From assembly GCF_017539065.1 (NCBI RefSeq), contig NZ_JAFYHP010000015.1:1-64000 (forward strand): a stretch of 64,000 nt of DNA. The letters are read 5' to 3'. The position numbers were made by a program, and so were the translations under genes. How positions within the stretch are numbered: position 1 is the stretch's first letter; each line of letters starts with the position of its first letter. This DNA comes from Methanobrevibacter sp. Lineage in GTDB: Archaea; Methanobacteriota; Methanobacteria; Methanobacteriales; Methanobacteriaceae. Shown in pieces: positions 1 to 64,000 of this stretch. Below the pieces are notes generated by a model, which made no database searches, was not told the DNA's origin, and saw only the letters and a list, made by a program, of their open reading frames with translations.

Positions 1-119
1 GGTGTTTCAATATCTACAATTTCATTGTAACCAACGCCTTCTACTCCTTCAACAACCATTAAAGGACCTGAGACTTCAGATACAGTAGTATATTCTCTAG
101 TTTTAATATTTGTATTCAT
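1..119 (-). CDS. atpB: A-type ATP synthase subunit B (partial, N-terminus only)
   Basis: Only the first 39 codons lie in the window; the gene runs off the left edge. The start [20 protein letters not shown] and the following [14 protein letters not shown] match the N-terminal beta-barrel of the non-catalytic B subunit of the archaeal A1 head. The ATG at 119 follows the stop of subunit A by two bases, and a GTGAGG ribosome site lies inside the end of the A gene, so the two are translationally coupled. Identification rests on position in the operon and this short match. Confidence 0.9.
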
Positions 120-121
120 TT

Positions 122-1864
122 TTAAGCCTCACTGCATTGTTTAGTAATTGCTGCTTGTATTTCTGCAACTTTTTCATCAAATACATCTTGTGGGATGTAT
201 TTCATTTTACCGATTTCTTCTTTTACAGGTAATGCAACAATATTTGCAATTGGAGCACCTCTGTTTACAGCTGCAAGAGATTCATCGTAGAACTTAAGAA
301 TAGTTTTTAACATTTTGTACTGTTTATCAGGAGCACAGTATGTATCTACGTCATCAAATGCATTTTGTTGTAAGAAGTCTTCTCTTAACATACGGGTAGC
401 TTCTAATGTAGCTTGGTCGGTTTCAGGTAATGCGTCAGGACCGACTAATTGTACAATTTCTTGTAACTCGGATTCTTTTTGTAACAAACTCATAGCTTTG
501 TCACGAGTTGCTCTCCAGTCTGCCGCTACATTTTCTGCGTACCATCCTTCAATACTGTCAATGTACAAGGAATAACTTTGCAACCAGTCGATTGAAGGGA
601 AGTGACGTTTATCTGCAAGAGATGCATCTAACGCCCAGAACACTTTACAGATACGTAATGTGTTTTGTGTAACAGGTTCAGATAAGTCCCCACCAGGAGG
701 TGATACTGCACCGACTACGGAAATAGATGCTATTTTTGATTCTGTACCAATAGTTTCTACCCTTCCAGCTCTTTCGTAGAATTGAGCTAATCTTGATGCT
801 AAGTATGCAGGGTAACCTTCTTCCCCAGGCATTTCTTCTAATCTTCCTGAAATCTCCCTCATAGCTTCAGCCCATCTTGAAGTTGAGTCCGCCATGAGCG
901 CTACGTCGTAACCTTGGTCACGGTAGTATTCAGCAATAGTCATACCAGTATATACACATGCTTCACGAGCTGCTACCGGCATGTTGGAAGTGTTAGCAAT
1001 AAGAACAGTTCTGTCCATCAATGGGTTTCCTGTTTTAGGGTCGTCGAGGAATGGGAATTCGGTAAGTACGTCAGTCATTTCGTTACCACGTTCTCCACAT
1101 CCGATATATACAACGATGTCTGCGTCTGCCCATTTAGCTAATTGTTGTTGTGTAACAGTTTTACCTGATCCGAAAGGACCTGGAATAGCTGCTGCCCCAC
1201 CTTTAGCTACACTGAAGAAAGTGTCTTGTGCCCTTTGACCAGTGACTAATGGTATATCTGGGTCTAATTTTCTTACATATGGACGACTTTTCTTTACAGG
1301 CCATTTTTGGAGCATTTGAACTTTTTCGCCGCCTACTTCAGCGATGTCTTCGAGTACAGTGTATTCACCTTCAGCTGCAATTTCAGTTACTTCACCTTCT
1401 AATGTTGGAGGCACCATAATTTTGTGTAAAACTGCAGTGGTTTCCTGTACTTCACCAAGTACATCACCGGCTTTTAAAACATCTCCGACTTTTGCTACTG
1501 GTTTAAATGCCCATTTTTTCTCTTTGTTGATGGAATCTACATCAATTCCTCTTGCAATGAAATCACCAGACACTTCTCTGATGATTCTTAAAGGTCTTTG
1601 AATACCATCGTAAATAGAACTCATAATACCTGGACCGAGTTCTACGGACAATGGACCTCCAGTACATTCAACTACTTCACCCGGTTGGATACCGGCTGTT
1701 TCTTCATATACTTGGATAGTTGCGGTGTCACCTTCAAGCTCGATAATTTCTCCGATAAGCTTTTCATCACCTACTCTTACCATCTCAAGCATCTGAGCCC
1801 CTCTCATACCATCTGCGATAATAACAGGCCCAGCAATCTTAATAATATTTCCTTCAATAATCAT
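122..1864 (-). CDS. atpA: A-type ATP synthase catalytic subunit A
   Basis: Catalytic subunit of the A1 head, three copies alternating with B, making ATP from ADP and phosphate with ion flow through the membrane part. The 580 residues are normal for the family. The P-loop GPFGSGKT lies at 229-236, and the extra 'non-homologous' segment typical of A/V-type A subunits lies at about 110-190. The start [10 protein letters not shown] overlaps the stop of subunit F in an ATGA, with a GGTTAA-type ribosome site. No intein interrupts the P-loop, although inteins occur there in some archaeal homologs. Confidence 0.98.
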
Positions 1865-2178
1865 TTAACCATCTCTACCCCGATAACTCTTTTAATAAGG
1901 TCATTTATTTGATCAGATGATCCTCCTGAGGACCCATCTTTATCAGGTATTTCAATTATCATTGGTAATACATCAGAACCAATTTTCCTATTAATATGCT
2001 CTCTTATTTCATTTGCCATTAATTGAGTAATGATAATAATTGAAAGTTCTTCATCTAAAAATTTATCAAAAGCTGCGATAGCCTCTTCAGGAGTATTTAC
2101 TACTTCTGCTCTTTTGACACCACCTAATCTAAATCCGGAAACAGTGTCAATATCACCTATAATTGCTACTGAACTCAT
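1861..2178 (-). CDS. atpF: A-type ATP synthase subunit F
   Basis: Central-stalk subunit of 105 residues that binds subunit D in the rotor. The N-terminus [20 protein letters not shown] is the typical Rossmann-like start of the family, followed by an alternating alpha/beta body and a charged tail ([13 protein letters not shown]) before the C-terminal helix. Its ATG overlaps the stop of subunit C by four bases and its own stop overlaps the start of subunit A, so C, F and A are translationally coupled. Confidence 0.95.
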
Positions 2179-3329
2179 ATTAACATCTCCATGATTTTAG
2201 AATTAGGGAAGTCTGCTTCTCTTTTTGCTCTTGCAATAATTTTTAAATTCTTAATTTCATTTTCTTTTTGACTTAAATAACCAATAATTGGACCAATACC
2301 TAATGGTTTTTTAGAAGCTAAAGATTTTGAATAATCTGAAGTGTAACCATCTAATGCTTTTTCGAATACTGCTACTGAACCAGTTTCGTTATATACTGGC
2401 ATTACATCAGTTAAAGCATCAGCATATTTTGTTCCTTCTAAACCAGAAACGATATTTGTAACGTCTGGAGATTCCATTAAATCTTTTAGTTTCCAATCAC
2501 GTAATTGGTATCCTTCCTCTAATATATAAGGGGCGATTGCATCATAATCAAGGCCATCTTGTTTTGCCCTTATAATTAGTTTAAGATTAGCTACATCAAC
2601 TTGAGTTCCAACATATGAATATAAAATTTGTTTATTTTCATCGGAAGGAACATCAGAAGAACGTAATAATTTGCCTAAATAATATTTATCTAAAGCAGAT
2701 TCTAAAGGAAGAACCATATTAGTTTCTTCATATTGTGGAAGAGCATCTTCTAGAGCTGCTGCGTATTCAGTGCCGTCCAAACTGGTTACAATATCAGTAA
2801 CAGTTTCGGTGTCAGCTAATGAATCCAATTCGTCGTATAGTGATCCGCTAGGAATTAACAATTCCCTTGTTTCTTCCGGACCGAGACCAACTTCCTTAGC
2901 GGTTAAAAGACTTTTGATGTTGTCGATATCTGATTTTTTAGACATTACAACAAAAGGATCTTTTATGTCCTTAGGAGCTACTCTTGCAACGAAATCATAA
3001 GTGTTAGCACGTTCTACGTCTAATGCTTTATCGAGCGGATAAGCATCTAAAACATCAGCATATTCAGGAACACCTTTGAGATAGTTTTCAACTTCTTCAA
3101 CATCGTTGGTTTCAACGAGTTCGGAAATTTGTTTTTCATCAAATAATCTTCCTTTTCTAGCTCTTACTCTTGCACTTGGGTTAAGATAAGGATAAATGTC
3201 CAAAATTGGTCTGGATGTAATGATTACAACTACTGCACCTACAACAAGGACTGCTAAGATACAAAATACAAGAAATGTTTCTTGTGTAAGTCCTACAGAA
3301 CTTATTAAGGTAGCAATTCCATCTGCCAT
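2175..3329 (-). CDS. atpC: A-type ATP synthase subunit C
   Basis: Subunit C (yeast V-ATPase d homolog), 384 residues, couples the central stalk to the membrane c-ring. The body is helical with the family's internal threefold repeat, seen here as similar blocks (for example ALEDALPQYEETN and ALTDVMPVYNETG). An N-terminal hydrophobic helix at about 15-40 (FLVFCILAVLVVGAVVVIIT) makes the protein longer than the soluble core of some homologs. It lies 15 bases after subunit E. The family is clear; the role of the N-terminal helix is inference. Confidence 0.94.
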   Translation of the reverse strand: MADGIATLISSVGLTQETFLVFCILAVLVVGAVVVIITSRPILDIYPYLNPSARVRARKGRLFDEKQISELVETNDVEEVENYLKGVPEYADVLDAYPLDKALDVERANTYDFVARVAPKDIKDPFVVMSKKSDIDNIKSLLTAKEVGLGPEETRELLIPSGSLYDELDSLADTETVTDIVTSLDGTEYAAALEDALPQYEETNMVLPLESALDKYYLGKLLRSSDVPSDENKQILYSYVGTQVDVANLKLIIRAKQDGLDYDAIAPYILEEGYQLRDWKLKDLMESPDVTNIVSGLEGTKYADALTDVMPVYNETGSVAVFEKALDGYTSDYSKSLASKKPLGIGPIIGYLSQKENEIKNLKIIARAKREADFPNSKIMEMLI

Positions 3330-3344
3330 AATTTATCCTCCTAA

Positions 3345-3962
3345 TTATTTAAATAATATTTCAGCAACTTCACTACGTAAGATACTTTTAAATCTTTCTA
3401 ATCTAGCTTCAATTGTGTTATTTACTTCAATATCTCCATTAGCGGTTTTTAAGATAGCGCCGCCAATTGCATTAATAGGTTCACCTAAGGTAAAGTTAAT
3501 ACCACCTAATTCAAAAGAGTCTGAACCTTGTGAAGATAAGTCGTCTTTAATTTTCTGTGTATCAGCTTCATTTAATTGTAAGATTAAATCATTACCGCCG
3601 AGTTCTTCAGCAGCTTCTTTAATCATTTTACTTAATGATTCTTTGTATTCTTCGTCACCAGAAGAAGCTTTGATTTTTAATTCTCCAACAGCTTGATTAA
3701 AAGCCGCTTCGATAACTTCTTCTTTAGCGCCTAATTCTGCTCTACGAGCATTCATCTTAGCTTCAGAGATAATTTGCTGATATCTCATATCAGATTGTTT
3801 TTTACCATTTTCCAAAATTTTTGTTTTTTCGGCTTCAGCAGTTTTTTCTGCACTTGCATTAATTTGTGAAACTTCTGCATTAGCATCTTGAATGATTAAA
3901 TCAGCTTTCTCTTGGGCTACAGACATAATGCTTTCAACAATTTTACTTGTGCCTGAGCTCAT
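3345..3962 (-). CDS. atpE: A-type ATP synthase subunit E
   Basis: Peripheral-stalk subunit, 205 residues, which pairs with subunit H to hold the A1 head against rotation. Residues 1-100 form a long charged coiled coil rich in Ala, Glu and Lys; the C-terminal half is the globular domain that contacts the A/B head (LGGINFTLGEPINAIGGAIL). It lies 13 bases after subunit K and 15 bases before subunit C. Confidence 0.95.
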   Translation of the reverse strand: MSSGTSKIVESIMSVAQEKADLIIQDANAEVSQINASAEKTAEAEKTKILENGKKQSDMRYQQIISEAKMNARRAELGAKEEVIEAAFNQAVGELKIKASSGDEEYKESLSKMIKEAAEELGGNDLILQLNEADTQKIKDDLSSQGSDSFELGGINFTLGEPINAIGGAILKTANGDIEVNNTIEARLERFKSILRSEVAEILFK

Positions 3963-3975
3963 ATAAACTGCCTCC

Positions 3976-4461
3976 TTAACCTAAGATTCCACCGAATACC
4001 ATAAGTAAAATAGCAATCAAGAAACCGTAAATAGCTTGTGTCTCTGGTAATGCAGAGAAAATAATACCACGAGCAAACATATCATTGTCTTCTACGATAG
4101 CGCCGACAGAGGATGCTGCTGCCATACCTTGTCCCATACCGGAACCTAAACCAGCAAAACCAATGGATGCACCTACACCAATAGCTACAATACCTGCTTC
4201 AGTAGGTAATCCTTGTCCTCCACCTAATAATCCTGAGAATACTAATAATAAGATTGCAACCAAGAAACCGTAAATAGCCTGAGTTTCTGGTAATGCAGAG
4301 AAAATAATACCTCTTGCAAACATGTCATTGTCTTCTGCAACTGCACCTACAGAACCAGCAGCTGCCATACCTTGACCTAAACCGGAACCTAATCCGGCAA
4401 AACCAATTGCTACTCCAGCACCAATAGCTGCTAAAGCAGTACCTAAAGCAATTTCTACCAT
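3976..4461 (-). CDS. atpK: A-type ATP synthase subunit K (duplicated c subunit, four TM helices)
   Basis: Rotor-ring proteolipid of 161 residues, made of two fused hairpins (about 1-78 and 84-161), so four membrane helices. The hairpins are nearly identical around the ion site: both carry EDNDMFARGIIFSALPETQ followed by AIYGFL, and both keep the ion-binding Glu in PETQ. The polar ligands around this Glu are those expected for sodium coupling; sodium use by the Methanobrevibacter ruminantium enzyme has been reported. Which ion is used here is inference. The AT-rich 63-base gap upstream could hold an extra promoter for this high-copy subunit, but none is clear. Confidence 0.95.
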   Translation of the reverse strand: MVEIALGTALAAIGAGVAIGFAGLGSGLGQGMAAAGSVGAVAEDNDMFARGIIFSALPETQAIYGFLVAILLLVFSGLLGGGQGLPTEAGIVAIGVGASIGFAGLGSGMGQGMAAASSVGAIVEDNDMFARGIIFSALPETQAIYGFLIAILLMVFGGILG

Positions 4462-4524
4462 ATTTATTCACCTTTGAAATAATATTGATTTTTTAAATTT
4501 AATTTAAGATATAAATGAAAAATT

Positions 4525-6525
4525 TTATTTAATTTTTGTAAATGTTCTTTTTGCTTTGAAAGCTTCAAATTTACCTTTACCTTCTTCAAAGAATTGTGCG
4601 AAGAACTCTACATAGTTAAGACGTAAAGCGTTAATAAATGCACCTAATACTTGGAAAGCGAAGTTTGCTATATGACCGAATATGAAAACGATTACTGCAA
4701 GTACAATTCCTGCAAATGGAACCATTTGATCAAGCATTTGTGCTAAGATGTTTACAGTCATAGCAATACCACCGGTAGCTAAACATAATGCTAAAAGACG
4801 AGCAAAGGATAAAACATCTCCCAAGAATCCGAAGATATCCATTAATCCGAATGCACCATTAGCCCAAATTAATATTCCAATAGCTGCAAGTATTAAAATT
4901 CCACCTAATGCCATACCAATCATGCCGATTGCAGGCATCATATATCCTAAAACAAGTAAAAGTAATCCTGCTTCAAATACAAACCAACAAATTTGAGAAC
5001 CTAAAGCCTCTTTAGTCCTTCCGTATCTCAAGTTGTTAATAGCACCTAATATGAATCCAATATTGACGTATATTAAACCAACAGCAATAGCTATTATCAA
5101 AATGGTTTCAGGATGTTTGAATGCTTCAACAGGAGCGAATACGGTTGGCAAACGGAACCCAGCGATTCTTTCTGGGAAGTCCCCAATAAAACCATTGGTT
5201 ATCAAACCCAGTACTACGGCCCACAGACCTGACCAGATTAAAATCCAACCGAATGAATGCATTGATTCTTTGATTTTACCAAGACCTTTCAATAATACTA
5301 CACCAATAGCTGCTACAACCAAACCATATACTGCATCGGTTAAACAGAAACCGAAGAAGAATGGGAAAGTAATTGCAACAAATATTGTTGGATCAATCGC
5401 ATTATAACGTACTGGAGCGTACATATCTACGAGGTATTCGAAAGGTTTTGCATACCATCCATTTTGTTGTAAAATAGGAACATTCTCATCATCTGTACCT
5501 TCAACTTCAATTGTTTCAAAGGCACAATGTCCGTCAGAACTCTTTTCAACTATTTGTTCGACTTTTTCAGTGTCTTCTACAGGCACCCATGCTTCAAGTA
5601 CATAAGCATCTTTAGTTTGAACAAAGGATGAAAGAATCTCGTTCTTTTCTTTTTCATTTTCTAATTGTTCTTTGAGAGCCAATATGTCATCGTCCCATTG
5701 TTCTGCAACTGCCCTTAATTCAGTTTTGACTGAAGCACGTTCAGATTCGATGGTTGATAATCTTGAATCGGCATTTGAAATGATTTGTTGAGGAGTACCT
5801 TCAACATTACCTACATCAATTTTCTCAAAGTCAAATTTACGAAGTGTTGAATAAACATCATCACTTAATTCTTTTAATGTTACTACGACAATAATTTCAC
5901 TTTCTTTATCATCCGCAGGAACAGTAAAAATATCTAATTCGTCTGTCAATTTACTTAATTCGTTTTTGATTTCTGAAGCAGATTCAGCATTAATCCTTCC
6001 AACAGTAGTAGAAGTGTACTTTGAATCTTTTAAGTCAGCTAAGTTCATGTCAAAATTAGATAAGCGATTAGCCAAACTTTTATTAGACTGTAGTTCACTT
6101 GTTTCAGCGTCGAGTGCGGATAATTTTTCTTCTATAACACCTGTTTTGGCTTCCACTTGACCTAGAGTGTCTTCAGCTTTTGCAATAAAAGCTTCAGTGT
6201 CTAACTTCTCAACTTCCTTTTGAACAGGCATATCTGGACTAATAAAAGACATTAATGTGTCCTTTAACCCATGGCCTTCTGATAAAGAATTACCTAATAA
6301 ATCAGATATACCGTTTGTTTTCATGAGAAGAGAAGATAATTTACCAGTAAATGGAGTAGCTTTAGCAGGAGTTACTAATTCCGCTAATTCAGGATCTTGC
6401 TGAATGCTTTCAGAAATATCGCTGATTTGTATAAGCCCTGATTCGTGGAGCGCATCCACTGTAGGACCCACATACTCTTCCAGCGTAACTATTCTAATTT
6501 TTCGCATTCTAGCTGTCTTGAACAT
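4525..6525 (-). CDS. atpI: A-type ATP synthase subunit I (stator a-like subunit)
   Basis: Membrane stator subunit of 666 residues that forms the ion path against the c-ring. The N-terminal half (1-370) is soluble with coiled-coil stretches and binds the peripheral stalks. The C-terminal half holds about seven or eight membrane helices, starting near YNAIDPTIFVAITFPFFFGF. The essential Arg is expected in the penultimate helix region; LSFARLLALCLATGGIA near 570 is the likely site. It follows subunit H by 11 bases. Confidence 0.96.
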   Translation of the reverse strand: MFKTARMRKIRIVTLEEYVGPTVDALHESGLIQISDISESIQQDPELAELVTPAKATPFTGKLSSLLMKTNGISDLLGNSLSEGHGLKDTLMSFISPDMPVQKEVEKLDTEAFIAKAEDTLGQVEAKTGVIEEKLSALDAETSELQSNKSLANRLSNFDMNLADLKDSKYTSTTVGRINAESASEIKNELSKLTDELDIFTVPADDKESEIIVVVTLKELSDDVYSTLRKFDFEKIDVGNVEGTPQQIISNADSRLSTIESERASVKTELRAVAEQWDDDILALKEQLENEKEKNEILSSFVQTKDAYVLEAWVPVEDTEKVEQIVEKSSDGHCAFETIEVEGTDDENVPILQQNGWYAKPFEYLVDMYAPVRYNAIDPTIFVAITFPFFFGFCLTDAVYGLVVAAIGVVLLKGLGKIKESMHSFGWILIWSGLWAVVLGLITNGFIGDFPERIAGFRLPTVFAPVEAFKHPETILIIAIAVGLIYVNIGFILGAINNLRYGRTKEALGSQICWFVFEAGLLLLVLGYMMPAIGMIGMALGGILILAAIGILIWANGAFGLMDIFGFLGDVLSFARLLALCLATGGIAMTVNILAQMLDQMVPFAGIVLAVIVFIFGHIANFAFQVLGAFINALRLNYVEFFAQFFEEGKGKFEAFKAKRTFTKIK

Positions 6526-6536
6526 ATAATCTCACA

Positions 6537-6851
6537 CTACAAAATATTTTTGACAATAATAGAAGCAGCTTCATCTACATTTGCCATAGATTTGTCTTTA
6601 ATGGATTTCACATCCAATTTGGACTGTTCGGCAATAGATTGTGCTTCTTTTTTAGCTTTATCTTCTGCATCAAAAACAGTATCGTTAGCTTCATCTTCAG
6701 CTTGCAACTTAGCCATAGAAATAATTTCTTCAGCTTTAACTTTGGACTCAGCGATTAAATCTTTTGATTTAACTTCTGAATCAGCAATAAGTTGCTCAGC
6801 ATCGGATTCAGCTTTTTTTATCATTGCGATTGCGTCTGATATCTCTGCCAT
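6537..6851 (-). CDS. atpH: A-type ATP synthase subunit H
   Basis: First gene of the operon, 104 residues, the coiled-coil partner of subunit E in the peripheral stalks. Almost the whole protein is an Ala/Glu/Lys/Asp-rich helix without membrane segments, as usual for the family. The start MAEISDAIAMIKKAES is preceded by a strong GGTGAT ribosome site at 6857-6862. Confidence 0.9.
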   Translation of the reverse strand: MAEISDAIAMIKKAESDAEQLIADSEVKSKDLIAESKVKAEEIISMAKLQAEDEANDTVFDAEDKAKKEAQSIAEQSKLDVKSIKDKSMANVDEAASIIVKNIL

Positions 6852-6856
6852 AATTA

Positions 6857-6897
6857 ATCACCATGGTGTATTTATTTTTGTTGAGCAATATATATAT
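6857..6897 (-). promoter_or_regulatory. Promoter and ribosome site of the ATP synthase operon
   Basis: On the minus strand a TATATATAT box (6889-6897) lies about 40 bases before the subunit H start, followed by GGTGAT at 6857-6862. This spacing predicts transcription start near 6868 and a leader of about 15-20 bases. No other operon promoter is evident between here and subunit B. Confidence 0.55.
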
Positions 6898-7002
6898 CTT
6901 TTACTATTAAATTTTGTTTAGAGTTTGTAAAATTTAATTTTGAATAAAAAAAAGTATTTAAAAAAGAAAATTTGCATGAAAATATCGGATAAAAAAAAGA
7001 AT

Positions 7003-7021
7003 AAGAGATAATTAAATTATC
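7003..7021 (-). terminator. Hairpin plus T-run terminator after the 7017 gene
   Basis: GATAATT-A-AATTATC at 7007-7021 forms a seven-base-pair stem overlapping the stop of the four-TM protein. Downstream on the minus strand comes a run rich in T (TTCTTTTTTTTATCC). This separates that gene from the ATP synthase operon. Confidence 0.5.
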
Positions 7022-7367
7022 TATAAAACCATTTCAATATAGCAGGAGGTAACTTTTGCAAATAAGCAAGAATTGCTATTAAGACAATAATTAACCCAAC
7101 AATTACGAACTCTAAACTGTATGGATAATCAAGTAACATATACCCGCTTACCCCTATAACAATACCCTCAAAAAAGAATACAGCCTTGGTCCAACTTGGA
7201 TTGAATAATATGATGAAGTAAGCAACAGCTATTAAAATCAGTATAATTGCAGTAGCCATCACATCAGTTGTAATTGGTTGGTGTCTTAAGAATGGAGCAA
7301 TTGCCCAAACAATTAACACTAATGCTAACAGTACCCCTAATAATTTAAACATCTTAACATTTGCCAT
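7017..7367 (-). CDS. Small four-TM membrane protein of unknown function
   Basis: 116 residues with four predicted membrane helices (about 8-27, 38-55, 62-80 and 85-105) separated by very short loops. A basic C-terminus (LKWFYR) suggests that end is cytoplasmic. No family motif was recognised. It lies upstream of the ATP synthase operon on the same strand but is separated by 165 bases containing a terminator and a new promoter, so no functional link is claimed. Confidence 0.6.
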   Translation of the reverse strand: MANVKMFKLLGVLLALVLIVWAIAPFLRHQPITTDVMATAIILILIAVAYFIILFNPSWTKAVFFFEGIVIGVSGYMLLDYPYSLEFVIVGLIIVLIAILAYLQKLPPAILKWFYR

Positions 7368-7430
7368 AATAACACTTAGTTTTTAATTTAATCTTCATGA
7401 TATTTATATGATTTTATCTTAACTAATATC

Positions 7431-7757
7431 ATGGAACGAGCAGTATGGATAATTTTAAACAAAAATTTTTCACTCACATTGGATGGTGAAGTAAAAGACG
7501 ATAAAGTTATTGATAAGAAGTTCTCACCCGGCGAAGATATTTGGACTAATGAGATTCCTATCTTGGGTTTTAGTGACGAAAATGTTCAAAAGGATTATGA
7601 CGAGTTCATATCCGACATATTCACATTGTTTGCAGAACCTACCGCCAATGAAGTATTCATCAATGCAAAGATAGGTGAGGAATCCGAGTATCTTAATTGT
7701 AAAAATCCCTTATTAATAAGAAAAATAGAAGAGTATCATGTTGATGAAATTATATAA
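7431..7757 (+). CDS. Conserved-looking acidic protein of unknown function
   Basis: 108 residues, acidic, no membrane segment and no recognised domain. It starts MERAVWIILNKNFSLTLDGE. A TTTATATGAT element about 25 bases before the ATG, with no ribosome site between, suggests a leaderless transcript. Its end overlaps the convergent gene at 7750 by eight bases. The steady codon pattern and proper start support a real gene. Confidence 0.55.
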   Translation: MERAVWIILNKNFSLTLDGEVKDDKVIDKKFSPGEDIWTNEIPILGFSDENVQKDYDEFISDIFTLFAEPTANEVFINAKIGEESEYLNCKNPLLIRKIEEYHVDEII

Positions 7758-8088
7758 GTGCAGTAGCCTTTTTTAGTATTTCATCCATATTACTAAATTC
7801 CAATGGTTCTCCATTATCTCCAACTGTTTCTGTTGTAATCAATACATGTGGGGAAGCCCATAAAAAAGAATATGCAAAATATGCTACATTAATGAAAATT
7901 AGTATTCCAATAAAGCTCAAAGCAGTTATCAAACAAACTGCATGAATTAAAAGATTTCCATACCTTCTTTTTTTCATCAGGATATAATTATCCTGTTCTT
8001 CAATCTTTTTAAATTTATTTTGAGACAATTCCTCGGAAATCTCTTCCATTTCTTTAGAATTGTCTGCATGCAATATAAATAAATCCAT
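7750..8088 (-). CDS. Small protein with two membrane helices, unknown function
   Basis: 112 residues. The first 45 are a soluble acidic alpha/beta stretch (MDLFILHADNSKEMEEISEE), followed by two membrane helices at about 50-68 and 70-85 and a soluble tail. No family was recognised. It begins one base after the nitroreductase stop with a GGATT ribosome site, so it is probably the last gene of that transcript. Confidence 0.55.
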   Translation of the reverse strand: MDLFILHADNSKEMEEISEELSQNKFKKIEEQDNYILMKKRRYGNLLIHAVCLITALSFIGILIFINVAYFAYSFLWASPHVLITTETVGDNGEPLEFSNMDEILKKATALI

Positions 8089-8089
8089 T

Positions 8090-8599
8090 TTAATCCATAT
8101 AAACTACAAATTCGTCTAATTCTTTTCTTGGAGTGTCCCTTGGTTCAGCATTACCATATCCCAATGGAGTAAATAAGACCGCTTCCTCATTTTCATCCAA
8201 GTTTAAAAATTCATGAGCTTTATTTTTCTTAAATGCACCAATATAACAAGTTCCAAGGCCAACATCAGTTGCTGCAAGAATCATGTGATCCATTACGATT
8301 GTTGCATCAATATCAGCAATGTTTTTTTGATCCCATGGTCTAGTCCATGCTTGGTCTTTTATACCCACTACACATAACACATAAGGCGCTTCGACAAACC
8401 ATTTAGCTCCATAAATTTCAGATAGCTCTTCTTTATACTTTTTAGTATCAATTACATAGACTTTAAATGGTTGATTATTTACACCTGTTGGTGCAATTGT
8501 TGCTGCTTTTAAGACATATTCCAGTTTTTCTGGTTCCACTTCTTTATCTAAATATCCTCTTACACTGTATCTTTCGTTAATAACGTCAATAAATTCCAT
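8090..8599 (-). CDS. Nitroreductase-family flavoprotein
   Basis: FMN-dependent NAD(P)H oxidoreductase fold of 169 residues, a short member of the family. The N-terminus carries the FMN-phosphate motif RYSVRGY (about 10-16) and the usual second motif APTGVNNQPFKVYVID. The late LGLGTCYIGAF-like stretch and LGYGNAEP complete the fold. Its GGGAT ribosome site overlaps the stop of the citrate-synthase-like gene, so it is cotranscribed with that gene. The substrate cannot be told; a ferredoxin-, F420- or NADPH-linked reduction in the same pathway is only a possibility. Confidence 0.85.
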   Translation of the reverse strand: MEFIDVINERYSVRGYLDKEVEPEKLEYVLKAATIAPTGVNNQPFKVYVIDTKKYKEELSEIYGAKWFVEAPYVLCVVGIKDQAWTRPWDQKNIADIDATIVMDHMILAATDVGLGTCYIGAFKKNKAHEFLNLDENEEAVLFTPLGYGNAEPRDTPRKELDEFVVYMD

Positions 8600-8603
8600 T
8601 TTA

Positions 8604-9398
8604 TCATCCCATGTATTCTACATCATCAAGGTCGCAAAACCTTCTAAACTCTTCTTCATCCATTTTTTCTTCATGAATATGTGCTATAATTCCTGGAAGT
8701 CTGCCTATCATAAATATTCCAAGACCTAACTCCGGTTCAAATCCCAAATCAGACAATAATGCTGCATTTGCACCGTCAACATTTAAACGGATGCCTTTCT
8801 TTTCAAAAACCAAATCCTGAAGTGCCAATGCCAATTTGACATGGGGACCTATGAACCCTTCATTGATGGCGATGTCTATTAATTTGTCCGCCCTTGGGTC
8901 GACATTATGATATCTGTGGCCAAATCCTGGAATCTTTCTGTCCTTAAGGATATATTCATTATGAATTTCGATAGCTAAACTTGCAATCTGCTTATTGTCA
9001 ATGTCCGGATCGTCAATCAAATGTGCTGAACCGATTTTGGATTGATATAATTCCATTGCTTTTTCAATAGCTCCTGCATGTTTATGTCCAAAAGATAAAA
9101 ATGCCCCTGCGGCCGCTGAATTCATCGGTGATCCTGAAGAGGCAATCAAACGTGCGGTTTGAGTGCTTGGGGGAGTTACACCATGGTCACAAAAAGAAAC
9201 TAAAACATGATTGAAAATTTTACTCTCTTTAAGAGATGGCAATCTGCCTTTTAGGAGTAGAAATACCATATCCCCATACCTTATTTTTTCAATCAAATCT
9301 CTTTGATTATATCCTCGAGTTACAATTTTATTTTCTTCAACTCGAGTAATCGCAGTTTTTAAAGACTTTGGATTAACCTTGAAATTATTTTCTTGCAT
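8604..9398 (-). CDS. Short citrate-synthase-fold protein, probable citryl-CoA lyase type
   Basis: 264 residues, against about 370-430 for true citrate synthases; the missing part is from the large domain. The active-site residues are kept: His72 (CDHGVTPPST), His107 (FGHKHAGA), His161 in GFGHRYHNVDPRA and Asp208 in NVDGANAALL. The length and pattern match stand-alone citryl-CoA lyases and the C-terminal part of ATP-citrate lyase. It may therefore cleave (or form) a citryl-CoA-like thioester. It sits in the carboxylic-acid cluster after the fumarase-like gene, from which a 54-base gap with a TATATATG element separates it, so it may also have its own promoter. Confidence 0.8.
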   Translation of the reverse strand: MQENNFKVNPKSLKTAITRVEENKIVTRGYNQRDLIEKIRYGDMVFLLLKGRLPSLKESKIFNHVLVSFCDHGVTPPSTQTARLIASSGSPMNSAAAGAFLSFGHKHAGAIEKAMELYQSKIGSAHLIDDPDIDNKQIASLAIEIHNEYILKDRKIPGFGHRYHNVDPRADKLIDIAINEGFIGPHVKLALALQDLVFEKKGIRLNVDGANAALLSDLGFEPELGLGIFMIGRLPGIIAHIHEEKMDEEEFRRFCDLDDVEYMG

Positions 9399-9452
9399 TT
9401 TTTAAACCTTTACACTTGTTAATTTAAAATAATCTTAATTCATATATAAACT

Positions 9453-10325
9453 TTACAATTTTAATGTCGCTACTCTCGGTTCTACAAAACAGGAGGGCCT
9501 AATAGAGACTATTCTAACGCCACTGGCTCTTTGATTTCCAATATTTAAATAACAACCTAAAACAGTTGTTTTTCCCCCTAAACCTAATGGCCCAATACCT
9601 GTCTGGTTTAATCTGTCTGTTATTTCCCGTTCATACTGACTTTGGTTTACTAAATTCCCATAAGCAATGGATTTAAGGAGTAGTGAAGTTGCTTCATAAT
9701 GTGTCCTTCCGATTCCTATTGATGGAATTGAAGGGGTGCAACCCAACATTTTAAGGGATGATTCCAGCCATTCACAAGCGGTATTGATTACATTTTCAAA
9801 AGACCGCTTATGATAAACTCTGTAAGTCTTTGACCTGATTTCAGGACCTCCTCCTTCAAGCAGAAAGTGCAGATTCAAGGTATCTGGAGAAATATCCCTT
9901 TTATAAGTTGATTCATCATTAATGGTATCGATTAATATTGATGCATTGGCGAGTTTGCCGGGTTCATCATATAATCCTTTATTTTGCTCAATACGTTCTA
10001 ATTCATCACCTTTAACGGCCATTGGCCTGGCTGGGAGACTATTTAAACCTAAAGCTATTCCTTCATGAATCTGATTCAACAACTCTCCGGTGATTTGCCT
10101 TTCATCACCTATTTCAATTATTACATGAGGAATCCCAGTATCGTCACATAAAGGGAATCTGTTTTTTTGGGCGACCTGATAGTTTTCTAAAATCTGTGAT
10201 AAAGCCCAGCGGGCATTTTCATTGTCTTCATTGTCGATTGCATGCTTCAATGCATCATGCTTATCATCTGAAAGTGTGGTTGAAGCCTCAATTATGGCTT
10301 TAGAAATATCATTTAAAATATCCAT
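9453..10325 (-). CDS. Fumarase / tartrate dehydratase-type iron-sulfur hydratase, alpha subunit only
   Basis: 290 residues matching the alpha subunit of class I two-subunit hydro-lyases (fumarase, L-tartrate dehydratase, mesaconase). The three cysteine ligands of the [4Fe-4S] cluster are visible: Cys60 (CDDTG), Cys196 (GCTPSIPSIGIGRT) and Cys258 (LGCYLNIG). The ATG at 10325 is chosen over upstream in-frame ATGs because it follows the previous stop by four bases with a GAGTGAT ribosome site; earlier starts would lie inside the neighbouring gene. No beta subunit follows, which is odd: the beta part normally completes the active site. It could be encoded elsewhere in the genome. Confidence 0.85.
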   Translation of the reverse strand: MDILNDISKAIIEASTTLSDDKHDALKHAIDNEDNENARWALSQILENYQVAQKNRFPLCDDTGIPHVIIEIGDERQITGELLNQIHEGIALGLNSLPARPMAVKGDELERIEQNKGLYDEPGKLANASILIDTINDESTYKRDISPDTLNLHFLLEGGGPEIRSKTYRVYHKRSFENVINTACEWLESSLKMLGCTPSIPSIGIGRTHYEATSLLLKSIAYGNLVNQSQYEREITDRLNQTGIGPLGLGGKTTVLGCYLNIGNQRASGVRIVSIRPSCFVEPRVATLKL

Positions 10326-10329
10326 AGAA

Positions 10330-11232
10330 TCACTCAGGAACCGCCAAATCACTGGACTTATCCGGTGAAGCAATTGCATCAGGATAATATTCATCAATCA
10401 TCCTTTTGACTAGTTTCACCTGTTTAATACGGGCAATAGCTTCTGCTTCTGTTGTATCCCAATTATGGTTGGCTGCAACTGATCCTCCGGTTTTTAGGTA
10501 AACCGGCGCCGCCACCTTGATGAATTTCGGAACTTCATAATGCCTTATGAATCCTCCGGTTGATTTCGGATTTTCGGTGTGCAAGTCCAATGTCATGTCA
10601 CATGCATCCCTAATGGCTGCAATCATCGGAATTTGCAAATCACGAACGGGATTCAGTGAGTCCAATCCGGTTTCTTCAAGTAATTTTGCAGATCCTGGAT
10701 TTGAATGACCTGCATGAGCAGATAATTTAAAATGAACATTATTTGGAATTTCGGATTCCTCTCGCATTTTGCTTAGAACCCAAAGCAGACCCTCATCATA
10801 AAGCAATATTCCGCGAACTCCCAACCTGCATGCTCTCTTTACATCTTCAATTGCATAAACAAGATTATCATAACCTCTTAATCTATAACCAATTCTGCTT
10901 CCTTCTTTGGTATTGACAGTAGCTGAAGTATCGTATGTAGCCCTTGGACCTACTGCCAAAAACAATTCGCATCCATACTCCTTAGCCAAGCCAACCATTT
11001 CCATAATCTCTTCATCAGTTAACATCATTATTCCTTTTGTCTGTGTAACCCGATGAATGAAAATATCATTTTTGCCGGCTTCGTCGAGAAGCGCCTTCAT
11101 TGTTTTTGGAGATTGGATTCCCGGAACTTCAAAACGGAACTGGCCTCCATCATCAAATCTTTTGGAGGAGACATAATCCGCAGAAACCTCTTCAATACCT
11201 ATTTTTTTAAGGAATTTTTTTGTTTTTTCCAT
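10330..11232 (-). CDS. TIM-barrel protein distantly like U32 peptidases, function unknown
   Basis: 300 soluble residues with a beta/alpha-barrel pattern. It resembles proteins annotated as 'U32 peptidase' but is shorter, and I see no support for proteolysis. Notable conserved-looking segments are FHIR-like IFIHRVTQTKG, ILLYDEGLLW, LSAHAGHSNPG, LDLHTENPKSTGGF and AANHNWDTTEAEA; the several His and Asp/Glu residues could bind a metal or a carboxylate substrate. It lies between the PrpD-type dehydratase and the fumarase-type alpha subunit with gaps of about five bases, so it very probably acts on the same metabolite. Confidence 0.6.
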   Translation of the reverse strand: MEKTKKFLKKIGIEEVSADYVSSKRFDDGGQFRFEVPGIQSPKTMKALLDEAGKNDIFIHRVTQTKGIMMLTDEEIMEMVGLAKEYGCELFLAVGPRATYDTSATVNTKEGSRIGYRLRGYDNLVYAIEDVKRACRLGVRGILLYDEGLLWVLSKMREESEIPNNVHFKLSAHAGHSNPGSAKLLEETGLDSLNPVRDLQIPMIAAIRDACDMTLDLHTENPKSTGGFIRHYEVPKFIKVAAPVYLKTGGSVAANHNWDTTEAEAIARIKQVKLVKRMIDEYYPDAIASPDKSSDLAVPE

Positions 11233-11237
11233 AATAT

Positions 11238-12647
11238 CTACTCATTTAATTTGCGAACAACATATTTCATTGTATAATCTTCAAGTGAATCGATTACTGT
11301 CAGATTGCTAATATTATAATGTGGATTTAATCCTTTGAACTTGTCAATCAATTCTTTTAGCTGGAATGGATTTTCATAATCTCCCTTTGGAAGAAAAGTA
11401 ATGTTCTGGAAAATTCCATTTCTAAAGCTTTTGTCTAATTTAATAACGACATTTGACGGCCTTCTTTCGGGATACAATTCATTTAATTTATCATCTTCGA
11501 CAATTATCATGTGGTCAACTATATGTTTGATGCTTTTTACCTTATCCACAGTCGAATAATTTTCCAAAAGACCGAATTCCATTAGCTGATTAATGTCATC
11601 GACACTTACTTCTCCAACAACCAATGAAATTGCAACGGCATAAGGAAGGCTTTGCCTCAACTCTTCAATATTTTTGGGATTGAAATTGTTGTGTTCCGCC
11701 GCAACGGAATACGTCTTGATGGCCACATTCTGGATATGGTTATATTCATCTCCTATACTTGCCTTTAGCTTTAATGCCGTATCTATTGATGAATGCAGGT
11801 GTCTGCAGAATGGGTATTTTTTAAAGTAAATATCTCTAACCCTCACTTTTCCAACATCTTTCAAGATATTGTCAAATGAGAAATCTTCCTGCTTAAAGTC
11901 ATCGCCGCCAACAACCATGGTTTTTAAAAATCCTTCGTTACCTTCAAAAATGGTTCCGCTTCCAGTAAAACCGTTTCTTGCAAGATATGCTGATAAAATT
12001 CCATTATAAACGGCTTTTCCAACATGCAATGATTTTCCCATTGATCCGCCATGGTCTGATTCCAACAACCCCGCCGCCTGAGTTCCACATAACCCTAAAG
12101 CGTTCAGTATTTGATTTTCATCAAGTTTCAACAATTTGGAAGCGACACTGCCCGCCACAAATGTGCCTATTGTTCCGGTAGTGTGGAATCCTTTGTTCCT
12201 GTGTTCGGGATTGACGATTTTACCTAAAAGAATGCCTATTTCATAGCCTACCATGACAGCTTCTATGAATTCCCTTCCTGTCAAATCATAAGCTTCAGAA
12301 ATTGCCAGAGCTGTTGGGAAGATGACAGAACCTAAGTGAATCTGGGCTCCTCTGTGACCGTCATCCAATTCCAATACATGTGCAGAAACTCCATTTACCA
12401 ATCCTGCATTCAGAACATCTGTTTTCACACCAGTTCCAATTATGGATGCCTCCAGATTTGAATTAGAGATTCCATGAAATATTTCTCCAACAGTGTTTAG
12501 TGCTATTGTTGGAGCTTCTTCGGCCATGCCCCTATAAGTTACACCGAAAAAGTCTAGAAATGCTGCTTTTACCGTAGCGATTGATTCTGAAGTTGCTTGT
12601 TCATAGCGATAGTTTGAAATAAATTTAGAAATATTTTGTAAAAACAT
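11238..12647 (-). CDS. MmgE/PrpD-family dehydratase
   Basis: 469 residues, the normal length of MmgE/PrpD proteins, which include 2-methylcitrate dehydratase, cis-aconitate decarboxylase and iminodisuccinate epimerase. Family blocks are clear: DFFGVTYRGMAEEAP near 30, ELDDGHRGAQIHLGSVIFP near 95, GYEIGILLGK, GFHTTGTIGTF, SDHGGSMGKSLHVGKA and the late KKYPFCRHLHSSIDTALK. The ATG follows a GGTGGG ribosome site. It heads three tightly spaced genes (PrpD, TIM-barrel, fumarase alpha). The exact substrate cannot be read from the sequence; a hydroxylated tricarboxylate is the default guess. Confidence 0.88.
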   Translation of the reverse strand: MFLQNISKFISNYRYEQATSESIATVKAAFLDFFGVTYRGMAEEAPTIALNTVGEIFHGISNSNLEASIIGTGVKTDVLNAGLVNGVSAHVLELDDGHRGAQIHLGSVIFPTALAISEAYDLTGREFIEAVMVGYEIGILLGKIVNPEHRNKGFHTTGTIGTFVAGSVASKLLKLDENQILNALGLCGTQAAGLLESDHGGSMGKSLHVGKAVYNGILSAYLARNGFTGSGTIFEGNEGFLKTMVVGGDDFKQEDFSFDNILKDVGKVRVRDIYFKKYPFCRHLHSSIDTALKLKASIGDEYNHIQNVAIKTYSVAAEHNNFNPKNIEELRQSLPYAVAISLVVGEVSVDDINQLMEFGLLENYSTVDKVKSIKHIVDHMIIVEDDKLNELYPERRPSNVVIKLDKSFRNGIFQNITFLPKGDYENPFQLKELIDKFKGLNPHYNISNLTVIDSLEDYTMKYVVRKLNE

Positions 12648-12716
12648 ACCCCACCTATAATATATCTATGTAAAAAGTAGTATTAAATAGTTAAGATTAT
12701 AATTAAAAAAGTTAAT

Positions 12717-13208
12717 TTAAACAGCTGGAACACCGGTTAAAACAAGTACGATGTGTGCTACAATAGCTGCTCCATAATAGGTTGCTGCAATAACTAAAAC
12801 AGTAATGACAATTGCTCTCCAACCTAATGCCTTAAATTCATCCCAGCTTTTACCCATTCCAATACCAACATATGCTAAAAATACGGTTACTATGGCTAAA
12901 AGTTCGATTTGAGAAACATATTTTAGAACGAACTCTGAAGTAGGCATGCCTGGGAAAGCCACGATAATACCGATTACGCTTATGTATAGAATTGAAGAAA
13001 TGTCCAATGGCACGTATCTTTCCAGCCATACTCCTATAAGGGTTATGAAAGACAATATGGCCATCCCAATTAATGAACCTTCAATAGGATGATGATAACC
13101 CAAGAAATTACCGACTGCGGTTATGACTGAAAATATGAATAACAATAAAATCCAATTGAAAATACCATGAACTGATACGTTTTCAGAGCTGTCAATCAAA
13201 TCAGGCAT
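12717..13208 (-). CDS. Membrane protein, second part of a DUF3100-associated pair
   Basis: 163 residues with about five hydrophobic helices and little else, no known motif. The ATG at 13208 follows GGAGGA at the end of the upstream DUF3100-like gene and overlaps it by eight bases, so the two are translationally coupled and probably form one membrane complex. Two further in-frame starts upstream lie within that ribosome site. A carboxylate transporter role is inferred only from the neighbouring enzymes. Confidence 0.6.
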   Translation of the reverse strand: MPDLIDSSENVSVHGIFNWILLLFIFSVITAVGNFLGYHHPIEGSLIGMAILSFITLIGVWLERYVPLDISSILYISVIGIIVAFPGMPTSEFVLKYVSQIELLAIVTVFLAYVGIGMGKSWDEFKALGWRAIVITVLVIAATYYGAAIVAHIVLVLTGVPAV

Positions 13209-14109
13209 TATTATCATCCTCCTTCTCCGGCATTATTGAATCTCTTCCAATTTTAGGTTCTAACCAATCATATACTCTTTCTGTTAACGGAAGTGCTATA
13301 AATATTACAATATATATTCCAACACAGAATGATAATAAATTACTGAATCCTGCAAATGCTTCAATTTGAGTTTCCATTCCTGGAAATGCCGCCAAAGTAG
13401 GGCCAATAGCTGCAGCATTCATACTGGCACTGCCCACCCCACTTGCCATCGCAAATGCGTATGGGTGTAGTGGTAAGAAGGATAGTGAAAATGTTACTAA
13501 AAAACTGATAAATATTGTACCGATAACAGTACCGATAATGAATATCGCAAATACCCCTCTTGATTCAGGGGAGTTAAATCCATATTTATCAACAACAACA
13601 GCAACGTTCGGTTCCCTACCAATGGAATTTGTCATACCAATTGCTTCTTTTTTGAATCCTAAAAGCAATGCAATTGGAAGTACCAAAATTGTTGCCAAGT
13701 GCCCGATTTCCTGTAATATTAAAGCGGGACCCATTTCAAAAATCAAACCGATTGACTGTCCACTAGAAATAGCTAATTTTGCAATCAAAACACCAATGAA
13801 AAGCATCATAGCCCCTTCAGCAATACGGGCTTGCTTTCTATGAATCCATTTGATCGGTTTGATTAGATAAAAAGCAAGGCCTAAAATAATAGTATAAATC
13901 AAAGGCATTATTGTAATTGCAACATCTTTGGTGATAGGAATTTTAATTGTACCTATTAACTCTGCAATAATTACTAAAACAAGAACAGTTCCGTGTAAAC
14001 GAACATCTCTCCATGGATTTCTTTTTAAAATACGTTTATCCGTTTTTTCACGGTAAATATGTTCAACATGCGTGTCTGGTTTTTTATCAGGAATAATAAT
14101 CCACTCCAA
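13201..14109 (-). CDS. DUF3100-like multi-pass membrane protein, candidate organic-acid transporter
   Basis: 302 residues with about eight membrane helices after a basic cytoplasmic N-terminus. A central loop holds IGREPNVAVVVDKYGFNSPESRG, and a later Gly/Ala/Ser-rich stretch (ASGVGSASMNAAAIGPTLAA) looks like a substrate-contact segment of a transporter. I assign it to the DUF3100 family from memory of this pattern. The first in-frame start is TTG at 14109, but a GGAGTGGAT site lies right there and the next codons are three ATT codons; no ATG is available nearby, so the true start is uncertain. First gene of the carboxylic-acid cluster. Confidence 0.65.
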   Translation of the reverse strand: MEWIIIPDKKPDTHVEHIYREKTDKRILKRNPWRDVRLHGTVLVLVIIAELIGTIKIPITKDVAITIMPLIYTIILGLAFYLIKPIKWIHRKQARIAEGAMMLFIGVLIAKLAISSGQSIGLIFEMGPALILQEIGHLATILVLPIALLLGFKKEAIGMTNSIGREPNVAVVVDKYGFNSPESRGVFAIFIIGTVIGTIFISFLVTFSLSFLPLHPYAFAMASGVGSASMNAAAIGPTLAAFPGMETQIEAFAGFSNLLSFCVGIYIVIFIALPLTERVYDWLEPKIGRDSIMPEKEDDNNA

Positions 14110-14271
14110 GCATTATTTATTGCAGTATTAATTCTTACAGTATACATATTATTTTTCAAAACATTATATATAAATTAATAGCATTCAATCGCTAAAAATT
14201 CACCAAATAGGAATAAAATATAGTAATAATTTTCACTAAATACGAAAAAAATGAAGGTTTTTATTGAAAAA

Positions 14272-15531
14272 TTAGAAACGGCAAAGTGGTTTGGACAAAT
14301 GTCTCCTAGCTGAAACCGGAGTTTCATAAAACTTAGAATTTTTTAAACTGCGATGAATTTTTTCGGGAACCTTTTCATTAGATTCTATCTTATTTCCGCA
14401 TTTTTTGCATTTAAAACCTTTATCTTTACCTGCTGAAGTCATTCTTTTTCCACATTTACATACAGGGTTTTTATATTCAACTTCATTTAATTTTATAACT
14501 TGGAATTTCTCAACATTAAAAGTATTCTGCTCACCAATTCCGCCATACACCTTAATAATGTCACCAGGCATTAAATAAGAAACTATTTTTCTAAAGTTTT
14601 TAGTTGGCTCATATGCTCCGCATTCGATTTCCCCTGATTCATCTTGAATATAAAAGAACATATGCCCCCCATCAATGATTGTAGGTTTGTTTTTCACCTC
14701 TCCACATACACAATAACATCCAAACTGTTTCATATCTGAAATTTTAGATGCTTTTTGGATATGCATATCAGTATGTTGATTAGTCTTAAAAATACACCAA
14801 TCATCTATCGGTTCAGCTACTTTAACTATGCTTTTTGCTTCTTTTAAAACTTCAGGAGTATTTGATCTGATTCCATATAAAACAGGACACGGTGTTTTTG
14901 GTTCTATTGCAATATATCCTTCAGAGTAATCAATATTTTCAAAAGTATCCGGGAAAGTTTTTTTATCCATTTCATACACGGATTCATAATCAATTTGGCG
15001 TTTAGTTCCAAAGTTTTCAGGTGCCCTGTAAGCAAGCAATTCATAAGTAAAATCAGATAAAGGCAGACTGATTGCTGCAATAGACCCAATTATTCCTCTT
15101 CCCTTCTTGAATTTATGAATTTCACATCCAACAGATTTTCCAAACTTTTCAGCCTCATCGATTGTTATAAATTCATAGATGGCTCTGAATGCATAATCTT
15201 CCATTTCCTTTGTGATTTCACCATCATAAAAGACTACACCGGGATTTGTATTATCGCAGTCAAACATTGATAGTTTTTCAACAGATTCCAAAACAATTTC
15301 CTTTGCCAAACTAACTTTAGAATCATTTAGTATTTTTAAGGCCACACCTCCATTTCCACGAGTTTTATGCCTAGCGAAAGGATTCAATCTTATTAATCTA
15401 GGATAATCCATTAATTCAATCCCATTCTCCTTGAATTCATTGATAATTTGGCTTGCAAGATATGTTGTGCACATTCCATCTGGAGAATCTGTATCATCTA
15501 TTCCAATGTATAAATATTTAATCAAAATCAC
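14272..15531 (-). CDS. tiaS: tRNA(Ile2) 2-agmatinylcytidine synthetase
   Basis: Adds agmatine to C34 of the tRNA-Ile2 anticodon with ATP so that it reads AUA only; essential in archaea. The family start YIGIDDTDSPDGMCTTYLA is at the N-terminus, the catalytic body runs to about 280, an OB-fold follows (GDIIKVYGGIG), and a zinc ribbon closes it (CKCGKRM ... CKKCG near 355-385). The GTG at 15531 lies inside the GGTGAT ribosome site. Counting from that site, ATT at 15522 (giving MKYLYIGIDDTDS) fits both spacing and the usual family length; TTG at 15525 is the other choice. Confidence 0.93.
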   Translation of the reverse strand: MILIKYLYIGIDDTDSPDGMCTTYLASQIINEFKENGIELMDYPRLIRLNPFARHKTRGNGGVALKILNDSKVSLAKEIVLESVEKLSMFDCDNTNPGVVFYDGEITKEMEDYAFRAIYEFITIDEAEKFGKSVGCEIHKFKKGRGIIGSIAAISLPLSDFTYELLAYRAPENFGTKRQIDYESVYEMDKKTFPDTFENIDYSEGYIAIEPKTPCPVLYGIRSNTPEVLKEAKSIVKVAEPIDDWCIFKTNQHTDMHIQKASKISDMKQFGCYCVCGEVKNKPTIIDGGHMFFYIQDESGEIECGAYEPTKNFRKIVSYLMPGDIIKVYGGIGEQNTFNVEKFQVIKLNEVEYKNPVCKCGKRMTSAGKDKGFKCKKCGNKIESNEKVPEKIHRSLKNSKFYETPVSARRHLSKPLCRF

Positions 15532-15586
15532 CTACTAAAATATATTTAATGTTAAATTAATATATAGTTTAAGAGAGGTATTTACA

Positions 15587-16519
15587 ATGTTAACTCGAAG
15601 TCAACTTTTGCACAATATTGAAAACTTATTAACCTCAAATGGTTTTAGAACCTCGGATATTTATGAACAGGGTTCTTTTGATATTGTAGCTAGAAAAAAC
15701 TTACAAATTTTACTTCTGAAAACGTTTCTAAACATTGACAGCATTAACGAGCACAATGCTCATGAAATGAAACAATTAGCCAACATATTCCTCGCTTCCC
15801 CAATCATAATCGGTGAAAGGTCAAGGAATGGTTATTTAGAAGAAGGAGTAATTTATGAAAGATATGAGATTCCTACAATTGGCTTCGATACCTTAAAAAA
15901 TATGATTGCATATGGAGAATACCCTGAAATCTTAGCAGACCGCGGAGGATACTTCGTTAAAATTGACGGGAATATTATTAAGCAATACCGTGAAGAATAT
16001 TCAATGTCACTTAAAGATTTAGCAAGCCTCGCGCATGTGTCACGTGCTACAATGTATAAATATGAAAACGGGATTGTTAGAGCGAATACGGAAACCGCAA
16101 TGATTTTAGAAGAAATCTTAAATACAAAAGTGACATTAGATATCGATTTGTTAAAACAACCCCAAAAGGAAAACATTGAATATACCGATGATGTTAATGA
16201 CTTATCAAAACTCGGATATGGAGTAATATCAACAAATAAAAGTCCTTTTGATGCAGTCGCTAAAATGAAAAGTTCTGATAAACATTCGCCGTTAATGGCA
16301 AATGTTGAGAAAAATCGGACGGAAAAAACTCTAAAACGAATGGCGATTCCTTTAAAAGATTTATCCATGGTTACAACATCAGAACCTGTTTTTATAATTA
16401 ATAATGACAAAATAAAAGAATCCCTTGGAACCATTCCAGTTATTAAATCCTGGGAATTAAAAGAATTTGAAAATTCAAAAGAATTATTGAAGATGATTAA
16501 AGAGAGAAAAGAAAATTAA
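15587..16519 (+). CDS. Archaeal HTH-type transcriptional regulator (COG1395-like)
   Basis: 310 residues. The N-terminal ~120 residues resemble the restriction-endonuclease-like sensor part of this archaeal family. A classical Cro/CI-type helix-turn-helix follows at about 140-175 (SMSLKDLASLAHVSRATMYK), and a C-terminal region of about 100 residues is of unknown role. It begins with AGAGAGGT and ATG and shares a divergent 55-base promoter region with tiaS. The next gene starts ten bases after its stop. Target genes are unknown. Confidence 0.85.
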   Translation: MLTRSQLLHNIENLLTSNGFRTSDIYEQGSFDIVARKNLQILLLKTFLNIDSINEHNAHEMKQLANIFLASPIIIGERSRNGYLEEGVIYERYEIPTIGFDTLKNMIAYGEYPEILADRGGYFVKIDGNIIKQYREEYSMSLKDLASLAHVSRATMYKYENGIVRANTETAMILEEILNTKVTLDIDLLKQPQKENIEYTDDVNDLSKLGYGVISTNKSPFDAVAKMKSSDKHSPLMANVEKNRTEKTLKRMAIPLKDLSMVTTSEPVFIINNDKIKESLGTIPVIKSWELKEFENSKELLKMIKERKEN

Positions 16520-16528
16520 AGTGGTAAT

Positions 16529-16915
16529 ATGGAAAACTTACAAATAACTGACATGGAAAATTATCCAATCAAATGGGTTTGTAACTTCAAAGGCCAAAAA
16601 GCTATTGGAATATGTGGAAAAACACAAAAAATAGCGATGTTTGCTTCCGATGAACGTGTTTCAAGAATACTTGACGATATTGTTATAGGAACCGATGAAG
16701 AGCAGGAAGGTTACGGCTGTGAAGAAAAGGACAGATGTTGCAATTTCGAATGCGAACTTTGTGAAATCTCACCAAGACAATATTTGCAAATTACCGGTAA
16801 AAAACCATCCAATAAAAATATAAAAGATTTAATTAACGGATTGGCTGATTTAAACCAATCACTTGAAGAAGATGGATACATTCCATTTGAAGAATATGAA
16901 GTTGTAAAACTTTAA
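16529..16915 (+). CDS. Cysteine-rich small protein, possible metal or Fe-S binder
   Basis: 128 residues with seven cysteines, at 18, 29, 64, 70, 71, 75 and 78. The later five form a tight cluster (GCEEKDRCCNFECELCEIS). No membrane segment and no family was recognised. It follows the HTH regulator by ten bases with its own ribosome site (GTGGT), suggesting one transcript and possibly a role as sensor or partner. Its stop overlaps the convergent gene at 16912 by four bases. Confidence 0.6.
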   Translation: MENLQITDMENYPIKWVCNFKGQKAIGICGKTQKIAMFASDERVSRILDDIVIGTDEEQEGYGCEEKDRCCNFECELCEISPRQYLQITGKKPSNKNIKDLINGLADLNQSLEEDGYIPFEEYEVVKL

Positions 16916-17706
16916 TATTCTTTTAACAATTCAAAGTCTTCACGAGCTTCCTCTACTTTAGCAACGCCCATGCAAATCGCATCTACAAAATCAACATTTT
17001 TATAAAATGTAAATGCCTCTTTTGGTTTTAAGACGCCCGCTGCGAGTATCCTTGTGGCAATGATTTTCTTATTTAAACTAACTATTTTTTCTATGAATTC
17101 TTGTCTTTGAGAAGCATTAAAGGCACTGATATCCATCATATAGGATAAACTGTTATACGGAATCATATAAAAATCGAATAAATCCATGTCCAAATTATCA
17201 GCCAGCAAATCTGATGTTCTTGATGGAAATGCTGTGGAAAGGCCTGAAAGTGATCCGGCATCTTTGATTCCATTTAGAATTTTTGAAGTTAACCTCCAAT
17301 CATATGCATCGGTTATAAATTCATCAACAATCATTAAAGGACAATCATATTGGCTGAATAATTCAATGTCCTCATCCCAGTCAACTTCTTTTGCAACTTC
17401 ATAATTCGGATTCAAATAATCGACATCGCTTTTACCGATTGTTGCAATTACTTTCATTTCACAGCCTTCAGATACAGCAATATCATAAGCTTCAAGTAAT
17501 TTAGAATCATTGACTAAGTTAATGGCTCTTACACCTTGATTATAGGCTTCTACAATAACTTCAGAAGCATTTTGAGGATTGTTATATAAATCATCTAAGT
17601 AGAGTCTTGATCTGTGGCCATAGTACAGTTCGGCCATGAATGGACCATACCCTAAAATACACTGCGGAATTACTTTTCCTTTATACTCAAAATCCTCAAA
17701 AAACAT
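16912..17706 (-). CDS. Predicted TIM-barrel protein, aldo/keto-reductase-like, unknown function
   Basis: 264 soluble residues with a beta/alpha-barrel rhythm (VIVEAYNQGVRAINLVND, MKVIATIGKS, DFYMIPYNS, IIATRILAAGVLKP). The final part (VDAICMGVAKVEEAREDF) resembles the C-terminal end of aldo/keto reductases, but the catalytic tetrad is not evident. The ATG at 17706 with GGATT is preferred to an upstream start that would overlap the YbjQ-like gene. The two genes are probably cotranscribed. Confidence 0.6.
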   Translation of the reverse strand: MFFEDFEYKGKVIPQCILGYGPFMAELYYGHRSRLYLDDLYNNPQNASEVIVEAYNQGVRAINLVNDSKLLEAYDIAVSEGCEMKVIATIGKSDVDYLNPNYEVAKEVDWDEDIELFSQYDCPLMIVDEFITDAYDWRLTSKILNGIKDAGSLSGLSTAFPSRTSDLLADNLDMDLFDFYMIPYNSLSYMMDISAFNASQRQEFIEKIVSLNKKIIATRILAAGVLKPKEAFTFYKNVDFVDAICMGVAKVEEAREDFELLKEY

Positions 17707-17713
17707 ATTAATC

Positions 17714-18052
17714 CTATTCTTTTTCAATAACTACAGCAGTTCCATATGCTAAAACTTCTTGCATGTTTTGAGAAATGCTATCTGAGTCCATTCTCATTGA
17801 AATAATTGCATTTGCACCTAATTCCTTTGCATGATCAATGCATCTTTGAATAGATTCTTCTCTTGACTCTTCCATCATTTGAACATACTGTTTGATTTCC
17901 CCGCCTAAAAGTCCTTTGATACCTGCACCAATATCTCCGCCGATACCTCTTGCACGTACTGTTAAACCGTATACAAATCCTTTATTTTCAACGATTTTAT
18001 ATCCTGCAATATAATTTGCACTTGAGATTGGGAATTCATCCATGCTTACCAT
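17714..18052 (-). CDS. YbjQ / UPF0145 family protein
   Basis: 112 residues, the small oligomeric 'heavy-metal-binding domain' family whose function is not settled. The pattern fits: GYKIVENKGFVYGLTVRARG at the front, GEIKQYVQMMEESREESIQR in the middle, and LGANAIISMRMDSD near the end. ATG at 18052 follows a full GGTGAT site; an in-frame GTG at 18061 lies inside that site and is rejected. Confidence 0.85.
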   Translation of the reverse strand: MVSMDEFPISSANYIAGYKIVENKGFVYGLTVRARGIGGDIGAGIKGLLGGEIKQYVQMMEESREESIQRCIDHAKELGANAIISMRMDSDSISQNMQEVLAYGTAVVIEKE

Positions 18053-18260
18053 ATTTATCACCTTTTAAAAATTTAACATTAATTTTATCAATCAAACTAT
18101 AAAAAATTATTGAAAGTATTACTTTAAATGTTGAATGTCAAAATTAAAGGAAAAATATGTAACTTTTCATAGCTTCACAAAATATTTTCAACGAACGCGT
18201 CAAAAAATAAATTAGAATAATTAACTGAAAAATTATGAAAACATTACTTTTGTCTAAATT

Positions 18261-18337
18261 TTTAAATAATATAAAAAATAGATATTTTAGTTGTATTTAT
18301 TATTAATTAATATTATTACTTAAAAATTATGGTGAAA
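18261..18337 (+). promoter_or_regulatory. Promoter region of serA
   Basis: A TTTAAATAATATA element at 18261-18273 lies about 70-80 bases before the serA ATG, predicting a leader of about 45-50 bases, with GGTGAA directly before the start. The rest of the 287-base gap back to 18053 is AT-rich and I see no gene in it; TTCAACGAACGCGTC near 18190 is an unusual GC island of unknown meaning. Confidence 0.4.
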
Positions 18338-18339
18338 AA

Positions 18340-19911
18340 ATGAAAGTACTTATTGCTGATGCTATTAACGAAAAAGGTATAGAAAATCTAAAGGAAGTAG
18401 CTGATGTTGTTGTAGATACTGAAATTACTCCTGAAGAATTGGCTAATACCATCCACGAATATGGTGGAATTATTGTAAGAAGTAGAACAAAATTAACCAA
18501 AGACATTATTGAAAAAGCAGATAATTTAAAAATCATTGCAAGAGCAGGTGTCGGAGTGGACAACATCGACATTGATGCCGCAACCGAAAAAGGTATCATG
18601 GTCGTTAACTCCCCTGAATCAACTTCTGTGACTGTTGCAGAACATACTATGGGTTTAATCTTAAGTATGGCCCGTAAAATCTCTATTGCTGATAAATCTG
18701 TTAAAGAAGGCAAATGGGAAAAGAAAAAATTCATGGGTGTTGAACTTAGAGACAAAACCCTTGGTGTAATCGGTATGGGAAGAATAGGTTCACAAGTGGT
18801 AAACAGATGTAAAGCATTTGGAATGGATGCAATGGCATATGATCCATACTTGCCTGAAGAAGTTGCAAAACAAATGGGTGTTGAATTAACCGATTTAGAT
18901 ACTGTACTTAAAAATGCAGATTTCATCACAATTCACGTTCCATTAACTCCTGAAACCGAACATTCAATTTCAACTGAACAATTTGAAACCATGAAAGACA
19001 CTGCATACATTGTAAACTGTGCTCGTGGTGGAATCATTGATGAAGACGCGTTATATGACGCATTAGTAAATAATAAAATAGGTGGAGCCGCATTGGATGT
19101 TTACGAAGAAGAACCTCCTGTTGACTCAAAATTATTCGAATTAGATAATATTGTTTTGACTCCTCATATTGCTGCTTCAACTAAAGAAGCGCAAAGAGAT
19201 GCGGCCATTATTGTGGCTGATGAAATTATTGAATTGATTAAAGGAAACAACCCTAAAAATGTTTTAAACATGCCTCGTATTGACAATAACACTTACCAAG
19301 AGTTATCTCCATACATGGACTTATGTGAAAAATTAGGTAGTTTCGTTTCACAAGGAATTAATGGTAAAATCAGAGAAATTGGAATTATTTATAGTGGAGA
19401 ATTAGCAGAAATTGATAATCTTGAAATTTTAACAAGAAATGTGATTAAAGGTGTCGTAAATCCATTTTTAAGTTCTCCAGTTAATGAGGTAAATGCTTCC
19501 ATTGTTGCAAAAGAAAGAGGAATTAGCATCACTGAAGGCAGGAAAGATAATGTTACAGGATATGACTCTTTAATTAATGTTATTGCAGTAAGTGATGACG
19601 ATACATTCTCCGCTGAAGGTACTCATTTACACGAATCAAGAATATTAAAAGTAAATGGTTACTGGGTAGATGTTATTCCTAAAGGACACATGTTTATTGC
19701 AAAATATGAAGACGTGCCTGGAAGTATTGGTAAAATTGGAACAAAATTAGGAGAATATGGCGTAAACATTGGAATTATGCAAGTTGGAAGAGATGAAAAA
19801 GGTGGAAGAGCCATTATGGTTCTAACCTTAGACAAAGAAATTCCGGCACCAGTCATTAAAGAAATCCGAGAGTTGAACAACGTTTATGAAGCTATCGGTT
19901 TAAACTTGTAA
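18340..19911 (+). CDS. serA: D-3-phosphoglycerate dehydrogenase
   Basis: First step of serine synthesis: 3-phosphoglycerate to 3-phosphohydroxypyruvate with NAD. At 523 residues it is the long type with an extra C-terminal domain. The Rossmann motif [12 protein letters not shown] is near 145, the catalytic Arg is in [13 protein letters not shown], the Glu in YEEEPP, and the His in LTPHIAAST. An intervening domain runs from about 320 to 445 and an ACT domain ([17 protein letters not shown]) closes the protein, the usual site of feedback control by serine. Single-gene unit with its own promoter and terminator. Confidence 0.97.
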
Positions 19912-19945
19912 AAAACAATTTTCACCATAATTGTTTTTTATTTTT
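19911..19945. terminator. Bidirectional terminator between serA and the JAMM gene
   Basis: Stem AAAAACAATT (19911-19920) pairs with AATTGTTTTT (19929-19938) around an eight-base loop, followed by a T-rich run on the plus strand. The stem touches the stop codons of both convergent genes. Confidence 0.6.
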
Positions 19946-20624
19946 CCTTTTTTATTATTTTTTTAACACTACCATCAGGATTTAACTCAATTCTAATTAA
20001 TTGAGGCATTTGAGTATTGGATATTACTTCAACACGATTTTGATTTTCAAATTCTTCATAATGATTAACTCTTTCATCATCAAGTGTTTTGAAGAATTCA
20101 TCATCTTCTTCATCAAAAAATCCAGGTTTAAACTCATCATCATCAGTTACAACATCACTTTCATCGAAAAAGTCATCAGAATTATCATCGACTAAATATC
20201 CATAATCGCCCACACTATACTCCATAGGTTGACCATAGCGGTCATAAGATTTAAAAGTTTCTAAAGAATAAGGAAGGCATACAATCATATGAAAATATCC
20301 ATTTCTTGAAAAAGTCTTCAAATCTGCATCTGACGGCATCGCACTTGGTCCAGGGTGGGAATGAACTGATCCCACGGATTTTGTATTCATGGGCATTAAT
20401 TCTGTGTGGACAACCGCTCCAGTTTCACAAGTTTCCCCCGGAAGGAAAATCAAACCTGTAATGTAGAGTATTTTATCTTTTATCTCCCCATCGAAGAATG
20501 CTAAAAATTCATTTGGATATGCCTTTTTTGAATAATAAATAACTGAGTCAAGAACTTCACGATCAACTCTGACTTCCCTAAATTCTTCATCGTTATTTCC
20601 AAGTAACTTTGAAATGAAGCTCAT
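19938..20624 (-). CDS. JAMM/MPN+ domain metalloprotease-like protein
   Basis: 228 residues. The JAMM zinc site is complete: Glu39 (NEFLAFFDGE) and HSHPGPSAMPSDAD with His88, His90, Ser98 and Asp101. Such proteins in archaea cleave isopeptide or peptide bonds, for example releasing ubiquitin-like SAMP proteins. After residue 135 comes an unusual, very acidic tail (long Asp/Glu stretches to about 205) and a basic end (IKKIIKKEK). Its start overlaps the Thg1-type gene by four bases, so it belongs to the nadX-Thg1 operon. The substrate is not known. Confidence 0.85.
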   Translation of the reverse strand: MSFISKLLGNNDEEFREVRVDREVLDSVIYYSKKAYPNEFLAFFDGEIKDKILYITGLIFLPGETCETGAVVHTELMPMNTKSVGSVHSHPGPSAMPSDADLKTFSRNGYFHMIVCLPYSLETFKSYDRYGQPMEYSVGDYGYLVDDNSDDFFDESDVVTDDDEFKPGFFDEEDDEFFKTLDDERVNHYEEFENQNRVEVISNTQMPQLIRIELNPDGSVKKIIKKEK

Positions 20625-21343
20625 TTTATCGCTCCAATATTTTTAAAGAAATCTTCACTAAATATCGGAAGTTCCCAATCCGTGTAAACATAACTTCTAT
20701 AGGATATTTGATTTTTATTCTCTTTTTTGTTAAAACCTTCAACTTTTTTATCTTTCCTGTATATTCCTATTCCGCGTTTCTTATATGTTTCAACATCATT
20801 CAAATTAATACCATTCTGGAACAATAATTCATGTATTTCATTTAATTTCATGCCTTTTATTTTATCGTTGGCTTCATTATTCGAATACTTAGTTTTGAGG
20901 TATGAGATTCCATAGGAGTTAACGCAATTTCTCCAGGATTCATCCTGCCTCCACTTGAAATATTTTAAAATATCTTCATCATTTATTGGAATAATTCTTG
21001 AATCAAAGGCAGGAGGCTTTTTAAAAGTAGCATCATAATTCATCACAAAGGAACTAGATGTAAAACTAGCCATGATAGAATTTATTTTTTCAATTCTACC
21101 CTCAAAAGGAATGTTTTCTAAAAGCAAGCTTATTTCATCAGAAAATGTATAAAGAAAAACCGGTGAAAATTCCCTAAATAAATCCTCACAAACTTTTACG
21201 ATTACATTATAAAAAGTTTCATCATACGGTTTTTCCAACTCCAAATCAGAAGACAGTTTATGAAAAGCCCTGCCATCTAAACGGACAATAATCTTTGAGT
21301 TTTTTGGAACTTTTAAAGATGAATAAACTTCATACTCTTTCAT
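20621..21343 (-). CDS. tRNA(His) guanylyltransferase-like 3'-5' polymerase (Thg1/TLP)
   Basis: Adds nucleotides to tRNA 5' ends in the 3'-5' direction; archaeal members repair truncated tRNAs against a template. The 240 residues carry the palm-domain metal sites: LDGRAF near 22 and the FSDEISLL segment near 68. The block FKWRQDESWRNCVNSYG near 140 is also typical of the family. It abuts nadX (start directly after that stop) and overlaps the JAMM gene. Confidence 0.92.
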   Translation of the reverse strand: MKEYEVYSSLKVPKNSKIIVRLDGRAFHKLSSDLELEKPYDETFYNVIVKVCEDLFREFSPVFLYTFSDEISLLLENIPFEGRIEKINSIMASFTSSSFVMNYDATFKKPPAFDSRIIPINDEDILKYFKWRQDESWRNCVNSYGISYLKTKYSNNEANDKIKGMKLNEIHELLFQNGINLNDVETYKKRGIGIYRKDKKVEGFNKKENKNQISYRSYVYTDWELPIFSEDFFKNIGAIK

Positions 21344-22108
21344 TTACATTCCCACACAGATGGTTTCATTAAAGCTTTTAAGTAGCCTAATTGCAGAAAG
21401 TGCTGCCAACATACTTGTTTTTGGGTTAGCTTCACAAGGCAAATTTTCAGTTCTTGTTTTAAATACTCCAAAATCTCCTTTTGCTACAATTTCATGAACA
21501 TTCCTATCAACCTTCGGATCAACAATGATTTTAACGTCAATATCTTTTTGACATGCCAGACTGATAGTCGCAGCTACATTAATATTTAATGGGAATTTTT
21601 TTACTGCTTCAGAGGCTTTTCCTTCAAACAACACTTCTTCAGTATCAATATCTTTTCCAAGAGATTTTGGTGATTTTTTAGTAGTAAGAGTTACTTCTTC
21701 AAGACCAAACTTAGCAACAGCTTTAATTCCATCTAATCCTACAATAGCTCCTGAAGGCAAATGTATTTTAGCGTTGTGTTTTTTGGCTAATGATTCAAGT
21801 TCTTTGTAAAATTCATTATCCATTAATGCACCAATGCTCATTACAATCATGTCAATACCGTGTTCTAAAACCTTTGGCGCATATTCCTTAACTGAAACCG
21901 GTGCGGCGCATTCTAAAATTAAATCTACATCCTTTAACATATCATCAAAGTTAAGTACTGCTACTCCACCAGCCAAACTTGCTAAATTTTCTGCTCTTTC
22001 AATGTCTTTATCAAAAAAATATGCAATATTAATGTCATTATCCTCTGGAACAATACTGGTGGTTATAATGTTGGCAATAGCTCCGCATCCTATAATACCT
22101 ACTTTCAT
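21344..22108 (-). CDS. nadX: L-aspartate dehydrogenase (NAD synthesis)
   Basis: Oxidises L-aspartate to iminoaspartate, the substrate of quinolinate synthase. 254 residues with an N-terminal Rossmann motif (VGIIGCGAIANI), then LILECAAPVSV, and the family block HLPSGAIVGLDGIKA near 135 with the GALMD segment. ATG at 22108 after GTGATT is chosen; an in-frame GTG at 22117 is part of that ribosome site. First gene of an operon with the Thg1-type and JAMM genes. nadA and nadC lie about 23 kb away in this window. Confidence 0.93.
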   Translation of the reverse strand: MKVGIIGCGAIANIITTSIVPEDNDINIAYFFDKDIERAENLASLAGGVAVLNFDDMLKDVDLILECAAPVSVKEYAPKVLEHGIDMIVMSIGALMDNEFYKELESLAKKHNAKIHLPSGAIVGLDGIKAVAKFGLEEVTLTTKKSPKSLGKDIDTEEVLFEGKASEAVKKFPLNINVAATISLACQKDIDVKIIVDPKVDRNVHEIVAKGDFGVFKTRTENLPCEANPKTSMLAALSAIRLLKSFNETICVGM

Positions 22109-22118
22109 AGCAATCACA

Positions 22119-22146
22119 CTAAAAAAAAAGTTTTAAAAAAAAGAAT
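22119..22146 (-). terminator. Oligo-T terminator after the PRC-barrel gene
   Basis: On the minus strand two long T-runs follow the PRC-barrel stop (TTCTTTTTTTTAAAAC then nine T). Archaeal RNA polymerase stops at such T-tracts without a hairpin. It separates this gene from nadX. Confidence 0.5.
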
Positions 22147-22160
22147 TACAGAAAGATTAC

Positions 22161-22565
22161 TTAAAATCTTTCAGTATCGAATTGGCTTTGAGTTTCAACT
22201 TGTGGTTGTGGAGTTTCAGGTTTTGGAGCTGGAACTTCAGGGACTGGTGGTTCAGGGTTTACTTTTTTAATATCTCTTGGATTAATTAACATAATGTCCC
22301 CAATAGCTTGAACTTTATCAAAGTCTACAGTTAATAAATCACTTTGGAAAGATCTCATATTGTTGTCTTCAGGAACTTCTCCACGAATACTTCCTAAAAA
22401 TGAATTAACAAACCCTGCAGGTTTTGGTTGTTGTTCAATAGCTCTAACTTGTAATTTTGAGATAGTTCCTAATCTGATATTAAGAACAACATCTTCTACA
22501 CGACCAACATAATGACCAGTGTTGGTATAAATATCTAAACTGCGTAATTTTGAAACTTCTACCAT
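22161..22565 (-). CDS. PRC-barrel domain protein
   Basis: 134 residues. Residues 1-95 are a PRC-barrel beta domain (VSKLRSLDIYTNTGHYVGRV, later DKVQAIGDIMLINPRDI), a fold found in archaeal proteins linked to RNA metabolism and, in CdpB-type members, to cell division. The last 35 residues are an unstructured Pro/Glu/Gln tail (PEPPVPEVPAPKPETPQPQ). Single gene with GGTGTA ribosome site. Whether it is a CdpB-type division protein cannot be decided from the sequence. Confidence 0.85.
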   Translation of the reverse strand: MVEVSKLRSLDIYTNTGHYVGRVEDVVLNIRLGTISKLQVRAIEQQPKPAGFVNSFLGSIRGEVPEDNNMRSFQSDLLTVDFDKVQAIGDIMLINPRDIKKVNPEPPVPEVPAPKPETPQPQVETQSQFDTERF

Positions 22566-22732
22566 GTTTACACCACATTATTAAATATAATTATTAAATA
22601 AATATGTATAATTTTATTTAATTGTTAATATAAATACTTTATGTTTTTTTAAAGTTTAAAAATGAGTTTTTTACAAAAAATTTATTAAATTCTAAAATAA
22701 AAATATAATTTAGACATTAAAGAGGGCTTTAA

Positions 22733-23455
22733 ATGTGGGATACAACAAAAGATTACAGAATTTTAGTAGCAAGTAAAGCAAGAGAGAATTACCTAAATCT
22801 TATTCCAACTGCTTCATTTAGAGGAAGCTGGAATAAAAAACAAGCAATTGATTTAGGAAAACAGATGAATAGTGATTTTCAATCATTAACTTATTCTTAC
22901 CTCGAAGGAGATGAACTTGTAAACTCTCCGGATGTTGCAGCATTAATGGAAAAAGCTGAAAAGATTATTGAATGTTTGGGAGGAAATGACTGGAATAAAA
23001 AGTTCCTGAGCAATGCTCCGAAAGAAGACCGTGAAAAAACCCAAGAGAATATTGCAAAGGTCAGATTTTTCCTAGACACAATCCTCGGTTTGAAAAACAG
23101 ATTGGCTTTAGGCCCTATTAACGACCCGATTATGGGAGTGGACATTAAAGTCGGAGAAATAATGAGCGTTACACAACACCCTAAAAATGAAAACCTAATG
23201 CTTTGTAACGTGAACCTTGGAAAAAGAGCAATTACAGTCGTGACAAATGATTTGAATGTTAAAGATGAAAACAAGGTTGGAGTATCCCTATTGCCTCCAC
23301 AATCATTCAGCGACATCGTAAGTGAAGGAATGTTTCTTGGAATGAATGGAAGCATATTGAAGGATGTCGACGGAGAGCTTGGCGCTATGCCAAAAGGCAT
23401 TCCTATAGAATCTTTAAATGAAACACGCAATCTTGTTGAAAATTATTTAAAATAG
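22733..23455 (+). CDS. tRNA-binding (EMAP/Trbp111-like) domain protein
   Basis: 240 residues. The C-terminal half (about 128-235) is the OB-fold tRNA-binding domain known from the C-terminus of MetRS and from Arc1p/EMAPII (KVGEIMSVTQHPKNENLMLC, then TVVTNDLNV and SEGMFLGMNGS). The N-terminal half is helical and specific to archaeal stand-alone versions. Likely role: bring tRNA to a synthetase. Starts with a weak GAGGG-type site in an AT-rich divergent promoter region. Confidence 0.88.
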   Translation: MWDTTKDYRILVASKARENYLNLIPTASFRGSWNKKQAIDLGKQMNSDFQSLTYSYLEGDELVNSPDVAALMEKAEKIIECLGGNDWNKKFLSNAPKEDREKTQENIAKVRFFLDTILGLKNRLALGPINDPIMGVDIKVGEIMSVTQHPKNENLMLCNVNLGKRAITVVTNDLNVKDENKVGVSLLPPQSFSDIVSEGMFLGMNGSILKDVDGELGAMPKGIPIESLNETRNLVENYLK

Positions 23456-23471
23456 CTAAATTTAGCTATTT
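23450..23471. terminator. Palindromic bidirectional terminator
   Basis: AAATAGCTAAA and TTTAGCTATTT form a perfect 22-base palindrome at 23450-23471. It overlaps the stop codons of the convergent tRNA-binding and aldehyde dehydrogenase genes. Confidence 0.5.
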
Positions 23472-24883
23472 TATCTTAAATTTAAACCTATTAATTTTGT
23501 TTTTGTCATTTCATCAAATGCATATTTAATGCCTTCTTTTCCAACGCCACTATTTTTAAATCCTCCAAAAGGCATGTTGTCAGTTCTGAATGTGGACTGT
23601 TTGTTTACAAATACTGTTCCTGCTTCAATTTCCTGAGCACATCTCATTGAGGAGGAGTAATCTGAAGTAAAGACGCCTGCTTGCAGGCCATATTCAGTGT
23701 CATTTGCAACATCAATTGCTTCATCTAAATTTTTAACACGGATAATCGGTGCAATTGGCCCGAATGTTTCTCTTACAACCAAATCCATATCCCGAGTAAC
23801 ATAATCGACGACTGTTGCGGAATAAAATGCTCCATCACGAACCCCTCCGGTTAGAATTTTAGCGCCCTTTTCGACTGCGTTTTTTACTGTTTCTTCAACT
23901 TGGATTGCGGCTTTTTCACTGATTAATGTACCTAAAGTAGTTTTAGTGTCTAAAGGATTTCCCATGATCAATTTTTCAGTTTCATTAACTAATTTACGAG
24001 CAAATTCATCTGCAATATCCTCTTCAACAATTACCCTTTTTACACCCATGCAGACTTGCCCTGCATTTAAGAATGCCCCATTAATTATGCCTTTTACCGC
24101 CTTATCGATATCTGCATCCTTTAAGATAATTACCGGATCATTACCTCCCAATTCTAAAGTAACTTTTTTCATGCCGGCTTTTTGTGAAATCATCATTCCT
24201 GTAGTTACACTTCCTGTAAATGATATTTTGTTAACCTCATCAGAGCAAACTAAGTAGTCTCCAACTTCAGACCCATATCCTGTGACGACATTAACAACAC
24301 CAGGAGGAAATTCTTCATTTAACAGTTCACAGAATTTGATTACCGTTAATGGCGCTTCTGTTGGCGGTTTTACGATTACAGTGTTTTTGCATGCAATAGC
24401 CGGGGCAATTTTATGGATTGTCAGGTTTAATGGATAGTTGAAGGGAGTTATTGCAGCAACTACGCCTACAGGCAACTTTTGAGTGAAGGCAAAAAATCCT
24501 TTACCGTTTAATCCCGCATCCAACGGTACGCTTTCGCCATAAATTCTTTTTGCTTCCTCAGCAGATAACCTTAAAGTTTCAATAGATCTATCTACTTCAA
24601 CTAATGACTCATTAATAGGTTTTCCAACTTCTAATGTTAATAATTTGGCAAATTCCTCACGTTTATCCTCTAATTTTTTAACTACATTCAATAATTTATT
24701 TGAAACTTTAAAAGCAGACATTTCTATTAAAGATTCCTTTGCTTTATTCGCTTCCATTATCGCTAAATCTGCAGTTTGCCTGTGGGCTATAGGAACTGTA
24801 TCGATTACTTCACCATTATATGGGTTTTTAACTTCCGCCAAATCATCACTTGAAATATGTTTTCCGCCTATTAACATGTCCAT
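23471..24883 (-). CDS. Aldehyde dehydrogenase, probable lactaldehyde dehydrogenase of F420 synthesis
   Basis: 470 residues of the NAD(P)-dependent aldehyde dehydrogenase superfamily. The general-base Glu is in LELGGNDPV (near 245), the nucleophilic Cys in NAGQVCMG (near 280), and ETFGPIAP and MPFGGFKNSG follow. Methanogen members of this subgroup (MJ1411/CofA) oxidise L-lactaldehyde to lactate for coenzyme F420. That role is inferred from the organism type and overall pattern; other aldehyde substrates are possible. Confidence 0.85.
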   Translation of the reverse strand: MDMLIGGKHISSDDLAEVKNPYNGEVIDTVPIAHRQTADLAIMEANKAKESLIEMSAFKVSNKLLNVVKKLEDKREEFAKLLTLEVGKPINESLVEVDRSIETLRLSAEEAKRIYGESVPLDAGLNGKGFFAFTQKLPVGVVAAITPFNYPLNLTIHKIAPAIACKNTVIVKPPTEAPLTVIKFCELLNEEFPPGVVNVVTGYGSEVGDYLVCSDEVNKISFTGSVTTGMMISQKAGMKKVTLELGGNDPVIILKDADIDKAVKGIINGAFLNAGQVCMGVKRVIVEEDIADEFARKLVNETEKLIMGNPLDTKTTLGTLISEKAAIQVEETVKNAVEKGAKILTGGVRDGAFYSATVVDYVTRDMDLVVRETFGPIAPIIRVKNLDEAIDVANDTEYGLQAGVFTSDYSSSMRCAQEIEAGTVFVNKQSTFRTDNMPFGGFKNSGVGKEGIKYAFDEMTKTKLIGLNLR

Positions 24884-24932
24884 TTTATCACCTTGATTAA
24901 TATTTTATATTAAAAATAATAAATATTATTTC

Positions 24933-25514
24933 ATGGAAACAACCAGATTTGAAACATTTTTTGATGCGATTATTGCAATCGTAATAACAGTGCTTGTTTT
25001 AAAAATCCCCCAACCTGCAAGCCCAACATTGAATGCCTTTTTAAGTCTGAACACCATTTATGTCGCTTATTTTATAAGTTTCTTAATATTATATAACTTA
25101 TGGTATGCTAATCATAACTTATTCCATCTTGTTGAAACTATTGACAATACCACTCTTTGGATTTATGGAATGATGACATTTGTAATATCCTTAATACCTT
25201 ATTTTACAATTTGGCTGGCCAATAATGTTTATTCAGTTGCCGCTGAGAGCATGTTTGGAGTTATTTTTATTGTAACCCATATCCTAAACACGTTAGCTAC
25301 AAAAGCGGTTTACAAAAGCAACCCATATAATAAAAACCTACATGAAATCAATCATGACTCTTATTATATGAATCTGCCTCTAATTTTAATTTTAATAGGG
25401 TTCATTTTAACATACACCATATATACTCCAGGAATTTATATTGCCTGTTTATTGTCAATTGTTTTATGGATCATAATTGGTAGAGTAATTAGGAGGAATA
25501 ATAATGGAAACTGA
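24933..25514 (+). CDS. TMEM175-family channel-like membrane protein (first of a pair)
   Basis: 193 residues with six membrane helices. The first helix carries the family signature RFETFFDAIIAIVIT, the Arg-Phe-x(3)-Asp-Ala motif of TMEM175/DUF1211 potassium channels. Prokaryotic members form tetramers with one six-helix unit each. The end is basic (RRNNNGN). It overlaps the next, paralogous gene by 11 bases. It may use a leaderless or short-leader start after an AAATATTATT stretch. Confidence 0.8.
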   Translation: METTRFETFFDAIIAIVITVLVLKIPQPASPTLNAFLSLNTIYVAYFISFLILYNLWYANHNLFHLVETIDNTTLWIYGMMTFVISLIPYFTIWLANNVYSVAAESMFGVIFIVTHILNTLATKAVYKSNPYNKNLHEINHDSYYMNLPLILILIGFILTYTIYTPGIYIACLLSIVLWIIIGRVIRRNNNGN

Positions 25515-26070
25515 GAGATTTGAAGCATTGATTGATGCTATTCTGGCAATTATTATCACAATTATTGTTTTAGAAATTCCTCTTGCAAGTAACGGCAGCT
25601 GGCAAGCTCTCATAGATATCAAGTACGAGTTCATAATATATGCAATAAGCTTCATGATTTGTTTTAATTTCTGGAATTTCAACAATAACATATTTAGTAT
25701 CGTGAATAAAATTGACCCGCAGGTTATTTGGACAATGGGGCTTACATTATTTATATTCTCATTATTGCCATATTTAACAACTTTTGTTGCTGAAAACTTT
25801 TATGCATTCTTCCCACAATTACTATATGGTTTGATTTTTATCATAACCGCAATACTTTCATTGGTGAACAGTAAATTTTTAAAAGAGGCCGACCCCGGAA
25901 ATGTTGCACTTCAAGTTGCTTTAGATAAACCTTATTCACTGTACTTTACAATTTGTTTAGTTTTAATCGGAATAGTGATTGGTTATTTTGTATATCCTCC
26001 AGTTATAATGTTATGCTGTTTGATTTCAATGTGTGGAGTTTGGATTATTCCAAAAATTGGAATTAATTAA
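25504..26070 (+). CDS. TMEM175-family channel-like membrane protein (second of a pair)
   Basis: 188 residues, six membrane helices, and the same signature at the front (RFEALIDAILAIIIT). It is a diverged paralog of the preceding gene. A strong GGAGGA site inside the end of that gene and an 11-base overlap suggest coupled translation in similar amounts, as expected for a mixed channel. Its stop overlaps the convergent pilin gene by eight bases. Confidence 0.8.
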   Translation: METERFEALIDAILAIIITIIVLEIPLASNGSWQALIDIKYEFIIYAISFMICFNFWNFNNNIFSIVNKIDPQVIWTMGLTLFIFSLLPYLTTFVAENFYAFFPQLLYGLIFIITAILSLVNSKFLKEADPGNVALQVALDKPYSLYFTICLVLIGIVIGYFVYPPVIMLCCLISMCGVWIIPKIGIN

Positions 26071-26245
26071 AATACTTTTTAAGAACAGATAACTGATTAT
26101 TAAATTCATTTACTTCTTTTGAGGATATTTCTCCACTTAAATCATTCATATATCTCCTATACATATGAATGGCCAGTAAAACTACAACAAATATCCCCCC
26201 AAAAAGCAAAACAAGTTCTGCTGAAGCCTGACCTTTATTATCCAT
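26063..26245 (-). CDS. Class III signal peptide protein (archaeal pilin-like, DUF361)
   Basis: 60 residues. The N-terminus MDNKGQASAELVLLFGG has the class III type IV pilin signature, a short basic leader then QxSxExxxL before a hydrophobic helix (11-28). Such proteins are cut after the Gly by the EppA peptidase and assembled into pili. The mature part after the helix is only about 30 residues with a charged tail. It overlaps the TadC-like gene by eight bases and is translated after it. Confidence 0.8.
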   Translation of the reverse strand: MDNKGQASAELVLLFGGIFVVVLLAIHMYRRYMNDLSGEISSKEVNEFNNQLSVLKKYFN

Positions 26246-27170
26246 ATAACCCTCCCATTAATAGATTTCCTCCGAAATTAGAGATAAAGTAAAAAATTGC
26301 AAATGACACAACAACCAACGGCAGAGAAAACTTAATTCCTTTTTTAAAATCGCCATACATAATAATGCTAATGATAAATGCCACTAAAACAGAATGTATA
26401 ACAAGATACAACTCTCCTGCGATTGGCGCCGCCAGAATTATTTCAGATTCCATTCCATAAATCTGCATGAACCCCGAATATACACTAACCATTCCAATAG
26501 CAAAAGGCGTTGCAATAATGGCCGATATTAACAAAAACATTACAGACATCATCACTGCTGATTTTCTTTCCCGTTTAAGTGCGAGCAATTCTCTTAAATC
26601 ATCAGAAACATCAGATAACACATTTGATATGCTTGATCCACTTTTACGGCCATCCAATATAATTCCAAAAACTCGCTCTAATTCTTTTGATTTTAATCGT
26701 TTGCTCATTGCCCTCCAGGCATCATCGAAATTACGTCCCATACGAATTTCAATGATTGTTCTGCGCATTTCATCATACAATGGGCCTTCACCATACTGGG
26801 ACATGTCCTCCATTGCATTTTCGAAACTTAATCCGACCTGCAGCATGCTTGCAAGCTGTCTTAAAAAGTCAGGTGCTGTTTTTTCAATCTCTTGAGCTCT
26901 CCTTTCTTGCTGAACGACAATATATGTGAAAAGCCCAGGAAATATGAAAAATGGTAAAATTAATACAGATACTGGAAGATTTAGAAATGTTAGTGTTAAC
27001 GTTAGGGCAATTTCACTTACCAAAATGAAAATTACAAGTATTGCTAAAACTTTACTTGCTTCCGTAAAAATAGCTCCACTAAGCAAAAATTCCTGTAGCT
27101 TAGATAAATACTTTTCAGGGACAATATTGTCTAAAAATACTACTAAATCATCAATTATTTTAAATTCCAT
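26238..27170 (-). CDS. TadC/T2SSF-like pilus assembly membrane protein
   Basis: 310 residues. A cytoplasmic T2SSF domain at about 100-205 (APDFLRQLASMLQVGLSFE, later GSSISNVLSDVSDDLRELL) lies between two paired helices at the front and three to four at the back. It is the inner-membrane platform protein that works with a TadA/PilT-type ATPase. No ATPase gene is adjacent, so it must be supplied from elsewhere. It is coupled to the downstream class III pilin gene. Confidence 0.85.
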   Translation of the reverse strand: MEFKIIDDLVVFLDNIVPEKYLSKLQEFLLSGAIFTEASKVLAILVIFILVSEIALTLTLTFLNLPVSVLILPFFIFPGLFTYIVVQQERRAQEIEKTAPDFLRQLASMLQVGLSFENAMEDMSQYGEGPLYDEMRRTIIEIRMGRNFDDAWRAMSKRLKSKELERVFGIILDGRKSGSSISNVLSDVSDDLRELLALKRERKSAVMMSVMFLLISAIIATPFAIGMVSVYSGFMQIYGMESEIILAAPIAGELYLVIHSVLVAFIISIIMYGDFKKGIKFSLPLVVVSFAIFYFISNFGGNLLMGGLYG

Positions 27171-27314
27171 GAAATAATATTAAGTTTTAAAGAATATAAA
27201 GTCTTAGTTATTTTTAAAATCAAATTTACAAGATGCGTACAATAGTATGAATAACTAACTCAAAATCCGACATCACTTCCCCAAAGATAAAACATGTAAA
27301 AATCACTGAAAAAT

Positions 27315-27509
27315 TCACTCTTTCTTATTTTTAGAGTATTTCATTCTAACAAGATTGAAAGCGATTACAAGTATTAATAAAATAACTCTCCAATACCAAG
27401 CTACAGGAGCAAAAAGCAAGCAATAAAGAAGGATGACCCCTACAATCCCATGTGTAAGAAGATTTTTCCAATCTGTTAAATAAATTTTCAATCCATCTAT
27501 AATTTTCAT
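27315..27509 (-). CDS. Small membrane protein with two TM helices
   Basis: 64 residues, two hydrophobic helices (about 20-37 and 39-55) and a basic end (RMKYSKNKKE). ATG at 27509 after GGTGATAGA is chosen; the longer reading frame starts upstream of this strong ribosome site. It begins about 50 bases after the MFS transporter and may share its transcript. No family recognised. Confidence 0.5.
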   Translation of the reverse strand: MKIIDGLKIYLTDWKNLLTHGIVGVILLYCLLFAPVAWYWRVILLILVIAFNLVRMKYSKNKKE

Positions 27510-27557
27510 TCTATCACCATTAGATTCTTTTAAACCAACTTCCTTGAGCAATAAATA

Positions 27558-28955
27558 TTATTGATTTGATTTCATTGTTGCTATCTGTTCATCACGGCTT
27601 TTTAATTTTAAAGTAAATAAAAATGCAATGAATGCAACTGCTGCCGCTAAAATTAAACTAATTTTATAACCAAAAATTCCTGAAAAAGATGCGATTATTC
27701 CTCCAATGAGAGCTCCACCTATTAATTGGCCTGCACTTGACAACATATTAACAATAGCTTGACCTGCACCTCTTTCAGTAGGTTTTGCTTCACTTAAAAC
27801 TATATATCTTAAAGGAGCGCCAATAATAGTTACCATACCTACGCCCATTAAACAACCGGCTATAATGAAGAATATCAAATTGCTTGGATAAAATGCAATA
27901 GCTATCAAGCCAATAGCCAATATGAATGTTCCAATAGCCATAATCTTACGTGACCCTACAGAATCCAGGATTTTACCAAGTATCGGTGCTGCAACGGCAT
28001 TTGCCCCTAAAATCGGAATTAACATTAAACTAGCATATTGATTACTTAATCCCATTGAAAGAATCACCAGTGAGGGAACGAATATCACTGAAGAGTATAT
28101 TAGTCCATAAGCTAAAGTTTCAATGCATGCAATACTTATCTCCCTATTCTTCAACATATGTATTGGTACAATAGACTCTTCTGCTCTCTTTTCTATTTTT
28201 AAGAAAATTGGAATTAAAACAATGAATAATACTAAGAATGGAAGTACGTTTATGGACAATAAGCTGTTTATAAAATTACTTGAATCGATCTGATTTAACC
28301 CATAGGCTAAAAATACTGAAAGCAGACTTAAAACTATTATTCCCAAATAATCTATTTTTAGTTTTCTTTCATCTTCCAAATCAGGAAGGATATACCATGC
28401 AAATATTATTAAAAATATGCTAATCGGGATATTTATTGTAAAACACCAATTCCAACCATATGGGATTAAAACCGCCCCCACTAATGGCCCTCCAATTGCA
28501 GAAATTCCAAATACACTTCCAAGAATTCCTAATGCTTTTCCTCTTTCTGTTAAAGGAAATGCATCGCCGATGAATGCTCCTGCAACAGGGAAAAGGCCTC
28601 CACAACCGAAACCTTGTATGATTCTGCCTAAAAATATTGACTCAATATTCATGGAAAATGCGATTAAACAAGATCCTATTCCGAACAGAAATACATCTAA
28701 AATAAAAATCTTTTTTCTTCCATAAAAGTCTGAAAATTTAGCCATGACCGGAGAACCAATCATGAAAGTAATGACGAATAGTGTGAATATCCAACTTGAT
28801 TCCCTGCTTGTTAACTTGAAGCTTTGTTCAATTGAAGGCAATACCGGGCCTATTATCCCAGTATCCAACGATCCCATAAATACTCCTATTAAAAATAAAA
28901 CAAGTATTAAATTTCGTGTTTTTGTATCTAGATTTTTTCTTTGCATAGCATTCAT
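27558..28955 (-). CDS. MFS transporter, drug-exporter (DHA2-like) type
   Basis: 465 residues with 12-14 hydrophobic helices. Helix 1 has the LDTGIIGPVLPSIEQSF pattern of the DHA2 drug/proton antiporters, and the loop 2-3 motif reads AKFSDFYGRKKIF. Motif C of antiporters is visible as ILGSVFGISAIGGPLVG. A cytoplasmic linker with charged residues follows helix 6 (DLEDERKLKI). The transported compound cannot be told. Confidence 0.9.
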   Translation of the reverse strand: MNAMQRKNLDTKTRNLILVLFLIGVFMGSLDTGIIGPVLPSIEQSFKLTSRESSWIFTLFVITFMIGSPVMAKFSDFYGRKKIFILDVFLFGIGSCLIAFSMNIESIFLGRIIQGFGCGGLFPVAGAFIGDAFPLTERGKALGILGSVFGISAIGGPLVGAVLIPYGWNWCFTINIPISIFLIIFAWYILPDLEDERKLKIDYLGIIVLSLLSVFLAYGLNQIDSSNFINSLLSINVLPFLVLFIVLIPIFLKIEKRAEESIVPIHMLKNREISIACIETLAYGLIYSSVIFVPSLVILSMGLSNQYASLMLIPILGANAVAAPILGKILDSVGSRKIMAIGTFILAIGLIAIAFYPSNLIFFIIAGCLMGVGMVTIIGAPLRYIVLSEAKPTERGAGQAIVNMLSSAGQLIGGALIGGIIASFSGIFGYKISLILAAAVAFIAFLFTLKLKSRDEQIATMKSNQ

Positions 28956-28999
28956 TTTAATTTATTAATTTTTAGAAAATCTTATAGTTGTAAAAAAAA

Positions 29000-29025
29000 A
29001 GAAGTAAATGAATTAATCATTTACC
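29000..29025 (-). terminator. Terminator after the Cna-B-like surface protein
   Basis: GTAAATGA (29004-29011) pairs with TCATTTAC (29017-29024) around a five-base loop. On the minus strand it is followed by CTTC and nine T. Confidence 0.65.
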
Positions 29026-29790
29026 TTACTTATTCCTACGTGAAAGTGGTATAAATATCGCTATAAACAATGCAATAATTAAAACAAGAATTGGAAAACC
29101 AGTGTTTATATGATTGCTGGTAGTGTTTTCAGGTTTTTTTGTCTGCTTAATTATTTTTGTTGTAGTTGTGGTTTTTGTTGTTGTAGTTGTGGTTTTCTCA
29201 TCTTCTGTATCATTGGCATTAGATTCATCATCTGAATCATCATCAGTAGCGCCATCAGTAGAATTATCAGTAGAATTTGAATCATCGGTAGCATTATCTT
29301 CGGAATTATTAGAATCAGTAGCAATGCCCTCAGATGAATCTGCTATAACTCCTTCATCTACAGCAGATATTACCTCCTCATCTACAAAGCTGTCTCCTTC
29401 TGCAGGTTCTGCATCAGAAACGCCTAAAACATCATCAGAATCATCTGTAACAGCATTTTCAACCATTTTATTATGAATTACAAAACCCTCATTAGCATTT
29501 CCACTAATTTCATATGAATAATTTTCAGAAATCTTTTCTTTAATTTCATAACTTCCATTATCCTCTACTTTAAAAGTAGTTTTCCATGAATTTTCAGCAT
29601 TTAATTTAGCAGTGTCAATAATTTCGCCATTTTTTATAAGATTCACAATAACAGAATCAGGTTTATCATCTGTACCATCCCAGACAACTTTAACTTTAAT
29701 AGAATTTGAATCTTTAGCTGCTGAAATAACCCCTACAGAAGTTATTAGAAATATTGCAATCAACAGTACAATTAATGTCTTTTTATTCAT
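29026..29790 (-). CDS. Surface protein with Cna-B-like domain and C-terminal anchor
   Basis: 254 residues. An N-terminal signal sequence (MNKKTLIVLLIAIFLITSVG) is followed by a Cna-B-type beta domain at about 27-115 (VKVVWDGTDDKPDSVIVNLI, ending in GSYEIKEK). A long Asp/Ser/Thr-rich linker follows, then a Thr-rich stretch, then TGFP before a C-terminal membrane helix ending RRNK. Like the adhesin-like proteins of Methanobrevibacter it is probably displayed outside the pseudomurein wall. ATG at 29790 follows GGGAGC; longer starts lack a ribosome site. It may share a transcript with the DUF4013 gene. Confidence 0.75.
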   Translation of the reverse strand: MNKKTLIVLLIAIFLITSVGVISAAKDSNSIKVKVVWDGTDDKPDSVIVNLIKNGEIIDTAKLNAENSWKTTFKVEDNGSYEIKEKISENYSYEISGNANEGFVIHNKMVENAVTDDSDDVLGVSDAEPAEGDSFVDEEVISAVDEGVIADSSEGIATDSNNSEDNATDDSNSTDNSTDGATDDDSDDESNANDTEDEKTTTTTTKTTTTTKIIKQTKKPENTTSNHINTGFPILVLIIALFIAIFIPLSRRNK

Positions 29791-29824
29791 ATTGCTCCCT
29801 CTTAAAAAGTAAAACAAGGTTTAT

Positions 29825-30535
29825 TTATACATCAGAGTATAATAAACCTGTTGCTCTAGCTGTAAAGAAAGTAATGTAAACACCTAAAATACCCATTAAA
29901 ATACCGCCAATATTTTGATCCCATCCAGCAATAGCGAATACGATTAAATACAAAATAAAAGCGATGATGAACATAATAACGATGAATAAAATAAGTTTGA
30001 CAATACCTACTCTTGATATATCTCCAATTGCTTCACCAATTGCCAAAGCATTTCCTAAATCTTCGCTTTTAGCCAATCTACATTCAGCCATTAATAAAGC
30101 TAAAGAAAAGATTATGCTTAAAATTACTACAATTGCGGAAGAAATCCAATGTTGGAAGATAATCGCTAAAATTGAACCAATAATGATTGGAATAAGCATA
30201 TAAACGATATTTACAACAACAAATTTTACTCCATTGATGAATTGTCTTACAAAATCAATTGATGGAGCGCCTTCATCTCTTTGAATACCATATTTAATGA
30301 TATCCAATTCATAACCAAAAATAAAAAATCCAATAAGAAGTGCAACAATAATTCCAAGAATTCCGGATCCAATAAGCGCCAATATATTTTCAGCAGCAAA
30401 GCTGGCTCCAATTGCAACAACAGTTCCCACGATTGCAATTCCCAAAATTATGCCTAAAACAACATAAATCAATAATGCTTTGATATTATTAAATGGATAA
30501 ACTAAAGCATCTTTAAATATTTCCATTAATTCCAT
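29825..30535 (-). CDS. DUF4013-like membrane protein
   Basis: 236 residues with six membrane helices and a short amphipathic start (MELMEIFKDALVYPFNNIKA). The pattern, including ECRLAKSEDLGNALAIGEA before the last pair of helices, matches the DUF4013 family that is frequent in Methanobrevibacter. Function unknown. It precedes the Cna-B-like surface protein by 34 bases. Confidence 0.75.
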   Translation of the reverse strand: MELMEIFKDALVYPFNNIKALLIYVVLGIILGIAIVGTVVAIGASFAAENILALIGSGILGIIVALLIGFFIFGYELDIIKYGIQRDEGAPSIDFVRQFINGVKFVVVNIVYMLIPIIIGSILAIIFQHWISSAIVVILSIIFSLALLMAECRLAKSEDLGNALAIGEAIGDISRVGIVKLILFIVIMFIIAFILYLIVFAIAGWDQNIGGILMGILGVYITFFTARATGLLYSDV

Positions 30536-30717
30536 TTTTTGTCACCTTTTAATTAATTGAAAAAACTCTAATTTTGAGTTATTTCTATTTATATTATTAA
30601 CAATATTTAAATTATTAAGAAAAAAGTTAGAATTAATGAAAAAGGGTTAAATATAGGTACAATATTGCCAAACTTTCTTAAGTTTAAATAATGGCATGAT
30701 CTTAACCCCAATCGGAT

Positions 30718-31734
30718 TTAATCAATTTTTAACGGCAAGTCCCCAATAACATTAGCTCTTTTTGATATGCTTACCGTATCTTCTAAACGAACACCAAATT
30801 CCCCTTCAAGATATATTCCCGGCTCCACAGTTATAACCATTCCCTCTTCAACTGTTGTTTCATCACGAGGTGAAAATCCAGGTGTTTCATGAATGTCAAG
30901 CCCTAAACTATGACCAGTTGAGTGAATAAACTTATCCTCATATCCATATTCTGAAATAATATCCCTTGCAACCTTATCCACTTCACAACATTTAAGTCCG
31001 GGTTTAATGGCCTTTATCGCCTTATCATGTGCTTCAGCCACAATATCCCATATTTCCTGCTGTGATTCTGTGTAAACCATTGTACGGGTATTGTCAGAAC
31101 AGTACCCCTCATAAATAGCTCCCCAATCTATTAAAACAGGCTGTGATAATTGCTTATCCTGAGGAATTGCATGAGGAAGACTTGAATCCGGACCGCTTGT
31201 AACAATGGTATCAAAGGATTCCTTGGAAGCGCCATTTTCAATCATCAAACGATTCAAATCAAAAGCGATATACTTTTCATTGGACTTATTATTCAAAATA
31301 TCTAATTGTAGAAATGATTTTTGGGCGATTTCAGTTGCTTTTATAATTTTTTTAATTTCTTGAGGCGATTTGATCATCCTCTGCTTATCTATATATGTTT
31401 TGGAATCAATTTCGAAATCGTCCCTGAATCTAACATAAGAACTGTATGGCAAAGTTGGCTCAATGGCCAAGTTTTTTATGCCCTCTTGCTTTAATTCTTT
31501 AACAATACCCTCAAATGATTCGTATTCTTTAACTTCAATACAGGAATCGCGATTAGCCAATTCCATATCCATTCCAGAGGCATAAATTACAGGTTCTTCT
31601 TTGATTATGCAAAAAGCAAAACTGGTTGGCTTATAACCGGAGATATATTCCACATTTGTGAACCCTGTAAGCAGATAAGCTTGAAAATCATCTTTTTTTA
31701 AATCGTTCAGAATATTGTTAATATGTAAGTCCAT
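30718..31734 (-). CDS. M24-family Xaa-Pro aminopeptidase/dipeptidase
   Basis: Cytosolic metallopeptidase of 338 residues with the pita-bread fold. The creatinase-like N-terminal domain spans 1-115. The metal ligands are visible in VLIDWGAIYEGYCSDNTRT (two Asp), HSTGHSLGLDIHE (His), and the late MVITVEPGIY and VRLEDTV (two Glu). ATG at 31734 is chosen although a long upstream frame exists, because that extension would lie inside the divergent protease gene. No ribosome site precedes it; a TATA box centred 25 bases upstream suggests a leaderless mRNA. Confidence 0.9.
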   Translation of the reverse strand: MDLHINNILNDLKKDDFQAYLLTGFTNVEYISGYKPTSFAFCIIKEEPVIYASGMDMELANRDSCIEVKEYESFEGIVKELKQEGIKNLAIEPTLPYSSYVRFRDDFEIDSKTYIDKQRMIKSPQEIKKIIKATEIAQKSFLQLDILNNKSNEKYIAFDLNRLMIENGASKESFDTIVTSGPDSSLPHAIPQDKQLSQPVLIDWGAIYEGYCSDNTRTMVYTESQQEIWDIVAEAHDKAIKAIKPGLKCCEVDKVARDIISEYGYEDKFIHSTGHSLGLDIHETPGFSPRDETTVEEGMVITVEPGIYLEGEFGVRLEDTVSISKRANVIGDLPLKID

Positions 31735-31753
31735 ATTAATATTTAGAAAAAAC

Positions 31754-31765
31754 TTTATATATAAA
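31754..31765. promoter_or_regulatory. Palindromic bidirectional TATA box
   Basis: TTTATATATAAA at 31754-31765 is a perfect palindrome in a 49-base gap. Its centre is about 25 bases from the ATG of the M24 peptidase on one side and 24 from the ATG of the M50 protease on the other. Neither start has a ribosome site. One TATA element therefore seems to serve two leaderless genes. Confidence 0.65.
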
Positions 31766-31783
31766 ATTAGATATTTTAACATT

Positions 31784-32425
31784 ATGTTTAAGTTTACTAG
31801 TAGTGAAGTTAGAGATTTAATAATTGCATTTATCGTCATTTCACTTTGTTTTGCAATAGTGAATGCCGGAAGAGATGTCAATGCAATTCTTAGCATTTTA
31901 CCAATAGTCATGGTTGGTGTAGGGGCAGGTTTTATCCTACACGAGCTCGGACACAAATTTGTGTCAATGAAATATGGTTACTGGGCTGAATTTAAATTAT
32001 GGCCTCAAGGATTACTGTTTGCACTCATTACATCATTTTTTGGATTCGTATTTGCTGCACCCGGTGCCGTTTATACTTATGCAAATTACATGACAGATGA
32101 GATTAACGGTAAAATATCAATTGCAGGACCTATTGTTAACATAATTCTCGCTTTAATATTTTTAGCAATAGCGACATCCGTTTATACTTCCGCATTTTCT
32201 TCAGAAACTTCACTTTTGATATTCATCATCTGTTCAGTTGGTTATTCAATTAACAGCTTCCTGGCCGTATTTAACTTATTGCCAATTGGAAACTTAGATG
32301 GGTCTAAAGTGTTGCAATGGAATCTCGGTATTTGGATTATCACAATAGCAATCGCGGCAATATTAACCTTGGCATCTATGACAATAGGCGTTGAAAATAT
32401 TGTTAGGTTGATTATAGGAATATAA
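31784..32425 (+). CDS. Site-2 protease-like M50 metallopeptidase
   Basis: 213 residues with about six membrane helices. The zinc site HELGH is at 53-57, and the third ligand motif NLDGSKVL lies near 170. Such enzymes cut within the membrane. ATG at 31784 is chosen: the longer frame starts inside the divergent M24 gene, while this ATG lies 24 bases from the TATA centre. The ycaO gene starts one base after its stop, so the protease is the first gene of the MCR-thioamidation operon. Confidence 0.88.
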   Translation: MFKFTSSEVRDLIIAFIVISLCFAIVNAGRDVNAILSILPIVMVGVGAGFILHELGHKFVSMKYGYWAEFKLWPQGLLFALITSFFGFVFAAPGAVYTYANYMTDEINGKISIAGPIVNIILALIFLAIATSVYTSAFSSETSLLIFIICSVGYSINSFLAVFNLLPIGNLDGSKVLQWNLGIWIITIAIAAILTLASMTIGVENIVRLIIGI

Positions 32426-32426
32426 A

Positions 32427-33629
32427 ATGTCAGATGAATTAACATATTTTAAAGGAACACACAGAGTAATAGCTCCTAAAAAAACAATTGAAATCAACGA
32501 AGATAAGTTAAAGATAGCTGGAATCACACGTATTGCAGATATTACTGATTTAGATAGAATTGGACTTCCAATTTATACCGCCATTAGGCCAACTGCAGAA
32601 GATGGTGCAGTTAGCATTTATGGTGGAAAAGGAATTACCAAAGATCATGCAAGAGCCTCTGCAATGATGGAAGGTTTTGAGAGATACTCTGCTGAAAGGC
32701 ACGATAGCGATGAAACAACAATAGCTACTTTAGAAGAAATTTCCGCTTTGGGAAAATACATTAATCCTGAATCTTTAAATTTGCCTAAAGACTTTAAAAA
32801 AGAAAATTTAAATTCAATGAAATTAGAATGGAGCCTTACGAAAGATATTATTACTGATAATGATTATTATGTTCCAACAAATGCTATTTACCATCCTTAT
32901 ATTCATAGCGATGATTCTGAAAGTTTATTCAAATCAAATACCAATGGACTTGCTTCCGGAAATATCTTAGAAGAAGCTATTCTGCATGGAATATTTGAAG
33001 TAATTGAACGTGACGCATGGAGTATTTTTGAGTTGACTCACAAAAATTATGCGCAAATTGATATAGACAGCATTGAAAGTGATGTTGTCAATGATACAAT
33101 TGATAAATTTGAATCAAAAGGCATTAAAATTAAATTAATGGATTTTACTGCTGACATCAATGTTCCAACCATTGCTGCTTCTGCTGATGACACAGTTACA
33201 AAAGATGCCGGACTTTTAACATTGGGAATGGGAACACATCTCGACCCTGAAGTTGCAATTCTAAGAGCCCTGACTGAAGTGGCCCAAAGCAGAGCAACAC
33301 AAATTAACGGCGCTCGCGAAGATACTGTAAGAGCGGATTTTGCTCGTGAAGCAGGTTATGAGCGAATGAAAAGGATAAACAAATACTACTTTAGAGATGA
33401 AGATGAAAAGATAGCGCTTTCAAGTATTGAAAATAAATCCACAACATCAATCAATAAGGATTTGGAGATTGTTAAGGAGGAGTTAATGGCTAATGATATT
33501 GATAAGATATTATACTATGACTTAACTCGTCCAGAACTTGATGTTAGTGTTGTTCGTGTCATTATTCCTGAAATGGAACTTTTTGCACTTGACCCTTCAA
33601 GAGCAGGTTACAGATTTTTAAAAGTATGA
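32427..33629 (+). CDS. ycaO: YcaO-type McrA-glycine thioamidation protein
   Basis: ATP-dependent cyclodehydratase-like enzyme, 400 residues, which with TfuA converts a backbone amide of a conserved glycine in the methyl-coenzyme M reductase alpha subunit to a thioamide. The YcaO ATP site is visible in GKGITKDHARASAMMEGFER (about 70-90) and AILHGIFEVIERDAW (about 185-200), and the later EVAQSRATQING block. Methanogen versions paired with tfuA were shown genetically to make thioglycine; this function is carried over from that work. Gap of one base upstream and four downstream. Confidence 0.93.
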   Translation: MSDELTYFKGTHRVIAPKKTIEINEDKLKIAGITRIADITDLDRIGLPIYTAIRPTAEDGAVSIYGGKGITKDHARASAMMEGFERYSAERHDSDETTIATLEEISALGKYINPESLNLPKDFKKENLNSMKLEWSLTKDIITDNDYYVPTNAIYHPYIHSDDSESLFKSNTNGLASGNILEEAILHGIFEVIERDAWSIFELTHKNYAQIDIDSIESDVVNDTIDKFESKGIKIKLMDFTADINVPTIAASADDTVTKDAGLLTLGMGTHLDPEVAILRALTEVAQSRATQINGAREDTVRADFAREAGYERMKRINKYYFRDEDEKIALSSIENKSTTSINKDLEIVKEELMANDIDKILYYDLTRPELDVSVVRVIIPEMELFALDPSRAGYRFLKV

Positions 33630-33633
33630 TAAT

Positions 33634-34287
33634 ATGGTTAGGATTATAGTTTATGCGGGATTATCAATTCCTTTTGATGAAGCAAAAGAGATTTTAGATT
33701 CAACTGATAATGTTGAAGTAATCTATGAAAGGCCAATCCAGAGAGGAGATTTGGGCCAAGCCTTAAAAAAACATCCTGACATCATTGCCATTATAGATGG
33801 AGTATTTCATCAAAATTCGGCTGTAGGCCATAAAGAAATACTTAATGCTATGAAGAATGGCAGTAAAGTATATGGGGCTTCAAGTATGGGTGCCCTAAGA
33901 GCCTCCGAACTTGATACATTAGGAATGGTTGGAGCAGGTTATGTCTACACCCAATATGCAACTGGTGAAGTTGATTCTGATGATGATGTTGCGGTGATGC
34001 TTGATAGTGAAACTCTCGAACCCCTATCTGTTCCATTAATTAATATGAAATACGTTTTTACAAATGCTGTATCTGAAGGCATTATTACGGATGACGAAAA
34101 AGAGGAATTATTGAAAATTTCTAAAAAGACTTACTATCCTCAAAGAAATTATGCTAAAACCTTGAGTGAATCAGATTTGGATGGCAATAAAAAAACCGAA
34201 TTAATCGATTTTATTCGAACATCACCAGATATAAAAAAAGAAGATGCAAAAGGGTTACTTGAAATAATTAAAAAAGAAATTAGTTAA
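33634..34287 (+). CDS. tfuA: TfuA-type McrA-glycine thioamidation partner
   Basis: 217 residues of the TfuA family, the usual partner of YcaO in methanogens and thought to help deliver sulfur for the thioamide. The core pattern is IAIIDGVFHQNSAVGHKEIL followed by GASSMGALRASEL and GMVGAGYVYTQYATGE. Last gene of the M50-ycaO-tfuA operon, followed by a long hairpin. Confidence 0.92.
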   Translation: MVRIIVYAGLSIPFDEAKEILDSTDNVEVIYERPIQRGDLGQALKKHPDIIAIIDGVFHQNSAVGHKEILNAMKNGSKVYGASSMGALRASELDTLGMVGAGYVYTQYATGEVDSDDDVAVMLDSETLEPLSVPLINMKYVFTNAVSEGIITDDEKEELLKISKKTYYPQRNYAKTLSESDLDGNKKTELIDFIRTSPDIKKEDAKGLLEIIKKEIS

Positions 34288-34368
34288 TACACCAATTAAT
34301 TAATTTCAATTGAAAAACTTGAATGCCCTTAATTTAATAAAAATAATAATCCATTATAATTAATAATG

Positions 34369-34402
34369 ATTTCCCAATATTAATTTAAATTAATCGGGAA
34401 AT
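34369..34402. terminator. Long hairpin terminator between convergent genes
   Basis: ATTTCCC (34369-34375) pairs with GGGAAAT (34396-34402), and the sequence between contains a 16-base self-complementary block, giving one long AT-rich hairpin. It lies in the 154-base gap between tfuA and the gene at 34442. The rest of the gap shows nothing. Confidence 0.5.
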
Positions 34403-34441
34403 AAAAATAATAAGCTCAAAACAAAAGGATGAAAATGAATA

Positions 34442-34900
34442 TTATTTTTCATTCATTTCCATATATTTTTTCAAAACAATATCCGGTGTTTCAATGCACT
34501 GGTCAAAACTAGTCGAAAATTTATGATCTTCAAAATCGTCTTCAACATTTCTGATTCCTTTTAAAGAAATAATGTTTCCATCAATTTTAAAGCCAACATC
34601 ATCAGCAGAAACAGAAACTAAATTAACTTCAATTTCAGAAGCTTTTTCCAATACCTCATTAGCTTCAACGTCATATTTTAATTTTAATACCTTATGAGGC
34701 ATTATTTCATTAATTGTTCTTTTGATTACTGAATCAAGAAGTTCTAAAAATTTTAAAGCGGGAGGCATATCATTAGTCCACCAGTAAGTTAGAACAGAGT
34801 TTAATACAATTACATGTTCGGAGAAATCATCATACAACCTCGCACGAACACGAACCGTACTATCATCTACCTTAACTACCAAAACTGGACTAACCGCCAT
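34442..34900 (-). CDS. Protein of unknown function downstream of CBS protein
   Basis: 152 soluble residues with alternating beta and alpha character (MAVSPVLVVKVDDSTVRVRA at the front, DVGFKIDGNIISLKGI later). No family was recognised. It starts ten bases after the four-CBS protein with a GGGAT site, so the two are probably cotranscribed. Confidence 0.6.
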   Translation of the reverse strand: MAVSPVLVVKVDDSTVRVRARLYDDFSEHVIVLNSVLTYWWTNDMPPALKFLELLDSVIKRTINEIMPHKVLKLKYDVEANEVLEKASEIEVNLVSVSADDVGFKIDGNIISLKGIRNVEDDFEDHKFSTSFDQCIETPDIVLKKYMEMNEK

Positions 34901-34910
34901 CTTATCCCAA

Positions 34911-35750
<840 letters not shown>

Positions 35751-35791
35751 AAAAACACCTTTTTGTAAAATTTAATAATAAAATGGTAAAA

Positions 35792-36217
35792 TTAATGAAC
35801 TATGAGTACTGCGCACTTTGCTGAGTTGACAACTTTATCTGCGACACTACCCATAATAAATCTATCGAAGCCAGATTTACCAGAACTACCCATTACTATT
35901 AAGTCAACAGCTTCTTCTTTTGCAACTTCTAAAATTACCTTAGCCGGTGACCCTTCTCTAACCACATGAGTAATTTTTAAATTATCTTCATTTAATTCAT
36001 CAAATTCTTTGAGATATTCTTCAGATTTCTCTTTTAAGATTTGATTTAACTGGTATACTTCATCATCTAATGGGAGTCCAGCAACAAAATTATTTTCTGC
36101 AACGCTCACAGCAGTAATTTCCGCTCCAGTGACTTTGGATAAGAATAATGCATGTCTTTGAGCTTTTTTTGCAAAATCGGAACCGTCAATGGGCACCAAT
36201 ATTTTGTTATACATCAT
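35792..36217 (-). CDS. Universal stress protein (UspA family)
   Basis: 141 residues with the UspA start (YNKILVPIDGSDFAKKAQRH) and the ATP-binding pattern G-x2-G-x9-G-S seen as GSSGKSGFDRFIMGS near the end, so it is of the ATP-binding type. Two consecutive ATGs follow GGGAGAG; the first at 36217 has the better spacing. Separate unit between the CBS protein and the amidohydrolase. Confidence 0.93.
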   Translation of the reverse strand: MMYNKILVPIDGSDFAKKAQRHALFLSKVTGAEITAVSVAENNFVAGLPLDDEVYQLNQILKEKSEEYLKEFDELNEDNLKITHVVREGSPAKVILEVAKEEAVDLIVMGSSGKSGFDRFIMGSVADKVVNSAKCAVLIVH

Positions 36218-36255
36218 CAATCTCTCCCAAGATATGTAGATTTATATCCATGATA

Positions 36256-37410
36256 TTATACATTAACTTTTTTGTTAATGGTATATAATATATTTTTCGT
36301 TTCTATGCGATTACATATATTAAGGTAAGGATTTTTAGAAAAAGATTTTAAAACAATGAATTCGGCAAAATTATCTTCCAGGATTATAGATTTCTGAACA
36401 ATATTGTTAATATCAAATTTACAAACATTGGTTGTTGCCATTTTTACTAAATCACATGGATTGATATAGCGTTTATAGTAAACTGACATGATTTTCAAAC
36501 AGAATTCTAATTCTCTAAACATATTTGGCGAATTAAGCATTACATTATCAGTTCCCAGCAAAGGTTTGATTCCTAAATTGAGCATTTTATTTAAGGGAGC
36601 CACACCAACGTTTAAGGTTGCATTTGCTCTTGGGCACACTACAACATTTTGATTTGAATTAGCTACCTCTTCCAAATCATTGGACTTGGGATTTGTTAGA
36701 TGAACCAACTGACTAAAATTGCTTTTAACACCTTTAGCAATTTCTGTGCTGTTACTATTATTTAAAGACTCGATTTGATTAGATTCGGATTCCGCAACAT
36801 GGATTGATGAAATCTTATCCTGTTTACTGCATTCTTCAACAATCAAATCGGCAACTTCTGTTGTGATTTCACCAAAACCGCTTGGTGCAATACCGTCAGC
36901 CACCTTTAAAAGTTTCCTGATAGCAACTTTAACTTTGCTTAAATCCGGATCCTCACCATAAAAGCTGTCATCACGACCCAATATTATCGGTTTGATTGGA
37001 AGGTCTTTTGAAGCTTCTTTCAAGAGTTTGACTCCTTTAATTCCACCTTCCCTATAGTCGATGAAATGGGTTGTGCCTGAGTCAATCATGTCCTGCATTG
37101 ATTGTCTCATTGCTTCAATTAACTCATCATCGGAAGCGTTTGATATGGCAACATGTTTAACGCCATTCGGAGGTCTGACCATTTCACTTAATGAGAGGCC
37201 ATAACCTTCATCTTTAATAATTGAATCACCAATATGGGTGTGGCCATTAATAAAAGAAGGGCAAACTATAGCGCCATCTACATCAATTATTTTACCCTCT
37301 TTAGCTTCTTTTGAAATTTCGATTATTTTGCCGTCATCTACAACAATATTTTCGCGAGCGGCAACTAAATCTTGGCCTTTTAATATAATTCCATTTGATA
37401 TAGTAAACAT
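36256..37410 (-). CDS. Amidohydrolase-superfamily protein (deaminase-like)
   Basis: 384 residues. The N-terminal beta part (DDGKIIEISKEAKEGKIIDV) leads to the first metal motif INGHTHIGD near 55, a His in SIHVAESES near 205, a further His in SQLVHLTNP, and the Asp in LLGTDNVMLNSP near 305. The arrangement resembles the cytosine deaminase / chlorohydrolase branch. The substrate is not known. The C-terminal ~45 residues are diverged. Confidence 0.85.
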   Translation of the reverse strand: MFTISNGIILKGQDLVAARENIVVDDGKIIEISKEAKEGKIIDVDGAIVCPSFINGHTHIGDSIIKDEGYGLSLSEMVRPPNGVKHVAISNASDDELIEAMRQSMQDMIDSGTTHFIDYREGGIKGVKLLKEASKDLPIKPIILGRDDSFYGEDPDLSKVKVAIRKLLKVADGIAPSGFGEITTEVADLIVEECSKQDKISSIHVAESESNQIESLNNSNSTEIAKGVKSNFSQLVHLTNPKSNDLEEVANSNQNVVVCPRANATLNVGVAPLNKMLNLGIKPLLGTDNVMLNSPNMFRELEFCLKIMSVYYKRYINPCDLVKMATTNVCKFDINNIVQKSIILEDNFAEFIVLKSFSKNPYLNICNRIETKNILYTINKKVNV

Positions 37411-37539
37411 TAAAATAAACTCTAATTTTTTTAATTAAAATAATTTATCATTACATTTATTTAATCGAAAAACCATATTATAAATCAACAATCGTGAAAA
37501 ATTGATTTGCGATAATATTTTTCTTTTTAAACCATCAAG

Positions 37540-38133
37540 GTGATTCCTATTAACTCTCAAGAAATAAGATACTTCTACAGGAACATTGTAAAAACTGGCG
37601 ATGTATACAGGGTTAAATATAATAATAAAGACTATGGAGAGTTTAGAAAATTATCTGATGCATTATATGAAAGGGATGCGCTATTTTTTTGTAATTTCGA
37701 TTATGATTTGCTAGTCGAATGTGATCTTGAAAACAAATATGAGAATATGGAATTGCCACCATTTCCCGAAAAACGACCAAAAGGTAGAATTAAGGGAACT
37801 ACATTTAACAAAAAAGAAAGGGAAGGAGAAATTCTATTTAATCATAAAATTCGTAAATTTTACATTCAGAAAGGTGATGAAATAATCGGCCATTACGATA
37901 CCATGACCGAAGCATTCTATTATAAAAAATTATTGATGGACAACAATTGGGATAAAAATGTCTTAAAAACAAATATTACTCAAAAAATCGAAGTCAACAT
38001 TGTCATTGATCCAACTAAGAGATATAAAGTTCAATTAAATTACTGTCCTAATTGTAGAAGCAAATTAAAAATCGGCGTGGAAGAATGTCCTTCCTGCGGT
38101 ATTAATATTAAAGATTATTTGTTTAATAATTAA
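37540..38133 (+). CDS. Protein with C-terminal zinc ribbon, unknown function
   Basis: 197 residues as annotated from GTG. Two similar blocks with tyrosine- and lysine-rich stretches occupy the front (near 15-50 and 100-135), and a four-cysteine zinc ribbon closes it (YCPNCRSKLKIGVEECPSCG). The middle has a basic KRPKGRIKG linker, suggesting nucleic-acid contact or an integrase-type AP2-like N-terminal repeat. The GTG at 37540 lies inside a GGTGATTCC ribosome site; ATT at 37549 has the right spacing, and no ATG is near. Confidence 0.6.
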   Translation: MIPINSQEIRYFYRNIVKTGDVYRVKYNNKDYGEFRKLSDALYERDALFFCNFDYDLLVECDLENKYENMELPPFPEKRPKGRIKGTTFNKKEREGEILFNHKIRKFYIQKGDEIIGHYDTMTEAFYYKKLLMDNNWDKNVLKTNITQKIEVNIVIDPTKRYKVQLNYCPNCRSKLKIGVEECPSCGINIKDYLFNN

Positions 38134-38143
38134 AAAAAGGATA

Positions 38144-38159
38144 GAGAATAATTATTCTC
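38144..38159. terminator. Palindrome at convergent gene ends
   Basis: GAGAATAATTATTCTC at 38144-38159 is a perfect 16-base palindrome overlapping the carB stop codon, with an A-run before it that reads as a T-run for the minus strand. Probably a terminator for carB. Confidence 0.45.
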
Positions 38160-41100
38160 CATCTACATATTCATTTAAAGATTTTACATTGATTTCATTA
38201 TTTTGAACGGCTGCAATAGCATTTAAAACCGCTCTTGCACCAGCTAATGTGGTAACATAAGGTATACCAAGTTCAATAGCTAAACGTCTAATGATATAAC
38301 CGTCTTTCGCAGATTGTTTACCTTCAGAAGTGTTAATAATCAAATCAACCTCTTTGTCTAAAATAGCATCCCTGATGTTAGGTGACCCCTGTGATACTTT
38401 TAAGACTTTTTCAACTGAATCAAGGCCGGTTGCATCTCCAGTGCCTGAGGTTGCCATAATCTTAAATCCTAAATTAGCTGCTTTTTCTGCAATAGGTCTG
38501 ATTTTTTTCTTATCGGATTCTTTAACGCTAATGAATATTTTACCTTCTTTAGGCAATTCCATACCTGCTGAAAGCTGTGATTTGTAAAATGCCATTCCAT
38601 AACTTTCATCAATACCGATACTTTCCCCTGTTGATTTCATTTCAGGTCCGAGTACAGTATCGGATTCCGGCAATTTCAAGAATGGGAATACTGATTCTTT
38701 TACAGCAACATGGTCTATTTTAACTTCTTTGGTCAAACCGAAGTCTTTTAATTTTGCCCCATTCATAATCCATGTGGCCACTTTTGCAAGAGGCACGCCG
38801 ATGGCTTTACTTACAAATGGTACTGTCCTACTTGCACGCGGGTTTGCTTCAATAATGTAAACCATTTCCTCATCAAGTTTTACTGCATACTGAATGTTCA
38901 TTAAACCTTTAACATCTAATTCTAAAGCTAGTTTTCTTGAATTTTCACGAATTGTGTCTAGAATATGTTTCGGAAGTGTTTGAGGAGGTATTACGCATGC
39001 TGAATCTCCTGAATGAACACCTGCTTCTTCAATGTGTTCCATGATTCCTGCAATGAATACGTCGTCGCCATCGCATAAAAGGTCCACATCAAGCTCGATT
39101 GCATCTTCCAGGAATTTGTCCACTAAGATTGGATGATCCGGTGAGACCTTTACGGCTTCCTTCATATATTCCTCAAGTTCATTCATATCATAAACAATTT
39201 CCATTGCCCTTCCACCGATTACATATGATGGACGTACAAGGACTGGGAATGTGATTCTTTCTGCAATTTCTTTTGCTTCCTCGAATGAATTTGCTGTTCC
39301 GTATGGGGCTTGGTGAATATGGAGTTTTTCTAATAACTCTGCAAATAATTCACGGTCTTCTACTCTATCAATACTATCATATGAGGTTCCCCATATCTTT
39401 ACACCTGCATTAGCTAATGGTACTGCAAGGTTAATTGATGTTTGACCACCGAATTGTACAATAACTCCATCAGGTTTTTCTTGTTCGATGACTCCCATCA
39501 CATCTTCAAATGTCAATGGTTCAAAGAACAATTTATCTGAAATGTCATAATCTGTACTTACGGTTTCCGGGTTGTTGTTGATTAATATTGTTTCTATTCC
39601 GTCTTCTTTTAAAGCTAAAGAAGAGTGTACACAACAGTAATCAAATTCAATACCTTGACCTATTCTGATTGGTCCTGCACCTAAAATTACAACTTTTTTC
39701 TTATTGGTAGACACCAGCTCATTACCTTCATCATAACTACTGTAGTAATAAGGAGTTTTTGCCTCAAATTCAGCAGCACAAGTATCTACCATTTTATATG
39801 ATTGTTTAATATTGTATCTTGAAAGTAAGTTTCTAATATATTCTTCAGTTTGGCCAGATAAATCTGCTAAACGTTTATTGGAACAACCGATTTGTTTTGC
39901 TTTTCTTAAAAACTCTTCGTCATTTAGTTTTTCAGCAGTTACGCTGTTTTCAAAGTTTACGATATTTCTGATTTTGTATAAGAAGAAATTATCGATTTTG
40001 GTTAGTTCTCTGATTTTATCAATATCCATTCCATCCTTAATTGCGGAATAGATTTGGAAGTAAATCAAATCTGTCGGATTGGCCAAATCCTCTTCTGTGT
40101 ATTCTACATATTCAAATCCGTCAAAGCCCATATCAAGTGATCTTAATGCTTTTTGGAATGCTTCTTCAAAGGTTCTTCCGATAGCCATTACTTCACCTGT
40201 CGCTTTCATTTGAACTCCCACTTGACGGCTGATTCCTTTAAATTTGTCAAACGGCCATCTTGGGATTTTAATAACCACATAATCGATGGCAGGTTCAAAA
40301 GAAGCAGGGGTTTCTTTTGTAATGTCGTTTTTAATTTCATCTAAAGTTAAACCTAATGCCACTTTTGATGAAATTTTAGCGATCGGATAACCTGTTGCTT
40401 TTGATGCAAGTGCACTACTTCTTGATACACGCGGATTCACTTCAATTACTTTATATTCATCATTTTCAGGGTTTAAAGCAAACTGAATGTTACATCCACC
40501 GCGGATTCCTAATGCTCTGATAATCTTAATTGATGCGTCACGCATTTTTTGAATTGTCTCATCGCATAAACATTGAATAGGGGCAACTACGACACTGTCT
40601 CCTGTGTGAATACCCATCGGATCTATGTTTTCCATTGTACATACGATGATACAGGTGTCTTCCTTATCCCTCATTACTTCAAATTCTATTTCTTTCCATC
40701 CGAGAACAGATTCGTCAATTAGAACTTGGTTAATGAAACTCATGTCCAATCCGTGATTTGCAATCTCAATTAATTCTTCCTCGTTGTGGGCAATTCCCCC
40801 ACCGGTTCCCCCTAAGGTGAAAGCCGGTCTGACAATTACCGGATAACCGATATCTTCAACCGCTTTAAGTGCATCTTCAACACTTTCAACAGCCTGACAT
40901 TTCGGAATCTCCTCTCCGATTTGTTCCATAAGGTTTGCGAATAAGTCACGGTCTTCCACATCTTTAATAGTTTGAACATCAGACCCTATGACTTTAATTC
41001 CTTCAAGTAATCCTAAATCTCCAAGTCCGGTTGCAATATTTAATCCGGTTTGTCCGCCCATGGTTGGTAAAATAGCATCAATATCTTCTTCTTCAATAAT

Positions 41101-41328
41101 TTTTGCAACAACTTCTGGAGTTAATGGTTCAGTATAAACAGTATCGGCCATCCCTAAATCAGTTTGAATAGTAGCAGGATTACTGTTAACGAGTACTGTT
41201 TCAATACCTTCTTCTCTTAGTGATTTACATGCTTGTGAACCGGAATAATCGAACTCAGCAGCTTGTCCGATTTGAATTGGTCCGGAACCAATAATCAATA
41301 CTTTTTTAATATCTTTATCAACTGGCAT
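38152..41328 (-). CDS. carB: Carbamoyl-phosphate synthase large subunit
   Basis: Makes carbamoyl phosphate from bicarbonate, ammonia from CarA and two ATP, for pyrimidine and arginine synthesis. At 1058 residues it is one unsplit chain, unlike some archaea where it is in two pieces. It has two homologous ATP-grasp halves (both with GSGPIQIGQ or GAGPIRIGQ near the start), an oligomerisation region near 400-550, and a C-terminal MGS-like allosteric domain from about 940. It follows carA by 14 bases with a GAGGGAT site. Confidence 0.98.
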
Positions 41329-41342
41329 ATGTAATCCCTCTT

Positions 41343-42425
41343 TTAATAATCATCCATCATTTGGTTAAATTCGTCAAAAATATGTCTTGTATCATTTGGA
41401 CCGGGTCCCGCTTCAGGGTGGTACTGTATACAATGCAATGGCAATTCTTTATGTGAAATACCTTCAGGTGTTCCATCATTCAAGTTGATTTGGGTTAAAA
41501 CTAAATCAGTTTCTTTAAGTGATTCCTTATCAATTGTGAAACCATGATTTTGTGATGTGATAAATACTTTTCCAGTATTTAAATCTTTAACTGGTTGATT
41601 TTCACCACGGTGCCCAAATTTCATTTTATATGATCTTGCTCCGAATGATTTTGCAATCAATTGTTGACCCATACAAATTCCAAATATTGGCAATCTGTTT
41701 GATAATTTTTTCATGGTCTCAATGGTTTCGGATACCCTATCCGGGTTTCCAGGCCCTGATGTAATCATTAATCCTGAAGGGGAGTAATCTAAAATAGTCT
41801 TATAATCAGTATCATATGGGAATAAGATAACGCCAATGTCTCTTTCTAAAAATGAGTTAATAATATTCTTTTTAACACCGCAATCAATTAAAGCAACTTT
41901 TTTATCGGCATCTTCATTGAAAATTTTAATTTCCTTTGTAGAAACTAACGGCACAACATCCACATCTTCAATACTAGGTTGTGAGCGAGCCATTTCTAAA
42001 AGTTTATCATCGTCAATATCTTCAGTTGTAATAGCTGCTTTAAGTGAACCTCTTTCTCTGATTTTTAATGTTAAATCACGAGTGTCGATTCCGCTTATTC
42101 CAGGGGTTTTAAATTCAGTTAAAAATTCATCTAATGTTTTTTGAGGTCCGAAATTAGAAAGTTCACGACAAACCTCACGACAAACAAATCCTTCAACCTG
42201 AACTTTATCAGATTGATACCATTCCTCACTTACCCCATGATTTCCTTCTAAAGGATAAGTGGACATTAATATTTCTCCTTTAAAAGACGGATCGGTTAAA
42301 GATTCAGTGTAACCACCCATACCTGTGGAGAAAACAAGTTCTCCTAATTTGGTGGTCTCATAACCAAATGCTTCACCTTTCAAAACAGTTCCATCTTCCA
42401 AAGCCAATTTAGCTATTTTTACCAT
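41343..42425 (-). CDS. carA: Carbamoyl-phosphate synthase small (glutaminase) subunit
   Basis: 360 residues. The N-terminal CarA domain ([17 protein letters not shown]) is followed by a class I glutamine amidotransferase with the nucleophile Cys in [15 protein letters not shown] near 235 and the His-Glu pair in [10 protein letters not shown] near 340. ATG at 42425 follows GGTGATTGA. The promoter lies in the 200-base AT-rich divergent region shared with the SNF2 helicase. Confidence 0.98.
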
Positions 42426-42628
42426 TCAATCACCATAATAAGATATAAAAATTTACTATCTTTATTATATTTTATTTTAATATATTATTAAACTTTGTTT
42501 TTTTACAAAATTTTGTAAAAATTCATTCAAATTATTTTGTTAAAAACCTATGAAAAATGAATGAATAAGTAAATTAATATTTGATTAGAAACTAAATTAT
42601 ACACATCGAATTTAAAAGAGAAGTGAAT

Positions 42629-44149
42629 ATGGGCACCAATGTCGAAAAATTAGCTAAAAAACATTTGAAAAATCCGAAAGATTATGCCAGATTTAAAAAA
42701 TTAATCAGACAGACAAATGTTTATAATCCTCCAAAATCATTGACCGGTGAGCTACGGCCCTATCAGAAAATTGGCTATTCATGGCTAGTTCAAAACATCA
42801 GATTTAAATTTGGAAGCATATTGGCTGATGATATGGGTCTTGGAAAAACAATCCAGATACTATCCGCAATATTATATTTTAAAGAAAATAACATATTGGA
42901 AGACGAATCAACATTAATCATTGTGCCTCCAACATTAATACCTAATTGGGAAAATGAAATAAAGAAATTCACTCCGGATTTGACTTATTTTATCTATCAC
43001 GGATCCAACAGGACATTTCCTCTGGAAAACTATGACATAATTTTAACTTCCTATGGAGTTGTGAGGCTTGATTTGGATATGTTCTTAGATAGAACTTGGT
43101 TTTTATGCGTTATTGATGAAGCCCAAAATATTAAAAATCCAAATACCGAGCAAACAAAAGCAATTAAAGAAATTCCTGCTTCAACTAAGGTTGCCCTAAC
43201 AGGTACGCCAATTGAAAATAAATTAATGGATTACTGGTCAATTTTTGATTTTGTAAATAAAGGCTATTTATCAACAAAGGATGACTTTAAACGGAATTAC
43301 GTCATGCCGATTGAAAAATTAGAAGATGAGGAAGTTTTAGAAAACCTGAAAACAATAGCCAAACCCTTTGTTATGAGACGCCTTAAAAGCGATGAAGACA
43401 TTAAAAAAGAATTGCCTGAGAAATTTGTAAATGATATCTACTGCAGCTTAACGAAAAAACAAGTAAAATTATACACAGCGATTTTAGAAGAAATATTCTT
43501 TGATATTGAAAATTCAAAAGGAATCCAAAGAAAAGGAATAATCCTTAAGATATTGACTGCCCTAAAGCAGACCTGCAATCATCCTGCACAGTTTTTAGAC
43601 ATTAAAAATCCTAAAATTTCAGAATCTGGAAAAATGGAATTGCTAATCAATATTTTAGAAAACATTCTTGATAATGATGAAAAGGTGATAATATTTACCC
43701 AGTATGTTGAAATGGGCAAACTCATTCAAGAGTTGGTCTCTAAAAAGTTTAAACAGGAAGTATTATTCTTACACGGTTCACAATCAATGAAAGAAAAAAC
43801 AAGGATTATTGAAACCTTCCAGGAAGATGAAAACTATAAAATATTTGTTGCAACACTTAAAACTGGTGGAACCGGTTTGAATCTGACCGCCGCCAGAAAC
43901 GTGATTCATTACGATTTATGGTGGAACCCCGCTGTGGAAAATCAGGCAACTGACAGGGTGCACCGTATTGGACAGGATAAGGATGTGATGGTATACAGGC
44001 TCATTACAAAAGGAACCCTTGAAGAGGCCATTGATGCAATAAGTAAAAGAAAAGTTGATTTGGCTGAAAAATCAATCAGTAATGATGAAACGTTCCTTAC
44101 CGAAATGACAAACGAAGAGTTAAAAAAGGTTTTAACATTAAGATTATGA
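42629..44149 (+). CDS. SNF2-family helicase-like ATPase (short form)
   Basis: 506 residues containing essentially only the two RecA-like motor domains: DDMGLGKTIQ (motif I, near 70), IDEAQ (motif II), TGTPIENK (motif III), TGGTGLNLT (V) and DRVHRIGQ (VI). Motif II is DEAQ rather than DEAH. Bacterial and archaeal relatives often carry 400-500 extra N-terminal residues; only about 45 precede the motor here, and the upstream 200 bases show no coding remnant. ATG at 42629 is preferred to GTG at 42623. The end overlaps convergent nadC by six bases. Confidence 0.9.
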   Translation: MGTNVEKLAKKHLKNPKDYARFKKLIRQTNVYNPPKSLTGELRPYQKIGYSWLVQNIRFKFGSILADDMGLGKTIQILSAILYFKENNILEDESTLIIVPPTLIPNWENEIKKFTPDLTYFIYHGSNRTFPLENYDIILTSYGVVRLDLDMFLDRTWFLCVIDEAQNIKNPNTEQTKAIKEIPASTKVALTGTPIENKLMDYWSIFDFVNKGYLSTKDDFKRNYVMPIEKLEDEEVLENLKTIAKPFVMRRLKSDEDIKKELPEKFVNDIYCSLTKKQVKLYTAILEEIFFDIENSKGIQRKGIILKILTALKQTCNHPAQFLDIKNPKISESGKMELLINILENILDNDEKVIIFTQYVEMGKLIQELVSKKFKQEVLFLHGSQSMKEKTRIIETFQEDENYKIFVATLKTGGTGLNLTAARNVIHYDLWWNPAVENQATDRVHRIGQDKDVMVYRLITKGTLEEAIDAISKRKVDLAEKSISNDETFLTEMTNEELKKVLTLRL

Positions 44150-44974
44150 TTCTTCAATCTTTAAACTAAAATTTAAACTTCTTGATGAATGTGTCAAAGC
44201 GCCGATTGAAATGATGTCTACGCCTAAGGAAGCATAATCTAAAATTGTTTCATCAGTGATTCCGCCTGAAACTTCAATTAATGAATTTTGACGAACATCT
44301 AATTCTTCGAGTTCATCAAGGACTTCTTTAACCTCATTTGGATTCATATTATCAAGCATGACAATATCCGCACCATTTTTAACACAATCTATTGCATCCT
44401 CTAGTGTTTCTACTTCGATTTCTATTTTATTGGAAAAGCTGGTGTTTTCTTTTGCTTTTAAAAGTGCTTCAAGAGGGGATTTGCATGTAGCAATATGATT
44501 ATCTTTAATCAGAACCATATCATCTAAGCCAAATCTGTGGGGATCTGCTCCTCCAACTTTTAGAGCATATTTGTCAAATTTTCCGATTGCAGGTGAAGTT
44601 TTACGAGTTCCTGCCACTATAACCTCAAAATCTTTAACAATGCCAACATAATGATTGGCTGCAGTTGCGACTCCGCTCATTCTCATAAGCAAGTTTAAAG
44701 CAGTTCTCTCTAAAAGCAAAATAGTCCTTGCATCTCCTTTAAGTGATATTAACACGTCATTATTTGATATTTCAGTCCCATCTTTTAACCAAAAGGTTAC
44801 ATTAACTCCATATTCTTCAAATAACTCCCGGATAACATCAATACCGGCTAAAATACCTTCATCTTTAGATTTGATATGCGCATTTACAATTTTGCCCTCT
44901 TCAACTACTGCATTAGATGTAATGTCTCCAAATCCTTCATCTTCAGCCAGCATATATTCAATAATTTTGTCCAA
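44144..44974 (-). CDS. nadC: Nicotinate-nucleotide pyrophosphorylase (carboxylating)
   Basis: Third enzyme of de novo NAD synthesis: quinolinate plus PRPP to nicotinate mononucleotide. Family blocks: EDEGFGDITSNAV at the front, ERTALNLLMRMSGVAT near 85, AGTRKTSPAIGKFDKYAL near 115, GGADPHRFGLDDMVLIKDNH near 135, EVETLEDA and the late ISIGALTHSSRSLNFSLKI. I take TTG at 44974, three bases after GGTGAT, giving 276 residues, the normal length; longer starts reach across the promoter of the divergent RNase Z gene. Confidence 0.96.
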   Translation of the reverse strand: MDKIIEYMLAEDEGFGDITSNAVVEEGKIVNAHIKSKDEGILAGIDVIRELFEEYGVNVTFWLKDGTEISNNDVLISLKGDARTILLLERTALNLLMRMSGVATAANHYVGIVKDFEVIVAGTRKTSPAIGKFDKYALKVGGADPHRFGLDDMVLIKDNHIATCKSPLEALLKAKENTSFSNKIEIEVETLEDAIDCVKNGADIVMLDNMNPNEVKEVLDELEELDVRQNSLIEVSGGITDETILDYASLGVDIISIGALTHSSRSLNFSLKIEES

Positions 44975-45043
44975 AAAATCACCTAAATTATTTAATATTA
45001 TTATGAATATATAGTAATTCATAAATATAAAAGTGATTACATT

Positions 45044-45946
45044 ATGCAAATAACATTTTTAGGAACTTCGTCCGCAGTTCACTCAAATGAGAGAAATCAT
45101 CCATCGATTGCCATTAAGGCATTTGGTGAGACTATATTATTTGATTGTGGTGAAGCAACTCAAAAGCAAATGATTTCAAGCAATATTAGTCCCATGAAAG
45201 TATCTAAAATATTTATAACCCATTATCATGGGGACCACATTTTAGGCCTTCCGGGACTCCTGCAATCAATGAGTTTGAACGGCAGAGAAACTACATTAAC
45301 GATTTATGGTCCAAAAGGATTGGATAAAGTTAAAAATGCCATTTATTCTTTAGGTTACTGTGCAATTGAATATCCTGTCGAATTTATCGAAATAGATTCG
45401 GGAATAATTGAAGATAATGAAGAATATTTTATCCAAGCTGAAAGAGTTAGGCATAATGTTCCCACATTAGCTTATTCGATTGAAGAAAAGAAAAAACCTA
45501 GATTCTTAAGAGAAAAAGCAATTGAATTGGGCGTTCCTGTGGGTCCTGCTTTCGGACGTTTGCATAATGGTGAGGAAGTTGAAATTGATGGGAAAATCAT
45601 TAAACCTGAGCAAGTGCTTGGAGAACCTAGAAAAGGAGCCAAAATTACTTATTCCGGGGACACCAAACCTTGTGAAGAAATGATTATGCTTGCTCGCGAT
45701 TCGACATTACTCATACACGAGTCAACATTTGTCGAAGAGGACAAACTTAATGCAGAAGAACATGCCCACTCCACTTCTGTTGATGCGGCATATGTCGCTC
45801 GAGAATCGAATAGTAAAAAGTTGATTTTGACTCATATAAGTTCAAGATATACAAAAGAATATGAAGAAAAAATGTTGAATGAAGCCCGTGAAGTCTTTGA
45901 AAATACTGAATTAGCTTATGATTTATTAGAAATAGAAGTTAAATGA
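45044..45946 (+). CDS. rnz: Ribonuclease Z
   Basis: 300 residues of the tRNA 3'-processing endonuclease, cutting after the discriminator base. The metallo-beta-lactamase motifs are ITHYHGDHILGLPG near 63, SGDTKPC near 205 and HSTSVDAAYVA near 245, with a late ILTHISSRY. The exosite region for tRNA binding lies around 150-185. ATG follows an AGTGAT site. First gene of rnz-mscS-nadA. Confidence 0.96.
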   Translation: MQITFLGTSSAVHSNERNHPSIAIKAFGETILFDCGEATQKQMISSNISPMKVSKIFITHYHGDHILGLPGLLQSMSLNGRETTLTIYGPKGLDKVKNAIYSLGYCAIEYPVEFIEIDSGIIEDNEEYFIQAERVRHNVPTLAYSIEEKKKPRFLREKAIELGVPVGPAFGRLHNGEEVEIDGKIIKPEQVLGEPRKGAKITYSGDTKPCEEMIMLARDSTLLIHESTFVEEDKLNAEEHAHSTSVDAAYVARESNSKKLILTHISSRYTKEYEEKMLNEAREVFENTELAYDLLEIEVK

Positions 45947-46719
45947 TTTATATGAATTTTACAATATTTAATGAACCGACAACAACATTGATTTATATTT
46001 TTGCCATTATAATAATTGCATTTATTTTAACTAGAGTAATTGCGTTTTTAATGAATAAAATGAATAGATTCAAAAAGGATATGACCGCAATCTATCTTAT
46101 TAGAGATATTATCGATTATGTAATCTATTTTATAGCATTAATGACAATCTTACAATTCTTCGGAATTAATCTTGCGGGAACTCTATTGAGTTTGGGTATT
46201 GTAGGTATTGCTGTGAGTTTTGCGGCAAAGGACATTATTTCAAACCTATTTTCAGGAATCATATTAATTTTAGGCAGAAGTATTAAAGTTGGAGATACTC
46301 TTGAGATAAACAATAAAAAAGGCTTTGTTGAAAAGATTTCACTTAGATCAACTGTAATTGTTGATGATATTGGAGTGAGAAATGTTGTTCCAAATTCAAC
46401 ATTGACAAATAATGTTTATTCAAAATTTAAAAATCCTGAAAAGTATAGAGTCGACATCATCACTGGATTAGCATTGGATAAGGATATTGAAGATTTTAAG
46501 GAGTATATTATTAAAAAAATGGAAAGCTATCAAGATATAGCTAAAACTCCTAACCCTCAAGTTTTTGCTAAGGAAATTTCCTTTGAAGAAAGCAAGTTAA
46601 AAGTATCCTTTTGGGTAAATAATTTTAATGACAAAGATAAATATAAAATAATAATCACAAACGATATCAGAAAATATGTACAACAAGGTGGAAACAATGA
46701 GCAATACAATTCAAGATGA
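45943..46719 (+). CDS. MscS-type small mechanosensitive channel
   Basis: 258 residues with three membrane helices (about 10-30, 48-72 and 80-115). The pore helix segment GIVGIAVSFAAKDIISNLFS and the ILGRSIKVGDTLEI turn into the beta domain are classical. Releases solutes on osmotic downshock. Its ATG overlaps the rnz stop; a second ATG at 45952 is an equal candidate. Its 3' end overlaps nadA by 23 bases. Confidence 0.92.
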   Translation: MIYMNFTIFNEPTTTLIYIFAIIIIAFILTRVIAFLMNKMNRFKKDMTAIYLIRDIIDYVIYFIALMTILQFFGINLAGTLLSLGIVGIAVSFAAKDIISNLFSGIILILGRSIKVGDTLEINNKKGFVEKISLRSTVIVDDIGVRNVVPNSTLTNNVYSKFKNPEKYRVDIITGLALDKDIEDFKEYIIKKMESYQDIAKTPNPQVFAKEISFEESKLKVSFWVNNFNDKDKYKIIITNDIRKYVQQGGNNEQYNSR

Positions 46720-47614
46720 AATTTTAAAATTGAAAGAGGAAAAAAATGCTATAATCCTCGCACACAACTACCAACCAAAAGAAGTCCAAGAAATTGCAGA
46801 TTTTCTTGGGGATTCTCTGGAATTATGCATCAAAGCTTCCAAAATTGAAGATAAAGATTTAGTAATATTTTGTGGCGTGGATTTCATGGCAGAAACTGCA
46901 TTTATCTTAAATCCTAATAAAAAAATTGTTATACCTACCCTTGAAGCAGAATGCCCTATGGCCCATATGCTTCCAGAAGAGGAATTATTAAAAGCTAAAG
47001 AAGAACATCCTGATGCGGGAGTTATTCTTTATGTAAACAGTATTGCAGAAGCAAAACAACATGCAGACACCTTATGTACATCCGCCAATGCAGTTAAAGT
47101 CACTGAAAGTTTGCCTCATGATAAAATATTATTTGGACCTGATAAAAACTTAGGAACTCATGTTGCAGAAAAAATTGATAAAGAGATAATACCAGTTCCA
47201 AAAGATGGCCATTGTTATGTTCACAGATTATTCCATGTTGAAGATGTTGAACTTAAGAGAAAAGAATATCCGAATGCAGAGATAATCTGCCATCCAGAAT
47301 GTAACATTGAAGTTCAAAAAGCATGTGATGTCGTAATGTCCACCGGAGGAATGTTAAGGCACATTGCCGAAAGTGACCAAGAGGAATTTGTTATTGGAAC
47401 TGAAATTGACATGATTACAAGAATTAATTCAGAAGTTCCAGGCAAAAAATTATACCCGTTACTTGAAGGAGCCATTTGTAAAACTATGAAACTGCATACT
47501 CTTGAAAAAATAAGGGATTCATTAATCAATGAAGCTCCGGAAGTTACATTACCAAAAGAAGTTGCAGATAAATCTAGAAAAGCAGTGCAACATATGTTAG
47601 ATGTATCTAAATAA
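46697..47614 (+). CDS. nadA: Quinolinate synthase A
   Basis: Condenses iminoaspartate with dihydroxyacetone phosphate to quinolinate, using a [4Fe-4S] cluster. 305 residues. Substrate motif LAHNYQPKEVQEIADFLGDS at the front; the three cluster cysteines lie in FCGVDFMAETA, CHPECN and GAICKTMKL. ATG at 46697 follows AAGGTGG; the upstream ATG at 46676 lies in the mscS coding region without a ribosome site. Works with nadX and nadC in this window. Confidence 0.97.
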   Translation: MSNTIQDEILKLKEEKNAIILAHNYQPKEVQEIADFLGDSLELCIKASKIEDKDLVIFCGVDFMAETAFILNPNKKIVIPTLEAECPMAHMLPEEELLKAKEEHPDAGVILYVNSIAEAKQHADTLCTSANAVKVTESLPHDKILFGPDKNLGTHVAEKIDKEIIPVPKDGHCYVHRLFHVEDVELKRKEYPNAEIICHPECNIEVQKACDVVMSTGGMLRHIAESDQEEFVIGTEIDMITRINSEVPGKKLYPLLEGAICKTMKLHTLEKIRDSLINEAPEVTLPKEVADKSRKAVQHMLDVSK

Positions 47615-47624
47615 CTTAATTTTC

Positions 47625-48575
47625 TTATTTAAATTGCTCTAAAAAGGAAATGACCTCTTTTCCTATTGGAACATAATCTTTTTCTGAGAAATACTGCTCA
47701 TCTATGATATTATCATATTTTATGACTATTGAATCATTAACTAATTCTTTTAACGGCAACATATCTGATTCAAAATCAAAATAATGAGAACTACTAGTAT
47801 GGACAAATAACGATTTAGCTTTTATATTAGAAAGTTTATCCTCAATATCATATTGCATCAATGCATCATTATGAAATTTGACATCGTAAATATCTAAAAA
47901 TAAACCTTCATCGATGAAATCATCTAGAATAACTCCCATTTCCTCATTGTTTAAATCATTAAACACCCGTTTAGAAGAAGAAAAGGCAAAAATTAATGTA
48001 TTAATTGCTACAAGAGACCTAGTTTTTGAAACACTATACTCTTCAGAATAAAAATCATCAATTGAGTCAATAATATTATCAATGACCTTTGCAATGATAA
48101 ATTTATAACCATTTATTTTAGCCGCAACATTTACAGCGAAAATGAATTCCATATCATCTGGATATTCACATGCCCATGTTAAAACTTGAAAAGCTCCGTA
48201 ACCCTCTCCAATTAAACCTAAAATTTTTTTAATTTTAAATTTTTCGGCTAGGAACTGTCTTTGGAAATTAACTAAATCTAAATAGGTATAATTTGGGAAA
48301 TTAAATTTTAGATTAGTTGTTGACGGAGAACAGGAATTTGGGGATCCTAACGAATTGACTACAATAAAATAAAATTCATCACCTATAAAACCACTATGCT
48401 CTAATATATATTGATGTGATTCTGTTAAAAAGGAGTATGCTCCCTTAAAATTAGAGAAAAATAAGATTGCATTAGTGATATAACCTTCATCATCATATTT
48501 GGGATTTCCATAGGTTGAATAGGAAACTTCAACATTTTCAAGGACCCTCCCATATTCAAATTCAAAGGAATCCAT
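47625..48575 (-). CDS. MetX-like alpha/beta hydrolase paralog without catalytic triad
   Basis: 316 residues, aligning without gaps to the neighbour encoded at 48991-49941. Both start MDSFEFE and share FQRQFLAEKF. The active-site positions are all changed: Ser125 to Gly (GEGYG for GNSMG), Asp263 to Ser and His293 to Glu. Fold and length are kept, so it is probably a pseudoenzyme with a binding or regulatory role, or it has changed chemistry. It has its own promoter region (TATATATA near 48658). Confidence 0.75.
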   Translation of the reverse strand: MDSFEFEYGRVLENVEVSYSTYGNPKYDDEGYITNAILFFSNFKGAYSFLTESHQYILEHSGFIGDEFYFIVVNSLGSPNSCSPSTTNLKFNFPNYTYLDLVNFQRQFLAEKFKIKKILGLIGEGYGAFQVLTWACEYPDDMEFIFAVNVAAKINGYKFIIAKVIDNIIDSIDDFYSEEYSVSKTRSLVAINTLIFAFSSSKRVFNDLNNEEMGVILDDFIDEGLFLDIYDVKFHNDALMQYDIEDKLSNIKAKSLFVHTSSSHYFDFESDMLPLKELVNDSIVIKYDNIIDEQYFSEKDYVPIGKEVISFLEQFK

Positions 48576-48675
48576 TACATGAATCCCCTTCTCATTTAAT
48601 AAACTAAGAATAATATCACAACCTTATTTACAATAATTAATAGTTAATTAAAAGTATATATATTTTCGTATAAGC

Positions 48676-48725
48676 TAAAAAAAATATAGTTTTTTAAAAA
48701 AATAGTGAATAAAGTAAAAAAAAAT
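48676..48725 (-). terminator. T-rich terminator after the 48726 gene
   Basis: On the minus strand three long T-runs follow the stop within about 50 bases, including nine T and two runs of seven or eight. The 150-base gap 48576-48725 otherwise holds only the AT-rich promoter of the downstream paralog. Confidence 0.45.
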
Positions 48726-49001
48726 TTACATATCATCTAAGAAGCTAGATAAGAATATATTCATTTCAATTTCTTCACGGGCCATAAAATCGTCTAAACG
48801 ATATTTCGCAACATCGCTTTGAAAGGGATATAATTCCCGGGAAAAATACATTTTTAACTTAAAAGTATCATCATCAATAGCCGTTTTCTCTTCTAGGTTT
48901 TCATTTAGAAATTCCATCTGATTCAAAGTTAATCCCAAAACGCCATATTCGATGAATTTTTGGTTATTTTCTTCCCCATAATCTAAAATTTTAACAATCA
49001 T
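48726..49001 (-). CDS. Small acidic protein of unknown function, coupled to the hydrolase
   Basis: 91 residues, acidic, rich in Glu, Asp and Leu, no membrane segment (starts MIVKILDYGEENNQKFIEYG). ATG at 49001 follows a strong GGAGGA and overlaps the end of the active MetX-like gene by 11 bases, so translation is coupled and the two proteins are likely to be partners. No family recognised. Confidence 0.55.
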   Translation of the reverse strand: MIVKILDYGEENNQKFIEYGVLGLTLNQMEFLNENLEEKTAIDDDTFKLKMYFSRELYPFQSDVAKYRLDDFMAREEIEMNIFLSSFLDDM

Positions 49002-49941
49002 TAAACTCCTCCATAAAGTCATTTAACTCATCAGAGATTGTTTCAAGTTCATTGAAACATAAATGCCCTAATTTTGAGTCCATAATTATTAATTCAGAGT
49101 TTTTTATCATTTTAGACATTGGAATTGCATCAAGTTCTGGCGGAAAATGCGGATCTTGATAACATGAAATAATCAATGTTTTAGCTTTGATTTTATCCAA
49201 TTCATCTTCAACATCGAAATTCATTGAACATTCATTGCAATATTTTAAATCATAAATGTCGATTTCAATCATTTCATTTCCAAAGCTTTCAAACTCACTG
49301 GCCAGTTCAATATTTGACATTTCCCTTAAAGCTTCTTTTGAAAGACCAAAATTAAATTCTGCTAAATTAGCTATTCTTAAAGTTCTAATTAGAGAGTAGG
49401 TCAATTCGCCTTTTGCATAGTCCGGATCGGACGTTATGATTTCATCGACAAACTTTGATAAAATAAAATCATGTCCTGCAACCTTATAACTAGTCACTCC
49501 ACAAATTATGAACTCCAGAAACTCAGGATTATAAATTGCCTGTGTTAATGCTACAAAGCCTCCCATTGAGTTGCCGATAATGCCTAAAATATGAGTCATA
49601 TTGAATTTTTCGGCTAAAAACTGTCTTTGGAAATTTGCAACATCCCTCATTGTATATTTGGGAAATTTATTTTTCAGATTAGTTTGAAAAGGAGAACATG
49701 ACCCTGATGAACCTAATGGGGAAAGGCAAATGAAAAAGTATTTATCCTTATCGAAAGGACCGTTTTGACAAGCCAAAGGAGCGATCTTTTTAATGCTGGA
49801 AAAATTAGATAAAGACCCCCCATTATAAACAATAGCATTAACAATATTGCCCTCATCATCATATTTTGGACTGCCGAATGTCATGAATTCCACTAAAACA
49901 TCGTTTAAAACATCCCCATTTTCAAATTCGAATGAATCCAT
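48991..49941 (-). CDS. MetX-like alpha/beta hydrolase / acyltransferase-type protein
   Basis: 316 residues from ATG 49941, of the homoserine acetyltransferase-like branch of alpha/beta hydrolases. The nucleophile elbow is IGNSMGGF (Ser125), the acid Asp263 lies in YQDPHFPP, and His293 in KLGHLCF. GSSGSCSPFQTNLKNKFPKY resembles the oxyanion and substrate part of MetX. An upstream in-frame stretch (YDDEYFESKKEYFT) matches the longer family N-terminus and begins at ATT 49986 six bases after GGAGGA, so the real start may be there. The true substrate is unknown; homoserine is not assured. Confidence 0.82.
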   Translation of the reverse strand: MDSFEFENGDVLNDVLVEFMTFGSPKYDDEGNIVNAIVYNGGSLSNFSSIKKIAPLACQNGPFDKDKYFFICLSPLGSSGSCSPFQTNLKNKFPKYTMRDVANFQRQFLAEKFNMTHILGIIGNSMGGFVALTQAIYNPEFLEFIICGVTSYKVAGHDFILSKFVDEIITSDPDYAKGELTYSLIRTLRIANLAEFNFGLSKEALREMSNIELASEFESFGNEMIEIDIYDLKYCNECSMNFDVEDELDKIKAKTLIISCYQDPHFPPELDAIPMSKMIKNSELIIMDSKLGHLCFNELETISDELNDFMEEFNDC

Positions 49942-50064
49942 TGTAAAATACTCTTTTTTGCTTTCGAAATATTCATCATCGTAAATTTAAATTCCTCCAA
50001 ATAAGGCCATGATAATTTTTTTAAAAAACAAATTATTTAAATTAATCTAAACAATGTTATTGTG

Positions 50065-50847
50065 ATGAAATATAAAATTTTAGAAAAACCAAATCCCGAA
50101 GAGGCATATGATCTAATTGAAGAGGCGCTTAGAAAAAGAGCCACAATACTTATTTTTGCATGCTGTAAAGTAAATTATGAAGGAAGGGCATTAAGTGAGT
50201 TGAACTGGGGAGAACGTATAATAATGATTAAGCCTGATGGTGCTTTTTTAATCCATCAAGAGAAAAAGGTAGAACCAGTGAATTGGCAGCCTCCTAAATC
50301 AAGAACAAGAGCATATATTAAAAATGATAATTTATTCTTGGAAAGCCATAGGAGAACACCTAAAGAATTATTAACCGTTGAAATAAAACAAATCCAATTT
50401 ATTAACTATGCTAATGTTGAAGACTTCGAAGAGCTTGAACAGGCGGGATATGAAAAAGATATGAGCGATATGATAATGGAAAAACCTCATATTATTGAAG
50501 AAGGTTTTAAACCAACTACCCGAGAGTATAGCGTTGAACACGGCTTTATTGATATTCTGGGAAAAGACAGCGAAAATAATTTAATGATTCTGGAATTAAA
50601 AGCCCGGAAGGCAGGGGTTACAGCAGTAAAACAACTTAGACGATATATTCAAGATATGGAAAATACTGATAATGATTATCTAAGGGAATGCAAAGCCGAA
50701 AAGAAAAAAATTAGAGGATTGCTTGTTGCGCCATCGATTATGGACGATGCCTTAGAAATGATTGAAGAGGAAGGCATTGAATTTGTATCTGTTGAACCTC
50801 CTCGAGAGTTAAAAAGAGATAAAAAAGTAACTTTAGATTTCTTTTAG
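50065..50847 (+). CDS. nucS: Endonuclease NucS (DUF91)
   Basis: Mismatch/branched-DNA endonuclease of about 260 residues. The N-terminal ssDNA-binding half is followed by a RecB-like nuclease with Asp163 (HGFIDILG) and Glu177-x-Lys179 (ILELKARKAG). The last residues KVTLDFF form a PCNA-interacting peptide, as in known NucS. ATG at 50065 has no clear ribosome site, and a TTATTTAAATT box lies about 28 bases upstream, suggesting a leaderless mRNA. The end overlaps the convergent gene by four bases. Confidence 0.94.
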   Translation: MKYKILEKPNPEEAYDLIEEALRKRATILIFACCKVNYEGRALSELNWGERIIMIKPDGAFLIHQEKKVEPVNWQPPKSRTRAYIKNDNLFLESHRRTPKELLTVEIKQIQFINYANVEDFEELEQAGYEKDMSDMIMEKPHIIEEGFKPTTREYSVEHGFIDILGKDSENNLMILELKARKAGVTAVKQLRRYIQDMENTDNDYLRECKAEKKKIRGLLVAPSIMDDALEMIEEEGIEFVSVEPPRELKRDKKVTLDFF

Positions 50848-51323
50848 TCTAAAGCTTCTTCAATTTTCTTTAATTCCTCTTTATAGAATTTTTTAGTGAA
50901 CTCATTTGCAGGAATTGAAGTTGTTACATGGCAATGTTTTTCTAATTTATAAATAAGATATTCATCGGTTTCAAGAGGCAGGGTATCATCGTCACTTAAA
51001 ACATCAAGATTTCCCAATTCTTCCAAAATATCTTGAAATTCTTTTTCTTCTAATTCAATGACATCATCTAATTCCATTTCTTGAACTACAGAACTTAATT
51101 GCATTGCGATAGCCACAAATCCATTAACTTTTTTATCGGATATGGAAAATTCAGTATTTCTAATCTCTTCCATAGAAAACTTAATATGGTCAATTGTATT
51201 TTTAGTGGCTGGAATTTCTTTTGATAATCCTATCTGATTAATTTCATAATGATTTTTCCATTCACCAATTTTATAAACTGCATAATTTATATCATCAAGA
51301 TTAATAACTTTATCATCTGCCAT
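50844..51323 (-). CDS. Acidic helical protein of unknown function
   Basis: 159 residues, strongly acidic, mostly helical with no membrane segment and no recognised domain (ELEEKEFQDILEELGNLD in the middle). A GTGATA site precedes the ATG. Convergent with nucS and divergent from the zinc-ribbon/PsbP-like gene. Confidence 0.6.
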   Translation of the reverse strand: MADDKVINLDDINYAVYKIGEWKNHYEINQIGLSKEIPATKNTIDHIKFSMEEIRNTEFSISDKKVNGFVAIAMQLSSVVQEMELDDVIELEEKEFQDILEELGNLDVLSDDDTLPLETDEYLIYKLEKHCHVTTSIPANEFTKKFYKEELKKIEEALD

Positions 51324-51391
51324 GTTATCACATTAATTAAATATATTTTTATAATATAAATAATAAATGTAATTCTAATGGAGGTTAAGCT

Positions 51392-52111
51392 GTGAAAAAA
51401 TGTCCTGAATGTGGAAATCCTAGTTATGATGGTGCTCCTATTTGTGGAAATTGTGGTTACAAATTCCCAAAACCAAAAATTGTAGCTCCTAAAAGAGAGG
51501 ATATTTTCCAAAAAGAACCTAAAGAAAAAAAATCTTCCGATAATGAAGATATTTTAAGTATTATTAAAGAAAACAAACTCCTTATTGGAGCAATATTGCT
51601 TATAACTTTACTTGTAATTGGTGGAATTTTTTTAATGGGAAATAATAACTCTAAGAGTAGTAGTAGTTCTACTCCTATACTTCAATCCAGTGCTAATAAT
51701 TTACTTGAGCACAATGAAAGTGATTTTTCATTCAAATATCCTACTACTTGGAAACAGGTAAACGGTAGCGATAGCGACCATGAAGATGCTATATTCTTCG
51801 TGAATGAGGAGAATGTAACAATAGAGTTTTACAACATAACTAGTGATGCAAAATCATTAAAAGATATAACTCAACAAAGAATTAGCCATGCTCAAAAACA
51901 AGGCGATTATGTCGAACTTGTTGAAACAATAACTTTAGATGGTAGAAACTCATCAAATATGCTATTAGAAAATGCAGATGGGGACTACACCAGATATGTT
52001 TCAATGTTTAGTGATGGAAAGTTATATGTATTTAAAGTAATGGGATCTTCAGAGAATTCTATTACCTCTGAATCTATTAACAGCGCTATAAGTTCTGCAG
52101 ATATTGCTTAA
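51392..52111 (+). CDS. Zinc-ribbon, single-TM protein with extracytoplasmic PsbP-like domain
   Basis: 239 residues in three parts: an N-terminal zinc ribbon (CPECGNPSYDGAPICGNCGY), a charged linker to about 60, one membrane helix (about 64-85), then a Ser-rich spacer and a globular domain from about 105 that looks PsbP-like (FSFKYPTTWKQVNGSDSD, later DGKLYVFKVMGSS). The start is GTG at 51392, seven bases after GGAGG. This zinc-ribbon plus PsbP layout recurs in Methanobrevibacter; function unknown. Confidence 0.75.
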   Translation: MKKCPECGNPSYDGAPICGNCGYKFPKPKIVAPKREDIFQKEPKEKKSSDNEDILSIIKENKLLIGAILLITLLVIGGIFLMGNNNSKSSSSSTPILQSSANNLLEHNESDFSFKYPTTWKQVNGSDSDHEDAIFFVNEENVTIEFYNITSDAKSLKDITQQRISHAQKQGDYVELVETITLDGRNSSNMLLENADGDYTRYVSMFSDGKLYVFKVMGSSENSITSESINSAISSADIA

Positions 52112-52152
52112 GTATGATTTAAATCATACTTTCTTCTATTTTTTGTGAAAAC

Positions 52153-52980
52153 ATGACAAAAATTAAAATTGCTCTTTGTCAGATGAATGTAATTGATGAT
52201 AAAGAGGCCAATCTCAAAAAAGCTAGCTTAATGATAGCCGATAGTGTGAATAATAATGCTGATTTTATAGTTTTGCCTGAAATGTTTAACTGCCCTTATT
52301 CTAATGACAAATTTATAGAATATGCGGAAGAAGAACATGACAGCACTACTTTAAATACAATTTCAAAACTGGCTAGGAACAATAATGTTTACATTTTATC
52401 AGGATCCATTCCTGAAAAAGAAGAGGATAAGATATTTAATACTAGCTACTTATTTGATAAAGAAGGCCAAATTATAGCAAAACATAGGAAAATACATCTT
52501 TTTGATATTGATGTTAAAGATAAGATTACTTTTAAAGAATCGGATGTTTTGACTGCTGGCAATGAATTTACCCTTGCTGAAACCGAATTCGGCAGAATTG
52601 GTATTGGAATCTGTTATGATGTTCGTTTTGTTGAGCTTGCAAGAATAATGGTTGAAAATGGGGCATCAATACTTTTTTATCCTGGTGCATTTAACATGAC
52701 AACCGGGCCGGCACATTGGGAGTTATTATTCCGTGCAAGAGCGTTGGACAATCAGGTTTTCTGTGTTGGCGTTGCTCCTGCATTAAATATGGATGCTAGC
52801 TACCATAGTTATGGTCATTCAATCGTCACAGACCCGTGGGGAGAAGTTGTAGCCCAAGCGGATGAAAAAGAAGATTTAATTATTTGTGAAATTGATTTGA
52901 GTGAAATAAAAAAAATAAGGGAAGAGATTCCTCTTTTAAAAAATAAAAGAAAAGATCTCTATGAAGTTATCCAAAAATAA
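52153..52980 (+). CDS. Carbon-nitrogen hydrolase (nitrilase superfamily, omega-amidase-like)
   Basis: 275 residues. The catalytic triad is clear: Glu43 (VLPEMFNCPYS), Lys113 (KHRKIHLFD) and Cys154 (GIGICYDVRF). The overall pattern, including GAFNMTTGPAHWELLFRARA, is closest to omega-amidase/Nit2 enzymes that hydrolyse alpha-keto acid amides. The exact substrate is inference. Its stop abuts the stop of the convergent HEAT protein with no gap. Confidence 0.9.
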   Translation: MTKIKIALCQMNVIDDKEANLKKASLMIADSVNNNADFIVLPEMFNCPYSNDKFIEYAEEEHDSTTLNTISKLARNNNVYILSGSIPEKEEDKIFNTSYLFDKEGQIIAKHRKIHLFDIDVKDKITFKESDVLTAGNEFTLAETEFGRIGIGICYDVRFVELARIMVENGASILFYPGAFNMTTGPAHWELLFRARALDNQVFCVGVAPALNMDASYHSYGHSIVTDPWGEVVAQADEKEDLIICEIDLSEIKKIREEIPLLKNKRKDLYEVIQK

Positions 52981-53826
52981 CTATTTCAATTTTGCTAGTC
53001 TTTTTTCGAAGTAATCTACTTTTTTAGTACCTGCAAATACTTCAATAGCTGTTTCTATGACTCTAACTTCATTGTCATAGTCATTTTCTTTTCTGTATAA
53101 AACACATAACCTTTTATATGGAGCATCTTTTGGTTGTTTTGCTTCAACGTAACGTTCATATTCTTTAATGGCTTTTTGAATATTGGTTTTTTCCATTTCT
53201 TTTATTGTGCTCATTGGAATAACTTTAACAACCGCTTTACCAGATGCTTTTGCTTTTTTTCTTTTTTCAGCTTTTTTTATAGCTTTATTGCATGATTTTT
53301 TGAAGTCTTTATCATCTTCAGCTTTTCTTGCATCCTTGATTAATTTTATTGATTCGTCAGTTGCTAAATCGCCTAATGCCTGAATGGCTGCAAGTTTAAC
53401 TCCCCAGTCTTCATCCTCAAGGCATTTTGCAATTGAATCTATTTCATCTTCCGCTTGGAGTTCGCCTAATGCACGTACTGCAACCTTTCTAACTCCAAAG
53501 TCTTCATCTTCAGTTGATTCGACAAAATAAGGAATTACTTTTTTATCTTCAGTTTCTTTAAGCGCGAAAGCAAGGAAACGTTTATCTTTACCTTCTGCAT
53601 TTTTAAATTCTTCAATTAATTTATCAACAGCCACATCTCCCATACTGCCTAAAATTTCAGCGGCTTTAAATCTTACTTGTGCATTTTCATCAGTAGTGGC
53701 CTTAATTAAAGGTTCAATAGCTTCTTCATCAGTGACTCCGACTAATGATTCAACAGCTTGTTTTCTGACCTTAACATCATCATCTGATAAATTATTAATA
53801 GCTTCATTAAAACTTAAATTTGACAT
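52981..53826 (-). CDS. HEAT-repeat protein
   Basis: 281 residues. About five HEAT / PBS-lyase-type repeats fill 1-165 (for example VRKQAVESLVGVTDEEAIEP and VRKVAVRALGELQAEDEID). A very basic Lys/Ala stretch follows at 170-195, then a helical TPR-like end (YKRLCVLYRKENDYDNEV). A scaffold for protein contacts. No ribosome site; a TATATATTTTT box about 26 bases upstream suggests a leaderless mRNA. Confidence 0.88.
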   Translation of the reverse strand: MSNLSFNEAINNLSDDDVKVRKQAVESLVGVTDEEAIEPLIKATTDENAQVRFKAAEILGSMGDVAVDKLIEEFKNAEGKDKRFLAFALKETEDKKVIPYFVESTEDEDFGVRKVAVRALGELQAEDEIDSIAKCLEDEDWGVKLAAIQALGDLATDESIKLIKDARKAEDDKDFKKSCNKAIKKAEKRKKAKASGKAVVKVIPMSTIKEMEKTNIQKAIKEYERYVEAKQPKDAPYKRLCVLYRKENDYDNEVRVIETAIEVFAGTKKVDYFEKRLAKLK

Positions 53827-53889
53827 GATTATAATTAGATTTTAAAAATATATAATCTTTAACAAAAAGTAGTGAAAAAATAAAAAAAG

Positions 53890-53914
53890 AAATAAGAGAA
53901 AAATTCTCTTATTT
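53890..53914 (-). terminator. Strong hairpin terminator after the SDR gene
   Basis: AAATAAGAGAA (53890-53900) and TTCTCTTATTT (53904-53914) form an 11-base-pair stem with a three-base loop, followed on the minus strand by a long T-rich tract. It overlaps the stop codon of the SDR gene. Confidence 0.7.
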
Positions 53915-54683
53915 AAATAGCAGTCCATCCACCGTCAATACAGATTAATTGACCGGTACAGAAACTGGATGCATCGGATGCTAAGTAAATTGCAATACCG
54001 TCCAATTCACCAGGTTTACCTAAACGACCTGCTGGACAATATGCTGCAATAAGGTCCATGAATCCTGGTAATTCAATGGAATCTACAGTTAATTCTGTTT
54101 CGAATACTGCAGGACCGATTGCGTTTACGGTAATGTTGTATTTTGCCCATTCTACAGCTAAGTTTTTGGTCAAGTTCATTACTGCACCTTTAGCTGAGGA
54201 GTATGCACTGATTCCTCCTCCTGGGAAGATTACTCTGGAGTGGATTGAACCAATGTTAATGATTTTACCGTATTCTTGTTCAATCATGATTTCTCCAACA
54301 GCTTTACACATGTAGTATACACCAGTTAAGTCAATGTGAATGTGTCTGTCCCATTCTTCATTGGTTTGGTCAACTACCATTTTGTTATTACCCATACCTG
54401 CTGCATTAACAAGAATATCGATTCTTCCATAAGCATCCATAACTTTTGCAACAGCAGCGGTGATACTGTCATAATCTCCGACATCACATACAGCGTACAT
54501 TACTTCAGTTCCGAATTCCTTTTCGATTTCGGCAACGTTTTCTTGTAATCTTTCTTCTCTTCTAGCAAATAATGCTAATTTAGCACCTTGGCTTGCGTAT
54601 GCTTGTGCAATTTGCCAACCGAGTCCTGAGGAAGCTCCAGTGACAACTGCAACTTTGTCTTTTATATCGAAATAGTTTTTCAT
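53913..54683 (-). CDS. Short-chain dehydrogenase/reductase (SDR)
   Basis: 256 residues, classical SDR. Cofactor motif TGASSGLGWQIA near 15, NAAGMG near 90, catalytic Ser in IGSIHSRVI near 145, and Tyr-x3-Lys in AYSSAKGAVMNL near 160. The end GQLICIDGGWTAI is typical. Closest in pattern to gluconate 5-dehydrogenase and 3-oxoacyl reductase types, but the substrate is not assured. Strong AGGTGG site. The upstream region has a TATA box and an operator-like palindrome, so it is probably regulated. Confidence 0.9.
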   Translation of the reverse strand: MKNYFDIKDKVAVVTGASSGLGWQIAQAYASQGAKLALFARREERLQENVAEIEKEFGTEVMYAVCDVGDYDSITAAVAKVMDAYGRIDILVNAAGMGNNKMVVDQTNEEWDRHIHIDLTGVYYMCKAVGEIMIEQEYGKIINIGSIHSRVIFPGGGISAYSSAKGAVMNLTKNLAVEWAKYNITVNAIGPAVFETELTVDSIELPGFMDLIAAYCPAGRLGKPGELDGIAIYLASDASSFCTGQLICIDGGWTAI

Positions 54684-54695
54684 TTTTATACCACC

Positions 54696-54734
54696 TAGTC
54701 ATATGACTATGTTTAAATATATGATATTTTAAAC
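54696..54734 (-). promoter_or_regulatory. Promoter with operator-like palindromes before the SDR gene
   Basis: TAGTCATATGACTA at 54696-54709 is a perfect 14-base palindrome between the TATA region and the ribosome site. Next to it, 54711-54734 is a second, imperfect palindrome with GTTTAAA and TTTAAAC arms that contains the TATA-like ATATATTTAAA. The layout fits a repressor site covering the transcription start. Confidence 0.5.
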
Positions 54735-54870
54735 TATTTAATAATTTTTATATGATTTTTTATCATATTTTATTAAAAATATATACAAATCCAAAAAAAT
54801 AATAAAATTTTTGAATGAACTGATTAAAAAACTAAGTCGGCATTTTCGAAACTGTACAAATAAATATATC

Positions 54871-54900
54871 AAAAGTATACAAGTATTATTAAATACTTTT
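54871..54900 (+). other. Hairpin in the leader of the Lhr helicase gene
   Basis: AAGTATT (54881-54887) pairs with AATACTT (54892-54898) around a four-base loop, and AAAAGTAT (54871-54878) is a second possible partner for ATACTTTT (54893-54900). The two alternative stems exclude each other. It lies about 50 bases before the helicase ATG. The rest of the gap from 54735 is AT-rich without a gene. Confidence 0.4.
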
Positions 54901-54951
54901 AAAAAAATAATACAATGTAAGAAATTTTTTTCGAAAAACAGAGGGGAAAAA

Positions 54952-57549
54952 ATGATTGAAGAGCAAACAAAAGATTATTCAAAAAAAGAGATATTCAAAA
55001 CATTGCATCCTTGGGTTAGGCAATGGTTTGACTCTCAATTTGATGATTTTACCCCTGCTCAGAAGAAATCAATCATTGATATCCACAAAAATAACAACAT
55101 ACTTATTTCATCACCAACAGGTTCAGGTAAAACCTTAACCGCATTTTTATCGGTGATAAGTGAATTGACAACCCTTGCTGAAAAAGGTGAATTAGAAGAT
55201 AAAGTTTATTGTATCTACATCTCCCCTCTAAAAGCATTAGATAATGATATTGAAAAGAATTTAGATGAACCGCTTAAAGGAATAGAAAAAATAGCTGGAA
55301 AAAATCTCGGCATCAGAAAAGCAGTTCGAACCGGAGATACTACACAATATCAAAGACAAAAAATGCTTAAAACACCGCCGCATATCTTAATTACAACACC
55401 TGAAACACTATCCATTTTACTCGTTGCCCCCAAGTTTAGAGAAAAATTAAGCCATGTCAAATATGTTATTGTGGATGAAATTCATTCGTTGGCTGAAAAC
55501 AAAAGGGGAGTGCATTTAAGTTTATCCCTAGAACGATTACAGCATTTAATTGGACAATATACAAGAATTGGACTGTCTGCAACTGTCAGCCCCATTAAAG
55601 AGGTTGCGCGTTTTCTTGTAGGTTATGAGTATGGAGTTGAGAGAAACTGTAAGATAGTTAACATAAACTATTTAAAAGAACTGGATATGGAAGTGATGTG
55701 TCCTGTAAGCGATATCGTACTTGCTGATGAAGAAGACACCCGTCTTGGAATGTATGATTTATTGGATGATTTGATTCAAGAAAATAAGACCACATTAATA
55801 TTTACAAACACCCGTAGTGGAACTGAAAGGTTTGTTTATAATTTAAAGAAAATGTATCCTATGAACTATAACGATTCCAATATAATGGCTCATCATTCAT
55901 CATTATCAAAAGAAGTTAGGCTAGAAACAGAAAACAAACTAAAAGAAGGAAAATTAAAAGCAGTAGTTTCTTCGACATCCTTAGAGTTAGGAATTGATAT
56001 TGGGTATATAGACTTGGTGGTTTTAATCAACTCTCCAAAATCGGTTGCAAGAGCTCTTCAAAGAATCGGGCGCAGCGGACACAAATTGCATGAAAAATCA
56101 AAGGGCAGAATTATAGTTACTGATCGCGATGATTTAGTAGAGTGCTCCGTCTTATTGAAAAATGCTAAAGAAGGAAGAATTGATAAAATAACTATCCCCA
56201 CAAATTGTTTAGATGTATTGGCACAACATATTTACGGAATGAGTATTGAAAACAAATGGGATATTGATTATGCCTTTGATGTAATACGAAAAAGTTATTG
56301 TTATAAAGACCTCACACGTGATGATTACGAAGATGTTTTAAGTTATATGGCCGGGGAATACCCTGAACTTGAAGAACGTTATGTATATGCAAAAATCTGG
56401 ATTGATTATAAAGAGAACACTTTTGGAAAACGGGGAAAATTAGCCAGAATGCTTTATTCGACAAATATCGGAACAATACCTGATTCCTCGGGAGTCCTTG
56501 TTAAATATGATGGGGAAACCGTCGGAAAAATAGAAGAGTCATTTATGGAAAGACTGAAAAAAGGAGACACGTTTGTTCTGGGAGGTAAAACTTACCGGTT
56601 TAATTATGGTAAAGGAATGACAATCAATGTAACTCCCGCAAGCGGACCCCCTACAATACCTTCATGGTTTTCACAACAGCTCCCATTATCTTTTGACCTT
56701 GCAATGGATATACAAAAGTTCAGATCACATATGGAAACCCGATTTGAGTATAGGCGAAGCAAAGAAGAGATTATGGAGTTTATTTATGATTATTTATATG
56801 TTGATGATTTTGCAGCCAATTCCATTTATGAATACTTTGTTGAGCAATACAAATATGCGAAAATCCCCTCCAATCGCTGCTTACTCATTGAATACTATAA
56901 AGGATTTGGCGGGAGGAAATTCGTAATTTTCCATTCATTATTCGGTAGAAAAGTTAATGATGCATTGTCACGTGCGGTCGCTTATGTGGTTGCACAAAGA
57001 TACAATACCAATGTTACAATATCCATTTCTGATAATGGTTTTTATTTAAGTTCAGATGGCACAATTGGAGGTTTAGAATCCTTTAAACAATTAACCCCCG
57101 AAAATTTTGAAATCATCCTAACAAATTCACTGAACAAAACTGAAACATTGGCTTCACGTTTCAGACATTGCGCTGGAAGATCACTGATGACTCTTAGAAG
57201 ATATAAAGGAGAATCAAAATCAGTTGGCCGCCAACAGGTGCGGGGGAAAATATTGCTTAAATTTGTCCAGGACATGGACGATGATTTCCCAATATTAAAA
57301 GAATCAAGAAGAGAAGCTATGGAAGATTATATGGATATAAAAAATGCTTTAAAAATCATTAATATGATTGACACTGGTGAAATGGAAATAAAAACAATAA
57401 ATACAGTTATTCCAAGTCCTTTTGCATTTAACTTAGTTTCACAAGGTTATTTAGATGTTTTAAATCAAAATGACAGAGGAGAATTTACAAAAAGAATGCA
57501 CCAAGCAATAGTTGACCAAATCAAAGACAAATTAAAAGACATTTATTGA
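54952..57549 (+). CDS. lhr: Lhr-type superfamily 2 DNA helicase
   Basis: 865 residues. Motif [14 protein letters not shown] near 50, motif [11 protein letters not shown] near 175, motif [11 protein letters not shown] near 205, motif IV region [11 protein letters not shown] near 290, motif [10 protein letters not shown] near 375, then the winged-helix and Lhr-specific C-terminal domain. Archaeal Lhr acts in DNA repair and replication-stress responses. ATG at 54952 follows GAGGGG; an upstream ATG at 54811 would add 47 residues lacking a ribosome site. Confidence 0.95.
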
Positions 57550-57617
57550 CTTGAATATTAAAAAAAGATAAAAACATTAATTAATAAGATTAAATAATAA
57601 TATTAAAAGGTGATATG

Positions 57618-58001
57618 ATGGCAAAATGGAGTGCTGTAATAATAGGTTTCATACTAACAATTATAGTTAAATCATTTTTTGCACCATATGAATTTGTTGG
57701 ATTGTTGATAATAGGATTCATTACTGGATACATTGCTAAATCAGGAGCATTAGGCGGACTGTGGAATGCCGCGCTTGCAGGATCCTTTGGTACAATTGTT
57801 TGTGCAATATTATTTATTTTGGTTGCAACTCTTGGAGGAAGTTTCTTTGGCATTTTTGGAGGACTGACAGGATTTACAATCTCAGGAGTTGGAAGCTTAT
57901 TTGAGATAATTCAATCATTAATTTATTATGCGATTGTAATGGGAATTACAGGAGCATTTGGAGGAGCAATAGCTTCTAAAAATAAATCTAGGGAGAAATA
58001 A
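57618..58001 (+). CDS. Small glycine-rich membrane protein (DUF5518-like)
   Basis: 127 residues with four membrane helices rich in Gly and Ala (for example GLLIIGFITGYIAKSGALGG, then GGSFFGIFGGLTGFTISG). The pattern resembles the DUF5518 family of archaeal membrane proteins. ATG at 57618 sits three bases after GGTGATATG; the ATG at 57615 is too close to the ribosome site. The next membrane protein starts two bases after its stop. Confidence 0.65.
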   Translation: MAKWSAVIIGFILTIIVKSFFAPYEFVGLLIIGFITGYIAKSGALGGLWNAALAGSFGTIVCAILFILVATLGGSFFGIFGGLTGFTISGVGSLFEIIQSLIYYAIVMGITGAFGGAIASKNKSREK

Positions 58002-58002
58002 A

Positions 58003-58413
58003 ATGAACAAATTTACAGATATAAATTTTAAAGCCATAATATTTGGAGCAGCAATAGCTGGTGCATTTATATTATTTGGATGGCAAATTTGGGATTGGTT
58101 TTATCCATTTTCAGCAATAGGTCTTTTATATGCGGGATATGGTCAAAACGACTTAAAAAAAGGAACATTTGCTGGTGCATTTGCATCAACACCAATTATT
58201 GTTTTAACATTCCAAGGGTACATGGGACAGTTTGATGGATTTTTCCTGACTGAAGATGGAATGATGGCTTTAACAATATTAATTCTCGCCGTTGGTGCTT
58301 TTGTTGGTTTCGTTGGCGCATGGACAAAAAGAAGCCGTGTTAAAGCATTAGAAGACTATGAAAAAAAACAGAATATTGGTAAAAATAAAAATAAAAAGAA
58401 AAATGAAAAATAA
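58003..58413 (+). CDS. Small membrane protein with basic tail
   Basis: 136 residues with four hydrophobic segments and a lysine-rich cytoplasmic tail (KNKNKKKNEK). The second helix region carries several aromatic residues (WQIWDWFYPFSAIG). It is directly downstream of the preceding membrane protein with a GGGAG site, so both probably belong to one operon. No family recognised. Confidence 0.6.
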   Translation: MNKFTDINFKAIIFGAAIAGAFILFGWQIWDWFYPFSAIGLLYAGYGQNDLKKGTFAGAFASTPIIVLTFQGYMGQFDGFFLTEDGMMALTILILAVGAFVGFVGAWTKRSRVKALEDYEKKQNIGKNKNKKKNEK

Positions 58414-58436
58414 TAACTCTATGTTATTATTTTTTC
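58409..58436. terminator. Bidirectional hairpin terminator
   Basis: AATAATAAC (58409-58417) pairs with GTTATTATT (58423-58431) around a five-base loop, followed by a T-run on the plus strand and preceded by an A-run. It overlaps the stops of the convergent membrane-protein and purP genes. Confidence 0.65.
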
Positions 58437-59510
58437 TAATTCATCTCTTTCTATACCTCTCTTAATTTCAAGAGCGATTCTTCTTCCCATACTCATTGGT
58501 TTAGCATAAGTTAAGTAAGAGTAAGGAGAACCATCCATAAATGTGTTTGTACCACCATCAGTTCTTGCACTGATTTCGAAACAGATTACTTCTAAATTAT
58601 CATTTACTAAAGTTTGCATACAGAATGGACCGTTTAATCCTGGAGCAACTAATTTTTTAGCACTTTCAGTTAATTTATCAGCAATGTCAAATACTTGTGG
58701 AAGTAATGATTCACGAATAACAGCTGGGTGGTTACCAGTTACAACATAAGAAGGGCTTAAATCAATATCTAATTGGTCTTTTGCAGGCATTCTTACGAAA
58801 CCATCGATACTTGATTCATATCTTGTATCCATACCCATTAATTCAACTTTATCATCAAGTGCGGAGTAGAAATAGTGGATACAATAATTACAACCTGAAA
58901 CATACTCTTCAATGTGAGCTGCTTCGACATCACTGTCATCTAACCATCCACGAGCTTTCATGGCATCGATTTTTGCATCAAATTCCTCAGTAGAGGATGC
59001 TACAAAGTAACCTCTTCCTCCTCTTGCACCTGGGAATTTAACCATTACAGGACGGTCGATTTCTGAAGGGTCATTATATTTGAATGGTATTCTCACATCA
59101 CCTTCAACGAGCAATGCTCTTTCTTTGTCTCTTTCAGCTTCCCATCTGAGCACGTCTCTGTTTCCGAACATTGGGACATTGAATTTGTCTTCTACATTAT
59201 CAAGACCTGCATATGCAACAAAAGATCCGTGAGGTACAACGATTGCGTTCATGTCCCTAAGTTGTTGTTGAACGTCTTCATTGACAATGTCCTTAAATTC
59301 ATCGACGATGATGTATTCGTCTGCAACATCGAATCTTTGATATGGAATTTCTCTTCCTTTTTGACAAACGATAGCGGTTCTAAATCCTTCTTCCTTTGCA
59401 CCTTGCAAGATATGTAAAGAAGTGTGGCTTCCGAGAGTAGCTATTGTGATTTCACTTTTGTCATAACCGGCCAAAATATCTAAAATATCTTCTTTTTTAA
59501 CTTCGCCCAT
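58419..59510 (-). CDS. purP: Formate-dependent FAICAR synthetase
   Basis: Archaeal replacement for the bacterial PurH transformylase: makes FAICAR from AICAR, formate and ATP. 363 residues. TLGSHTSLHILQGAKEEGF at the front is the AICAR-binding start typical of PurP; the ATP-grasp domain spans about 120-330 (VMVKFPGARGGRGYF near 155, EISARTDGGTNTFMDGSPYS near 320). Strong GGAGAA site. A single-gene unit. Confidence 0.97.
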   Translation of the reverse strand: MGEVKKEDILDILAGYDKSEITIATLGSHTSLHILQGAKEEGFRTAIVCQKGREIPYQRFDVADEYIIVDEFKDIVNEDVQQQLRDMNAIVVPHGSFVAYAGLDNVEDKFNVPMFGNRDVLRWEAERDKERALLVEGDVRIPFKYNDPSEIDRPVMVKFPGARGGRGYFVASSTEEFDAKIDAMKARGWLDDSDVEAAHIEEYVSGCNYCIHYFYSALDDKVELMGMDTRYESSIDGFVRMPAKDQLDIDLSPSYVVTGNHPAVIRESLLPQVFDIADKLTESAKKLVAPGLNGPFCMQTLVNDNLEVICFEISARTDGGTNTFMDGSPYSYLTYAKPMSMGRRIALEIKRGIERDELEKIIT

Positions 59511-59632
59511 TTTATCTTCTCCTAAAAGAATGATATATATAAATATGTTTTTAGCAATTTATATAGTTTTATAAATAATTTTAAAAGTAATAATTAACAA
59601 AATATAACCTGAGTAATTAAGGATTGAAAAAA

Positions 59633-60163
59633 ATGTTAATTGGTTTAATTTCAGACACCCACATACCAGATAGAGCAAGAATATTGCCTCAAAAAGTTAT
59701 TGAAGCGTTCAATAATGTTGAATTGATAATTCATGCCGGTGATTTAACTTCTCCAAAAGTCATTGAGGAGCTGGAAACAATTGCTCCCGTCATGGCTGTC
59801 CAGGGAAATATGGACAGAGCCAATGGAATAGACCTGCCCAGAGCTAAAGTCATTGAAATTGAAAGTTTGAAAATCGGAGTTATACACGGAGAAGTTTATC
59901 CAAGAGCAGATGCCGACCAATTGTTATATCTGGCAAAGGAACTGGGCGTTGACATTTTGGTTTCAGGACACTCACATCAACCAAAAATAGAACAAAAAGA
60001 TGGAATTTTACTCTTAAATCCGGGCAGTCCAATCGTGCCTAGGCTTGCGGACAGAACCGTGATGCTGCTTGAAATCAATGACAAAGAAGTAGATGTCGAA
60101 ATTGTAAAAATAGGCTCACCTGTATGTAGTGCACTTGATTTTGACCAATACAAGAGGGATTGA
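59633..60163 (+). CDS. YfcE/MJ0936-type metallophosphoesterase
   Basis: 176 residues. Metal-binding motifs are in order: [20 protein letters not shown], then VIHGE and GHSHQP. Small phosphodiesterases of this type act on cyclic or other phosphodiesters in vitro, the natural substrate is unknown. ATG at 59633 is preferred to a TTG three codons upstream within AAGGATTG. The rlmE gene starts two bases after its stop. Confidence 0.9.
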
Positions 60164-60164
60164 A

Positions 60165-60797
60165 ATGGGAAGCAAATGGCAAATGGAAAAACATAATGAC
60201 CCTTATTATAAAAAAGCTAAAAAAGAAGAATATCGTTCAAGAGCATCTTATAAACTCAAACAACTTGATAAAAAATATAAACTCATTAAAGAAGGGGATA
60301 CTGTAGTTGATTTAGGTGCCGCCCCAGGAGGTTGGTCACAAGTAGCTCTAGAAAAAGTGGGCGAAGAAGGAATCGTTGTTGGAGTCGATTTAAACAGATT
60401 TAAAAAATTTCATGAAGAGAATTATTATGGGATTAGAGGAGATTTCACAACCCCTGAAGTTCAAGAGAAAATCATGGACCTTATTGGTGGAAAAGCGAAA
60501 GTGGTAATGTCAGACGCGTCTCCTTCCCTTTGCGGCATTAAAAACATAGACCAACTTAGATCAATCGATTTAGTATATTGTGTTATTGGAATCGCCGAAA
60601 ACATTCTTGAAGAAAAGGGAAATCTTGTTATGAAAGTATTCCAAGGTCCCGAATATAAAGAAATGTTAGATTCACTTAAAGATAAATTTAGACATGTGAG
60701 AACAACAAAACCCGCATCATCACGTAAAAAAAGTTCTGAAATGTATGTTGTAGGATTAGAATACCTGCCTAATAAAAAAAAGAGAAAAAGAAATTAA
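60165..60797 (+). CDS. rlmE: 23S rRNA 2'-O-ribose methyltransferase (RlmE/FtsJ type)
   Basis: 210 residues. SAM motif [14 protein letters not shown] near 55; the catalytic K-D-K-E set is visible in SYKLKQLD (Lys), [10 protein letters not shown] (Asp), NLVMKVFQG (Lys) and SSEMYVVG (Glu). ATG at 60165 follows GAGGGATTG; the longer start lies within the phosphoesterase gene. Translationally close to that gene. Confidence 0.94.
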
Positions 60798-61217
60798 TTA
60801 AAGATTGTTATATGCTTGATTAGCAATTTTGAGTTTTTCTTTAGCATAATCAATCCTACTATCAACTTCATTTGATGGTTTGCTTGCATCTAGAGCACTT
60901 TGAACATTTTCAATAGCTGAATTCGCCCGTGTCAGCTCTAATTTAGCATCATTATAAATCTTAATATCATCAGAACCTCCAGCATAATATGTCGGTTTAA
61001 TATTATCAAATTTAACAGACAGATTATTATACTCCGCTTTCAATACTGCAAGCTCGTCATATTGTGTACCGGAAGATATTTCATTTGTAATTCCAGTTGA
61101 AACGATGCTATAACCTACATATGCCACCACAACGATTGTTGAAATAATCATGATAATTCCCACAACAGAAATTAACATAGAAGTGGATTTGAATAAGCTT
61201 AATCTTGATTTTCTCAT
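60798..61217 (-). CDS. Membrane-anchored coiled-coil protein, unknown function
   Basis: 139 residues. A basic start (MRKSRLSLFKSTS) and one membrane helix (about 16-38) are followed by about 90 extracytoplasmic residues with coiled-coil character (ELAVLKAEYNNLSVKFDNIK, then NSAIENVQSALDAS). GAGGTT precedes the ATG. Its stop abuts the rlmE stop. Confidence 0.65.
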   Translation of the reverse strand: MRKSRLSLFKSTSMLISVVGIIMIISTIVVVAYVGYSIVSTGITNEISSGTQYDELAVLKAEYNNLSVKFDNIKPTYYAGGSDDIKIYNDAKLELTRANSAIENVQSALDASKPSNEVDSRIDYAKEKLKIANQAYNNL

Positions 61218-61329
61218 ATTAACCTCAAATAATTAAATTTATCAGTTACTACTTTATCGATATTACTATATTAATGTTACTTTTTAGTGAAGATATGCAA
61301 GATTTTTTAAAGTATGAAAATATAATATT

Positions 61330-63339
61330 ATGATAATGAACTCTACTAATAAAACACAAACATCAACTGCAAAATTCGAAGAGTTTTTTGCGACATCATA
61401 TAAGGATGATGTATTCAAAATACTCGAAAAATATCCTGATGAGCGATCATTAACTGTAAATTATCAATCATTAGAAATGTTTGATCCAGACTTAGCAGAT
61501 TTATTAATTGAAAAGCCTGAAGAAGTTATTGAAGCAGCTCAAATCGCAATTAAAAATATTGATCCATTAGTGAAAGATGCAGACATCAATATTCGGTTTG
61601 ACAATTTGAGCAATATAATTCCATTAAAAGACCTTTTGAGTAAATATATTGGAACATTTGTTTCTGCAGATGGAATTGTGAGAAAAACCGATGAAATTAG
61701 GCCACGTATTGAAACCGGTGTTTTTGAATGTAGAGGTTGTATGAGATTGCATGAGGTCGAACAAACATCTGGAAACCATATAATAGAACCGTCATTATGC
61801 AGTGAATGTGGCGGAAGATCTTTTAGATTGCTCCAAGAAGAATCAAAATACATTGATACACAAACTGCAAGGATGCAGGAACCTTTAGAAAATCTATCTG
61901 GAGGAACTGAACCTAAACAGATGTTGATGATTTTAGAAGATGATTTAGTTGATGATTTAAATCCTGGAGACAAAGTAAGAATCACAGGTACATTAAAAAC
62001 ATTTAGAGAGGAAAGAAGTGGTAAATTTAAGAATTACATATATGTAAACCACATAGAACCTCTAGAACAAGAATTTGAAGAATTGCATCTTTCCGAAGAA
62101 GATGAAGAAAAAATTCTTGAATTATCACAAGACCCTCATATTTACGATAAAATTATTAAATCAACCGCCCCATCAATTAGAGGATATCGTGAAGTTAAAG
62201 AAGCTATCGCCCTTCAGTTATTTGGAGGAGCGGCTAAACAACTCGAAGATGAAACTAAATTAAGAGGAGATATTCATATTCTAATTGTTGGAGACCCTGG
62301 TATTGGTAAATCCCAAATATTAAAATATGTTTCAAGATTAGCTCCAAGAAGTATTTATACTAGTGGTAAAGGTACCAGTGGTGCCGGTTTAACTGCTGCT
62401 GCAGTAAGAGATGAACTCGGCGGATGGTCCCTTGAAGCTGGTGCATTAGTACTTGGAGACCAAGGTAATGTATGTGTTGACGAACTGGACAAAATGAGAT
62501 CAGAAGATCGTTCAGCGCTTCACGAAGCATTAGAACAACAAACTGTGAGTATTGCAAAAGCAGGAATTATGGCAACATTAAACTCAAGATGTTCCGTTCT
62601 CGCTGCTGCAAACCCTAAATTTGGAAGATTTGACAGATACAAAGTACTTGCAGAACAAATTGATTTGCCTGCACCAATTATCTCTCGTTTTGATTTGATC
62701 TTTGTTATCGAAGATAAACCAAGCAGAGAAAAAGATTCAGACTTGGCAAAGCATATTTTAGAAATACATAAAGAAAATACCGTCAATTATGAAATCGAAC
62801 CGGAATTGCTTAGAAAATATATTGCATATGCTCGTAAAAATGTCAATCCGCGCTTAACTGATGAAGCAAATGAGATTTTAAGAGAATTTTATGTAAACAC
62901 AAGAAATAGTAATCCTGATGAACAAGGCGCAGTTCCGATTACCGCCAGACAGCTGGAAGCTACTATCCGTTTAGCAGAAGCTAGTGCTAAAATTAAACTT
63001 AAAGATAAAGTGGAAAAAGAAGATGCTGATAAAGCCGTGAAACTAACCATGTTCTGTCTTAAAGATATTGGTATTGATCCGGATACCGGTGAAATTGATA
63101 TTGACCGTATTGGAGAAGGAACACCAAAATCTGACCGGGATAAAATACAAAGAGTAACTGAAGAAATTAAACTCCTTGAAGAGGAATTTGCGGGAGATGC
63201 TCCATTAAATGTATTAATTTCAAATATGGCTGAAAAATACTCAGTAAGCGAAGATAAAACCAAAGAAATTGTTAGAAAATTAGTTCAAAAAGGAGCAATT
63301 TACGAACCAAGTACTGGATATTATAGAAGCCTACTATAA
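61330..63339 (+). CDS. mcm: Minichromosome maintenance replicative helicase
   Basis: 669 residues, the archaeal 3'-5' replicative helicase, hexameric. N-terminal part with zinc motif ([10 protein letters not shown] ... CSECGG near 135-160) and OB-fold, AAA+ motor with GDPGIGKSQ near 320, [10 protein letters not shown] near 380 and the arginine finger in SRFDLIF near 455, and a C-terminal winged helix. ATG at 61330 or the in-frame one at 61336 may be used. A TTTTTTAAAGTATG box about 24 bases upstream and lack of a ribosome site suggest a leaderless mRNA. Followed by a T-rich terminator near 63349-63367. Confidence 0.97.
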
Positions 63340-63368
63340 ATATCCTCATTATTTTTTCTTTTTTCAAA

Positions 63369-63405
63369 TTAATGTATGAAAATTTGTAATATAAGCATAC
63401 ATTAA
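63369..63405. promoter_or_regulatory. Inverted repeat upstream of the aIF2 beta gene
   Basis: TTAATGTATG (63369-63378) and CATACATTAA (63396-63405) are a perfect ten-base inverted repeat 17 bases apart. It lies after the T-rich terminator of mcm and about 20 bases before a TTAATATATT box (63425-63434) of the aIF2 beta promoter. Operator site or part of the terminator. Confidence 0.45.
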
Positions 63406-63468
63406 TAAATGATTAACGCCATACTTAATATATTATACTTATACTAATTTTAATAAGGAGAGATAATT

Positions 63469-63876
63469 ATGGATAAATATGAAGATTTATTAGAAAGAGC
63501 AATAGACCAATTACCTCCTGAAGTATTTGAACACAAAAGATTCAAAATTCCTAAAGCTTATTCAGATATCCAAGGTAATAGAACATTCATTAAAAACTTT
63601 AAAGATGTTGCAGAAGGTTTGAACAGAGACCCTCAACATTTATTAAAATTCTTAATGAGGGAATTAGGTACTGCAGGAAATATCGAAGGTCAAAGAGCAA
63701 TCTTACAAGGTAAATTCACACATTACTTAATTAATGAAAGAATTGAAGATTACGTAGACAAATATGTAATCTGTCATGAATGTAACAGACCAGATACAAG
63801 AATTATCAGAGAAGGTAGAATATTCTTACTTAAATGTGCTGCATGCGGTGCAACAGCACCTTTAAAATCATTATAA
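63469..63876 (+). CDS. Translation initiation factor aIF2 subunit beta
   Basis: 135 residues. The helical start and the aIF2 beta/aIF5 core ([20 protein letters not shown] near 22) precede a C4 zinc ribbon ([12 protein letters not shown] and [12 protein letters not shown]). Helps bring initiator tRNA to the ribosome with aIF2 gamma. Strong AAGGAGAGAT site. The NMD3 gene starts 33 bases later, so both may share a transcript. Confidence 0.96.
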
Positions 63877-63908
63877 TTCTACTTTTTTACTTATTTTTTA
63901 CCGATACA

Positions 63909-64000
63909 ATGTTTTGTCCAGAGTGCGGAAGTACAGATAAAAAAATGGTTGGAAACATCTGTATAGACTGTTTTTTAAAAGAATTCCAACTGATTGAACT
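63909..64000 (+). CDS. Ribosome export-factor homolog NMD3 (partial, N-terminus)
   Basis: 30 codons before the window edge. The start MFCPECGSTDKKMVGNICID with a four-cysteine zinc motif (CPEC ... CIDC) followed by FLKEFQLIEL is the usual N-terminus of archaeal NMD3, a large-subunit binding protein. Its place after aIF2 beta supports this. The rest lies outside. Confidence 0.8.
   Translation, partial: MFCPECGSTDKKMVGNICIDCFLKEFQLIE

Follow-up and report, generated by a model that had tools for sequence, protein, structure and literature searches.

A conserved cluster of carboxylic-acid enzymes in Methanobacteria and its possible role in the biosynthesis of the methanofuran tail

The window analysed here is a stretch of 64,000 nucleotides, positions 1 to 64,000 of contig NZ_JAFYHP010000015.1 from assembly GCF_017539065.1 of Methanobrevibacter sp., a gut methanogen. 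Between positions 8090 and 14109 it carries seven genes, all on the minus strand:

8090-8599, minus strand: nitroreductase (PF00881, 94.6 bits), starting 4 nt behind the CCL gene
8604-9398, minus strand: CCL, a short citrate-synthase-fold protein resembling citryl-CoA lyase (NF004866, PF00285)
9453-10325, minus strand: FumA', class I Fe-S hydro-lyase alpha subunit (PF05681, 178.6 bits)
10330-11232, minus strand: U32L, a U32-like TIM-barrel protein (AlphaFold2 model, Foldseek, distant Peptidase_U32)
11238-12647, minus strand: PrpD, a dehydratase-type protein of the MmgE/PrpD family (PF03972, 227.9 bits; PF19305, 85.8 bits)
12717-13217, minus strand: second membrane protein of the DUF3100 pair
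13201-14109, minus strand: DUF3100 multi-pass membrane protein (PF11299, 284.2 bits)

The first-pass annotation had described a gene cluster on one strand, and its genes, coordinates and clustering were all borne out. The DUF3100 gene and the second membrane gene overlap by 17 nt. The open reading frame of FumA' as listed starts at a TTG at 10397 and overlaps the U32L gene by 68 nt, but the ATG at 10325, which gives a product of 290 aa, is likely the true start. It had also been proposed that gaps of 69 and 54 nt, both with TATA-like elements, divide the genes into separately transcribed groups. Both gaps are real, and the 54-nt gap contains the TATA-like sequence TTTATATA (9450-9443), whereas the 69-nt gap holds only a weaker A+T-rich sequence. 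A promoter of its own for CCL is not a general feature, since the gap between FumA' and CCL is only 9 nt in the M. thermautotrophicus genome.

Both Pfam domains of the MmgE/PrpD family were detected in PrpD above the cut-off of 32.1, and residues D95, D96, H104, H155, K205, C281 and H285 are conserved in all 66 of 66 homologues. The two domains and the His/Lys residues are shared with IDS-epimerase, the cis-aconitate decarboxylase IRG1 and B. subtilis IRG1. Relatives of PrpD include IDS-epimerase (114 bits) and B. subtilis IRG1, but no close characterised relative was found in this family. CCL scores 413.7 bits against the NCBIfam citryl-CoA lyase model NF004866 (cut-off 245) and 175 bits against citryl-CoA lyase 6hxp; because NF004866 is a subfamily-level model, this match does not fix the substrate. 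The protein consists of the C-terminal domain only, and the greater part of citrate synthase's N-terminal half is missing from it. Its catalytic His/His/Asp residues (H107, H161 and D208 in its own numbering) are invariant in 66/66 homologues. This short architecture and the catalytic residues are the same as in citryl-CoA lyase and in the C-terminal module of ATP-citrate lyase. Unlike in the known citryl-CoA lyase system, no citryl-CoA synthetase partner is present within this cluster.

For U32L, Pfam alone gave no match at 1e-3. The protein of the window scores 17.2 bits against Peptidase_U32 (PF01136), below the gathering score of 22.4; 23 of 24 homologues match this model at E<=1, the best at 4e-8. 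A family-wide alignment of U32L was also made. The AlphaFold2 model is a TIM barrel (pLDDT 88.6), and in a Foldseek search against the PDB the U32 protein Mk0906 (5d88) was the top match, followed by class II aldolases, with 2-methylisocitrate lyase at rank 44. U32L, taken here to be an enzyme, is related to Peptidase U32 by fold only.

FumA' carries three cysteines that align with the cluster cysteines of 7xky and are present in 74/74 homologues (Cys 59, 195 and 278 in the numbering of the alignment's second, codon-shifted copy). It scores 125 bits against the fumarate hydratase model, below the cut-off of 276, and the same genome also encodes a canonical fumarase alpha (C16) and beta (C1). 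Judging from these comparisons, FumA' is a paralogue of canonical fumarase and not the housekeeping enzyme. The idea that FumA' works alone was dropped once a beta-subunit gene, FumB', was found at C22:51580-52071 of the same genome, unlinked to the cluster. Identity to the Clostridial operon partner is 47-49% for FumB' compared with 30-31% for the canonical beta subunit. In trees, FumA' and FumB' each group with the alpha or beta subunit from Clostridia, where the genes of the two subunits adjoin, apart from the canonical proteins (support 100/100), and identity is about 44-54% within these clades and 21-36% to the canonical subunits. The sequence relationships thus mark FumB' as the dedicated partner of FumA'. 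FumA'B' shares its fold family, the three cysteines and the separate beta subunit with class I fumarase and tartrate dehydratase, but FumA' has diverged from the canonical enzyme, and alpha and beta are unlinked in Methanobacteria.

The first-pass annotation had called the set unusual for such an organism, but nearly every relative carries it. The enzyme genes do occur together in other genomes, as a neighbourhood check revealed: the order PrpD, U32L, FumA', CCL is kept across four families of the class Methanobacteria. At protein identities of about 38-67%, such synteny indicates clustering far beyond chance. U32L is present in 115 of 132 genomes and 19 of 20 genera, and was not found in the other archaeal phyla sampled. 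The 17 genomes that lack it all belong to one genus, almost certainly Methanosphaera, and this genus also lacks FumB' and any PF00285 protein. The cluster is kept in H2/CO2 autotrophs with small genomes, for example Methanothermus fervidus and M. thermautotrophicus. A biosynthetic role fits this class-wide presence of the four-enzyme core, and the set is probably biosynthetic. No paper was found in a literature search on MTH962-965, which we assumed to be the locus numbers of the cluster in M. thermautotrophicus.

A possible product is suggested by the position of FumB'. Fourteen genomes belonging to four families have FumB' next to mfnA, the gene for the tyrosine decarboxylase of methanofuran synthesis, on the same strand; MfnA was identified at 537-572 bits (cut-off 299). 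In Methanothermus the two genes overlap by 4 nt. In Methanobrevibacter, FumB' is found next to a 2-oxoglutarate oxidoreductase operon instead of mfnA, and the PrpD-U32L-FumA'-CCL core itself does not adjoin mfn genes. Trm56 and pps are also retained as neighbours in the mfnA-FumB' region, and the adjacency could be one ancestral accident kept as neutral synteny. In Methanobacteriales, 1,3,4,6-hexanetetracarboxylic acid (HTCA) forms the acyl tail of methanofuran and also occurs free as a solute. It has been described as part of methanofuran and as a major solute of M. thermoautotrophicus Marburg (PMC1224877), and the Fwd structure of Methanothermobacter wolfeii names a tricarboxyheptanoyl tail for its coenzyme (PMC13397495). 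MfnA-MfnF build the methanofuran core (PMC11365854); the present set is proposed for the HTCA tail instead. In the literature available to us, no genes assigned to this tail were found.

We put it at about an even chance that PrpD, U32L, FumA', CCL and FumB' together synthesise a branched polycarboxylic acid, with HTCA as the likeliest product, by chemistry resembling the methylcitrate cycle. In favour of HTCA count the class-wide presence of the set, its joint loss with FumB', the intact catalytic residues, the mfnA neighbourhood and the carbon skeleton of the acid. Split at its central carbon-carbon bond, HTCA falls into two glutarate (C5) chains. In the scheme that we infer for substrates, direction and order of steps, two such units would be joined C2-C2', with a C5 acyl donor linked to the keto carbon of 2-oxoglutarate. 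The joining enzyme might be CCL, by condensation of an acyl-CoA with a 2-oxo acid, or U32L, by an aldol-type reaction. PrpD and FumA'B' would then remove or shift the hydroxyl group, and a flavoprotein would reduce the double bond, possibly, in Methanobrevibacter, the nitroreductase. The C5 acyl donor, a ligase and a general reductase were not identified in the analysis. The genes interposed in the split clusters of relatives (L067, L070, L072-L074, L090) include no ligase or reductase; they look unrelated, being of types such as toxin-antitoxin, DNA-repair and methyltransferase.

It is also conceivable, but rather unlikely, that the module makes a polycarboxylate other than HTCA. It could be part of a different coenzyme, a solute or, as suggested by loci in Clostridia, a substituent of the surface or cell wall. 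PrpD, U32L, FumA' and FumB' co-occur independently in Clostridia, from which we do not know of HTCA. There, the orthologues are located among aminotransferase, ATP-grasp, asparagine-synthase, glycosyltransferase and nucleotide-sugar genes, and loci L087 and L088 look like gene sets for surface polysaccharides in which a CitE-type lyase takes the place of CCL. Phosphonate-type chemistry, suggested by a phosphonopyruvate-decarboxylase-like gene in L087, was dropped as a candidate, because no such gene lies beside U32L in L088 or in archaea. A different product would also be consistent with the methanofuran genes retained in Methanosphaera (mfnB in 17/17, mfnA in 16/17 and fwdA in 17/17 genomes), which therefore appears, from its gene content, to make and use methanofuran without the enzyme set. 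This is the main evidence against HTCA as the product: HTCA would have to be missing from the methanofuran of Methanosphaera, or else the cluster makes a different acid. On the other hand, the mfnA-FumB' neighbourhood in four families argues for HTCA, which is the only polycarboxylic acid that we know as a mark of Methanobacteriales.

The first-pass annotation had proposed uptake of a di- or tricarboxylate by the membrane pair and its catabolism by dehydration, rehydration and cleavage. The enzyme families do act on such acids, and this part of the claim, dehydration or hydration combined with a carbon-carbon step, holds; the direction of that step could equally be condensation. Uptake and catabolism, in contrast, seem improbable. 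The DUF3100 pair, one fused reading frame in relatives, adjoins the enzyme genes in Methanobrevibacter but is missing from Methanothermobacter and Methanothermus, which both have the enzyme cluster, and is found in Methanosphaera, which does not. Uptake by the pair was rejected because of this difference in distribution, and the pair probably stands outside the enzyme set. The enzymes are moreover conserved in strict autotrophs, and FumB' adjoins mfnA. The model of the fused protein (pLDDT 72) has no significant match in the PDB, apart from a weak, non-significant structural likeness to secondary transporters such as CitS (E 0.02), and no paper on DUF3100 was found in a literature search. The nitroreductase, a candidate double-bond reductase flavoprotein, adjoins the core in Methanobrevibacter and its allies and was not found beside it in Methanothermobacter, Methanothermus and family f3. 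Membrane pair and nitroreductase are taken to be later neighbours.

Of similarly low probability is a true methylcitrate-type cycle acting on propionyl-CoA and 2-methylcitrate, or an alternative supply of C4/C5 acids for making amino acids. The folds match those of PrpC, PrpD, AcnB/AcnD and PrpB one-to-one (citrate-synthase fold, PrpD, Fe-S hydratase, TIM-barrel lyase-type protein), and 2-methylisocitrate lyase is among the structural matches of U32L. However, the known cycle uses a full citrate synthase, aconitase and PrpB, whereas the present set has the truncated CCL, a fumarase-type alpha/beta pair and a U32-like barrel, and no member of the PrpB sequence family was found in the cluster. 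PrpD falls far below the cut-offs of all equivalog models for 2-methylcitrate dehydratase (41 versus 950, 41 versus 575 and 35 versus 458 bits). Finally, that these are neighbours without a common pathway, kept by vertical inheritance, is very improbable and already largely refuted by the joint loss of cluster and unlinked FumB' in one genus and by the independent Clostridial co-occurrence, even if some adjacency is inherited, since the class has conserved the whole region, with TiaS on one flank and the A-type ATP synthase on the opposite one.

Returning to HTCA, we hold somewhat more tentatively, at a little under even chances, the fuller proposal that the cluster and FumB' are the missing HTCA pathway, re-tooled from methylcitrate-like chemistry, to which U32L would contribute a novel activity, either carbon-carbon or hydro-lyase, and that Methanosphaera discarded the tail. 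With five candidate genes of clear distribution, the origin of the tetracarboxylic tail is directly testable. Methanofuran carries the first carbon when methane is formed from CO2, and in the gut it is the Methanobacteriales that dominate methane production. If the proposal is true, a coenzyme step specific to Methanobacteria would be of interest to methane mitigation, and a function would be gained for a U32-like family that lacks an assigned reaction and is found in bacteria too.

The gene families proposed in the first-pass annotation were confirmed on the minus strand of the window. The core is formed by PrpD, a U32-like TIM-barrel protein (U32L), a fumarase-type alpha subunit (FumA') and a short citrate-synthase-fold protein (CCL).

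8090-14109, minus strand, all genes within this span: DUF3100 membrane protein and its second half, PrpD, U32L, FumA', CCL, nitroreductase
Gap PrpD-U32L: 5 nt
Gap U32L-FumA': 4 nt
Gap FumA'-CCL: 54 nt
Gap CCL-nitroreductase: 4 nt
G000:C13:87344-88051 (own genome): further site of the DUF3100 pair, duplicated or fused
G000:C22:51580-52071 (own genome; L120 9581-10072): FumB', unlinked beta-subunit paralogue

FumA' most likely starts with the ATG at 10325 rather than with the listed TTG. Separate transcripts had been suggested for the cluster. TTTATATA lies inside the 54-nt FumA'-CCL gap. The same gap is only 9 nt in the M. thermautotrophicus genome, so judged from gene spacing the core was probably a single transcript in the ancestor. 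Next to the nitroreductase, at 7431-8088, lie two small proteins that are uncharacterised and conserved there in Methanobrevibacter: one of 112 aa, membrane-like, on the minus strand and one of 108 aa on the plus strand.

The membrane pair had been read as part of the enzyme set, serving uptake or export of a carboxylate, a reading that its distribution does not support. DUF3100 is missing from Methanothermobacter, Methanothermus and family f3, all of which carry the enzymes, but is present in 9 of 9 tested Methanosphaera genomes, which lack them; it is thus not a required part of the set. The pair is often tandemly duplicated in Methanobrevibacter loci (e.g. L034 5593-8512) and fused into one protein in other relatives. 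In several Methanosphaera genomes a few kb separate such a pair from canonical fumB. Linkage of the nitroreductase to the core was found only in Methanobrevibacter and allied genera.

U32L occurs in 50 of the 61 genomes sampled; the remaining 11 all belong to other archaeal phyla. In a wider set of 132 genomes of the phylum, 115 have it, covering 19 of 20 genera. Neighbourhood comparison bore out the predicted co-occurrence: the order PrpD-U32L-FumA'-CCL is kept in Methanobrevibacter, in two more families of the order and in the family to which genome G049 belongs, with split clusters in a few Methanobacteriaceae (L084-L086, L090). The U32L tree tracks taxonomy, with Clostridial and Desulfurococcaceae relatives at the base, where it leaves the branching open. 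A second CCL copy outside the cluster occurs in Methanothermobacter-type and some other genomes (G047:C1:1580166-1580720; G043:C1:259655-260215; also G142:C9).

Class I enzymes of the FumA' type require a beta subunit. The own genome has a canonical beta (C1) and, as a second one, FumB' (C22). FumB' shows 47-49% identity to the beta subunits of two Clostridia, Acetatifactor muris (L087) and a further MAG (L088), in which the beta gene immediately precedes the alpha gene; the canonical beta shows 30-31%. Cluster-type and canonical subunits separate with 100/100 support in both alpha and beta trees. FumB' adjoins mfnA, the tyrosine decarboxylase gene of methanofuran synthesis, in most non-Methanobrevibacter Methanobacteria checked, on the same strand in Methanothermobacter, Methanothermus, family f3 and four Methanobacteriaceae genera; the genes overlap by 4 nt in Methanothermus and lie about 21 nt apart in Delta H. 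MfnA was identified by TIGR03812 (537, 572 and 552 bits; cut-off 299). In Methanobrevibacter, FumB' is not beside mfnA but divergent to a 2-oxoglutarate:ferredoxin oxidoreductase (kor)/sucC operon, and the adjacency may count as one ancestral event only. FumB' of the presumed M. thermautotrophicus Delta H genome (L155 7510-7999) is broken into two reading frames and intact in close relatives; either an error in the sequence or a genuine frameshift could explain this.

Putative catalytic residues are conserved throughout: H107, H161 and D208 of CCL (66/66 homologues), the three cluster cysteines of FumA' (74/74) and D95, D96, H104, H155, K205, C281 and H285 of PrpD (66/66). The closest match of CCL is the citryl-CoA lyase 6hxp. 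For PrpD the nearest relatives are IDS-epimerase and B. subtilis IRG1, and its scores fall far short of the curated 2-methylcitrate dehydratase models. U32L has 44 invariant positions among 24 diverse homologues; its predicted structure is a confident TIM barrel, and the model resembles a U32 protein and class II aldolases (TM 0.43-0.55).

1,3,4,6-Hexanetetracarboxylic acid (HTCA) has been described as a methanofuran component and a major solute in M. thermoautotrophicus Marburg (PMC1224877), the coenzyme in the M. wolfeii Fwd structure is described with a tricarboxyheptanoyl group (PMC13397495), and the methanofuran core is assembled by MfnA-F (PMC11365854). No gene assigned to the tail was found in the literature searched. 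The HTCA skeleton consists of two glutarate units joined at C2. An acyl-CoA or carbanion would add to the keto carbon of 2-oxoglutarate, with dehydration and then reduction following the joining step. Such a route matches both the skeleton and the chemistry of the enzyme families present here; the assignment of individual steps to enzymes is what we infer. We hold HTCA to be the product with evenly balanced confidence.

A biosynthetic set with another product is a distinctly less probable alternative, and two observations speak for it. The first is that methanofuran genes persist in a genus without the set. U32L is missing from 17 of 17 genomes of genus g26 (almost certainly Methanosphaera), the presumed M. 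stadtmanae genome included, and neither a PF00285 protein nor FumB' was found in these 17; canonical FumB is retained, as are the methanofuran genes (MfnB 17/17, MfnA 16/17) and FwdA (17/17). In M. stadtmanae the upstream neighbours of mfnA are kept and FumB' is gone. Methanosphaera, which lives on methanol plus H2, is not known to form methane from CO2. Secondly, the Clostridial loci (L087 5050-13471; L088 903-11732) lie among genes resembling surface-polysaccharide synthesis and may make a different product: they encode one or two PrpD, U32L, FumB', FumA', an ATP-grasp protein and a CitE-like lyase instead of CCL, L087 additionally an aldo/keto reductase and a phosphonopyruvate-decarboxylase-like enzyme.

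Other U32L relatives have other surroundings. A Desulfurococcaceae locus (L092 8850-19567; U32L homologue of about 50%) carries a malate/lactate-type dehydrogenase, creatininase-like protein, aldehyde:ferredoxin oxidoreductase, CoA-transferase pair, nitroreductase and TRAP transporter, and looks catabolic. Distant homologues in Bacillus and Acidobacteria stand beside sugar-acid dehydratase-like or aldehyde-dehydrogenase-like genes (families assigned by eye). Bacterial homologues of 38-43% (L096 7752-15281, L101, L095) are adjoined by an IlvD-type dehydratase, IclR regulator, FAH-family protein or aldehyde dehydrogenase, and these loci probably serve sugar-acid metabolism.

For the Methanobacteria, class-wide vertical inheritance, presence in autotrophs and the location of a subunit gene by mfnA together point to a set that serves the biosynthesis of a methanofuran-related polycarboxylic acid.
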